From the NCBI GenBank assembly GCA_014763545.1, contig JACXVD010000015.1:1-47363 (forward strand): a stretch of 47,363 bases of DNA, read 5' to 3'. The notes under the pieces were generated by a model. The model saw only the letters and a program-made list of their open reading frames with translations, searched no databases and was not told the DNA's origin. Each line of letters starts with the position of its first letter. Positions within the stretch are counted from its first letter, which is position 1. Source of the stretch: Sphingomonadales bacterium. GTDB taxonomy: Bacteria; Pseudomonadota; Alphaproteobacteria; Sphingomonadales; Sphingomonadaceae. Below, piece after piece: positions 1-47,363 of the stretch. A program made the translations under genes and the position numbers.

Positions 1-68
1 CCAAGGGCCAAATCCCTAGGATTTCTGCGGGTTTTATAGATTATTTGGGAGAACGTGAGAAGAACAAA

Positions 69-155
69 TGGTGCCCAGAAGAGGACTCGAACCTCCACGC
101 CCTTGCGAGCGCCGCCACCTGAAGACGGTGCGTCTACCAATTCCGCCATCTGGGC
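69..155 (-). tRNA. tRNA-Leu (anticodon CAG)
   Basis: On the minus strand the sequence starts GCCCAGATGGCGGAATTGG and ends with the matching acceptor strand, discriminator A and an encoded CCA (69-71). The D-arm GGTAGACGC, anticodon stem CCGTC/GGCGG around the loop TTCAGGT, a long variable arm typical of class II leucine tRNAs, and the T-arm GGTTCGAGTCC are all visible. The anticodon CAG reads CUG leucine codons, which are frequent in this GC-rich genome. Total length is 87 nt including CCA. Confidence 0.97.
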
Positions 156-202
156 ACATTTGCGAGACGGTCTTCGTCGTCCGGCTCGCGGGTAGGAGCG
201 GG

Positions 203-232
203 CCGATAGCGAAGGGTGGGCTGCATTGTCAA
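203..232 (-). promoter_or_regulatory. sigma-70-type promoter of tRNA-Leu
   Basis: On the minus strand a perfect TTGACA (232-227) is followed 18 bp later by TATCGG (208-203), or 17 bp later by CTATCG. The tRNA 5' end lies about 48 bp downstream. The spacing and the similarity to the elements before rpmJ and rpoZ support a promoter. The transcription start is inferred. Confidence 0.55.
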
Positions 233-372
233 TGGGCGTATCGCATGGCCGCGAAAAGGATTTCGCCGACGTCGCGACAACCCCGGCCCACTCGTCGCCG
301 TACTTGCGGCAACCGGCGGCTTGCGGCATGGCGGGCAGCGAAATCCAATCCTGCCCAGCGAGACGACGAGCC

Positions 373-1323
373 ATGGCAAAACGCGATCCCCTTTCCGGCA
401 AGCTGGTCACGCTGATCGGCGGCAGCGGCTTCCTGGGCCACCATGTCGCACAGCACCTGCTCGCGCGCGGTGCGCGGCTGCGGGTGGCGAGCCGCCACCC
501 CGAACGGGCCTATTCGCTCAAACCGCTCGCCAATCTCGGCCAGCTGCAATTCGGGCGCTGCGACGTCACCAAGCCGGCCAGCATTGCCGCTGCCGTGGCC
601 GGCGTCGATGCGGTGGTCAACCTGGCGGGCACTTTCGGGCGCGATGTCGACGCCGTGATGGGCAGCGGCGCGGGCGCGGCGGCGCAGGCCGCTGCTGCTG
701 CCGGCGTACAGGCGATGGTGCATGTCAGCGCGATCGGCGCAGATGGCGCCAGCGAGGCCGGCTACGCACAGGCCAAGGCGCATGGCGAACAGGCCGTCCT
801 GGCGGCCTTCCCGACGGCGAGCGTGATGCGCCCGTCGATCATCTTCGGTGAGGAAGAAGGCTTCGTGCCGTTGATGGCCGGCATGATCGCCGCCATGCCG
901 GTGCTGCCCGTGTTCGCGCCGGAGGCGAAGATCCAGCCGGTCTATGTCGACGATGTTGCGGCGGCGATCGCTGCGGCACTGGCCGATCCTGCGGCGCATG
1001 GCGGCAAGATTTTCGAACTCGCCGGGCCGCAGGCGCTGACGATGATGGAATTCAACCGCATGATCGCCGCGGCGCAGGGGCGTGAGCGGCATTTCATCGC
1101 CATGCCCGATGCCGTGTCGGGCCTGTTCGCGGCGATCCCGGGCACGCCGATGGGGCGCGACCAATGGCTGCTGCTCAAGGCGGGCAATGTCGCTTCGGGC
1201 CAGTTGCCCGGCCTTGCCACGCTGGGGATCGAGGCGAAACCGCTGGGCCTGTTCGTCGATCGCTGGATGGTCCGCTACAAGAAGCACGGGCGCTTCACCG
1301 CGAGCGGCCCGCTGACCAGCTGA
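373..1323 (+). CDS. NAD(P)-binding NDUFA9-like (complex I-associated) epimerase-family protein
   Basis: A 316-residue atypical short-chain dehydrogenase. The N-terminus carries the Rossmann dinucleotide motif GGSGFLGHH at about residues 16-24, followed by a basic strand (RVASRHPER) suited to the NADP phosphate. Relatives in alphaproteobacteria are annotated as NDUFA9-family, a complex I accessory or ubiquinone-related group, and lack the usual YxxxK catalytic pair; here the position reads YAQAKAHGE, a weak match. The ATG at 373 was chosen because the fold begins right after it. A longer reading from TTG at 226 would run through the tRNA-Leu promoter. The gene is convergent with the NfeD gene, 19 bp apart. 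The family call is solid; the role is inferred from homologs. Confidence 0.85.
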   Translation: MAKRDPLSGKLVTLIGGSGFLGHHVAQHLLARGARLRVASRHPERAYSLKPLANLGQLQFGRCDVTKPASIAAAVAGVDAVVNLAGTFGRDVDAVMGSGAGAAAQAAAAAGVQAMVHVSAIGADGASEAGYAQAKAHGEQAVLAAFPTASVMRPSIIFGEEEGFVPLMAGMIAAMPVLPVFAPEAKIQPVYVDDVAAAIAAALADPAAHGGKIFELAGPQALTMMEFNRMIAAAQGRERHFIAMPDAVSGLFAAIPGTPMGRDQWLLLKAGNVASGQLPGLATLGIEAKPLGLFVDRWMVRYKKHGRFTASGPLTS

Positions 1324-1342
1324 CCGGCGGGAAGCGCGCCGC

Positions 1343-1786
1343 CTAGAGCGGTTCGACCACCAACACGGCGCCCTGCGCGCCGACGATGCGGACCTTCGCC
1401 CCGGCGGGCACATCGGGCCCGCGCGCGATCCATTCGCTGTCGCCATGGTGGATGCGGCCCTGCCCGTCGCTGACCGCTTCGGTCACCGTGGCGACTTCCC
1501 CGACGAGGCGCGAGGTGCGCTTGTTCATTGCCGGGTCGGCCTCGGCAATCGGGTTGGCGAGCAGGTAATTGCGCCCGATCCATATCGACACGACCGACAG
1601 TACGGCAAAGACCAGCACCTGCAGGAAAATGCCGATCGGCAGCAGCCAGGTCAGCAGCCCGGTAAGCAGCGCGGCAATCCCCAGCCAGATGAGGAACACG
1701 CCCGGCACCACCATTTCCGCAGCAGCCAGGAACAGGCCGGTGGCGATCCAGAACCAGTGCGGATCGAGGCTGTCGAGCCAGTCCAT
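1343..1786 (-). CDS. NfeD-family membrane protein
   Basis: A 147-residue protein with two or three hydrophobic segments (about residues 12-70: WFWIATGLFLAAAEMVVPG, then LIWLGIAALLTGLLTWLLP and a third span) followed by a C-terminal soluble beta domain with the GRIHHGDSEW pattern of NfeD OB-folds. NfeD proteins pair with SPFH/stomatin proteins in membrane quality control or lipid-raft-like domains. The partner gene lies immediately upstream: its TGA stop overlaps this ATG by one base (TGATG), so the two are translationally coupled. A GTG one codon earlier is an alternative start; the ATG has GGGGG six bases upstream. Confidence 0.88.
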   Translation of the reverse strand: MDWLDSLDPHWFWIATGLFLAAAEMVVPGVFLIWLGIAALLTGLLTWLLPIGIFLQVLVFAVLSVVSIWIGRNYLLANPIAEADPAMNKRTSRLVGEVATVTEAVSDGQGRIHHGDSEWIARGPDVPAGAKVRIVGAQGAVLVVEPL

Positions 1787-2757
1787 CACTGGCCCCCGCT
1801 AGGCGGGACGCTGGGGCGGCGGGGCGGGGCAGCCGGACGCGGCGGCGACGGGCTATCCTCGCCCAGAGCCTTGACCAGTTCGCCAATCCCGCCGAGCGAG
1901 CCGATGAGCTGTGTCGCCTCCACCGGGAACAGGATGGTCTTGGCATTCGGGCTGGAGGCGAATTTGCCGACCGCTTCGGTATATTTCTGCGCGACGAAGT
2001 AGTTCAGCGCCTGCGTGCCGGAACTGGCAATGGCATCGCTGACCACCTCGGTTGCCTTGGCTTCCGCCTCGGCCTCGCGCTCGCGCGCTTCGGCGTCGCG
2101 GAAGGCAGCCTCGCGGCGCCCCTCCGCTTCGAGGATGGCGGATTGCTTTTCGCCTTCTGCGCGCAGGATCTGGCTCGCGCGGGCGCCTTCGGCCTCGAGG
2201 ATTTCGGCACGCTTGAGGCGTTCGGCCTTCATCTGGCGCGCCATCGCCTCCGAAATGTCGAGCGGCGGGCGGATGTCCTTGATCTCGACGCGGGTGATCT
2301 TGACCCCCCAGGGCGAGGTCGCATGATCGACCACGCTGAGCAGGCGGGCGTTGATCTCATCACGCTTCGAGAGCGTTTCGTCGAGGTCCATGCTGCCCAT
2401 CACCGTGCGCAAATTGGTGGTGGTGAGCGCCATGATCGCGGCATAGAGATTGGCGACCTCGTAAGCGGCCTTGCCCGCATCGAGCACCTGGAAGAATACC
2501 ACCGCATCGACCCCGACCATCGCGTTGTCCTTGGTGATGATTTCCTGCCCCGGGATGTCGAGCACCTGTTCCATCATGTTGATCTTGCGACCGACCTTGT
2601 CGATGAACGGCATCAGGATGTGCAGGCCCGGATCGGCCGACTTGGTGAACTTGCCCAGCCGTTCGATCGTGTAGACATAGCCCTGCCGCACGACGCGGAC
2701 CGTGGTGAACAGGATCAGCACCGCCACAACGATCAGGCCAATCAATACGCCGCCCAT
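1786..2757 (-). CDS. SPFH/band 7 (stomatin/QmcA-like) membrane protein
   Basis: A 323-residue protein: an N-terminal membrane anchor (about residues 2-18, [17 protein letters not shown]), then an SPFH domain with [15 protein letters not shown], and a long Ala/Glu/Arg-rich coiled coil (about residues 180-245, with repeated EAEGRR and RAEGEK units), ending in a proline-rich tail. It resembles QmcA and paraslipin, which form oligomers at the inner membrane. The ATG at 2757 was chosen because it sits just before the anchor and has GGGGAGAAATCC directly upstream as a ribosome binding site. It heads a two-gene operon with the nfeD-type gene. Confidence 0.92.
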
Positions 2758-2888
2758 CGGATTTCTCCCCAATCTCCGCAGATGTCGCAGGCATACTACC
2801 GCTGCGGCGGGGGTGGGCAAGCGAATCCGGCCCCGCGCGCCGGCGGCGGCGCGCAGCTAACCGCAATTGTCATGGCTGGAAGCGGGCG

Positions 2889-3386
2889 TCAGCAGCCGCA
2901 GCCGCCGAGTTCCGCCTTGTCGAGCGCCTTGCCGATGTTTTCGCGCATTTCCCAGTCGAGGTCTTCATAGGCCAGCGCGCGCCCATCATGCGCCTGCAGC
3001 GTGACCCGGGCGATCGGCATGCGGTCGCGATTGTCGACCAGCACCGGGTTCGACTGCACACCGGTGCCGTATTTTTCGCCCCACTGGCGCAGCGCGACCA
3101 TGGCGGGCAGCAGGTCGAACCCCTTTTGCGTCAGGCGATATTCGATCCGGCGGCGATCGTCGGAGCAGGGCACGCGTTCCAGAATCCCGTGGTCGACCAG
3201 CTTGGCGAGCCGATTGGAAAGGATGTTGCGGGCGATTCCCAATTGGCCGAGGAAATCCTCGAAGTGACGGATGCCGTTGAAGCTGGCGCGCAGGATCATG
3301 AAGGACCAGCGCTCACCCATCACTTCGAGCGCCGAAGGCAGGCCGCAATCGACCACTTCGCGAAGATCCTCGTGCAGTTTGCCCAT
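2889..3386 (-). CDS. HxlR-family winged-helix transcriptional regulator
   Basis: A 165-residue DNA-binding protein. After CGLPSALEVMGERWSFMILR comes the HxlR core: GIRHFEDFLGQLGIARNILSNRLAKLVDHGILER, the winged-helix recognition region, then the wing YRLTQKGFDLLPAM. HxlR proteins are MarR-related dimers that often respond to quinones, electrophiles or formaldehyde. A ribosome binding site (GAAAGGAACG) precedes the ATG at 3386. The protein ends GGCGC, giving a terminal cysteine pair that could be redox-active; this is speculation. The gene is divergent from the small secreted protein at 3590, with inverted repeats between them that are likely operators. Confidence 0.9.
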   Translation of the reverse strand: MGKLHEDLREVVDCGLPSALEVMGERWSFMILRASFNGIRHFEDFLGQLGIARNILSNRLAKLVDHGILERVPCSDDRRRIEYRLTQKGFDLLPAMVALRQWGEKYGTGVQSNPVLVDNRDRMPIARVTLQAHDGRALAYEDLDWEMRENIGKALDKAELGGCGC

Positions 3387-3500
3387 CACGTTCCTTTCCT
3401 CGGCCTTTCCTCGGCCTTTCCGGGGCCATTCGCGGGCCCCGGCTTGCCCTAGCGTCAAATAACCGAAATCGCGCGTTCGCAAAAGTGAAACAAGTTTTTA

Positions 3501-3527
3501 GTTGCAACCTGCAATCTAGATATCTAG
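3501..3527. promoter_or_regulatory. adjacent palindromes between hxlR-type gene and secreted-protein gene (candidate operator)
   Basis: Two symmetric elements lie side by side: TTGCA-ACC-TGCAA (3502-3514, nested with the palindrome GTTGCAAC at 3501-3508), and the perfect 12-bp palindrome CTAGATATCTAG (3516-3527). Both are in the divergent intergenic region, about 115-140 bp from the HxlR start and 63-88 bp from the other start. HxlR dimers bind such symmetric sites. Which regulator binds here is inferred. Confidence 0.45.
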
Positions 3528-3589
3528 GTGGCGATTCGCAACCGGTTCTCGACAAGGACCGGCCCCCAGCGACCCGAAAGGAATTGACG

Positions 3590-3943
3590 ATGTCCCTCCC
3601 CTCGCCCTCTTCGCCGATTTCGCGCAGCACTGGCGCAATCGTCGCCGCGCTCGCGTTGTCGACGCTGAGCATCGGCGTTACGGTCAGCCCCGCGCCCGCC
3701 CAGGCAGCCGGCGCCGCCCCCTACTACGATGTCCAGCTGGCCGAGCCGGCGACCAAGGCCACCGCGATTGCCGGCGGCGTCGTGTGGTATTGCGAAGGCA
3801 CCAGCTGCGTTGCCCGCAAGGGCGGGTCGCAGCCGTGGATCATGTGCAAGCACCTGGTCCGCGAACACGGCAAGGTCACCCGCTTCACCTATTCCGGCAA
3901 GGAGCTGGAGGCGGACAAGCTGGCCAAGTGCAACGGCGAATGA
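3590..3943 (+). CDS. small secreted CC_3452-like protein
   Basis: A 117-residue protein with a signal peptide (about residues 1-39: Ser/Pro-rich n-region, IVAALALSTLSIGVTV core, cleavage probably after AQA). The mature domain has the pattern VVWYCEGTSCVA...MCKHLVREHGKVTRFTYSGKEL...KCN, with four cysteines that could form two disulfides. This layout matches the small periplasmic CC_3452-type family of Caulobacter and sphingomonads, whose function is unknown. The ATG at 3590 has AAAGGAATTG just upstream. It is divergent from the HxlR regulator and followed by a strong terminator, so it is a single-gene transcript and a plausible target of that regulator. Confidence 0.75.
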   Translation: MSLPSPSSPISRSTGAIVAALALSTLSIGVTVSPAPAQAAGAAPYYDVQLAEPATKATAIAGGVVWYCEGTSCVARKGGSQPWIMCKHLVREHGKVTRFTYSGKELEADKLAKCNGE

Positions 3944-3989
3944 TCATCCCCGCCCGCTGAACTCCACCCGTCCTCTCCAGCGGGCATTC

Positions 3990-4024
3990 GGGCCCCCGGC
4001 ACCCCCGCCGGGGGCCCTTTCTTT
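3990..4024 (+). terminator. intrinsic terminator after the secreted-protein gene
   Basis: A perfect 11-bp stem, GGGCCCCCGGC (3990-4000) with GCCGGGGGCCC (4007-4017), a 6-nt loop, and the tail TTTCTTT (4018-4024). The tail lies on the plus strand only, so it terminates the gene ending at 3943. A smaller 7-bp inverted repeat (3953-3959/3978-3984) precedes it. Confidence 0.85.
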
Positions 4025-4032
4025 GGTATGGG

Positions 4033-4653
4033 TCAGACCAGTCCGCGCGCCGCGAGATCGGCTTCCAGCCGCGCGGCATCGGTAAACAAATGGACCTGCC
4101 AGCCGAGCGCGGCGGCAGCGGCGATGTTCGCCGGATTGTCGTCGATGAACAGCATTGCCTCGCCCGGATGACCGAAGCGATCCTCGGCCAGGCGGAAGAT
4201 CGCCGGATCGGGCTTGGCCAGCTTCTCCTTGCCGGAAACGATCACGTCGCGGAAATGCGCCAGCACCGGCCATTCGGGCACGAAGTCATCCCAGAAGCTG
4301 TCGGCGAAATTGGTGATGCAGAACAGCGGCACGCCGCGCGCATCCAGCCGCTCGACCAGCGCGTGGGTGCCGGCCACCGGCCCCGGCACCGTCTCGTTGA
4401 AGCGGGTCGCATAGGCATCGAGGAACCGCTCGTAACCGGGGAACTGCGCCTTGCGCTCGGCCAGCATCTCTTGCAGGTCGCGCCCCGCGTCGTGCTGGAA
4501 ATGCCATTGCTCGGTCACGACATGCTCGAACACATAGTCGACCTCGGCCGGATCGTCGGTGAGGCGGGCAATCAGGTGGCGCATATCCCACTGGATCAGC
4601 ACCCGGCCCACATCGAACACCACGGCGTCTATCTTTGCGGTGTCCGGATTCAT
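4033..4653 (-). CDS. HAD-superfamily hydrolase (YihX-like phosphatase branch)
   Basis: A 206-residue haloacid dehalogenase-fold protein. Motif I is VVFDVGRVLIQWD (nucleophile D14), motif II lies around CITNFADS, motif III lysine is in VSGKEKLAKPDP, and motif IV is MLFIDDNPANI. The D-x-G form of motif I and the helical cap are typical of the HAD-IA branch containing E. coli YihX (alpha-glucose-1-phosphate phosphatase) and some dehalogenases, so substrate cannot be fixed from sequence. The ATG at 4653 has GGAGTGTGAG just before it; a longer reading would run into the rpmJ terminator. It lies downstream of rpmJ but is separated from it by that terminator. Confidence 0.88.
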   Translation of the reverse strand: MNPDTAKIDAVVFDVGRVLIQWDMRHLIARLTDDPAEVDYVFEHVVTEQWHFQHDAGRDLQEMLAERKAQFPGYERFLDAYATRFNETVPGPVAGTHALVERLDARGVPLFCITNFADSFWDDFVPEWPVLAHFRDVIVSGKEKLAKPDPAIFRLAEDRFGHPGEAMLFIDDNPANIAAAAALGWQVHLFTDAARLEADLAARGLV

Positions 4654-4683
4654 CTCACACTCCACGCGAGTCTTCCACGCATA

Positions 4684-4710
4684 CAAAAAGCCCCCGCTTT
4701 CGCGGAGGCC
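4684..4710 (-). terminator. intrinsic terminator of rpmJ
   Basis: On the minus strand the stem GCCTCCGC/GCGGGGGC (4709-4702 and 4697-4690, one mismatch, 4-nt loop) is followed by TTTTTG. It lies 45 bp after the rpmJ stop and ends transcription before the HAD gene. Confidence 0.75.
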
Positions 4711-4755
4711 CTTCTGCTTGTATCAGGCCGCGCGCATGTCGCGGCCATGCGATCG

Positions 4756-4881
4756 TCAGCCCTGGCGCGCCTTGAAGCGACGGTTGGTCTTGTTGATCAC
4801 ATAGGTGCGCCCGCGACGACGGATCACGCGGCAATCCCGGTGACGGTCCTTGAGCGACTTGAGGCTGTTGCGAATCTTCAT
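4756..4881 (-). CDS. rpmJ: 50S ribosomal protein L36 (short 41-residue form)
   Basis: A 41-residue highly basic protein beginning [17 protein letters not shown] and ending NRRFKARQG, matching the proteobacterial L36 form (YkgO type). This form lacks the four-residue zinc ribbon (C-x2-C...C-x4-H) of classic L36; only one cysteine is present. L36 binds 23S rRNA late in assembly of the large subunit. It has its own promoter (4939-4967) and terminator (4684-4710), so it is monocistronic. AGAAGAG lies just before the ATG. Confidence 0.96.
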
Positions 4882-4938
4882 GGCTCTTCTCGAATCTGAA
4901 AGCCCGGGACGGTAACCCCGAGCGCAAAACAGGCCGGG

Positions 4939-4967
4939 CCGTTACGGGGCGCAGGGCGCCAAGTCAA
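4939..4967 (-). promoter_or_regulatory. sigma-70-type promoter of rpmJ
   Basis: On the minus strand TTGACT (4967-4962), a 17-bp spacer and TAACGG (4944-4939). The rpmJ start codon is 57 bp downstream. The form closely matches the rpoZ element TTGACT-N17-TAGCGT. Confidence 0.55.
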
Positions 4968-4989
4968 GGCAAAGTGGCGCGAAACGCAG

Positions 4990-6024
4990 CTATTCGCCCC
5001 TGATCTCGCTCAATCGTCGCTCCCATTGCAGCGCATGGGCGATGATCTCGTCCAGATCGGCATGTTTCGGCTGCCAGGGCAGCGTCGCCCGGATGCGCGA
5101 GGGGTCCGACACCAGCGAATCGGGATCGCCCGCGCGGCGCGGCTCCAACCGGCGGGCGATGGTGCGATTCGTCACCCGGTCGACCGCGTCGAGCACTTCC
5201 ATCACCGAGAAGCCGCGGCCGTAGCCGCAATTCATGGTCAGCGAGCGATCCGGCTGCTCGACCAGCGCCTCCAGCGCCAGCACATGCGCGGCAGCCAGAT
5301 CGCTGACATGGATATAGTCGCGCACGCCCGTGCCGTCGGGCGTGTCGTAATCGGTGCCGAACACCGAAACCCCGTCGCGCTTGCCGGTTGCCGCTTCGCA
5401 GGCGACCTTGATCAGATGGGTCGCCCCGGCGGTCGACTGGCCGCTGCGTGCCTGCGGATCGGCCCCGGCAACGTTGAAATAGCGCAGCGCGCAGTAATTC
5501 ATCGCATGCGCCGCCGCCGTGTCGCCGAGCATCTGCTCGGTCATCAGCTTCGACCAGCCATAGGGGTTGATCGGCTTCTTCGGGCTGTCTTCGCTCACCG
5601 GGCTGACTTCGGGCATGCCATAGGTCGCGGCGGTCGAGCTGAAGATGAAATGGGGCACGCCCGCGCGCACCGCCGATTCGATCAGCGCGCGGCTCTTCAC
5701 CGTGTTGTTGTGATAATATTTGAGCGGGTTCTCGACCGATTCGGGCACGATGATCGACCCGGCAAAATGCATGATCGCGCCCTTGCCCCCATTGGCACCG
5801 GCGCCCATGCCCTGTTCGGCGAAGATCCGCGCGAGCAGCGCCTGGTCCTCGATATCGCCTTCGTAGAAGGGCACGCCTTCGGGAATGGCGAAGGTGAAGC
5901 CGGTGGTGAGATTGTCGATCACCGCGACCGGCCAACCGGCATCGCGCAGCGCGAGCACCGCGTGCGAGCCGATATAGCCGGCCCCGCCGGTCACCAGCAC
6001 GGGAGATTTTATCGTTGCGTTCAT
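4990..6024 (-). CDS. galE: UDP-glucose 4-epimerase
   Basis: A 344-residue extended short-chain dehydrogenase that interconverts UDP-glucose and UDP-galactose through a 4-keto intermediate with tightly bound NAD. Visible are the NAD motif GGAGYIGS (residues 13-20), IDNLTTG, the FSSTAATYG serine/threonine region, and the catalytic YGWSK. Length and the C-terminal sequence (DSLVSDPSRIRATLPWQP) are standard for GalE. The ATG at 6024 directly precedes the Rossmann fold; upstream sequence in frame is not protein-like. It stands alone here, not in a gal operon, and may feed UDP-galactose to the exopolysaccharide made from 18813-32623 (inference). Confidence 0.95.
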   Translation of the reverse strand: MNATIKSPVLVTGGAGYIGSHAVLALRDAGWPVAVIDNLTTGFTFAIPEGVPFYEGDIEDQALLARIFAEQGMGAGANGGKGAIMHFAGSIIVPESVENPLKYYHNNTVKSRALIESAVRAGVPHFIFSSTAATYGMPEVSPVSEDSPKKPINPYGWSKLMTEQMLGDTAAAHAMNYCALRYFNVAGADPQARSGQSTAGATHLIKVACEAATGKRDGVSVFGTDYDTPDGTGVRDYIHVSDLAAAHVLALEALVEQPDRSLTMNCGYGRGFSVMEVLDAVDRVTNRTIARRLEPRRAGDPDSLVSDPSRIRATLPWQPKHADLDEIIAHALQWERRLSEIRGE

Positions 6025-6192
6025 GTGGCTTGCGCTAGCATCAAAGCGCGACACAATGGTTAACATATCCGCGCGGTGCCCGGGAAATTTGCCTTTCGGT
6101 AATTGTTTCACCTGTAACCGCATTCCCGGCACGGCTAAGGCTGCGCCAGCAGGGGCCGCCCAGTGCCCCACCTGTTCTTGGAGTTCACGATC

Positions 6193-6795
6193 ATGAAGCG
6201 CCGGTATCTTGCCACCGCCCTGCTCGGCGCGCTCGCGCTGTCGGCCTGCGCGACCGCGCCCGGCCCGGTCGAAGTCACCCGCTTCGTCGCGCCCGACCGC
6301 ACCGCCCAGCTCGGCCAGGGCACGATCTTCATCGAAAGCGCGCCGGGCAGCGGGGAGGATTCGCTCGAACTGGCACCTTACAAGGCAGCCGTGGCGGCCG
6401 AGCTGGTCAAGCTCGGCTATGTCGAGGCGCCGCGCGGCGAGGCGTCGCAGGTCGCGCAGGTGCAGATCGAACGCATCGCACGCGAACCGGCGGACAAGCG
6501 CGGGCCGGTCAGCGTGGGCGTGGGCGGTTCGACCGGCACCTATGGTTCAGGCGTGGGGCTGGGCATCGGGATCAACCTTGGCGGCGGGCCCAAGCCGCAG
6601 GTCGAAACGCAGCTGGCGGTGATGATCCGCGACAAGGCCAGCGGCCAGTCGATCTGGGAAGGGCGCGCAGAATTCTCGGTCGCGGAAAATTCGCCGCTGG
6701 CCGATGCCGACGAGAGCGCGAAGGCCATGGCCTATGCGCTGTTCCGGGAATTTCCGGGTAACAATGGCGAAACGGTCGCCGTAGGAGTGAAGTGA
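6193..6795 (+). CDS. DUF4136-family lipoprotein
   Basis: A 200-residue predicted outer-membrane or periplasmic lipoprotein. The signal peptide runs KRRYLATALLGALALSAC, giving lipobox LSAC with the cysteine at about residue 18. The mature region contains the DUF4136-like pattern of an alternating beta/alpha domain (TIFIESAPGS..., ELVKLGYVEA, VQIERIA), a Gly-rich segment GVGGSTGTYGSGVGLGIG, and the C-terminal IWEGRAEFSV...AMAYALFREFPG. Function is unknown. GGAG sits 10 bases before the ATG. The stop TGA is immediately followed by the GTG start of the M14 peptidase, so the two form an operon. Confidence 0.82.
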   Translation: MKRRYLATALLGALALSACATAPGPVEVTRFVAPDRTAQLGQGTIFIESAPGSGEDSLELAPYKAAVAAELVKLGYVEAPRGEASQVAQVQIERIAREPADKRGPVSVGVGGSTGTYGSGVGLGIGINLGGGPKPQVETQLAVMIRDKASGQSIWEGRAEFSVAENSPLADADESAKAMAYALFREFPGNNGETVAVGVK

Positions 6796-7932
6796 GTGAG
6801 TGAGATCCAGATCGATACCGCATTCGACAGCGGCAATATCGAAGTCCTGTCGGTAGCGGGAGCGACGGCGAAGCTGGCAATCCGCAAGGATCATCTGAGC
6901 GATTTCGCGCAGTGGTTCCATTTCCGCGTCGCAGCCAAGGCCGGGCAGGAATGCGAGCTGAAGATCACCAATCTCAACGCCAGCGCCTATCCCGGCGGCT
7001 GGCCCGACTATACCGCCTGCGTCAGCGAAGACCGCGAATATTGGGCGCGGGCCGAAACCAGTTTCGACGGCGGCGAAGACAACGGCACCCTGACCATCCG
7101 CTACACCCCGGCGAGCGATATCGCCTGGTTCGCCTATTTCGCACCCTATTCGATGGAGCGGCATCACACGCTCGTGGCGGATTGCGCGGCGAGCGAGGGC
7201 GTATCCTATCGCGGCCTCGGCCACAGCCTCGACGGGCAGCCGATCGATTGCCTCAGCTTCGGCGAAGGCGACAAGGTGGTGTGGCTCTATGCCCGCCAGC
7301 ACCCCGGCGAAACACAGGCCGAATGGTGGATGGAAGGGGCGCTGGAATGCCTCACCGACCCGGCCGATCCGGTGGCGATGAAGTTGCGTCGCCTGTGCAG
7401 CTTCCACGTCGTGCCCAATTGCAACCCCGACGGGTCGCGCCGCGGCCATTTGCGCACCAATGCGGCGGGCGTGAACCTCAACCGCGAATGGGCCAGCCCC
7501 AGCGCCGAGAAAAGCCCCGAAGTGCTCGCGATCCGCAATGCGATGGACGCGACCGGGGTGGATTTCGCGATGGACATCCATGGCGACGAGGCCATCCCGG
7601 CGGTGTTCCTCGCCGGTTACGAAGGCATCCCGAGCTGGAGCGAGCAATTGCAGGCCGGCTTCGACCGCTACAAGGCGATCCTCGACCGGCGCACGCCCGA
7701 CTTCCAGACGCGGCTCGGCTATGATGTCGCCGCGCCCGGCAAGGCCAATCTGTCGATGAGCACCAACCAGCTTGCGGAGCGGTTCGGCTGCACCTCGATG
7801 ACGCTGGAAATGCCCTACAAGGACACGGTCGACATGCCCGATCCCGAACAGGGGTGGAGCCCGGAACGCTGCAAGCTGCTGGGTCGCGAATGCATGGCAG
7901 CGCTGCTGGAGTGGCTTGAAAACGCAGGCTGA
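6796..7932 (+). CDS. M14-family zinc carboxypeptidase, cytosolic carboxypeptidase (AGBL/CCP)-like
   Basis: A 378-residue cytoplasmic metallopeptidase (no signal peptide). An N-terminal beta-sandwich (about 1-125) typical of the CCP subfamily precedes the M14 catalytic domain. Zinc ligands are H169 and E172 (RQHPGE) and H262 (DIHGDE); substrate-binding VNLNRE is at about 226-231, NPDG at 210-213, and the catalytic glutamate is E338 in TLEMPYK. Eukaryotic relatives trim glutamates from tubulin; bacterial substrates are largely unknown. The GTG start at 6796 abuts the preceding stop within a GTGA repeat, with AGGAG eight bases upstream. Translational coupling to a lipoprotein gene is notable but does not reveal its substrate. 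Confidence 0.9.
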
Positions 7933-7947
7933 TCCGCGATAGGCCAG

Positions 7948-7986
7948 CCCTGTCCGCTGCCCGATCAGGCGGCGTAGCGGACAGGG
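7948..7986. repeat. perfect 11-bp inverted repeat after the M14 peptidase gene
   Basis: CCCTGTCCGCT (7948-7958) pairs with AGCGGACAGGG (7976-7986) around a 17-nt loop that itself contains GCC/GGC. It starts 16 bases after the stop codon and ends 17 bases before the next start. There is no T-tract on either strand, so it may be a Rho-associated or mRNA-end structure rather than a classic terminator. Confidence 0.6.
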
Positions 7987-8003
7987 GGGATCGCAACACC
8001 ATC

Positions 8004-8897
8004 ATGACATCGCACGCTTTCGGGGGGCGCCGCTCGCGCGCGCTCCTGCTGTTGCCCGTCGCCGCATTGCTGGTGGCGGCGCGCACCACGGTCACGCCGC
8101 TGCCCGAAACCATGGTCGGGGTGAAAACCGACCACCCGATCGGCGAGACTTTTACCGCCAAAAAGGGCGACATCGTCCTGCGCGCCAAAGTGCTCGATAC
8201 CGAGGTGGTGACGATCGACGCGCCGGTTTCGGTGTCGATTTCCAAATTCGCGCAGGAGGTCGAGCCGGGGACCAAGCTGGAACCTGTGCTCGCCCCGCAA
8301 AAGACCGAGAGCCTGACCGGCGCCAGCGGGCGCTATTACTGCGGCGAAAACCTGCGCAGCCGTTCGAAATTCGCCGAGGCGATGATCGGCGACTGGTTTT
8401 CCAAATTCGCCGCCGAGGTGCGGTTCTGCTTCGTCGATACCGATGACGACAGGAAGCTCGACCATGTCTTCCTCGCCGGTGCGAAGGACAAGGAATTCCA
8501 GGGCGCCTGGGAAATCGCGCCCACCCCCTACACCGTCCGCATGATGCAACCCGACGACGAGGGCGGCGAGCTGGTGCTGCGAGTCCACAAGTTCAAGCCG
8601 GAAAGCAACAAGGTGCAGTTCATGCTCGAACTGAGCAAGAACGGCGAACCGCGCTATTTCGACTACATCCTGACCGTGAAGGGCAACCAGGCCAAGCAGA
8701 CCTGGCCGCGGATCGAGACCAACCCGAAGAAAGTGCCCTACCCCAGCACATTTCCCGACCTGCTCGGCGCAAGCATCGCAATCGACAGCGTGGATTCCGA
8801 AAAGGAACAGGTGACCATGTCGATTCGGCGCAACTTCCCGATGCAATTGTTCAAGCCGGTGACGATCCAGGTCCAGTATATCTATATCTATTACTGA
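8004..8897 (+). CDS. secreted protein of unknown function
   Basis: A 297-residue protein I do not recognise. The N-terminus is a basic stretch followed by ALLLLPVAALLVAARTTVTPLP, a signal-peptide-like segment that has R where a lipobox would place C. The rest looks like two beta-rich domains, with RYYCGENL and VRFCFVDTDDDRKLDHVFL (the second containing an acidic D-rich turn that could bind calcium) and a C-terminus ending VQYIYIYY, a pattern common in beta-barrel or beta-sandwich ends. Start ATG chosen as the first that keeps the signal segment. It lies between two inverted-repeat-flanked units and is in the same direction as the next unknown gene, 90 bp away. Confidence 0.7.
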   Translation: MTSHAFGGRRSRALLLLPVAALLVAARTTVTPLPETMVGVKTDHPIGETFTAKKGDIVLRAKVLDTEVVTIDAPVSVSISKFAQEVEPGTKLEPVLAPQKTESLTGASGRYYCGENLRSRSKFAEAMIGDWFSKFAAEVRFCFVDTDDDRKLDHVFLAGAKDKEFQGAWEIAPTPYTVRMMQPDDEGGELVLRVHKFKPESNKVQFMLELSKNGEPRYFDYILTVKGNQAKQTWPRIETNPKKVPYPSTFPDLLGASIAIDSVDSEKEQVTMSIRRNFPMQLFKPVTIQVQYIYIYY

Positions 8898-8987
8898 CCT
8901 GCGCATTCTCCCCGGATTGTCGTCGCAGCACGTTTCATGCAACACTGCCCGCAGGATGATAATGTTCATCGAACGGGGGAATGAACA

Positions 8988-10037
8988 GTGAAACCCAATC
9001 TGCTGTATCTGGCTGCGGGCTGCGGCCTGGCCGGCCTGCTGGTGTTCGCCATGCCATCGGGGCCGCTGGGCGCCTACAACATCAGCGCCAAGGGGCGGGT
9101 GCACGAACGGCTGGCCTATCTCTCGCAGCTTTGCCGTGAGGCGGGGCAGCAGGCCGGGTGCGATATTCCGGCCGATCGCAAGACCTTGCAGCAGGTGAAG
9201 TGGAAGCAGGGCAAATATTGGCGCGCGGTGCGCTGGCCCGACGATCCGACCGGCCAGATCAACCCGCTCGGTATTGGCAAGGTGGCGGTCAATGTCGGCC
9301 TTGGCGGGTGCGGCAACTATCGCAACGACAAGGGTTCGTTCAGCGGCCTGTTGTGCAACAGCCATCTGGGCAAGCTGCAATTCATGCACGCCATGCGCTC
9401 GCGCGAGGCGGAAACGCCAGCCGAAACCCGCGCATTGATCGCGGCCTGGGCCGGTTTCGCCTTCGACGTGGCGAGCGGGCGGCAGGATCCGCAGGAAAAC
9501 TTCTGCACGGCGATTCGCGCACGGGGCGATCCGCTCGCCGCCGCGCTCGCGCCCGAAGGTTTCCCGTTCTGCGAAGGGAGCGAGACGGGCGCACGCCCCC
9601 ATCCCGCCTGGCGGGTCAGCACCCTGTTCGCCATGCGATGCCGCAGCCCGATCAGTTCGGGCACCTGCAACGAGTTGACCGGCGACGGGGCGATCGCCGC
9701 CGCCCGCGACAATGCGCGCGGGGCGCTGCTCCACCTGATCGAGGACAGCTATTCGCGCAGCCACACCGCCCGCGCGGAAAGCAAGCCGACCGGTCCCTAC
9801 CAGCCGGTGATCGACTGCCTGCCGGTGCGCGAGTTCTATTTCTACGAGGACAACAAGAAGCGCCACAGCGCGGCGGACAGCATGCCCGAGTTCGCCGCAA
9901 GCTGCCGCGCGGGCGGCGCCGTGCTCGATCCGGTAACCGCCGGTGCACAAATGCTCGCGCTGATCGAACGCAGCGACGATGCCGCGCAGCGCGAAGCGGT
10001 GGCGCTGGTGATGGACCGGGTGCTCGGCGGAGGCTGA
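8988..10037 (+). CDS. secreted or membrane-anchored protein with His/Asp pattern reminiscent of zinc phospholipase C / P1 nuclease
   Basis: A 349-residue protein with a GTG start (GGGGGAATGAACA upstream) and an N-terminal hydrophobic segment LYLAAGCGLAGLLVFAM. A cysteine-containing lipobox-like LAAGC is present but very close to the N-terminus. Downstream, HERLAYLSQLC opens the mature domain and ARGALLHLIEDSYSRSHTAR (about residues 245-264) has the H-x3-D-x4-H arrangement seen in helical zinc-dependent phospholipase C and P1-type nucleases. Nine or more cysteines suggest disulfides and an extracytoplasmic location. The similarity is a motif-level impression, not a family assignment. Its stop codon lies inside a hairpin shared with the convergent cdd gene. 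Confidence 0.65.
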   Translation: MKPNLLYLAAGCGLAGLLVFAMPSGPLGAYNISAKGRVHERLAYLSQLCREAGQQAGCDIPADRKTLQQVKWKQGKYWRAVRWPDDPTGQINPLGIGKVAVNVGLGGCGNYRNDKGSFSGLLCNSHLGKLQFMHAMRSREAETPAETRALIAAWAGFAFDVASGRQDPQENFCTAIRARGDPLAAALAPEGFPFCEGSETGARPHPAWRVSTLFAMRCRSPISSGTCNELTGDGAIAAARDNARGALLHLIEDSYSRSHTARAESKPTGPYQPVIDCLPVREFYFYEDNKKRHSAADSMPEFAASCRAGGAVLDPVTAGAQMLALIERSDDAAQREAVALVMDRVLGGG

Positions 10038-10056
10038 GCCCCGCGCCCGCTCAGCC
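10032..10056. repeat. inverted repeat containing both stop codons of a convergent gene pair
   Basis: GGCTGAGC (10032-10039) and GCTCAGCC (10049-10056) form a perfect 8-bp stem with a 9-nt GC-rich loop. The left arm holds the TGA of the plus-strand gene and the right arm holds the TGA of cdd read on the minus strand. No T-tract follows on either strand. It could act as a shared bidirectional 3' end. Confidence 0.5.
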
Positions 10057-10467
10057 CAGGCTGGCCGGGCCGAAACAATGCGGCAGCAGCGCCGAGAGGC
10101 GGGTTTCCATCACCTCCTCTTCGCCGGCGCACCACACCACCGGGTCGGTATCGCCCAGTTGGGCCAATTCGCTGAGCACCTGGCGGCAGCGGCCGCAGGG
10201 GGTGACCGGGGCGGCGGTGTCGCCGATCACCGCGATTTCTTCCAACCCGCCACGGTGGCCATCGTCCATCGCCTTGGCGATCGCCACCGTCTCGGCGCAA
10301 AGCGCGAGGCCATAGCTGGCGTTTTCGATATTGGTCCCGGTCACGATGCTACCGTCGGCAAAGCGCAGCGCGGCCCCGACGCGGAACCGCGAATAGGGCG
10401 AATAGCTGTTCTCCATCGCCCGCCGGGCGGCAGCGACCAGCTCGTCACGCTCCATATTGTCGCTCAT
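10051..10467 (-). CDS. cdd: cytidine deaminase
   Basis: A 138-residue homotetrameric-type cytidine deaminase that converts (deoxy)cytidine to (deoxy)uridine in pyrimidine salvage. Zinc ligands are C57 in ALCAETVA, and C91 and C94 in TPCGRCRQ, with E59 as proton shuttle; NIENASYG (about 46-53) binds the ribose. The three-cysteine zinc site and short length mark the tetrameric class rather than the E. coli dimer. The ATG at 10467 is preceded by AAGGACTATC; MERD four codons later is a less likely start. It follows the GH25-like gene by 40 bp on the same strand. Confidence 0.95.
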   Translation of the reverse strand: MSDNMERDELVAAARRAMENSYSPYSRFRVGAALRFADGSIVTGTNIENASYGLALCAETVAIAKAMDDGHRGGLEEIAVIGDTAAPVTPCGRCRQVLSELAQLGDTDPVVWCAGEEEVMETRLSALLPHCFGPASLG

Positions 10468-10507
10468 CGGGATAGTCCTTTCATGCCGGTCTCGATCTCG
10501 CCAATTG

Positions 10508-11209
10508 TCAGGGCTGCACCACCACCCAGCGCACCGGATGGTCCGAAATCTCGCTGCGCAGCGCCTCGTTGGCGGTCCATAGCAGCCAGGGCCGCCCGGC
10601 ATAGGCCGGTTGCGCACCGGTGCGGCTGAGCCAGAGATTGCGGTCGAGCCGGGCGGCGAGGTGATAACGCTGTTCGAAGCCGGGCATGATCTTGAGGATC
10701 ACCGACTTGCCAGCATGGCTTTCGACCTGGTTGATCAGCGTCATCAACTCGCTTTCCACCGCCGCCTCGGAAACCCGGTGCGGGCAATCGTCGGCCACGC
10801 GCGACAATTCGATCACCGGCGGCAGCATGTCGGCCCCGCGCGGCACGACGGTGACGAAATTGGCCGATTGGCCGTCCGCCAAGGCGCAGGGATCGAACAG
10901 GTGGACCGCGCCGACCCGCAAATGCGCCGCGCGCGCGGCGGCGAGATTCGCCGAAAAGGCACTGTCGATCCGCTGCGCCCCGTCGCTCGCGTCGATATAG
11001 GCGAAGCTTGCGCCGAGCACGCGCGCGGTGCGGAAATTGACTGCACCGTCCTGCGCGCCGACTTCGATGCCCTGTTCGGCGAAATCGGCCGTGTCGGGCT
11101 GCCAGTGCTGCATCTGCCACCAGTACCACCCGCCGCCCGCCAGCAGCGCGAGCAACAGCACGGCGGACAGCCGCCAGCGCCACGAAACCGCCTTGCGCCT
11201 GCGCCCCAC
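10508..11209 (-). CDS. membrane-anchored GH25 (lysozyme-like) protein with altered catalytic residues
   Basis: A 233-residue protein. A basic N-terminus and one membrane helix (about residues 12-31) are followed by a domain that follows the glycoside hydrolase 25 (Chalaropsis lysozyme) plan: GIEVGAQDGAVNF for the usual GIDVSxxQGxIDW, FAYIDASDG for the FxxIKATEG strand, LRVGAVHLFDPC for GxYHF, QSANFVTVVP, LPPVIELS, and a final YHLAARLDRNLWLSR. GH25 enzymes need an Asp in the first motif and a D-x-E in the LPPxxDxE strand. Here these read GIE and IEL-S, so the catalytic pair is not conserved. It may be a peptidoglycan-binding pseudoenzyme (inference). Its stop is 40 bp before cdd and its start 7 bp after the UPF0262 stop, so the three form an operon. 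Confidence 0.75.
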   Translation of the reverse strand: MGRRRKAVSWRWRLSAVLLLALLAGGGWYWWQMQHWQPDTADFAEQGIEVGAQDGAVNFRTARVLGASFAYIDASDGAQRIDSAFSANLAAARAAHLRVGAVHLFDPCALADGQSANFVTVVPRGADMLPPVIELSRVADDCPHRVSEAAVESELMTLINQVESHAGKSVILKIMPGFEQRYHLAARLDRNLWLSRTGAQPAYAGRPWLLWTANEALRSEISDHPVRWVVVQP

Positions 11210-11216
11210 GCCGCCC

Positions 11217-11711
11217 TCAGCCCTTGATGTGGAGCACGCAGATCAGCGTGAACAGGCGCCGCGCGGTCACGAAGTCGGTCTCCACCTTGCCTTCGAGCCG
11301 CTCCATCAGCATTTCCGCCGCGCCATTGTGAATCCCGCGACGCGCCATGTCGATCGTTTCGATCTCCGCCGCGGTCGCCTTGCGAATCGCCTGGTAATAG
11401 CTGTCGCAGATCGCGAAATAATCGCGGATCGGGCGGCGGAAACGCGCCAGCCCCAGCAGCAGCAGTTCGAGCGGCTGGTCCGCCGTGTCGCGAATATCCA
11501 TCGCCAGCCGGCCATCCTGCACCGACAGGCGTAAATGATAGGGCCCGTTGTGCCCCGCCTCGACCGCGCGCAGCGGCTTGAAGCAGTTTTCCTCGAGCAG
11601 GTCGAAGATCGCGACACGGCGTTCCTGCTCCACATCGGCGTTGCGCCAGATGATCGTCTCCTCGTCGAGGGAGATGTGGGCGATCCGCCAATCTTTTTGG
11701 GCACCGGACAT
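11217..11711 (-). CDS. UPF0262 family protein
   Basis: A 164-residue cytoplasmic protein matching the alphaproteobacterial UPF0262 family in length and in its recognisable core: DEETIIWRNADVEQERRVAIFDLLEEN, GPYHLRLSVQDGRLAMDIR, LGLARFRRPIRDYFAICDSYY, and IDMARRGIHNGAAEMLMERL. The function is unknown. The ATG at 11711 fits the family start; an upstream in-frame start would extend into the shared regulatory region. It is divergent from dnaB, with 127 bp between the starts, and leads a run with the GH25-like gene and cdd. The divergent region carries repeated GCAAGTGC-type motifs. Confidence 0.88.
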   Translation of the reverse strand: MSGAQKDWRIAHISLDEETIIWRNADVEQERRVAIFDLLEENCFKPLRAVEAGHNGPYHLRLSVQDGRLAMDIRDTADQPLELLLLGLARFRRPIRDYFAICDSYYQAIRKATAAEIETIDMARRGIHNGAAEMLMERLEGKVETDFVTARRLFTLICVLHIKG

Positions 11712-11746
11712 GGCGAGCGTGCTTTCGCAGAAATTGGGGCTGTGGG

Positions 11747-11806
11747 GCAAGCACTTCGCGGGCCATCCCCGCTATCCACAAGCAAGTGCGGCTTGTCTGC
11801 ACTTGC
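11747..11806. promoter_or_regulatory. dnaB upstream region: repeated GCAAGTGC motif and DnaA-box-like site
   Basis: GCAAGTGC (11782-11789) and its exact inverse GCACTTGC (11799-11806) form an 8-bp inverted repeat with a 9-nt spacer. A related GCAAGCACTTCGC lies near 11747. CTATCCACA (11772-11780) differs from the DnaA box TTATCCACA by one base. All are in the 127-bp gap between the divergent UPF0262 and dnaB starts. Regulation by DnaA or another factor is inferred. Confidence 0.4.
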
Positions 11807-11838
11807 ACAAAGGCCGCGAGCGAGCGCATTGCAGCGCG

Positions 11839-13356
11839 ATGGCCGACCAAGATCCGCAATTTCCAGACCCCTCCGCAGGGGTGCAGACCCGCGCATTGCC
11901 CGCGAATATCGAGGCGGAAGCGGCCTTTCTCGGCGCGGTCCTGATCGACAATCGCGTGGTCGAGGAACTCGACGTGCCGATTCGGCCCGACCATTTCTTC
12001 GAACCGGTGCATCAGCGCGTCTTCGCCCGGGTGGTGACGCTGCTCGATCGCAATGCCGTGGTCACCCCGGTGACGCTCAAACCCTATTTCGAAAGCGACG
12101 AGGCGCTGAAGGAGCTTGGCGGCATCACCTATCTCGCGCGGCTGACCGCTGACGGGCAGGGCCTGCTCGCCCCGCGCGAACTGGCCGAGCAGATTTACGA
12201 CCTTGCCCTGCTGCGCCAGTTGGTCAGCGTGGGGCGCAACCTGGTCGAAGGGGCGCTGGACACATCCGAAGCGGTCGCTCCGATGGAACAGGTCGAGCGG
12301 GCCGAAGCCGCGCTCTACAGCGTTGCCGACGGGGCCGGTGTGGGCAACGAGGCATCGACCTTCGGTTCGGCGACGACCAAGGCGCTGGGCATGATCCAGA
12401 AGGCGCTCAATTCGGGCGGTCATGTCTCGGGCAAGACAACCGGGCTCACCAGCATCAACGACAAGGTCGGCGGGCTGCACGATTCCGACCTCATCATCCT
12501 CGCCGGGCGCCCGGGCATGGGCAAGACCTCGCTCGCGACCAACATCGCCTTCAACTGCGCCGACCGCCTGCTGCGCGACCAGCGCGACGGCATCGAAAAA
12601 AAGGATTCGGTGGGCGCGGGCGTCGCCTTCTTCAGCCTCGAAATGAGCGCCGACCAGCTGGCGACGCGTATCCTGGCCGAACAGGCGGAAATCTCCTCGT
12701 CCGACCTGCGCATGGGCAAGATCAGCCGCGACGAATTCCAGAAACTGAGCTTTGCCAGCCAGCGGCTGGCCGAGCTGCCGCTGTATATCGACGATACGCC
12801 GGCGCTGACCATTGCGGGCCTGCGCACGCGCGCGCGGCGGCTGAAGCGCAAGCACGACATCGGGCTGGTGGTGGTCGACTATCTCCAGCTGCTGCAGGGA
12901 TCGGGTCGCGCCAACGACAACCGCGTGAACGAAATTTCCGAGATCAGCCGCGGGCTCAAGACGCTGGCGAAAGAACTGGAACTGCCGGTGATCGCCCTCT
13001 CCCAGCTCAGCCGTGCGGTCGAACAGCGCGACGACAAGCGCCCGATGCTGTCGGACCTGCGCGAATCGGGCTCGATCGAGCAGGACGCGGACATGGTCTG
13101 GTTCGTCTATCGCGACGATTACTATGTGAACCTGCGCCAGCCGAAAATCCCGGCGGGTGACGACGACCTGAAAGCGCATGAAGCGCATAACGCCTGGGCT
13201 GCAGAGATGGAGCGGGTGCATGGCCTGGCCGAACTGATCGTGGCCAAGCAGCGCCACGGTTCGACCGGGCGCGTGCGGATGCGCTTCGAGGCCAAGATCA
13301 CGCGCTTTTCCGACCTTGCGGAAGGCGATTATCCGGACAGCAGCGGTTACGACTGA
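11839..13356 (+). CDS. dnaB: replicative DNA helicase DnaB
   Basis: A 505-residue hexameric helicase that unwinds DNA ahead of the replication fork and binds primase. The N-terminal domain starts RALPANIEAEAAFLGAVL and the RecA-like ATPase domain has Walker A GRPGMGKTS (about residues 223-231), the FFSLEMSADQL helicase motif, Walker B LVVVDYLQLL, the SQLSRAVEQR sensor region, and LRESGSIEQDADMVWF. The ATPase domain continues without interruption, so no intein is present. The start at 11839 fits the family; a longer in-frame reading covers the UPF0262 gene antisense and is not real. The 3' end overlaps the convergent acyltransferase gene by 10 bases. Confidence 0.97.
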   Translation: MADQDPQFPDPSAGVQTRALPANIEAEAAFLGAVLIDNRVVEELDVPIRPDHFFEPVHQRVFARVVTLLDRNAVVTPVTLKPYFESDEALKELGGITYLARLTADGQGLLAPRELAEQIYDLALLRQLVSVGRNLVEGALDTSEAVAPMEQVERAEAALYSVADGAGVGNEASTFGSATTKALGMIQKALNSGGHVSGKTTGLTSINDKVGGLHDSDLIILAGRPGMGKTSLATNIAFNCADRLLRDQRDGIEKKDSVGAGVAFFSLEMSADQLATRILAEQAEISSSDLRMGKISRDEFQKLSFASQRLAELPLYIDDTPALTIAGLRTRARRLKRKHDIGLVVVDYLQLLQGSGRANDNRVNEISEISRGLKTLAKELELPVIALSQLSRAVEQRDDKRPMLSDLRESGSIEQDADMVWFVYRDDYYVNLRQPKIPAGDDDLKAHEAHNAWAAEMERVHGLAELIVAKQRHGSTGRVRMRFEAKITRFSDLAEGDYPDSSGYD

Positions 13357-15143
13357 TCGCGCGGCGCGGAGCGCAGGTGCCGCAATTGCGGCGCCTGGAA
13401 CAGCATCCCGCCCAGCCAGCGTGCCCCCGCCGGGGTCAGGTGGCGGCGATCCTGTGTTACCAGCAGGCCGTCGGGCGTGAACAGCGGCACGCGCCCCTGC
13501 GCATCACGCACCCCGCCCAGCGGATCGAGCACTTGCCCGGCGGGCAGCACCTCCTGCAATTCCCGCAGTATCGCAGGATAGGGGGCGAGCGGGGCGACCC
13601 GCAGCGCAATGCGTTCGGCAGGCGGCAGGCGCAAGGCCGGGTTGATGCTCCAGCCGAATTGCTTGGGCGCAAGCACCAGCGGATGCGCCACCCCGGCGGC
13701 GGCCAGCCGCTGTGCCCACAGGCGATAGCAGGGGGCCTGTTCGCGCCCGATGCTGGTCGCCACGATCACCGTATCGGCGCGCCCCGCCAACGCCAGGCTG
13801 GCGGAGATGGCCGCGCGCGAACAGCTATCCTGCTCCACATAGGCAACCCGGGCGGGCGCGATCCCGCCGCCATCCACCGCCATGTTGATCGCATCGCGGG
13901 CCATGGAATTGCCGATCACCAGCAGGTTGCCGTCGCGCAGCCGCGGATCGAGCCGCGTGGGGGCGAGGCGGCGCGGCGCGTCGACATAGCTCGCCCCATC
14001 GCCCGCGCCCGCCAGCTCCGGCCAATTCGCCGCTCCGCCATTCGTGCGGTCCAGTGCATATCCGGTGCCCGCCAGCAGCAGCGTCAATCCGCCGCAGGCA
14101 ATCAGCACCGTGCGATCGGCGATCCGGCCCCGGTCGCGCAGCGGCGTTTCCACCCAGCGCCAGCTTGCCCATGCGACGATCAGGATCGGCAGGATCGCCA
14201 GCGCCATCAGCGCCGGTGCCGGCGCCTGCCAGCTCACCAGCCGCCAGAACGCAAACACCGGTTGGTGGAGCAGGTAGGCGCTGTAGGAAACCAGCCCCAC
14301 CGCCACCAACGGGCGGGCCGACAGCACCCGGCCCGCGCCCTGGGTCGGGGTGGCCGAGCGGAGAACCAGCGCCGCCCCGGCTACCGGCGCCGCCATCAAC
14401 AGCGGTGCCGGACCGAGCCCGTCGTGGAACAGCACCAGCGCCGCCCCGATCATCGCCAGCCCCGCCCATGCGGCCCAGCCCGAACCGGCTACGGCAGTAC
14501 GGCGCGGATACAAGGCCACCAGTCCGCCGATGCCCAGTTCCCACACGCGGGCGGGCAGCAGCAGGAAGGCCGCATCCGCATCGCGCATCGCCCACGCCAG
14601 TGCGAGCATATAACTCGCGGCCACCATCGCCCCCAGCGCCACGCGCAATCCGCGATCGCCGCCACGCCGTGCCAGCAGCGCCATCAGCGGCGGCAGTATG
14701 AGGTAGAATTGCTCCTCCACCCCCAGGCTCCAGCTGTGGACCAGCGGCTTGAACTGCACCGGTTCGGCCCAGTATCCTCCCGTCAGGTAGAGCAGGATAT
14801 TGTTCGCCATCAGCGCCGTGGCGGTCAGCGACTGGCCATAATCCCGCAATTGGCCGGGCAGCAGCCAGATCACGGCGAAGGGCAGCGTCAGCAGCATCAC
14901 CAGCAGCAGCGCGGGCAGCACCCGGCGGATGCGCCGGAGCCAGAAATCGCGAAGCGCGAATTGTCCCTGCGCCACCTGCCCGGTAATCAGCCGGGTGATC
15001 AGGTAGCCGCTGATGACGAAGAAGATGTCGACCCCCACCCAGCCACCCTGCGCCCAGCCGACACCGGCATGGAACAGCATGACTGCCAGCACCGCCAGCC
15101 CCCGCAACCCGTCGATCTCGGGGCGGTAGTCAGTCGGCCGCAT
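13347..15143 (-). CDS. membrane acyltransferase (OafA/YrhL type) with C-terminal SGNH domain
   Basis: A 598-residue protein. The N-terminal part (about 1-370) is an acyltransferase-3 domain with many membrane helices, starting YRPEIDGLRGLAVLAVMLFH (the R/H pair typical of the family), then GGWVGVDIFFVISGYLIT and SWSLGVEEQFYLI. The C-terminal part is an SGNH-like hydrolase: GNSMARDA for the GDSH block, and DRRHLTPAGARWL for the late D-x-x-H block. Such fusions acetylate cell-envelope polysaccharides, moving the acyl group across the inner membrane. GNS instead of GDS in the first block leaves the serine in place. The gene overlaps the PLD gene by 14 bases at its 5' end and dnaB by 10 bases at its 3' end. 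Confidence 0.9.
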   Translation of the reverse strand: MRPTDYRPEIDGLRGLAVLAVMLFHAGVGWAQGGWVGVDIFFVISGYLITRLITGQVAQGQFALRDFWLRRIRRVLPALLLVMLLTLPFAVIWLLPGQLRDYGQSLTATALMANNILLYLTGGYWAEPVQFKPLVHSWSLGVEEQFYLILPPLMALLARRGGDRGLRVALGAMVAASYMLALAWAMRDADAAFLLLPARVWELGIGGLVALYPRRTAVAGSGWAAWAGLAMIGAALVLFHDGLGPAPLLMAAPVAGAALVLRSATPTQGAGRVLSARPLVAVGLVSYSAYLLHQPVFAFWRLVSWQAPAPALMALAILPILIVAWASWRWVETPLRDRGRIADRTVLIACGGLTLLLAGTGYALDRTNGGAANWPELAGAGDGASYVDAPRRLAPTRLDPRLRDGNLLVIGNSMARDAINMAVDGGGIAPARVAYVEQDSCSRAAISASLALAGRADTVIVATSIGREQAPCYRLWAQRLAAAGVAHPLVLAPKQFGWSINPALRLPPAERIALRVAPLAPYPAILRELQEVLPAGQVLDPLGGVRDAQGRVPLFTPDGLLVTQDRRHLTPAGARWLGGMLFQAPQLRHLRSAPRDQS

Positions 15144-16317
15144 CGTCCAGCCCGAAATTGAGCCGCCTGGTCACCGTGTAATCGACCACCGAAACGAGGA
15201 ACCAGCTAAGCCGCCACTGCCAGCCGCGCAGCCAGCTGCGCTTGCGCCGGTATTCGGCGGGCGTGATCGGTTCCGCCGCGCCGGCCAACGTATCGACCAG
15301 GCCGCGCATCTGCGCCGCGAAACCCGCGTCCTCCACCCGCAGCATCAGTTCGAGGTTGAGCCGCAGCGAACGCATGTCGAAATTGGCGCTGCCGACATAG
15401 GTCGCATCATCCGCCACGATCAGCTTCATATGCAGCTTGGCGGGGAGGAATTCGTAGATCGCCACCCCTGCGCGCAATAGCTTGCGATAGAGCAGCCGCG
15501 CCGCGCCGATGGTCGCGCCGTTGTCCGACTTCGACGCCATCACCAGCCGCGCCTGCCCGCGCCGGGCGATCCGCGCCATGGCCCGGCGATAGCTGCGCGG
15601 GGGCGAGAAATAGGCCATCACCATGTCGAGCCGCGAAACCTTCAGCAAATCGCGTTTCACCCGGCGCGCCCAGCTGCTGGGCACGCGCGTCGGCCCGCCG
15701 AGCAGCAACTGCACGGGCCCCTCGCCCGGGTCCCATTCGCGCAGCAATTTGCGCAGCGCGCGCAATTGCGCACCGGGGGTGGCCGTCCATTGTTCGAGCT
15801 GGACGAACCAGCGCGAAAAATCCGCCACCACCGGGCCCGATATCGCCATCGACAGGTCGGTCCACCCGCCCTCCTGCGGCGCAGCGAAATAGTCGCGCGC
15901 GACATTGGCCCCGCCGATCATCACGTGGCTGCCATCGGCGATCACGAATTTCTGGTGGTTGCGGATGAGGTAGCGCAGGTTCCAGTTCGCGCTGAAAAAG
16001 GCGAAGCGCCCGCCTTCAGCCGTGATCGGGGCGAAGAAACCGTCGGGCGCGTCGGTCCCGAAACGGTCGACGATCACCGCCACCGAAACCCCGCGCCGCG
16101 CCGCTGCGGCGAGCGCATCGCGCACGCGCCGCGCCTCCGCATCGTCGAGGAACATGTAATAGGCCAGCTCGAGCGAGTGCTGCGCCGAGCCGATCATCTC
16201 CAGCAGCGCGTCCAGCCGGTCGCAGCCCGCGGGGTAGAGGGTGAAGCGGTGGCTTGCCACCTCGGCCACGAACGGGTCGGGATCGCGATAGTCGGCGAAG
16301 GGCGCGGTGCTGGCCAT
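15130..16317 (-). CDS. phospholipase D-family protein (cardiolipin synthase-like, two HKD motifs)
   Basis: A 395-residue protein with two intact HKD motifs: NHQKFVIADGSHVMIGGAN (about residues 122-140) and LHMKLIVADDATYVGSANFD (about 312-331). This organisation matches bacterial cardiolipin synthases and related phosphatidyltransferases, though it lacks the usual two N-terminal membrane helices, and other phosphodiester substrates are possible. A C-terminal stretch (WRLSWFLVSVVDYTV) may associate with the membrane. The ATG at 16317 is a compromise: upstream in-frame starts at 16413 (AAGGAA just before) would add a repetitive AVLQAVLQAAVLQ segment. It overlaps the acyltransferase gene by 14 bases, suggesting coupling of two envelope-modifying enzymes. 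Confidence 0.85.
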   Translation of the reverse strand: MASTAPFADYRDPDPFVAEVASHRFTLYPAGCDRLDALLEMIGSAQHSLELAYYMFLDDAEARRVRDALAAAARRGVSVAVIVDRFGTDAPDGFFAPITAEGGRFAFFSANWNLRYLIRNHQKFVIADGSHVMIGGANVARDYFAAPQEGGWTDLSMAISGPVVADFSRWFVQLEQWTATPGAQLRALRKLLREWDPGEGPVQLLLGGPTRVPSSWARRVKRDLLKVSRLDMVMAYFSPPRSYRRAMARIARRGQARLVMASKSDNGATIGAARLLYRKLLRAGVAIYEFLPAKLHMKLIVADDATYVGSANFDMRSLRLNLELMLRVEDAGFAAQMRGLVDTLAGAAEPITPAEYRRKRSWLRGWQWRLSWFLVSVVDYTVTRRLNFGLDDAAD

Positions 16318-16347
16318 GGGCGCCTGTGTGGCGTGCCGCCGCCCCAC

Positions 16348-16396
16348 CTGCAAGACCGCCGCCTGCAAGACCGCCTGCAAGACCGCCTTCAGGACC
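16348..16396. repeat. short tandem repeat CTGCAAGACCGC
   Basis: Three exact copies of CTGCAAGACCGC start at 16348, 16363 and 16375 (the first two separated by CGC), followed by a degenerate copy CTTCAGGACC at 16387. The array lies between the PLD start at 16317 and the rpoZ promoter. If the PLD gene starts at 16413 instead, the array encodes an in-frame VLQA-type repeat. Confidence 0.8.
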
Positions 16397-16417
16397 CGGC
16401 GCGAATGCCGCATTTCC

Positions 16418-16446
16418 TTGACTCTGGCAGGCATGCCCGCTAGCGT
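16418..16446 (+). promoter_or_regulatory. sigma-70-type promoter of rpoZ
   Basis: TTGACT (16418-16423), a 17-bp spacer and TAGCGT (16441-16446), about 40 bp before the rpoZ start codon. The arrangement is the same as at rpmJ and tRNA-Leu. Confidence 0.6.
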
Positions 16447-16485
16447 CCAACCTTTCCGACAACCCATGAAATACCGGAGTGCCCC

Positions 16486-16830
16486 ATGGCGCGCGTTACC
16501 GTCGAAGATTGCGTCGACAAGATTCCCAACCGTTTCGACCTCGTCCTGCTCGCCGCCCAGCGTGCGCGCGAGATTTCCGGCGGCGCCGAACTGACGGTGG
16601 ATCGCGACCGCGACAAGAACCCGGTCGTCGCGCTGCGCGAAATCGCCGAACAGACCGTCGCGCCCCCCGCACTCAAGGAAAGCGTCATCACCGGCCTGCA
16701 GCGCATCCTGCCCGACGACGAGGATGAAGCGGACGAAATCGGTTCGCTCAGCCAGTCGGCCGAAGCGCTGCGCATCACCGCCTCGGCGCCGACCCGCTCG
16801 ACCTCGATCGGCGGCGATTACGACGGCTGA
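16486..16830 (+). CDS. rpoZ: DNA-directed RNA polymerase omega subunit
   Basis: A 114-residue protein starting [20 protein letters not shown], the family signature, followed by [13 protein letters not shown] and [11 protein letters not shown]. Omega wraps the beta-prime C-terminus and aids RNA polymerase assembly. The C-terminal extension (acidic DDEDEADE, then a Ser/Thr-rich end) is usual in alphaproteobacteria. CGGAG lies before the ATG. The gene has its own promoter and terminator. spoT/rel, a common downstream neighbour in other proteobacteria, is absent here. Confidence 0.97.
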
Positions 16831-16865
16831 TCGCTCGCGATCGGATTGGGGCCTCGCCCCGCAGG

Positions 16866-16892
16866 AAGCCGCCCGATCCGGGCGGCTTTTTT
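16866..16892 (+). terminator. intrinsic terminator of rpoZ
   Basis: A perfect stem GCCGCCCG (16868-16875) / CGGGCGGC (16879-16886) with a 3-nt ATC loop and a T6 tail (16887-16892), 35 bp after the rpoZ stop. AA before the stem can pair with the first Ts. Confidence 0.93.
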
Positions 16893-16922
16893 GTGTCCCG
16901 CCGCGCGACAACCGCCCGACCT

Positions 16923-16952
16923 GCCCATGACAGGGGTTGCAAGCGCATGGGC
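16923..16952. repeat. 7-bp inverted repeat upstream of the orphan parA-like gene
   Basis: GCCCATG (16923-16929) and CATGGGC (16946-16952) are exact inverses separated by 16 bases, 45-74 bp before the ParA start and after the rpoZ terminator. It may be an operator. It is not a recognisable parS. Confidence 0.35.
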
Positions 16953-16996
16953 CGATGCCGCAAACAGCTGCCCGTAAAGGGAGCATGGCATAAGCG

Positions 16997-17734
16997 ATGG
17001 CAGTGGTCGCGATCTACAGTGTGAAGGGCGGCGTGGGGAAGACGACCCTCGCCGCGAATCTTGCGTGGTGTTCGGCAACGATATCCTGTCGCCATACCCT
17101 GCTGTGGGATCTCGACGCGGCGGGCGGGGCCGGCTTCCTGCTCGGCATCGACCCGCGCGAGAAGCGCAAGGCGGAAAGCGTGTTCGCCCGCGACAAGGAA
17201 CCGGAAAAGCTGGTTCGCAAGACCAGCTATCCCCGGCTCGACCTGCTGCCTGCCGACGAAAGCATCCGCGAGCTCGACAACCAACTGGTGCAGCTGGGCA
17301 AGCGCAAGCGACTGGCCAAGCTGGCGAGCACGCTGTCGAAGGATTACGAGCGGATCATCCTCGATTGTCCGCCGGTCCTCAACGAGGTGAGCGCCCAGGT
17401 GATGCGCGCTGCCGACCTGGTGATCGTGCCGCTGCCGCCTTCGCCGCTGTCGGCCCGCGCCTTCGAACTGGTGGCCGAGGAAGTCGCCGCCCATGCGAGC
17501 CCGCATCCGCCGATCCTGCCGGTGCTGTCGATGCTCGACATGCGCCGCCGCCTCCACCGCGAAGCGCGCGATGAAAATCCCAACTGGCCGGCGATCCCGT
17601 TGGCCAGCGCGGTCGAACAATGCGCCGTGCGCCGCATGCCGGTGGGGGCCTTCGCTCCGCGCAGCCCGGGCGCGCGGGCCTTCCAGCACTTGTGGACCGC
17701 CATCGAACGCAAGCTGGCGAGCCGCAAGGGCTGA
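16997..17734 (+). CDS. ParA/MinD-family P-loop ATPase (orphan, no ParB)
   Basis: A 245-residue ATPase with the deviant Walker A KGGVGKTTLAANLAW (residues 10-24), Walker A' region LLWDLDAAGG, and Walker B RIILDCPPVL. The first lysine of KGGVGKT (needed for the ATP-sandwich dimer) is present. ParA-type proteins position DNA, protein clusters or envelope machines on the nucleoid or membrane. No ParB, parS, minC/minE or secretion gene lies beside it, so the cargo is unknown. The strong Shine-Dalgarno AAAGGGAG (16976-16983) is 13 bases away from this ATG but only one base from an ATG-GCA-TAA minimal frame at 16985. Confidence 0.88.
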   Translation: MAVVAIYSVKGGVGKTTLAANLAWCSATISCRHTLLWDLDAAGGAGFLLGIDPREKRKAESVFARDKEPEKLVRKTSYPRLDLLPADESIRELDNQLVQLGKRKRLAKLASTLSKDYERIILDCPPVLNEVSAQVMRAADLVIVPLPPSPLSARAFELVAEEVAAHASPHPPILPVLSMLDMRRRLHREARDENPNWPAIPLASAVEQCAVRRMPVGAFAPRSPGARAFQHLWTAIERKLASRKG

Positions 17735-17788
17735 CTCCGCGCTCGACCGCATCGGTGCGGCAAGCTAGGTTGCGGCGATGGTGGGGGC

Positions 17789-18796
17789 ATGAGCGAAATA
17801 TCCGACGCGATCGGCGATGGGGTGGACGAAGGCCATGCCTGCCTCAATTGTGGCACCGCACTGGTGGGCGACTATTGCCACGCCTGCGGGCAGACGGCGC
17901 ATATCCACCGCTCGATCGGCGCTTTCCTGCATGACCTGATGCATGGTGCGCTGCATTTCGAAGGCAAGATCTGGCATACGCTGCCGTTGCTGGTGTGGCA
18001 GCCGGGCCAGCTGACCCGCCGCTATATCGACGGGGAGCGCGCACGGTTCGTGTCGCCGATGGCGTTGTTCCTGTTCGTCGTCTTCCTGATGTTCGCATCG
18101 TTCCAGCTGGCGGGCATCTCTACCCCGGTGAATATCCAGCGCCCGGCCGAGGCGGAGAGCAATTTTTCCGCGGCCGAGGGCGAGTTCGAAGCGCGTATCG
18201 CATCGGCCCGGGCAAAGCTCGACGCGATGGCGGCAGGCGACCCCGCCCGCGCCGCCGCCGAAACGGATCTGCAGGACGCGCAGGATGGCCTGGCTGCCTT
18301 CCGCAAGACCAGGAGCTTCATGCTGGGTGAGGGCAACACCATGTCGCTCAAGCCGCAGACCGGCGTCGAATGGGTTGACCACGGCCTCGCCAAATGGCGC
18401 GAGCACCCCGAACTGATGCTCTACAAGCTGCAGGCCAATTTCTACAAATTCAGCTGGCTGCTGATCCCGCTGTCGCTGCCCTTCGTCTGGCTGCTCTTCC
18501 TCTGGCGACGCGAGTACGGGCCATACGATCACGCGGTCTTCGTGACCTATTCGCTCAGCTTCGTGACCCTGCTGTTCATCGTCCTCGCCCTGCTTGGGGT
18601 CGCGGGGTTGAGCGGTTCGGGCCTGTTGCTGGCGGGTTGCCTGCTGCCGCTGTGGCACATGCACCGCCAGCTGAAGGGCACCTATGCGCTGGGCAATGTC
18701 TCGGCCCTGTGGCGCGTGGCCGTGCTCGCCCTGTTCATCGGGGTGGTGCTGGTGCTGTTCCTGCAGGTGCTGATCCTGTTGGGGATCATGGGCTAG
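17789..18796 (+). CDS. DUF3667 membrane protein with N-terminal zinc ribbon
   Basis: A 335-residue protein. The N-terminus has two CxxC knuckles, CLNCG and CHACG (about residues 18-36), spaced as a zinc ribbon. This is followed by the DUF3667 signature HRSIGAFLHDLMHGALHFEGKIWHTLPLLVWQPGQLTRRYIDGERARFVSPM. Hydrophobic helices are at about residues 91-110, 225-240 and 250-335 with a coiled, charged loop between (about 120-200). Function is unknown; the family is widespread in sphingomonads and Bacteroidetes. It follows the parA-like gene by 54 bp on the same strand, and ends 16 bp from the convergent glycosyltransferase. Confidence 0.85.
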   Translation: MSEISDAIGDGVDEGHACLNCGTALVGDYCHACGQTAHIHRSIGAFLHDLMHGALHFEGKIWHTLPLLVWQPGQLTRRYIDGERARFVSPMALFLFVVFLMFASFQLAGISTPVNIQRPAEAESNFSAAEGEFEARIASARAKLDAMAAGDPARAAAETDLQDAQDGLAAFRKTRSFMLGEGNTMSLKPQTGVEWVDHGLAKWREHPELMLYKLQANFYKFSWLLIPLSLPFVWLLFLWRREYGPYDHAVFVTYSLSFVTLLFIVLALLGVAGLSGSGLLLAGCLLPLWHMHRQLKGTYALGNVSALWRVAVLALFIGVVLVLFLQVLILLGIMG

Positions 18797-18812
18797 CCGC
18801 CGCGACCTCGCC

Positions 18813-19619
18813 CTAGTCCGGGCGGCGCCCCGTCATCGGCCCGCGCAGGGCGCGGTGCAGGGCACGGTGCGGCCAGCGCAAATGCTTGAGCAGGCGGTAT
18901 CCCTGGCCGATCATCCGGTCGCGCGGGGCATAGGGGCGCCCGACCAGCCGCGAGAAGCGATCGACCATATTCGCCGTCTGCCGTTCCTTCAGCCGCCCCG
19001 ACATGGTGATCGATTCGGCATGCAGCCGGTAACAGCTGAGGAATTCGTCGATCACTGCGATCCGCGCACCCGCGCAATGCATCGCCACCAGCAGCCCGGT
19101 ATCCCAGCTCGCGCGATCTTCGGGATCGAAGCCGTCGGTCCGGCGGAAAGCCTCCGCACGGAAGAAGGTGCTCGGCTGGATCTGGACATGCGCGCCGGTC
19201 GCCACCGCCCATTTGTCGAACGGTTCCGACCAGACCTTGCGCAGCACGCCGCCGGCATGGTCGATCGCCAGCGCATGCCCGGTCACCACATCCACCTGCG
19301 GGTGGCGGGCAAAGTAATCGGCGACCTTGGCGAAGGCGCCGGGCAGGAAGGCATCGTCGGAATTGAGGTAGCACCAGATATCGCCGCTGGCGCGGGCGAA
19401 ACCCTTGTTCAGCCCGTCCCCCGGCCCCGAATCCTTTTCGAACACGCGGATCATGCGCGGGTCGGCCACGGCCTCGATCAGGTCGCGACTGCCGTCGGTC
19501 GAGCCGGGATCGCAGACGATATATTCGATCTCCACACCCTGCTGCGACAGCACTGAATCCATCGCTTCGCCCAGCCATTTCGCCTGGTTGAACGAGATCG
19601 TGACGACACTGAATTTCAT
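18813..19619 (-). CDS. family 2 glycosyltransferase
   Basis: A 268-residue GT-A-fold enzyme. It opens MKFSVVTISFNQAKWLGEAMDSVL, with the nucleotide-binding ICCDPGSTDG-like strand (YIVCDPGSTDGS), the SGPGDGLNKGFARASGDI segment, and the metal-binding CYLNSDDAFLP (DxD equivalent). It probably adds a sugar to the lipid-linked repeat unit in the cytoplasm; donor and acceptor cannot be told. It is the last gene of the operon and overlaps the acetyltransferase gene by four bases (ATGA). AGGTGGGG precedes the ATG. Confidence 0.92.
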   Translation of the reverse strand: MKFSVVTISFNQAKWLGEAMDSVLSQQGVEIEYIVCDPGSTDGSRDLIEAVADPRMIRVFEKDSGPGDGLNKGFARASGDIWCYLNSDDAFLPGAFAKVADYFARHPQVDVVTGHALAIDHAGGVLRKVWSEPFDKWAVATGAHVQIQPSTFFRAEAFRRTDGFDPEDRASWDTGLLVAMHCAGARIAVIDEFLSCYRLHAESITMSGRLKERQTANMVDRFSRLVGRPYAPRDRMIGQGYRLLKHLRWPHRALHRALRGPMTGRRPD

Positions 19620-20224
19620 GCGTCTTGCCCCACCTGCCCAGCCGGGGGCGAGACCGCAGGATGCGCCCGTTCACCCAGCTGGCGCGCGGGATTGCCGCCC
19701 CACACCGTCCACGGCGGGAGATCCTTGACCGCGACGCCGCGCGCAGCCAGCACCGCACCTCCGCCCAGCGTCACGCCCGGTGCGACGAAGGCTTCCGCCG
19801 CCACCCAACAGTCGTCACCCAGCACGATCGGCCGCGCGACCAGCTGGAATTCGGGATCGCGGTGATCGTGATCGCCCCCGCACAGGAAGGCGCGCTGCGA
19901 CACGATCACCCGCTTGCCGATCGTGACCGGTGCCATGTTGTAGCATTCGACGCCGGGGCCGAGCGTCGAGCCATCGGCCATGTCGAGATGACGCGGTAGC
20001 CAGATCTGCGCGCTGGCATAAACCTTGGTCAGCGACCCCATGCGCGCCCCGAACAGGCGCAGCAGGAACTTGCGCCAGGCCCAGCCGAAAGGCGGCGGGA
20101 CAAGCCGTGCGAACAGCAGCCAGACGAGCGACCACGCGGCCCGCTCGATCCGGTTGGCAAAGGAGAAGCTCGGCCCGCCGGTGAGCAGCGGGCGCGTGCG
20201 GCTTGCATCCAGCGGTTCGCTCAT
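19616..20224 (-). CDS. WcaF-like left-handed beta-helix O-acetyltransferase
   Basis: A 202-residue protein with an amphipathic N-terminus (WSLVWLLFARLVPPP, likely membrane-associated) and hexapeptide repeats forming a left-handed beta helix, including TIGKRVIVSQRAFLCGGDHDHR, a histidine-containing loop like those of the colanic acid acetyltransferase WcaF, and a C-terminal DCWVAAEAFVAPGVTLGGGAV and VWGGNPAR. WcaF-like enzymes transfer acetyl from acetyl-CoA to a sugar. ATG at 20224 has GAGGG upstream; the longer reading is not protein-like. Coupled to both neighbours: 10 bases after the unknown gene, and a 4-base overlap with the GT2 gene. Confidence 0.88.
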   Translation of the reverse strand: MSEPLDASRTRPLLTGGPSFSFANRIERAAWSLVWLLFARLVPPPFGWAWRKFLLRLFGARMGSLTKVYASAQIWLPRHLDMADGSTLGPGVECYNMAPVTIGKRVIVSQRAFLCGGDHDHRDPEFQLVARPIVLGDDCWVAAEAFVAPGVTLGGGAVLAARGVAVKDLPPWTVWGGNPARQLGERAHPAVSPPAGQVGQDA

Positions 20225-20234
20225 TGCCGCGCCC

Positions 20235-21389
20235 TCAGGAAACCTTGTCCAGTGCAACCGACCGCAGCAGCAGCCTGGTTCCGGCGCTGTTGGCATTACG
20301 CTTCGCCAGCAACGCCAGCGACCCCGCCTTGCAATCCTGCGGCACCACCAGGCTCCACTCGCCGGTCGGGCCGGAACCCGAGCCGCTGCGCGCGAGCGGT
20401 AGCCGGCCCTTGCCGGCACAGCTTACCGACCAGTCGAAACCCTGCGCATTGCCGCGCTCTGCCTCGCCCGCGACCTTGAGCCGGTAGCGACCTGGGGCGA
20501 GCAACACCGCCTGGCTGATCACGTTGCCGGCGCGTTCGTTGGCCTGGTCGATCGCCAACCCGCCGCCCTCGAGCGCCTCGACCGTAGCGGGCGATTGCCC
20601 GGCCAGCCGCCATTCGCCGCCGATCGCATGCGCTTCGGGATCGAACTGGGCAAAGGTGCCGTCATATATCGCGCCCTGGAAATCGCCCGGCTTCGTCAAG
20701 GTGTCGCGCCACAGCACCAGCCCCTGGTCGCTCGCGTCGGCGGCGATGAAACCCTGCGCCATGTCGTCGACCGCATCGCGCAACCAGCTGCCATCGCCGG
20801 CGTCGAACTTGCGCACCAGCGCAGCGCGCAGGCCCATCGCCTCGGCATTCGCCGGGGGCTGGCGGAAATAGCGGCTCCACCAATCGAGCTTGCCCCGCTT
20901 GGCGGCGCGGTCGGCCAATGCATCGATGCCGCCGGGCAGGGCCAACAGGCGGTCGGCATAGGGGCCGGCGATGCCCGCATCCTGCGTCCGCCCCAGCGCG
21001 TCGATCCGCTGGGCGGCGATTTCGGGCTGGTTTTCGCGCAGCGCCGCTTCGACCAGCATCACATTGGTGGTGACGTCGCGCCAGCCGAGCGCGGAGGAAA
21101 GGTTCAGCGCCTCCAGCCGGCGGTTGGCGTCGGTGCCGCTGGCCGCCAGGGTGAGGCCGAATTGCTCATAGGGCATCGCGGCGACGGCGCGGCGGGCAAA
21201 TTGCAGCGCGAGCGGGATCTGCTTGGTTTGCAAGGCCGCCAGCGAGGCATTGCGCTGCGCCGCCACGTCCCACGGCGCGAACACGGCGCCGACCAGCGGC
21301 GTGCGCGATGCAAGCGCGCTGGGCCCGAACAGGCCGAGCGCAGCAATCCCGGCCAGCCCGGAAAGGATCAGGGCCGGCCCCTTGCGCAT
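20235..21389 (-). CDS. unknown protein of the exopolysaccharide operon (helical repeat plus C-terminal beta domain)
   Basis: A 384-residue protein I do not recognise. It has an N-terminal membrane anchor or signal (about residues 5-28, ALILSGLAGIAALGLFGPSAL), then an Ala-rich helical region with TPR-like spacing (about 40-230: SLAALQTKQIPLALQFARRA, VMLVEAALRENQPEIAAQRI). The C-terminal third (about 240-384) looks beta-rich, with VLLAPGRYRLKVAGEAE and a two-cysteine segment (VSCAGKG...PQDCKAG), resembling carbohydrate-binding jelly rolls. It would face the periplasm. Its ATG overlaps the stop of the Wzc-like gene (TGATG), so it is made together with the chain-length kinase. A role in polymer export or length control is inferred from position only. 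Confidence 0.7.
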   Translation of the reverse strand: MRKGPALILSGLAGIAALGLFGPSALASRTPLVGAVFAPWDVAAQRNASLAALQTKQIPLALQFARRAVAAMPYEQFGLTLAASGTDANRRLEALNLSSALGWRDVTTNVMLVEAALRENQPEIAAQRIDALGRTQDAGIAGPYADRLLALPGGIDALADRAAKRGKLDWWSRYFRQPPANAEAMGLRAALVRKFDAGDGSWLRDAVDDMAQGFIAADASDQGLVLWRDTLTKPGDFQGAIYDGTFAQFDPEAHAIGGEWRLAGQSPATVEALEGGGLAIDQANERAGNVISQAVLLAPGRYRLKVAGEAERGNAQGFDWSVSCAGKGRLPLARSGSGSGPTGEWSLVVPQDCKAGSLALLAKRNANSAGTRLLLRSVALDKVS

Positions 21390-23557
21390 CAGGTCGCGTC
21401 CCGACCGTAGGAGTAGTAATAGCCGTATTCGTAGCCGTAGCCCGACTGTTTCGGATCGAACTTGTTGAGCACCGCGCCATCGATATGGATATCGTTGGCC
21501 CGCAGGCGACGGATGGCCGCCTGCGCCCCGCCATGGGTCGCGCGGCCGGCCTCGGTCACGAAGATCAGATGTTCGATCCGCTGGGCGAGCAGGATCGTAT
21601 CCGCGAGGCCCAGCACCGGGGGACCATCGAAGATCACCACGTCATAGGCCGCCATGGCCGCATCGCGGAATTCCATGAAGCTGGCGCTCGACAGCAGTTC
21701 CGGCACCGACGGCGGCAGCGGACCGGCAGGGATCAGGTCGAGCCCGGCAGAGTTGGTCTGCACCGCATCGCGCCAGTCGATCTGCCGGGTGAGGATGTTG
21801 GTGAGGCCGATTTCGCGGCTCACGCCCTGGATGTGGTGCTGCGAAGGACGCCGAAGGTCGGCGTCGACCAGCAGCACCTTCTTGCCTTCGCGGACATAGC
21901 TGCGGCCCACGCCATAAGCGACCAGGCTCTTGCCTTCGGACTGCTGGCTCGAGGTGACGAGCATGTTGCGCAGCCCCTCGGTCGACAGCAGGCCAAGCGA
22001 AGTCCTGAGCGCAGCGAAGCTTTCCGACACGCTCGACTTGGGGTTTTCCAGCTCTTCGACGATCGTCTCGTCCGCGTCGAGCTTGGGCACGCTGCCCAGG
22101 AACGGCAGGCCGAGGCGCTCGGTCACATCGTCCGGGGTGCGGGTGGCATCGTGGAGGATTTCCTTCGCGATGATATAGGCCGCAGCCAGGAAGAGGCCCG
22201 CAATCAGGCCCAGCAGGAAGTTGATCATCGGACGCGGGCGGATCGGCCCGCCCGGGGTCATGGCGCGGTCGACGATCGAGATATTGTTGGTCGACACGCC
22301 GGCCGAGGCGCTCACTTCCTTGTAACGCTGCAGCAGCGCATCATACATCGCGCGGTTGGTCGAGGCTTCGCGCGCAAGGATGTTGTACTGCACGCGTTCG
22401 GACTGTTCGACCTCGGTTCCCGACCGCAGGCTGTTGACCTGCGCTTCGAGACGGTCCTCGTTACGGCGAGCGGCTTCAAACTGCTGGCGCAGCGAGCCGC
22501 GCACATCGGCCACGGCTCGGTTGATCTGGGCGTCGATCCCCTCGAGGCGGCGGCGATATTCCTGCATCACCGGATGGTCGGATTTGTAGCGTTCGCTATC
22601 GCGCGCCATATCGGCGGCGACCGAAGCCCGCTGCTGCTGGAGCGACTGGATAAAGCCACTGTTCTGCACCTGCGGGATCGACATCGCGCTGCCGCCCTGG
22701 GCCACGCGATAGGCTTCTTCCGCGGCGATCCGCTCTGTCCGCGCCTGGTTGAGCGCGCTGTTGACGCTGACCAGGTTGGTCACCACCAGCGACGAACTGC
22801 TGCCCGCCGTGCCATCGGCCTGTTCGGGCTGGAGATCGACCAGCCCGATCTTGCGGGCATAGGCGACCTGCGCCTGCTCGCTCTGCTCGAGGCGGTCCTT
22901 GGCCAGTGCCAGCTGCTGTTCGAGATACTGCCGCGCATAGGCCGAACTGTCGAACTTGCGCTGCAAATTCGCAGTGATGAAGGCATCGAGATAGGCATTG
23001 GCAATGGTCGCCGCATAGGATGCGTCGGGGCTGGTGAAGGTCACCTGCACCACACGGCTGTAGCGCGGCAATTCGGCGCTGAGATTGCCGATCAGCGAAT
23101 CGACGATCCGCGCCTTGCGCGTTTCGGCCATGGTCTTGCCCGCCGCCGGTGCTTGCGGCGCAGGAATCTGCATCCGCTCGAAATAGGTGTTGTCCTTGGT
23201 CAGATTGAGCCGGTCGACGACCTTTTCGGCGGTGCCGCGGCTCAGCAGCACGTCGAGCTGGGTCTGCAGGAAGCGTTCCGTATCCCAGTCGGGGCGCGGA
23301 TCGGCGCTGCTGCCCGTGTCGAGCACTTCGGCCGCCTGACTGTCGATCTGCAGCGTGGCAGTCGCCTGGTAGATCGGGGTGGTGGTCAGCGAATAGGCGA
23401 TCGCCAGCGCCACCGCGACGGCGACAATGCCCGCCGCGATGAAGCGATTGCGATAGACCGCCGCGAAAATCCTGCGGAAATCGATATTCAGCGAAGGCAT
23501 CGCTGCTTCGTAGTTATAGCCTTCGTTGTTCGCCGGAATGGATGCCGGTTGGTTCAC
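21389..23557 (-). CDS. Wzc-like polysaccharide co-polymerase with BY-kinase domain
   Basis: A 722-residue inner-membrane protein. Two membrane segments (about residues 37-56 and 445-465) flank a Wzz-type periplasmic region with coiled coils and the GNVR-like segment near YNILAREASTNRAMYD. The cytoplasmic tyrosine autokinase has Walker A SSQQSEGKS, Walker A' LLVDADLRRP, and Walker B VVIFDGPP, and ends in a tyrosine-rich tail, GYGYEYGYYYSYG, with seven tyrosines. Phosphorylation of this tail controls oligomer cycling and polymer length in the family. GTG start with AAGGGAATCC upstream. It is 42 bp after the Wza-like gene and overlaps the next gene. No Wzb-type phosphatase is visible in the window. 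Confidence 0.93.
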   Translation of the reverse strand: MNQPASIPANNEGYNYEAAMPSLNIDFRRIFAAVYRNRFIAAGIVAVAVALAIAYSLTTTPIYQATATLQIDSQAAEVLDTGSSADPRPDWDTERFLQTQLDVLLSRGTAEKVVDRLNLTKDNTYFERMQIPAPQAPAAGKTMAETRKARIVDSLIGNLSAELPRYSRVVQVTFTSPDASYAATIANAYLDAFITANLQRKFDSSAYARQYLEQQLALAKDRLEQSEQAQVAYARKIGLVDLQPEQADGTAGSSSSLVVTNLVSVNSALNQARTERIAAEEAYRVAQGGSAMSIPQVQNSGFIQSLQQQRASVAADMARDSERYKSDHPVMQEYRRRLEGIDAQINRAVADVRGSLRQQFEAARRNEDRLEAQVNSLRSGTEVEQSERVQYNILAREASTNRAMYDALLQRYKEVSASAGVSTNNISIVDRAMTPGGPIRPRPMINFLLGLIAGLFLAAAYIIAKEILHDATRTPDDVTERLGLPFLGSVPKLDADETIVEELENPKSSVSESFAALRTSLGLLSTEGLRNMLVTSSQQSEGKSLVAYGVGRSYVREGKKVLLVDADLRRPSQHHIQGVSREIGLTNILTRQIDWRDAVQTNSAGLDLIPAGPLPPSVPELLSSASFMEFRDAAMAAYDVVIFDGPPVLGLADTILLAQRIEHLIFVTEAGRATHGGAQAAIRRLRANDIHIDGAVLNKFDPKQSGYGYEYGYYYSYGRDAT

Positions 23558-23599
23558 ACTCGGATTCCCTTGGTTTGGGTCGCTTGGGTCAAGCGGATA

Positions 23600-24295
23600 T
23601 CAGAAACTGCGGCTGAAGACCGCGAAGGTCGAGAACAACGGCGCGGTCTGCAGCACGTCGCGATAAACCTGCTTGAGCTTGTCGGTGCCGACAATGACCT
23701 GGTCGCCGGGAAGGATTTCGATGTCCGGATCGATCCCTGCGTTGATCCGCCCGAGGTCGAACAGCCCGCCCACACGCTCACCATTGACGCGGCGGAACAC
23801 GACGACCTGGTTGTATTTGGCGACCTGCGACGGCCCGCGCGCCAGCGCGACCGCGTCGACCAGCGAGATGCGGCTGGGCATTTCGAACACGCCCGGCTGC
23901 ATGACCGCGCCGGTCACCGTGACCTGGCGCAGCGAGGTTTCGGTAATCGCGACTGTCACGCTGGGATCGACCAGATAACGCGCGCCGAAGCGACGCTCCA
24001 GATCGCGGGCAAATTCATTCGCAGTCAGCCCCGCAGCCGGCACGGCACCCAGCAGCGGAACCTGGATATTGCCATCGTTGTCGACAATCGCCCGGGCGAC
24101 CGAGAGATCCGGTTCGCGGAAGACGTTGATCGAAAGCTGGTCGTTCGGCCCGATCACCTGGCGGCGGGGAGCGACGACATTGCCTTCCGGGATCAGCTCA
24201 TAAGCGGCTTGCCCGCTGGGCAGGACCGGGCGCGGGCCGGTGCTGCAACCGGCAAGCAGGCCTGCAAGAGCCAGAATAGCGATAAATTTCTTCAC
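23600..24295 (-). CDS. Wza-like outer-membrane polysaccharide export lipoprotein
   Basis: A 231-residue exporter. The lipoprotein signal KKFIAILALAGLLAGC (lipobox LAGC) is followed by the polysaccharide-export domain (VIGPNDQLSINVFREPDLS, VPLLGAVPAAGLTANEFARDLERRF) and a SLBB domain (VTVTGAVMQPGVFEMP, DAVALARGP). The protein is shorter than E. coli Wza and lacks its C-terminal outer-membrane helix, so a separate outer-membrane part or a different topology is likely. I chose the GTG at 24295 because it gives a normal signal peptide and has GGGGG nine bases upstream. An ATG at 24334 would add 13 residues (MFNQHLTLRGSPK) and has no visible ribosome binding site. Confidence 0.9.
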   Translation of the reverse strand: MKKFIAILALAGLLAGCSTGPRPVLPSGQAAYELIPEGNVVAPRRQVIGPNDQLSINVFREPDLSVARAIVDNDGNIQVPLLGAVPAAGLTANEFARDLERRFGARYLVDPSVTVAITETSLRQVTVTGAVMQPGVFEMPSRISLVDAVALARGPSQVAKYNQVVVFRRVNGERVGGLFDLGRINAGIDPDIEILPGDQVIVGTDKLKQVYRDVLQTAPLFSTFAVFSRSF

Positions 24296-24351
24296 CTTGG
24301 GAGACCCCCGGAGTGTAAGGTGTTGGTTGAACATGGCTGATAGACCGCTTT

Positions 24352-25656
24352 TCACCGGTGAGGCAATCGCCTTCCGGCAGTGTAGGTTGCAGCAGTGCAC
24401 ACAGCATAGACGGCCATCAACGCGCCCGTGCGCAACGGGAAATCGAAAAAGCTGTGCGTCATCAACAGGACGAGCACGCCCCATGCCCCCCATGCGAGAG
24501 CGGGCGCAGCGGCGGTGAACATCCGCCAGCCCAGCAGGGCAACCGCGACCACGCCGGCAAACGCCGTCAGCAATCCCGCCAGCCCGCCTTCGAGCAGCAG
24601 CTGCAGATAATCATTATGCGCCGCCACGATATAGCGGGCCTGGATCATGTCGAGATCCTCGAACGCCATATAGACCGGCACGAAGCTGCCATAACCCGAA
24701 CCCCACGGCCACATCGCGCGCGCCGCCACCAGCGTGTCGCGCGCCATCGTCAGCCGCTGGTCGTCGCCCACCTCGCCGAAACGTTCGAAGATCGCGGAAA
24801 AGGCGGGGACATAGAACAGCGCCAGCGCCCCCACGACAGCCGCCGCGCCCAGCGTCAGCGCCTGGCGGGGCGATGGGCGCCAGACCACCAGCAGCGCGAC
24901 CAGCGTCGCCGGCGCCGCCAGCGTAATGCCAAAGCGCGAGGTGGTGGCGATCACCGACAACGCCAGCACGACCAGCGCCGCCGACAGCACCAGCCGGTAA
25001 CGCCGCAACTGGCCCGGCAGCACCAGCGCCGACAGCAGCAGCATGCCCGAAATGATCAAATCGGCATGATGGTTGCGGTTGGTGAACAAGCCGATCGAAT
25101 CCCCGGCATGTGCGGTGGTGTAGAGCGCCAGCCCGCCTGCCAGCCGCTGCGCGATCCCCAGCAGCGCACTGACCAGCGCGAACCCGGCCAGGATCGCCAG
25201 CAGGCGGCGGGTGTCCGTCCAGCCCAGACGGCACACCGCGACATGCAGGACGAGCGGCGAGAACAGCGTGCCCAGTGTCATCGCAGCCGCCCCCGGATCG
25301 AGCGCCAGCGGCCGCCATCCGGGCGACAGGCCCGCCCCGTCCAGCGCCGCCGCCGCCAGATCGCGCCCCGGAAGCGCAGTCCACAGCGAGGGCGGCAGGG
25401 GCACGAGCTGCAACAATGCCAGCCCCAGCAACGCCAGCGCCAGCTTGGCCGTCCAGGCCAGCGGCATCCGCTTGGGCGAAACGAGCACCAGATAAAGCAC
25501 CGGCAGCGCAGCGAGCGCAATCACCAGCTGGTTGAGCGGGCGCGATGTCCCCCCCACGACCAGCGAGACAAGCATCAGCGCCGCCGAGGCGATGAACAGC
25601 GCACTGCCCTTCTCCTCCACGACCGGCCCATCCGTCGCTGCCGTTGTGTGCTTCAC
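24352..25656 (-). CDS. O-antigen ligase/polymerase family protein (Wzy-like)
   Basis: A 434-residue membrane protein with about 10-12 helices and the Wzy_C/O-antigen ligase core near [20 protein letters not shown] and the large periplasmic segment containing [22 protein letters not shown] and [13 protein letters not shown]. The H-N-x-x-L-Q pattern is typical of the superfamily. In this operon it most likely polymerises lipid-linked repeat units, as Wzy does, but ligase activity cannot be excluded from sequence. Its start overlaps the fcl stop by four bases (ATGA). Confidence 0.9.
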
Positions 25657-26600
25657 CCGTCCATCCCCCGTCCCGCGTTTCCTGCGACGAAATCGGCATA
25701 GACCGCTTCGATGCCTTCGCGAAGCCCGATCGTCGGTCGCCAGCCCATGGCGAGCAGCTTGCCGCTGTCCATCAGCTTGCGCGGGGTACCATCGGGCTTG
25801 CTCGGATCGGTCAGGATCTCGCCTTCCAGCCCGACCACCCGCATGACCATTTCGGCCAGCTCGTAGATCGTCACATCGCTGGAGGACCCGACATTGACAT
25901 GCGGTTCGTCGGAATAGGTCTTGAGCAGGAAGACCAGCGCGTCGGCCAGATCGTCGACATGCATGAATTCGCGTCGCGGCGATCCCGTGCCCCAGATCGG
26001 CAGGTCGGCCTCGCCGCGGGCCTTCGCCTCATGCGCCTTGCGGATCAAAGCGGGCAGCACGTGGCTGTTGGCCAGGTCGTAATTGTCGCCGGGGCCATAG
26101 AGGTTGGTCGGCATGGCAGAGATGAAGTCATGCCCATGCTGGCGGCGATAGGCCTGGCACAGCTTGATCCCCGCGATCTTGGCGATTGCGTACCATTCGT
26201 TGGTCGGTTCGAGCGGGCCGGTGAGCAGGCTTTCCTCGACGATCGGCTGCTCGGCGAATTTGGGGTAGATGCAGGACGAGCCGAGGAACAGCAGCTTTTC
26301 GGTATCCTGCCGATGCGCCGCCTCGATCACATTCGCCTCGATCATGAGGTTGTCGTAGAGGAAATCGGCCGGATAGGTGTCGTTGGCGTGGATCCCGCCG
26401 ACGCGCGCGGCGGCGACCACCACCGCATCGGGCTTCTCGCGCGCGAACCATCCGCGCACTGCGGCCTGGTCCATCAAGTCGAGCGTATCGCGCCCGGCGG
26501 TCAACACCTCGCAATCCTCGCGCCCCAGCCGGCGGACGAGCGCCGAGCCGACCATCCCGCGATGCCCGGCGATGAATATCCGTTTCCCGGCGAGTTCCAT
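25653..26600 (-). CDS. fcl: GDP-L-fucose synthase (GMER)
   Basis: A 315-residue bifunctional epimerase/reductase that turns GDP-4-keto-6-deoxymannose into GDP-L-fucose with NADPH. Visible are the NADP motif GHRGMVGSA (residues 12-20), the catalytic SSCIYP, and the [11 protein letters not shown] (YxxxK) motif, with [18 protein letters not shown] near the sugar site. The length fits Fcl/WcaG. The ATG at 26600 is preceded by AGGGAAG. With gmd in the same operon it completes GDP-fucose synthesis. It starts two bases after the GT4 gene's stop and overlaps the Wzy-like gene. Confidence 0.96.
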
Positions 26601-26602
26601 GG

Positions 26603-27796
26603 TCACGCTTCCCTGCTTTCCAACTGCCCGCGCCCGGCGAGGACGCAATCGACAATCGCGCGATATTCGCGCGCAAATTCCTTCTGCCGCCGGCTGAAAT
26701 CGGCGCGTGCGGCGGCGGCATGGCTGCTTTCGGCAACCGGATCCCATTCGGACAGCGCCCGGCGCATGGCATCGGCCAGCTCTTCGGGACTGTCGGGCGC
26801 AAAATAATCCGCGCGGGGCGGCGCCTGTTCGCGGTGGACCGGGATATCGGACAGGATCACTCGCTTGCCCAGCGTCCGCGCTTCCTCGACGGTGCTGCTC
26901 CAGCCTTCGAAGCGCGACGGATTGATCAGCGCCACACAGTCGCGCATCAGTGCCAGCAGGTGGCTGCGCGGCACCAGCCCGACGAGGCGGAAGTCGTCTG
27001 CCACCCCGCATTCTTCGATCAGCGCATGGACGCGGTCGATATGGGCAGGATCGAACTTGTTGGCGACATTGCCACTGGCAAGCACCAGCACCGGCTCGCC
27101 CGCAGCGCGCAGCAGCCCCAGCGCGCGAATTGCGGCGGCATGGTTCTTGTGCGCCCAGAACTGGTTGGGCAGGAAGAAGAACGGGCCCGAAAAGCCGTAG
27201 GTTTCCTCGAGCTCGGCACGGCTGACGGCGCCCTCCACCGCCATATCGGCCACGAAATGGAGCACATGTGCCTTGTCCGCCGCCTGCGGCAGAAAGGCGG
27301 CGAGATTGCCACGCGCATCCTCGCTGGAAACGATCATCGCATCGCTTTGCTGCGCCATCCGGCGGAAGGCCCGGTCGCGCCGCGTGCGCACCTCTTCGGT
27401 GTAGAGTTCGGGCAGCACGAGATGCTGGAAATCGGGGATCCACGCGATCGAGGGAACTGCACTGCCGCGCCCCAGCGTGGTCCGGTGCGACAGCAGCGCG
27501 ATCCCGTGCCGCTTCAACCAGCCGGCGAACAGGGGATCGTGGCCGATCAGTCGCTTGAGTGCGACGCCGGCGGTCTTCGCCAGGCCGCGACCCTCGACAT
27601 AGGGGCACGCCAGCACCGTAACGCCGGTATCGGCGAATTCGCCGCGCGCATCCTCCACCATGTCCGGTGGCACCAGCAGGACCGGCTCAATGCCGGTTTC
27701 CGGTGCCGTGGCGAAGGCGAGGAACAGGTTGCGCAGGTAATTGACCCCGCCCATCCACGCCCGCTTGCGATCGGAAAAGATGAAGCCCACGCGCAT
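26603..27796 (-). CDS. GT4-like glycosyltransferase
   Basis: A 397-residue GT-B-fold transferase. The C-terminal half has [74 protein letters not shown]; the [11 protein letters not shown] segment is the E-x7-E nucleotide-sugar site of family 4, and the pattern resembles bacterial mannosyl- and fucosyltransferase groups. The N-terminal half is typical acceptor-side. The ATG at 27796 overlaps the epimerase stop by one base. A fucose or mannose donor is plausible because of gmd and fcl but is not proven. Confidence 0.9.
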
Positions 27797-28725
27797 CAGC
27801 TGCGTTGCCCGGCGAACCAGGCGACATAATCGGCAATCCCGGTGGCGAGCGCCACCTGCGGTTCCCATCCGAGCGCGCGTGCGCTGGAAATGTCGGCGCA
27901 CATATGCGGCGGATCGCCCGGGCGCTGGACCCCGCTGAAGGTGGGGCGCCCCGGCCCGCCGAGCCCATCGGCGACCAGGGTGACAATCTCGGCGATCGCA
28001 TGGGCCCGGCCGGCCCCGCCGTTCACCACCGGGGCATCGCCCGCCGCATGCGGCAACGCCGCCAGCATCAGCCGTGCGGCATCTTCGACCTGCAGCCAGT
28101 CGCGCGATTCCTCGCCCGTCCCGCCGAACTGCGCATCGCCGGTTGCCAGCCGATTGCACGCATCCCACAGCAATTGCTTGCGCAGCCCCGCGCCATAGAT
28201 CGAGAAGAACCGAACCGCGATCGACCGCAGCCCGAATTGCGCGCCATAGGAGCGGGCGAGCTGTTCGGACATCAGCTTGTGCCAGCCATAGGGAGAAAGC
28301 GGGCGCGTGGGCGCGTCGGGCGGGGTCGGCAGGGTTTCCACCCGGCCATACACGCCGCCGCTCGACGGCAGCACCAGCCCCGCCTCGGGCGCGCAACCGC
28401 GCATCCATTCGAGCAGCGCCAGCGTGCTGCCGACGGTGCGCGCAAAATCGCCCGCCGGATCGTCGATCGAGGCGGCGACCGAGCCGCTGCCCGCGCAATG
28501 CAACACCCCGGCAATCGGATCTCCCGCGGCATCGGCCACGGCAGCGAGCCCGGCGGCATCGACATCGCCGCTGTGCCAGTGCGACAGGCCCCATTCGGCC
28601 ATTTCGCCAGGCGCCCAGTCGCCGTGCCCCAGCCCGATCACGCGCGCACCCGCAGCCGCTGCCGCGCGCGCCGTATGGCGGCCCAGGAAACCATGCGCAC
28701 CGGTGACGAGATAGGTATCAGTCAC
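27796..28725 (-). CDS. NAD-dependent sugar-nucleotide epimerase/dehydratase
   Basis: A 309-residue extended short-chain dehydrogenase. It has the NAD motif GAHGFLGRH (residues 8-16), SSGGVYG (catalytic Ser/Thr region), and PYGWHKLMSEQ (YxxxK), similar in layout to GalE/UDP-glucuronate epimerases. The substrate is not clear. The GTG at 28725 was chosen because it lies immediately before the Rossmann strand, has GGAGGG upstream and overlaps the methyltransferase stop by 8 bases. An ATG 10 codons upstream is possible. Confidence 0.88.
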   Translation of the reverse strand: MTDTYLVTGAHGFLGRHTARAAAAAGARVIGLGHGDWAPGEMAEWGLSHWHSGDVDAAGLAAVADAAGDPIAGVLHCAGSGSVAASIDDPAGDFARTVGSTLALLEWMRGCAPEAGLVLPSSGGVYGRVETLPTPPDAPTRPLSPYGWHKLMSEQLARSYGAQFGLRSIAVRFFSIYGAGLRKQLLWDACNRLATGDAQFGGTGEESRDWLQVEDAARLMLAALPHAAGDAPVVNGGAGRAHAIAEIVTLVADGLGGPGRPTFSGVQRPGDPPHMCADISSARALGWEPQVALATGIADYVAWFAGQRS

Positions 28726-29560
28726 CGTGCGCCGCACCCTCCGGCTTGTCGGCAACGAAGCTGTGCAACCGGCCCGGCGTGCGATTGCGCGCGCCGCGCA
28801 GCGTCAGCAGCCAGCCGGGCACCAGCGGGGCGAGCGCCGTCGCGCCGAATTTCCGCGCAACCGCGCGTTTCATCTTCGCGCGGCTGTTGGGATAGAGATT
28901 GATGTCGCTTTCGAACGGATTGAACTCGTGCGCGATCGCCAATCCGGCCCCTTCGATGGCCCCGCGATATTCGGCACGGGTATAGGCGTGTTCGCCGCCA
29001 TACAGGCGATGCAACGGGTGCATCGCGAGGAAAGCGGGCAGTTCGCCTGCATCGGTGATGACATGTTCGCGCACGCCGATGAAGCGCCCGCCGGGCTTGA
29101 GCACGCGCGCGATTTCCTTGCACAAATCGCCCAGGTCGCGCGCGTGATGGAGCACGGCGCGGCAGGAAACGAGATCAAAACTGGCGTCGGCAAAAGGCAG
29201 GCTCTCGCCCCATTCCTGCACCACCTCGATCGGCAAATGCGCTTCTGCCGCCAGCGCGCGGATCGCTCCGGCGCCCACCCGGTCGCTTGGATCGGGCTCG
29301 AGCGCGGACACCTGCCACCCGTCGCTCGCCAGGGCGAAGCTGGAAATGCCCCGCCCCGCTCCGATGTCGAGCGCCCGCCCCGGCACCGGCGGCAGCAGCG
29401 GGCGGATCGCGGCCCATTCGCTGCTCGCATGATACCGGCGCGCCGCTTCGATCAGCGGATCGTCATAGAAACAGGCCCGCACGAACTCGCCCAGCTCCGG
29501 CCGACCGTTGAGCGAGAGGACAGCCTCTTCCCAGCTGAGCTGCGGGGCAATGTCGGTCAT
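28718..29560 (-). CDS. SAM-dependent class I methyltransferase
   Basis: A 280-residue methyltransferase with motif [17 protein letters not shown], the acidic post-I strand [10 protein letters not shown], motif II region [12 protein letters not shown] and the motif III-like [17 protein letters not shown]. It belongs to the type 11 group, and in this operon probably O-methylates a sugar of the repeat unit (inference). The ATG at 29560 overlaps the acyltransferase stop (ATGA) and has GGAGG upstream. The longer reading frame upstream is antisense-like and not coding. Confidence 0.9.
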
Positions 29561-30129
29561 GCTCGGTTGTCCTCCCGGATGATGCGGGCCGGATTGCCGG
29601 CCACTACGGCATAGGCCGGCACGTCGCGCGTCACGATGCTGCCGCAACCGATCACCGCGCCTTCGCCGATAGTGACCCCGGCAAGCACGATGGTGTTGAA
29701 CCCGATCCACGCCTTGTCGCCGATCCGCACCGGCGCCATGCGCACGTTCGACCAGTCCTTGCGCCCTTCGAAATACTCGCTGACGTCGGTCGCGCGCTCT
29801 TCCCAGCGCAAACCGTGGGAATGATGGTCGATGATGGTGCAGCCCCACGAAATGAGCACGTCATCGCCAATCTCGATTTCCTGCGCACAGGTCAGCGATG
29901 ATGCGCCGATGAACGTGTTGCGCCCGATGCGCACGACCGCCGTGGGCCGTTCGGCCTTGATCGTCCCTTCGAAAATCGAACCTTCGCCAATTTCCAGCCG
30001 TGCAGGGGGCCGGTTGCCGATACCCTGCCAATTGACCTTGGTCCGCGCAGCGACGGTCGCATCGCAGCGTGCGAGCACACGCTTGCGGGCACGATCGTCG
30101 CGAAGCTGGCGCAGGAACTTGCGGATCAT
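29557..30129 (-). CDS. left-handed beta-helix acyltransferase (maltose/galactoside acetyltransferase-like)
   Basis: A 190-residue hexapeptide-repeat protein: [56 protein letters not shown] (the HxxH loop carries the catalytic histidine), [49 protein letters not shown]. It is probably a sugar O-acetyltransferase. It is the second such enzyme in the operon, besides the one at 19616, so the polymer may be acylated at two positions. It overlaps the flippase stop and the methyltransferase start, four bases each. Confidence 0.9.
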
Positions 30130-31487
30130 CGCGTCGGCCTCAGATTCTTGAACATGATGATGCCCAGCGGGATCGCGGTGAACAGAACGTAGCAGACGAT
30201 CGTGATCCAGATCACCGACCATAGCCCGAGCTGGCCCACGAGCACCAGCTTAAGCGTCAGCGCCACGATTCCCATGATGATCGAGCAGATCACCTGCGGT
30301 CGCACGATGTGGGCACCGTTGAGATAGACGGTCGTTGGCACCGCGAGAGCTTCGATGCATTTCCACACCACGAAACCGACCAGCAAGGCCCCGGTCACGG
30401 GCACGGCATGGCCGAGCCAGGCGGTCACAATGGTGTCGCTGAGCAGGGCAATCGCGAGCGAGACGACCAAAACCGACCCCACTGCCAGCCCCAGCGTCCA
30501 CATCAGCGTGCGACGAATCCAGGCGTGGTCGCCGCGCCGGATCGCTTCGCTATAGGCAGGCCAGAACGGCGCGAGGGTGATGGTCAGCAGCATCGTCGAA
30601 ACCGAAAACAGCCGCTCGTATACGGCATAGTGCCCGGCCACCACCGGTGAAAAACTATGCGCCACGATCAGCGCATCGAGCCGGTAGGTCACCGCGGCAA
30701 TCGCCTGCAGCAGGAAGAAGCCCCCGCCAAGGCGCAGGATGGTGCGGACCATCGCCGGGTCGAGCTCGCTCAGCCGCGGCCACAGGTCGCGGCGCTGGAA
30801 CAGGAAGAAGGTGGTGAAATTGAGCAGCATCGCCAGCTGCGGGCCGCCGAACAGGGCGAGCACCATCCACGGCACCCCGGCATCAAGGTGGATCGCCGTG
30901 ATCACCCCTGCCAGCGAGATGAAGCTGCCCAGGCCCAGCCAGGCATTGGCCTGATATCCCTGCTGCAACCCCATCTGCGTTTTCGAGGCAAGCGCCAGCG
31001 GCACCGCACAGGCCAGCATGGCGAAGAATGCCATCGCCGCCGGGGCCGCCTCGCTGCGGCCCAGCGGGTCCGACAGGTTGAACGCGGCGGCCCAATCGAC
31101 AAACATCGGCGATGTGGCCGCGAACAGGCCCAGCAGCGCACCGATCACCAGCTGCGCGGAAAAGCCGCTGGCGATGACCCGCCGGGTTTCACCGGCGTCG
31201 TCGCTCCCGGTGGAGGAGGCAACCAGCGTCAGCACCCCGTTGCCGATCCCGAAATCGGCAAAGGTCATCAGCGCGCCGATCGAGCTGAGCATCATCCACA
31301 TGCCGAACCGTTCGGGCCCGAGATGTTCGCTGGCCAGCGGCACGGTGACCAGCAGCACCAGAAGATTGCCGAACCGTGCGACCAGCGACACCGCCGATGT
31401 CGCAGCCGCCCGGCGCAGGCGCTGCGTTCCCCGGTCGTCCGAGGAAAGGAAGGTCCTGATCCGCCGTTTCATGGCCAGTGCCATCAT
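30126..31487 (-). CDS. Wzx-like polysaccharide flippase (MATE/MVF superfamily)
   Basis: A 453-residue membrane protein with about 12-14 helices, containing [47 protein letters not shown] near the N-terminus, the typical start of Wzx/RfbX-type flippases (the L-G-x-x-x-F-G-x-W region). It would flip undecaprenyl-linked repeat units to the periplasm. Two starts are possible, ATG 31487 or ATG 31472; neither has a strong ribosome binding site. It follows gmd by 47 bases. Confidence 0.9.
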
Positions 31488-31534
31488 GCCGTCCGGTCTT
31501 GTCCGGAGACGGGCCGCATGACCCGCCGCCAGCT

Positions 31535-32623
31535 TCAGGCCCCCTTGCCGATGGGGGCTTCGCGCATCACCTCGAGATCGGCCAGCACCATTTCGCGCGC
31601 CAGTTCGCGCGGGGAGGTTTCGTGGACCCAGCCGAGCTTTTCCTTGGCCTTGGTCGGGTCGCCCAGCAGCAGTTCCACCTCGGTCGGGCGGAAATAGCGC
31701 GGATCGACCTCGACCAGCACCTTGCCGGTCGCCTGGCAATAACCCTTCTCGTCGATCCCCTCGCCGCGGAATTCGACCGGGACACCCGCATCTTCGAACG
31801 CCCAGCGCACGAATTCGCGCACTTCGGTGGTGACACCGGTGGCGAGCACGAAATCGTCGGGCTGGTCCTGCTGCAGCATCATCCACATGCCGCGGACATA
31901 TTCCTTGGCATGGCCCCAGTCGCGCTGCGCGTTGAGGTTGCCGAGAAAGAGCCGTTCCTGCCGCCCGAGCTTGATCGCCGCGGCGGCGCGGGTGATCTTG
32001 CGGGTTACGAAGGTTTCGCCGCGCAGCGGGCTCTCGTGATTGAACAGGATGCCGTTGCAGGCATACATGCCATAGGCTTCGCGGTAGTTGACCGTGATCC
32101 AGTAGCCATAGAGCTTGGCCGCGGCATAGGGGCTGCGCGGATAGAACGGCGTGGTCTCGCGCTGCGGCACTTCCTGCACCAGCCCGTAAAGCTCCGAGGT
32201 CGATGCCTGGTAGAAGCGGCTGTGCTGCTCCAGCCCGAGAATGCGAATCGCCTCGAGGATGCGCAGCGTGCCGATCGCGTCGGCATTGGCGGTATATTCG
32301 GGCGTTTCGAAACTGACCTGCACGTGGCTCTGCGCTGCAAGGTTGTAGATTTCGTGCGGGCGCGTGTCCTGGATGATGCGGATCAGGTTCGTCGAATCCG
32401 TCATGTCGCCATAGTGCAGGTGGAAACGCTGCCCTTCGATATGCGGATCCTGGTAGATATCCTCGATTCGGCCGGTGTTGAAGGACGAGGAACGCCGCTT
32501 GATCCCGTGGACCTCGTACCCCTTGTCGAGCAGGAGCTGGGCGAGATAGGCGCCGTCCTGCCCGGTTATGCCGGTGACCAGCGCACGTTTGATCTCACCA
32601 CTACTCGCTCCGTTATCGGCCAT
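31535..32623 (-). CDS. gmd: GDP-mannose 4,6-dehydratase
   Basis: A 362-residue NADP-dependent dehydratase, first step from GDP-mannose to GDP-L-fucose (or GDP-rhamnose/perosamine). It has [12 protein letters not shown] (NADP motif), [12 protein letters not shown], the catalytic TSELYG, and [10 protein letters not shown] (YxxxK). The PEVLLGDP-like C-terminus ([22 protein letters not shown]) is typical of Gmd. With fcl downstream, the product is most likely GDP-L-fucose. It heads the polysaccharide operon, with a candidate promoter 39-66 bp upstream of its start. Confidence 0.96.
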
Positions 32624-32661
32624 CGAATACCCATCCTCTAATGCTGCAATTGCGAAGAGGG

Positions 32662-32689
32662 GATGTAGCAAAATCGACCGCCCCGACAA
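32662..32689 (-). promoter_or_regulatory. candidate promoter of the exopolysaccharide operon
   Basis: On the minus strand TTGTCG (32689-32684), 16 bp, TACATC (32667-32662). It lies in the 83-bp gap between the nucleotidyltransferase-like gene and gmd. The match is weaker than at rpmJ or rpoZ, so read-through from upstream genes may also contribute. Confidence 0.35.
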
Positions 32690-32706
32690 GGCGTTTTGCC
32701 GATTGC

Positions 32707-33951
32707 TTATCCCCGGCCCGATCCCGACCGCGCCGGATCGAGCCAATCGCCGAGTTCGCTGGCACGGCGAGCGGTCGCCTGCGCCTCTCCTGTGCGCAGC
32801 TCCTCCAGCGTTTCCCCGACGCGCCTGGCGAGCCACGAAAGATAGCTTTCACGCTCGCCTTCTTCCGCGCCGTGGGGCGCGACCGGGCGACGCTGGCCGG
32901 ACAGCCGACCGACGGCGCGCGAGGCAAGCCCTGGCAGTCCGCCTTCGTGCCAGCCTGCGCCCAGGCTGCCGACCAGCGCGGCGCCCTTGCGCAGGTCGAT
33001 GCTCTGCACCAGCAGGTCTTCGCCATCGCGCAGCATGGCGGGCGGCACTGCGATCGGGCAGCCCGATTGTTCGAGCAGGCCGGGCCTGCGCCAGTAATCG
33101 ACCAGCGCAATCACAATCGCCGCGCCGCGCGCCCAACCTTCCGCCTGCGCCGCCTGCCACAGGTCGGGCCAGTCGATCTCTGCCCCTTGCAGGAGATAAT
33201 CGATATCCGGCAACAGCAGGGGCCCGGCATCGAGGCGGTGGCTGTAGACCGCATGGACGACGAGATGCGCCAGCATGTCCTGCGCACGCGGGCAGTGAAT
33301 CGGCGAATCGCCGGGCGATGCCACCGCATTGCTGCGCAGGCGCGCATCGTGGCTGGGCGGCACGAACCATTCCATCGAGCCGGGCGGCTCCCACGCGGTG
33401 TGGTGCAGCTCGAATGCGGTGTTGTTGGCCGAGATGATCGGCGGCAGGTGCTTGGCCTGCGCAAAGGTCGCAGGATCGGGTTCGGGCTCGGTCGGGTCGG
33501 GCCGGTAATGCGCGGCGCGCAACAGGCGATAGGCATCGAACAGCCGCTCGCGCTCGACCAGCAGGTCGATATCGCGCATCGGCCGCTCGGCCGGGTCGGG
33601 ATAGGCATGCCAGGCAAGGCAGGCGCCCTTCAGCGCGAGTGGTTCGATCCCGCCCCGGCGCAGCACGCCCAGCGCCGCCACCAGATCGTGCCGCTGGCGC
33701 AGCGCGACCAGCGCCGATTCGCGATAGGCAACGGCCCAGGCGTCGCGCACCTCGTCGGGCAGGTCGACGCTCAGCTCGCCGCGCGCCAGCCGCGCGTGCA
33801 GGTGCGGCTGCACGCGGTGCGACGCCGCCAGGCGGTTCATCGCCCGCCAGTCGTCATCCCCCAGATTGTCCAGATATGCGCCCTCGCTCCAGCGATGGCC
33901 GAGCAGGGCGAGGAGCCCGCGCCGCCATCGGGAATGGTGGGGCGTGGGCAA
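32707..33951 (-). CDS. nucleotidyltransferase-like protein (NTP_transf_5 type)
   Basis: A 414-residue protein with the nucleotidyltransferase core [28 protein letters not shown] (about residues 105-132), where D-I-D is the metal-binding aspartate pair, followed by a predominantly helical region with [25 protein letters not shown] and many tryptophans. This is the layout of PF14907-type uncharacterised nucleotidyltransferases found in polysaccharide clusters. Reaction is unknown. The gene is 4 bases after lptA and 83 bases before gmd, so it may be co-transcribed with the lpt genes. The last stretch is Arg/Ala-rich. Confidence 0.8.
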
Positions 33952-33955
33952 GGCG

Positions 33956-34531
33956 TCAGCCCTGCGGGACGGAGAAGCTGCCCGTCACCCGGCCGCCGCT
34001 GCTGCTGGTGCTGCCACTGGTCGTGCCGGTGACCGAGGACGATCCCGAGGCCCGACCGTCAACGCTGGAGATACCGCTCTTGAGGTCGATCACCAGCCGC
34101 CCGCCGTTGAGCGTGTCGGTCCCCCGGCGCAGGCGCACATTGCCGGCCATGGTGATCACGCGGCGGTTGAAATCATACACCGCGACATCGCCGCTGGCGC
34201 TTTCGTTGCCGCGGGTGACCACGACCCCGCCGGTGGCGGTGATGCGCTGGATCTTCAGCGAACCGGCATCGGTATAATTGACCAGCGTGCGCGCCGAGCG
34301 GACCCTGAGCCCGGCCTGCGAAATATCGACATTGCCCGACAGCAGCACGCGGTTCTGCTTGTCCTGCAATTCGATGCGGTCGGCGGCATAGTTTACCGGC
34401 GCATTCGAATCATGCGCGGCGATCGCCTGCGCATTGAGCTGGATCCCCGCCAGCGCGGCACAGCCCAGGGCAAATCCGCCCAGGCCCCAGCGGGTGGCGA
34501 CGGCGGCGAGCGAAGGTTTCGTGTTCGTCAT
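33956..34531 (-). CDS. lptA: LPS transport periplasmic protein LptA
   Basis: A 191-residue OstA/LptA-type protein. After a signal region (GGFALGCAALAGIQLNAQA) come the characteristic beta-taco repeats: ADRIELQDKQNRVLLSGNVDISQAGLRVRSARTLVNYTD, ITATGGVVVTRGNESASGDVAVYDFNRRVITMAGNVRLRRG. LptA bridges LptC and LptD and carries lipopolysaccharide across the periplasm. The C-terminal tail is a Ser/Gly/Thr low-complexity stretch (SGSSSVTGTTSGSTSSSGG) not seen in the E. coli protein. It overlaps lptC by four bases (ATGA). Confidence 0.92.
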   Translation of the reverse strand: MTNTKPSLAAVATRWGLGGFALGCAALAGIQLNAQAIAAHDSNAPVNYAADRIELQDKQNRVLLSGNVDISQAGLRVRSARTLVNYTDAGSLKIQRITATGGVVVTRGNESASGDVAVYDFNRRVITMAGNVRLRRGTDTLNGGRLVIDLKSGISSVDGRASGSSSVTGTTSGSTSSSGGRVTGSFSVPQG

Positions 34532-35196
34532 TGCGGCATCCTGAGTTTGCCCGGCACCATGCTGAGCCTCGCGTTTCCGTCAAGGGTCACGGTGCGTCCA
34601 TCCAGATCGGCATAGATCCGGTCGGCCCTGAAAGTTCCCGCGGGAATCGAACCTTCGACCCCGCCCTCGCCAGCCAGCTTGTGCGTTTGGAGATTGATCG
34701 ACACATCGCTCGCCGTCATCGCATAGCCATCGGCGGCGGTGACCTGCAACGGGCCGATGACCGAGAAGACCTGCTGGTCGATGTCATACGTCCCCTTGGC
34801 CGCCGTCAGGCGCGCCGGGCCGTCAGACAGCAGCAGGCGGGCGACCAGGTCGCTCATCCGCACGATCCCTTCCTTGCCCGAATTCTGTACCGCCTCGCCC
34901 GCGCTGAGCGAGAAGGGCCGCCCTTCATCGTCTTCGCCGCGGTACATCGCATTGTCGACCCGCAGCCGGTCCTTGACGACGGCCACCTTGTTGCGGTCGA
35001 GCAGGAAGCTGACCTCGCCGCGCGGGCTGAGCGGGGTAATCACCATCAGCGCCGCCAGCACGCCCACCGCCATCGGCAGCACGCGGGCGAGGATATGCAC
35101 GATCTTGTCATGCGTGCCGCCCGGCGCAGCGGCATGGCGCCGCGCATTGCGCAGTTCCTTCGCTTGCTCGGTCTCGATCCGCCTGCTCAGGGTCAT
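34528..35196 (-). CDS. lptC: LPS export protein LptC
   Basis: A 222-residue bitopic protein. One membrane helix (about 39-57, LPMAVGVLAALMVITPLS) and a periplasmic beta domain with FLLDRNKVAVVKDRLRVDNAMYRGEDDEGRPFSLSAGEAVQ and LTAAKGTYDIDQQVFSVIGPLQV. The pairing with LptA and the shared beta-jelly-roll rhythm support LptC, which receives LPS from LptB2FG. It follows rnd by 25 bases and overlaps lptA by four bases. Confidence 0.9.
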   Translation of the reverse strand: MTLSRRIETEQAKELRNARRHAAAPGGTHDKIVHILARVLPMAVGVLAALMVITPLSPRGEVSFLLDRNKVAVVKDRLRVDNAMYRGEDDEGRPFSLSAGEAVQNSGKEGIVRMSDLVARLLLSDGPARLTAAKGTYDIDQQVFSVIGPLQVTAADGYAMTASDVSINLQTHKLAGEGGVEGSIPAGTFRADRIYADLDGRTVTLDGNARLSMVPGKLRMPQ

Positions 35197-35221
35197 GGTC
35201 GGTAAACTCGCCTGCCGCCGC

Positions 35222-35839
35222 TTACTCGTGGCTGAAGATGTCGCGATCCGCCCAGCCGGCAATGTCGAGCCGCGCGCGGGTGGGCAGGAAATCGAAACAG
35301 GCCTGCGCCATTTCCATCCGCCCTTCGCGTTCGAGCCGCTCGATCAGCACGTCGCGCATGCGGTGGAGGAAGCGCACGTCGGAGGCGGCATAATCGCGCT
35401 GTGCCTCGCTCAGCGTGGCGGCGCCCCAGTCGCTCGACTGCTGCTGCTTCGAAATCGTTTCGCCCAGCAGTTCCTCGACCAGGTTCTTCAGGCCGTGCCG
35501 GTCGGTGTAGGTGCGCACCAGCTTGCTGGCGATCTTGGTGCAGAACACCGGCGCGGCGACCACGCCGAGGTAATATTCGATCGCCGCCAGGTCGAAGCGG
35601 GCGAAATGATACAGCTTGATCCGCGCGGGATCGGCCAGCACCGCCTTCAGATTGGGCGCCGCGTAATCGCTGCCCACGGCGAAGCGAACGAGATGCTCGT
35701 CGCCCTGCCCGTCGCTGATCTGCACCACGCACAGCCGGTCGCGCGCGGTGACCAGCCCCATGGTTTCGGTATCGACCGCCACCGGCCCGGGCGCGAGCAC
35801 GCCGGCGGGCAAATCCTCTTCGTGAAAATACACTGCCAT
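35222..35839 (-). CDS. rnd: ribonuclease D-like 3'-5' exonuclease (short form)
   Basis: A 205-residue DEDDy exonuclease: DTETMGL (motif I, D and E), HFARFDLAAIE (motif II), and YAASDV (motif III, Y...D). The protein ends after the exonuclease domain, without the HRDC domains of E. coli RNase D (about 375 residues), which is the usual short alphaproteobacterial form. It acts in tRNA or small-RNA 3' processing (family knowledge). The ATG at 35839 is 79 bp from the divergent ung start. It heads the rnd-lptC-lptA run. Confidence 0.88.
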   Translation of the reverse strand: MAVYFHEEDLPAGVLAPGPVAVDTETMGLVTARDRLCVVQISDGQGDEHLVRFAVGSDYAAPNLKAVLADPARIKLYHFARFDLAAIEYYLGVVAAPVFCTKIASKLVRTYTDRHGLKNLVEELLGETISKQQQSSDWGAATLSEAQRDYAASDVRFLHRMRDVLIERLEREGRMEMAQACFDFLPTRARLDIAGWADRDIFSHE

Positions 35840-35918
35840 GCTCGCGGCCTTAGGCGGATTGGGGATTAAGGGAAAGGGGTGCTGGAAGCGGGCTGCGGTG
35901 CGGGCTAGCACCGGGCCC

Positions 35919-36599
35919 ATGGCAAGCGAAGCGATCCCCGAAAGCTGGCGCAGCGTGCTGGAGCCGGTGCTCGCCACACCGGACGCGCGGCGGCTGGGTG
36001 GCTGGCTGCGCGCCGAAGAAGATGCCGGCAAGACGATCTACCCCCCGCGCGGCAGCCGCCTGCATGCGCTGGAACTGACCCCGCTGGACGCAGTGAAGGT
36101 GGTGATCCTCGGGCAGGACCCCTATCACGGCCCCGGGCAAGCGCATGGGCTGTGCTTCTCCGTCCCCCAGGGCGAGCGCATCCCGCCCAGTCTCGTCAAC
36201 ATCTACAAGGAATTGCGCGCGGATCTGGACGCGATCCCGCCGGACCACGGCAATCTCGAACGCTGGGCGCGGCAGGGTGTGCTGCTGCTCAACAATTCGC
36301 TGACGGTCGAGGCGCACAAGGCCGGCAGCCATGCGGGCAAGGGGTGGGAAGCGATCACCGATGCCTGCGTGGCGGCCGTCGCCGCACGCGACACGCCCAG
36401 CGTGTTCATCCTGTGGGGCAGCCATGCGCAGGGCAAGGCCGCGCGCATCGCCGGGCTCGGTGCGGGAACCCGCCACCTCGTGCTGCGCAGTCCGCACCCC
36501 AGCCCGCTCTCTGCCCATCGCGGCTTCTTCGGTTCGAGGCCGTTTAGCCAGGCCAATGCCTTTCTCGAGGCGAACGGGCGCGGGGCGATCGACTGGTAG
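35919..36599 (+). CDS. ung: uracil-DNA glycosylase (family 1)
   Basis: A 226-residue repair enzyme that excises uracil from DNA. Motif 1 is VILGQDPYHGPGQAHGLCF (catalytic D in GQDPYHG, about residues 65-83), then LLNNSLTV and the HPSPLSAHRGFFGSRPFSQAN segment with the HPSPLS leucine loop. Length and motifs are standard for Ung. ATG at 35919 fits the family start. The only plus-strand gene in its surroundings, divergent from rnd and 13 bp from the convergent secreted-protein gene. Confidence 0.97.
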   Translation: MASEAIPESWRSVLEPVLATPDARRLGGWLRAEEDAGKTIYPPRGSRLHALELTPLDAVKVVILGQDPYHGPGQAHGLCFSVPQGERIPPSLVNIYKELRADLDAIPPDHGNLERWARQGVLLLNNSLTVEAHKAGSHAGKGWEAITDACVAAVAARDTPSVFILWGSHAQGKAARIAGLGAGTRHLVLRSPHPSPLSAHRGFFGSRPFSQANAFLEANGRGAIDW

Positions 36600-36612
36600 G
36601 TCGGAAGAATTT

Positions 36613-37314
36613 TCAGTCGGGCGTGACGCGTTCGAAGATCGCGCTCTGGCCGCCCAGCGTCAGGACCAGTTTGCCCTCTTTCAGTACGCCTTGCGTGCCG
36701 GTCAGGTCCGCCACACCGAAATCATGCGGCTCGAGCACGAAATGCAGCCCGCCCCGGCGCCCGGCCACGGGAAATCGCGGCGAACGGATCTGGTGGATGC
36801 CTTCTTCCAGCTCGACCCATTGCGGATCGGGGCAGGTGCCCGCACCGGGCGACCAGCCGTCATATTGGGTGTAGTCGGAAATCTGCGTGCCATCGCCGCA
36901 GCCGAGCAGCACATCGACCCCGGCAATGCCATCGCCATCGGGCCAGGTGACGATCAGATAAGGGGCGCCCGCAGCCCCATCATCAGGCGCTGCGACGAAT
37001 TCCGGCGCCACCGGCTTGGGGTCGGTGGTCAAGGTGATGACATCGCCCTCGCGCACCCATGTGCCTGCCGAACGCCGATCGAGCGCGCCAACCGACAGGG
37101 CATAGGCGAATGTCCCGTCCGCGCGCAGCAGCAGGCCATGGAACATCTCGAAACTGTTCACATCGCGATATTCGCCGACCGCGTCATCGGCTTGCTCGGC
37201 CGATGGCGCCGGAGCTGCAACCGGAAAAGTAACCGTTTCCGACTGGGCGTGCGCGGGCGCCACCAGCAACGCCATCGCCGCGAGAGCCGCACGCAGGTTT
37301 GTGCGGGACATCAT
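36613..37314 (-). CDS. secreted protein of unknown function
   Basis: A 233-residue protein I cannot assign. It has a signal peptide (RTNLRAALAAMALLVAPAHAQ, cleavage probably AHA-Q) and a beta-rich mature region (EMFHGLLLRADGTFAYALSVGALDRRSAGTWVREGDVITLTTDPKP), which fits a lipocalin-like or similar beta domain, with three cysteines. Two ATG codons are adjacent (37314 and 37311); the first overlaps the pfkB stop by four bases and would couple the two genes. The signal peptide shows export to the periplasm. Confidence 0.7.
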   Translation of the reverse strand: MMSRTNLRAALAAMALLVAPAHAQSETVTFPVAAPAPSAEQADDAVGEYRDVNSFEMFHGLLLRADGTFAYALSVGALDRRSAGTWVREGDVITLTTDPKPVAPEFVAAPDDGAAGAPYLIVTWPDGDGIAGVDVLLGCGDGTQISDYTQYDGWSPGAGTCPDPQWVELEEGIHQIRSPRFPVAGRRGGLHFVLEPHDFGVADLTGTQGVLKEGKLVLTLGGQSAIFERVTPD

Positions 37315-38234
37315 CGCGGCATGTCGCGATAGAGCCGCTCGACATCCGCCGGGCGGCACAGGTCGGTGCCGGGTGTGAGGACCGCGGCACTGCCCGCCGC
37401 CATCCCGAAGCGGAAGGCGTCGAACGCCTCCCAGCCGCGCGCGAGGGCCCAGACCATCCCGGCGAGGAAACTGTCGCCCGCGCCGACCGCGCTCTTTGCT
37501 TCGACCGGCAAGGCGGGGACGAATTGCGCGCCTGCAGCGCTGGCCAGGATGCCGCCTTCGTGCCCCATGGTCACCGCGACCAGCTCCGCGCGGCCCTGAT
37601 CGACCAGTTCCAGCGCCGCCGCGCCGACTTCATCCGGCCCGGCCAGTTCGCGCCCGGCGAGTTGCCGCAGCTCCCCGGCGCTCGGCTTGACCAGATGGAC
37701 CCCGCCTGCCGCCAGCCCTGCCGCCATCGCCGGGCCGGATGTATCGAGCACCAGCCGAATCCCGCGGCTTTGGGCGATTGGCACAAGCCGTGCGTAGAAA
37801 TCGTCGGGCACGCCAGGCGGCAGCGAGCCGCTGGCAACGAGATAGTCGCATTGCGCCTGCGCCACCATGTCGAGGCAGGCCTGCCACTCGCCCTCGCCCA
37901 CGCGCGGCCCCTCCGGCACGAAGCGATATTCCTTGCCGCTCGATGTTTCGAACACATTGGTCGCAACCCGCGTATGCCCCTCGATCCGCACCGGGCGGCG
38001 CACCAGCAAATGGAGGTCGAGCAGGCCGTCGAGCGCGGCCCCGGTGGCGCCGCCCGAAAGGTAATAGCAGGTGGCATTGCCCCCCAGCCGCACGAACACC
38101 CGCGCGACATTGATACCCCCACCGCCCGGATCGGCGCGTTCGGTATCGCAGCGCATCTTGTGCGTATGGCGCAGGGTTTCGACCTCGTAAGCGACGTCGA
38201 TCGTGGGGTTCATCGTCAGGGTAGCGATGTTCAT
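37311..38234 (-). CDS. pfkB: 6-phosphofructokinase II (PfkB-like)
   Basis: A 307-residue PfkB-family sugar kinase that is closely parallel to E. coli PfkB along its length: TLTMNPTIDVAYEV, the signature PGGGGINVARVFVRLGGNAT (about residues 36-55), GSLPPGVP, LVKPSAGELRQLAGRELAGPD, and the catalytic AVGAGDSFLAGM (D of GAGD is the base). This supports phosphorylation of fructose 6-phosphate, though 1-phosphofructokinase or tagatose-6-phosphate kinase is possible. Start ATG 38234 is the second of two adjacent ATGs. It lies downstream of the LuxR-type gene across a 270-bp gap with two inverted repeats and is coupled to the secreted protein. Confidence 0.88.
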   Translation of the reverse strand: MNIATLTMNPTIDVAYEVETLRHTHKMRCDTERADPGGGGINVARVFVRLGGNATCYYLSGGATGAALDGLLDLHLLVRRPVRIEGHTRVATNVFETSSGKEYRFVPEGPRVGEGEWQACLDMVAQAQCDYLVASGSLPPGVPDDFYARLVPIAQSRGIRLVLDTSGPAMAAGLAAGGVHLVKPSAGELRQLAGRELAGPDEVGAAALELVDQGRAELVAVTMGHEGGILASAAGAQFVPALPVEAKSAVGAGDSFLAGMVWALARGWEAFDAFRFGMAAGSAAVLTPGTDLCRPADVERLYRDMPR

Positions 38235-38334
38235 CATCGCGGGAGGGCTCGCGGCATGGCGGCGAGCATAGGCGAGCCCCACTGCGTGGCAAGCGCCGAA
38301 CTTCGCGAAATGGCAGGTGGTTCGAGGGTTAGAT

Positions 38335-38378
38335 TGCCTGCCCGCGCGGGCGCATGATGGGCCAGCTGCGGGCAGGCA
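38335..38378. repeat. perfect 11-bp inverted repeat upstream of pfkB
   Basis: TGCCTGCCCGC (38335-38345) and GCGGGCAGGCA (38368-38378) with a 22-nt spacer. It lies about 100 bp before the pfkB start on the transcribed side. No T-tract. Possible operator or transcript-end structure. Confidence 0.55.
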
Positions 38379-38440
38379 CTCCCGTGGTCCTGAATTTGCG
38401 ATCCGAAGGGCCGGGATTGCAGGCACCATAACCGACGGCA

Positions 38441-38469
38441 CCGGCGATTGCATGTCGGGTAATCGCCGG
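38441..38469. repeat. perfect 9-bp inverted repeat after the luxR-type gene
   Basis: CCGGCGATT (38441-38449) and AATCGCCGG (38461-38469) with an 11-nt spacer, 36-64 bases past the LuxR stop. No T-tract follows on the minus strand. Confidence 0.55.
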
Positions 38470-38504
38470 ACACGGCGCCTACGACACGGCCGGGCGGCCA
38501 ACCC

Positions 38505-39257
38505 TCAGCGCGGCGTTCGCGGATATTCGCCTGAAACCACCAGCCCCAGCGCCAGGCCGCGCACCGCCGCGCTGGTGCGGTCGGATACCTGCATCTTGGC
38601 AAACAGGCGCTGCAGATAGACATCGACCGAGGATGCGGTGATCCCCAGTGCCTGCGCGATCACGGCGTTGCTCTTGCCCTCGCTCACCAGTTGCAGCACC
38701 TCGGTCTCGCGCGGCGACAGCTGCGGGCGCAATTCGGCAAATGGCTGCGCGAGGCGGACATAGCGGCGGAAAGAAACCCGCGCGCAGGTTTCCACCTTCA
38801 GGCGGATATCGGGGGTAAACACCACGTCCGGTTCGGACCGGTCGATGGCGACGAAGCCGCAGCGCGAGAAAGGGCCGAAGGTCGCCACCGCGATCCCGCG
38901 TCCCATGCCGAATTCCTCCAGCCGATCGAGATAGGCCTGCTGGGCAGGTGTGAGTTCGCCGGGCGCGATATCCTCCGGCCAGCGAAAGGCTGATTGGCGA
39001 GTCAGCCCGATCAGCGGCAGCGGATCGTCCAGATAGCCGCCAGCGCGGTAGAATTCCGCCCATTCGTCGGGGAAGCCGATATTGGTCAATACCCGACCGA
39101 TCCGCGGATCGGCCACGACCGGGGCGAGAAAATAGGCGGCGTGGAAGCCGATCGCAGCCAGCGCCGCCATCAATTCGCGGCGCAGGGCGTGAATATCGCC
39201 CGCGCGGTTGATCCGCTCCAGCCCGTCCCAGAAATCGCGTGTCGCATCCTGTGCCAT
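38505..39257 (-). CDS. LuxR-type quorum-sensing regulator (solo)
   Basis: A 250-residue regulator. The N-terminal autoinducer-binding domain has the expected W/Y/D/P/W signature: DEWAEFYRAGGYLDDPLPLIG and RWPED, plus GMGRGIAV near the conserved glycine. The C-terminal GerE helix-turn-helix is LSPRETEVLQLVSEGKSNAVIAQALGI. These residues suggest acyl-homoserine lactone binding. No LuxI-type synthase lies in the window, so it looks like a solo. GGAAGGGGGAACC precedes the ATG at 39257. It is between gltD and pfkB, same strand, with inverted repeats on both sides. Confidence 0.9.
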   Translation of the reverse strand: MAQDATRDFWDGLERINRAGDIHALRRELMAALAAIGFHAAYFLAPVVADPRIGRVLTNIGFPDEWAEFYRAGGYLDDPLPLIGLTRQSAFRWPEDIAPGELTPAQQAYLDRLEEFGMGRGIAVATFGPFSRCGFVAIDRSEPDVVFTPDIRLKVETCARVSFRRYVRLAQPFAELRPQLSPRETEVLQLVSEGKSNAVIAQALGITASSVDVYLQRLFAKMQVSDRTSAAVRGLALGLVVSGEYPRTPR

Positions 39258-39284
39258 GCCGGTTCCCCCTTCCAAAGGCGGCAT

Positions 39285-39319
39285 CGCGCTAGGGCACTGA
39301 ATTTTCGCGCCCTAGCGCG
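39285..39319. repeat. perfect 11-bp inverted repeat spanning the gltD stop
   Basis: CGCGCTAGGGC (39285-39295) and GCCCTAGCGCG (39309-39319), 13-nt loop. The TAG stop of gltD is within the right arm, and the left arm is 28 bases before the LuxR start. The only A/T-rich part is the loop, with no T-tract after the stem. It probably marks the end of the gltBD message. Confidence 0.6.
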
Positions 39320-40748
39320 GCAGTTCGGTTACTCCCATCAAGGCTTCGTCCACCGCGCGGGCGCACTGGCGCCCTTCGCGGATCGCCCACACAACCAGGC
39401 TCTGGCCGCGGCGCATGTCGCCGCAGGCGAACACCATATCCTGCGTGGTGGCGTAGCTGTCGGTGTCGGCGGCGACATTGCCGCGGTCGGTCAGTTCGAC
39501 GCCCGACTGTTCGATCATCCCGGCCTTCTTCGGGCCGACGAAACCCATCGCCAGCAGGATCAGGTCGGCCTTGAGCGTGAACTCGCTGCCCGGCACTTCC
39601 TGCATCCGGCCATCGACCCACTCGACCCGGACGCATTCGAGCCCGGTCACCGTGTCGCCTTCACCCACCACGCGCTTGGTCAACACCGCCCAATCGCGGT
39701 TCGCCCCTTCTTCGTGGCTGGTCGAAGTGCGCAGCTTGAGCGGCCAGTCGGGCCAGGTCAGCAGCTTGTTTTCCTTGACCGGCGGTTCGGGCATGATTTC
39801 GAGCTGGGTCACGCTCGCCGCACCCTGGCGGTTGGAGGTGCCGACGCAGTCGCTGCCGGTGTCGCCGCCACCGATCACCACCACATGCTTGCCGGTGGCG
39901 GTCAGCGAACCACGCGGCGCGGCGCGGGTTTCGTCATCGCCGGCGTTGCGCTTGTTCTGCTGGGTGAGGAATTCCATCGCCAGCCGCACGCCGGGCAGTT
40001 CGGCCCCGGGGATCGCCAGCGGCCGCGCGTCTTCCGCGCCGCCCGACATCACCACCGCATCGAAGTTCTCGCGCAGGCTCTTGAACGAAACGTCCACGCC
40101 GACCTCGGTCGAGGTGCGGAAGGTCACGCCCTCGGCTTCCATCTGGACGCAGCGGCGATTGATCAGCTGCTTTTCCATCTTGAAGTCGGGAATGCCGTAA
40201 CGCAGCAGCCCGCCGATCCGGTCGTTCTTCTCGAACAGCGTCACCGAATGGCCGGCACGCGCCAGCTGCTGGGCGCAGGCCATGCCCGCCGGGCCGGACC
40301 CGACCACCGCGACGCTCTTGCCCGTGCGCTTGTCGGGTGCCTGCGGCTGGATCCAGCCTTCCTTCCACCCGCGATCGACGATGGCGCATTCGATGCTCTT
40401 GATCGTCACCGGCTGGTCGATGAGGTTCAGCGTGCAACTGGCCTCGCACGGGGCGGGGCAGATGCGCCCGGTAAATTCGGGGAAATTGTTGGTCGAATGC
40501 AGCACTTCCAGCGCGTCGCGCCAGTCGCCCTTGTAGGCCAGGTCGTTCCAGTCCGGGATCATGTTGTTCACCGGACAGCCGTTGTGACAATAGGGAATGC
40601 CGCAATTCATGCAGCGCGAAGCCTGCGCGCGCAGCGCATCCTCCGCCATCGGGACGATGAATTCCTTGTAATGGCGCAGCCGCTCGGCCGGATCGGCATA
40701 GGTGCGATCCTTGCGGTCGAGTTCGAGAAAGCCGGTTTCCTTACCCAT
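39312..40748 (-). CDS. gltD: glutamate synthase (NADPH) small subunit
   Basis: A 478-residue flavoprotein that passes electrons from NADPH to GltB. The N-terminal cysteines [22 protein letters not shown] and CPAPCEASC are 4Fe-4S ligands. FAD motif [16 protein letters not shown] and the NADPH motif [13 protein letters not shown] follow, with [16 protein letters not shown] near the C-terminus. Length and motifs are standard for GltD. It lies 29 bp after gltB, so gltBD form the usual two-gene operon, though here in the order gltB then gltD. Confidence 0.97.
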
Positions 40749-40777
40749 GATGCGTGTGATCCTGTCTTTCGGCTAAT

Positions 40778-45415
<4,638 letters not shown>

Positions 45416-45667
45416 CAAATTCCCATCCTGTCGTTAGCCGGTATCGAAGCCACCCCGGGCCCAATCCGGCAATCATGCGCGACTCATCCGGCCGCCTGAG
45501 GCAGCGAAAATGTCGCGAAAGGTCCCCATGGCGACAGGAAATGATTTTTGCAACCGCGAAGAAAGGACGAATTCGATTGCCCGACGCCACGCGCCGCCCC
45601 GCCGCACGTGGCGGCAAGGCGGCGCATTGGCCGGGTTTTACGGGGTAGCGTGCGCGCTGGCGGGCCC

Positions 45668-47362
45668 TCAGGCCGCGCCGCTCAGCCGCTGGAGCTTGTC
45701 GAGCGCATCGCGCAGCGCGCGTTCGGTGTCGCCCTGATCGGCACGCGGCTGGGTCGGCATCGTGCCACCGGGCAGCGTAAATTCGTTCGGGGCACCGGGT
45801 TTGCCTGCCAGCGGCGAATCGAAGGGGCGCAGCAACTGGCTTTGCCCGGACGGTGCCACATCCGCGCCAAAGGGGCTGCGGGCAGGCCCGTCTGCAGCCG
45901 GGGACGCGCGACGCTGATCCTGCCCGGGGAAAACCACGACCGGTTCGATATCTTCGCCGTCGGCAGCATCGTCATCGTCGATGCGCACGAACTCGCGCCC
46001 GGCAGCGAGCGGGCGTTTCATGTCGAGCAGCGAGCTGTACCCGTCGCTGTCGGCTTCGTCCTCGCTCTCGACCTCGGGTTCTTCCGCCATGGCCGCGGGC
46101 TGGGCAAAGCTCGGCGGCGCAGCGGCAGGGGCCGGATTTGCAGCCACAGCCGGGCCAGAAGGCGGTGCGGCGAAGGGCCGTGCGCCAGCACTCAGCGACA
46201 GCGACAGATCCGGCATCGCGCCGACATCGCCATCGTCATCGAAAGGATCGAGGTCGAGCGGGCGCAGCGCTGCCGGGACAATCGGGGCCGGCGGCGCGGC
46301 GGCTGCGGCGGCGTGGTTGGGCATAAGCGGCGGCAGGGCGATCGGCTCCTGCACCAATTCCGTTTCGTCTTCGGCAGCTTCGGCCTGGGCGGCAAAGACC
46401 TGGCGCGCGGGCGCTTCGGGCATGACCGCCGGTGCGGCGGGCTCATGCGCCACGGGTTCTGGCCGTGCGAAAGTCAGCGGCGCCGCGAAAGCCGGGGCCA
46501 CATCGGGCGAAACACTCGCCTCATGCGCAGCTTCGCTGGCGGACACGCCATGCGGCGCCTGTTCTACGGCAGGCGCGGCAACACCGGCCTGCTTGCGCCG
46601 TTCGAGCGAGAGCGCGAAGCGTTCGACCAGTTCCGCCATGCCCAGCTCGAGCAGCGGGCGCTCGCCCAGCGGCGCGGCGGGCGTCGCGGCAAAATGCACC
46701 GGGGCGGCGGGTTCGGCCACAGTCTGGGGCTGGGGCTGAGGTTGGGGCGCGGCATGCGCCATCACCTGGGCAAAGGCACCGGCGTCGGCCAGCGGTTCAG
46801 GTGCAGGTTCAGGCGCTGGCGCGGCGGGTTCATCATCGTGTTGGGCGGCGACTGCCACCTCATCCGGCGCGCCGAAGATCTGGCGCGGCGCGGGTTCGAG
46901 AATTTCGGTCGGCATCGCGGCTGCGGCAGGGAACTCACCGGCACGGCTGAGGCTCGAGGTTCCGAACGGTTCTGCCGGAGCTTCGAAATAGCGGCGCTCC
47001 AGCGGCAACTCGGCAGCCGGATCGGCTTCCTCCAGCGCCACGGCGGGTCCGGCATTGCGCAGCGCGACGAGCTCGTCGTCTTCTGCAGGCGCGAGGCTGT
47101 CGAGCTCGAGCGGCTCGTCCTGCGGTTCGGGTACCGCTTCGAATGCGGGAGTACCTGCGAAGTCTCCCGTGCCCGGGAGCGGCACTTCGGCCAGGAATTC
47201 GCTGCGGCCACCCTCGTCGGTTACCGACAGCGGACGACGGCGGCCGGGATGAGGTTCGGCGCGAACCGGCGCTTCGTCATGGAAATCCATATCGAGACCG
47301 TCTTCGCCCAGCTCCTCGTGAGCGAAGATCGGGCGCTTGGCGGGGGAATCGTCATGGCGATC
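45668..47362 (-). CDS. acidic Pro/Ala-rich low-complexity protein, 5' end outside the window
   Basis: The reading frame stays open to the end of the window, so the real start is beyond 47363. What is visible is about 565 codons of mostly disordered sequence rich in Ala, Pro and Glu, with no fold I can name. It contains short recurring elements (RQIFGAPDE and RQVFAAQAE; LELGMAELVERFALSLERRKQAG, a possible amphipathic helix) and ends TERALRDALDKLQRLSGAA, another likely helix. No signal peptide or membrane helix is visible in this part. Disordered linkers like this occur in cell-envelope, division or polar-scaffold proteins; that is speculation. It is 252 bp upstream of gltB on the same strand. 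Confidence 0.75.
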   Translation of the reverse strand, partial: DRHDDSPAKRPIFAHEELGEDGLDMDFHDEAPVRAEPHPGRRRPLSVTDEGGRSEFLAEVPLPGTGDFAGTPAFEAVPEPQDEPLELDSLAPAEDDELVALRNAGPAVALEEADPAAELPLERRYFEAPAEPFGTSSLSRAGEFPAAAAMPTEILEPAPRQIFGAPDEVAVAAQHDDEPAAPAPEPAPEPLADAGAFAQVMAHAAPQPQPQPQTVAEPAAPVHFAATPAAPLGERPLLELGMAELVERFALSLERRKQAGVAAPAVEQAPHGVSASEAAHEASVSPDVAPAFAAPLTFARPEPVAHEPAAPAVMPEAPARQVFAAQAEAAEDETELVQEPIALPPLMPNHAAAAAAPPAPIVPAALRPLDLDPFDDDGDVGAMPDLSLSLSAGARPFAAPPSGPAVAANPAPAAAPPSFAQPAAMAEEPEVESEDEADSDGYSSLLDMKRPLAAGREFVRIDDDDAADGEDIEPVVVFPGQDQRRASPAADGPARSPFGADVAPSGQSQLLRPFDSPLAGKPGAPNEFTLPGGTMPTQPRADQGDTERALRDALDKLQRLSGAA

Positions 47363-47363
47363 G

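Follow-up and report, generated by a model that had tools for sequence, protein, structure and literature searches.

The window, i.e., the whole stretch of 47,363 nucleotides analyzed in this study, carries a run of polysaccharide genes on its minus strand. These encode a GDP-mannose 4,6-dehydratase (gmd, 31535..32836, Pfam), a Wzx-type flippase (Polysacc_synt of Pfam, 30126..31886), an NAD-dependent epimerase (25653..26807, Pfam match at 77-307 of the stretch), a Wzy of the O-antigen ligase/polymerase family (24352..25656, Pfam Wzy_C), a Wza-like export lipoprotein (23600..24493, Poly_export and SLBB matches of Pfam), a one-piece Wzc acting as polysaccharide co-polymerase and tyrosine autokinase (21389..23557, Wzz, GNVR, and AAA_31 of Pfam, and NCBIfam), an unnamed protein of 384 aa, a WcaF-like hexapeptide acetyltransferase (19616..20224, Hexapep and WcaF-type matches of Pfam and NCBIfam), and a GT2 glycosyltransferase (18813..19619, Pfam). 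On its predicted gene content, this is a Wzx/Wzy polysaccharide cluster. The epimerase is called GDP-fucose-synthase-like because gmd lies in the same cluster, and the true start of the wza-like ORF is probably near 24334, as judged from an LAGC lipobox. An uncharacterized NTP_transf_5 nucleotidyltransferase gene (32707-33951, minus strand) lies at the upstream end of the cluster, LptA/LptD_N-like and LptC-like genes (the latter just below the cut-off) at 33956-35262 (minus strand) are directly upstream, and a gene for a LuxR-type regulator with an autoinducer-binding domain is found at 38505-39284 (minus strand), also upstream. Beside the cluster end, a DUF3667 membrane protein with a weak N-terminal zinc-ribbon match is encoded on the opposite strand (17789-18796, plus strand).

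The gene encoding the 384-aa protein occupies 20235..21389 on the minus strand, with its stop codon at 20235-20237, as supported by the ORF, family alignments, and a structural model; the plus-strand reading of the same interval is interrupted by a stop. Its ATG shares one base with the wzc stop codon (TGATG) and 10 bases separate its own stop from the acetyltransferase ATG at 20224, confirming on the minus strand the overlap and spacing described in an earlier, sequence-only reading of this DNA. That reading could name no family for the protein, and our searches agreed with it. The Pfam search gave zero matches, NCBIfam gave one chance-level match (OrgA, E 0.16), and the PDB sequence search gave two (E 0.06 and 0.34); the OrgA match and the Nucleoprotein match of the PDB search (E 0.06) were rejected as chance. 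The PDB sequence search with a profile of the C-terminal beta domain also gave chance-level matches only, and AspH, the top Foldseek row for the whole model, was discarded (TM-scores <0.3). The structure matches also included viral proteins, with numerous phage tail proteins among them. Across the Pfam, NCBIfam, PDB-sequence, and structure comparisons, we found no confident match to an enzyme or regulator, and hence none to one unrelated to export. The Wzz and GNVR domains, both present in the neighboring Wzc, were absent from the 384-aa protein in the Pfam search, and by this domain content it is not a Wzz-type co-polymerase. No published description of the family was found in the open-access literature searched. 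The family is widespread yet unnamed, and is recognized by no Pfam or NCBIfam model.

An AlphaFold model of the whole protein, built on seven sequences, had a mean pLDDT of 82.5 and a pTM of 0.68, and consisted of a helix at residues 4-29 (pLDDT 53-58), helices at residues 31-231, and strands at residues 268-383. This layout, with cysteines at positions 324 and 353, bears out the helical region and the beta-rich C-terminus with two cysteines expected earlier. The low-confidence N-terminal helix (21303..21380, minus strand) coincides with the single hydrophobic stretch of the protein and may be a signal-anchor or a signal peptide. The membrane anchor proposed previously was borne out as a hydrophobic stretch, which in the window protein could also be a cleaved signal peptide. 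In three relatives fused to Wzy, the stretch would be internal, judging from the fused ORFs.

Residues 31-231 (20697..21299, minus strand) are predicted to form a TPR-type alpha-solenoid with conserved R104, D130, R134, and W170. R104 was conserved in 74 of 75 aligned sequences, and W260 in 72. The solenoid modelled alone had a pLDDT of 83 and was matched by TPR chains at Z values of about 10-11.6. Because these values are below the threshold of 13 advised by the structure tool for repeats, the TPR assignment rests on the sequence matches of relatives: TPR models of Pfam matched relatives of the window protein (TPR_16 in 4 of 14, best E 1.6e-6), and the family profile matched consensus TPR structures. 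By these matches, members of the family are TPR proteins. TIGR02917 (XrtA/PEP-CTERM TPR protein PrsT) left the window protein unmatched and matched 5 of 14 relatives (best E 4e-10, no cut-off given), which probably reflects shared TPR sequence only.

Residues 237-383 (20241..20681, minus strand) are predicted to fold as a CBM4-like beta-sandwich. For the predicted model, the closest solved structure was CBM4-2 (Z 12.8, rmsd 2.7, 140 residues aligned), followed by CBM16, CBM61, and Cry protoxin domains, with an accessory secretory protein also listed; the best solved matches were mostly sugar-binding modules. Additionally, the start motif of one member (L167) resembles the NGDF...W of CBM_4_9 (PF02018). 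The family differs from CBM4 and CBM_4_9 in that none of 50 members had a Pfam CBM match, that the hhalign match of the family to CBM_4_9 was weak (probability 27.8, E 6e-4, with just 4 CBM rows from 2 genomes), and that it has a conserved cysteine pair. The conservation analysis revealed no clearly exposed sugar-binding aromatic that is conserved, and similarity of fold does not establish a function. The chances that the sandwich binds the growing chain are about even.

The codons of the two cysteines lie at 20418..20420 (Cys324) and 20331..20333 (Cys353) on the minus strand. These residues were conserved in 72 and 73 of the 75 aligned sequences, respectively, and both were present in all 72 aligned members having the sandwich. 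The three shorter rows had gaps at both columns in two cases and a lone cysteine in L028. The alignment makes a C324-C353 disulfide likely. A second cysteine pair, located in the solenoid, was complete in 16 members and represented by a single cysteine in 1 member. This pattern of cysteines fits disulfides, and therefore the periplasm. Members consisting of the TPR part without the sandwich were also identified (L068:8379-9092, L069:8304-9038, L127:5577-6314, and L028:9296-10192).

Relatives were found by a single-sequence search in 15 of 98 genomes, the source genome included. The same type of search found no relative in the named genome collection, whereas six were recovered there with a profile built from close relatives. 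The A1 profile, made from 14 members, was searched against 298 sampled genomes of the family of the window, taken as Sphingomonadaceae on the basis of the named relatives, and matched 231 of them at E <= 1e-3 and 202 strongly (E < 1e-10), the strong cut-offs having been chosen after inspection of the match lists. In a phylum-wide search, a profile of the beta domain (A5) matched 30 of 398 genomes at E <= 1e-4, of which 17 belong to the family of the window, 11 to other families of its class, and 2 to other classes. One of these last two (L175) was matched falsely by the beta profile; it is a protein of 536 aa without any cluster gene around it, which from its sequence we take to be YidC; one genuine relative outside the class thus remained. 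L031 was excluded before counting, as it had none of the cluster genes.

The distribution of the gene followed that of the one-piece wzc. Counting strong matches in the 298 genomes, 198 had both genes, 4 had only the 384-aa gene, 8 had only wzc, and 88 had neither, i.e., 202 genomes with the gene vs. 206 with wzc (Fisher p 2e-60, ignoring phylogeny). When the 8 wzc-only genomes were rechecked, the gene was present in 3 (G281, G198, and G247), where it was probably overlooked since the first look scored few candidates; in G035, the contig ends 2 bases past wzc, and no copy was found beside the strong wzc in G178, G285, G296, or G311. Among the gene-only genomes, G303 had a partial wzc at a contig start and the match in G249 begins at contig base 162; the matches in G203 and G261 were partial, with no wzc within the 16 kb read. 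A pairing with any Wzc-like protein was considered and rejected, because 23 of the 24 genomes with only a weak Wzc match had no strong copy of the gene, and the 24th was G303, whose wzc is cut by the contig end.

Gene order pointed in the same direction. Among 99 copies, 88, including that of the window, directly follow wzc (67 of 74 in an earlier set excluding the window), a fraction that describes recognizable members because the loci were picked from match lists, some genomes twice. The remaining copies are fused to Wzy (3), located beside wzy (3; L028, L079, and L084), located after wzc at a distance (4; L131, L167, L170, and L174), or placed at a contig start (1; L114). In L131 (5934-6593, Bradyrhizobium sp. 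ISRA443), a DnaJ-domain gene separates wzc from the family member. In 48 of the 88, as in the window, the wzc stop shares 1 or 4 bases with an in-frame ATG, GTG, or TTG. Other sphingomonad wzc operons thus do carry the gene.

A link to Wzy was also identified. In three loci (L062:8037-10715, L063:6918-9455, and L065:6879-9440), a single ORF of 845-892 aa encodes Wzy, with the Pfam Wzy_C match in the first half, followed by the whole TPR and CBM4-like protein. In the tree of the 384-aa protein, L065 grouped with L084, a locus where the gene comes immediately after wzy (support 0.975), and L062 and L063, which belong to one genus, formed a separate clade (support 0.997). Two separated lineages therefore gained or retained the join to Wzy; the supports in the Wzy tree (0.66 and 0.19) were too low to tell whether the fusions are independent. 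The gene also adjoins wzy as a separate gene in 13 loci. In an exploratory partial correlation of tree distances (n = 80 loci), the values were 0.32 (0.20 to 0.43) with Wzc and 0.31 (0.10 to 0.46) with Wzy, and a lower value was obtained with Wza (0.13, -0.04 to 0.35). This mirror-tree test did not separate Wzy from Wzc. On the evidence of the fusions, the case for Wzy is no weaker than that for Wzc, and Wzy is likely to be a direct partner of the protein.

A relative in Sphingomonas sanxanigenens, as identified here, is reported to have been deleted previously. According to the available portions of PMC5399355, the operon NX02_02920-02935 comprises ssG (Wzy, 02935), ssD (Wza, 02930), ssC (Wzc, 02925), and 02920, and the sanxan yield was reduced by deletion of this operon "or of each gene"; in those portions, 02920 is given no product name and is absent from Table 1 and the legend of Figure 5. 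The Wzc of L027 has 751 residues, including M1, W54, T76, V469, A488, R489, E490, and G751, and agrees with the published SsC in length and in all eight named residues; therefore, the 412-aa member directly downstream was taken as NX02_02920. It shares its place after a one-piece Wzc with the window protein, and differs in being distant from it in sequence (28%, G058). Polar effects of its deletion are unlikely because 02920 is the last gene of the operon. The loss of yield, a published result contained in one sentence and assigned to the family through our identification of the gene, fits a need for the gene. SpnM/SpnN (GelM/GelN) are accessory proteins of sphingan systems. In the same portions of PMC5399355, spnM and spnN were reported as not found in NX02, a genome that, as identified here, has the 384-aa family, and complementation with foreign Wzc, Wza, or Wzy genes was unsuccessful in the sanxan system. 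In cluster B for surface polysaccharide of Sphingomonas sp. LM7, which includes Wzy (RS19300) and Wzc (RS19310), the available Table 1 of PMC11340318 lists no insertion in the tag after RS19310.

Taken together, the co-occurrence with wzc, the gene order, and the published deletion support the earlier proposal of an additional export or chain-length component, which might act on length, processivity, or export. The 384-aa protein is very probably part of the Wzy/Wzc machine. On balance, we also favor its being a periplasmic TPR and CBM-like subunit of this polymerization and export machine, docking on Wzy/Wzc and contacting the chain. In such an arrangement, the N-terminal hydrophobic segment would anchor the protein at the inner membrane or send it across, the TPR solenoid would dock onto Wzy and Wzc from the periplasmic side, and the disulfide-stabilized CBM4-like sandwich would contact the growing polysaccharide leaving Wzy. 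The sandwich may help to hold or steer the chain into the Wzc/Wza channel, and polymerization, chain length, or export would be affected. The docking partners, the disulfide, the sugar binding, and the effect on chain length are elements that we infer. More tentatively, the protein might be a core subunit of a large Wzx/Wzy branch, namely a trans-acting periplasmic extension of Wzy that grips the nascent chain by its CBM4-like domain and sets processivity during the hand-over to Wzc/Wza; the surface facing the sugar would then be variable and co-evolve with the polymer.

The members without a sandwich, the lack of clearly exposed conserved aromatics, and the occurrence of CBM-like folds in other proteins (e.g., Cry protoxin and the accessory secretory protein) would also suit a pure protein scaffold, whose TPR part would keep Wzy beside Wzc and whose sandwich would be structural or protein-binding without sugar contact. 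However, 72 of the 75 aligned sequences retain the sandwich with its cysteines, and sugar-binding modules prevail among its best solved matches; we consider this scaffold unlikely. It is very improbable that the protein serves the neighboring acetyltransferase or another modifying enzyme by presenting the chain for modification and not for export. A WcaF-type gene does adjoin the family gene in 15 of 75 loci (on either strand, the window included), but no such direct neighbor was found in the other 60 or in 23 of 24 further member loci, nearly all of which keep wzc, and the fusions are to Wzy. WcaF-type enzymes are, in addition, expected to be cytoplasmic.

A cell-surface or secreted lectin, retaining finished capsule outside the synthesis machine, would be in keeping with the CBM4-like fold and with a hydrophobic N-terminus that could be a cleaved signal peptide. 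The window protein, however, has no lipobox, since C324 and C353 are its only cysteines, and in the species where it is fused behind a membrane-embedded Wzy, the protein is tied to the inner membrane; we regard such a lectin as very improbable.

The favored periplasmic subunit of the Wzy/Wzc machine shares features with several known systems. The C-terminal extensions of polymerases and ligases of the Wzy/PglL type (PF11846, Wzy_C_2), which are of TPR nature, are comparable in that three relatives are fused at the Wzy C-terminus, although these fusions score 17.9-18.6 bits, below the cut-off of 28.5, and the window protein is a separate gene product with an added CBM4-like domain. AlgK, a lipoprotein, is a periplasmic TPR scaffold of synthase systems. 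The scaffolds BcsC and PgaA of such systems likewise have a TPR domain in the periplasm, positioned between synthesis at the inner membrane and export, as described in the available parts of PMC12220298 and PMC9603273. By analogy, the 384-aa protein would act in the manner of the synthase-pathway TPR scaffolds (PMC12220298, available part), in the Wzy pathway and with another architecture. In contrast to BcsC, PgaA, and AlgK, it has no outer-membrane barrel, carries the extra CBM4-like domain, and lacks the lipobox; in particular, an AlgK-type lipobox cysteine is absent, with no Cys before residue 324. A sugar-binding-like module at the Wzy/Wzc position offers a testable way into the questions of how Wzy passes the growing chain to Wzc/Wza and how the length of the chain is determined, and the family is relevant to the engineering of gums such as sanxan.

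The Wza-like protein of the window had no Wza_C match, in line with the earlier observation that it lacks the C-terminal outer-membrane helix; this absence is often seen in the short OPX proteins of class 3, according to the available part of PMC9603273, and any tie between it and the 384-aa gene would be speculation. Additionally, plasmid records were searched and 10 matches were obtained, in Bradyrhizobium, Sphingomonas, Novosphingobium, Mesorhizobium, and an unnamed sphingomonad; in the five records examined, the member was annotated as 'hypothetical protein' in four and had no annotation in one.
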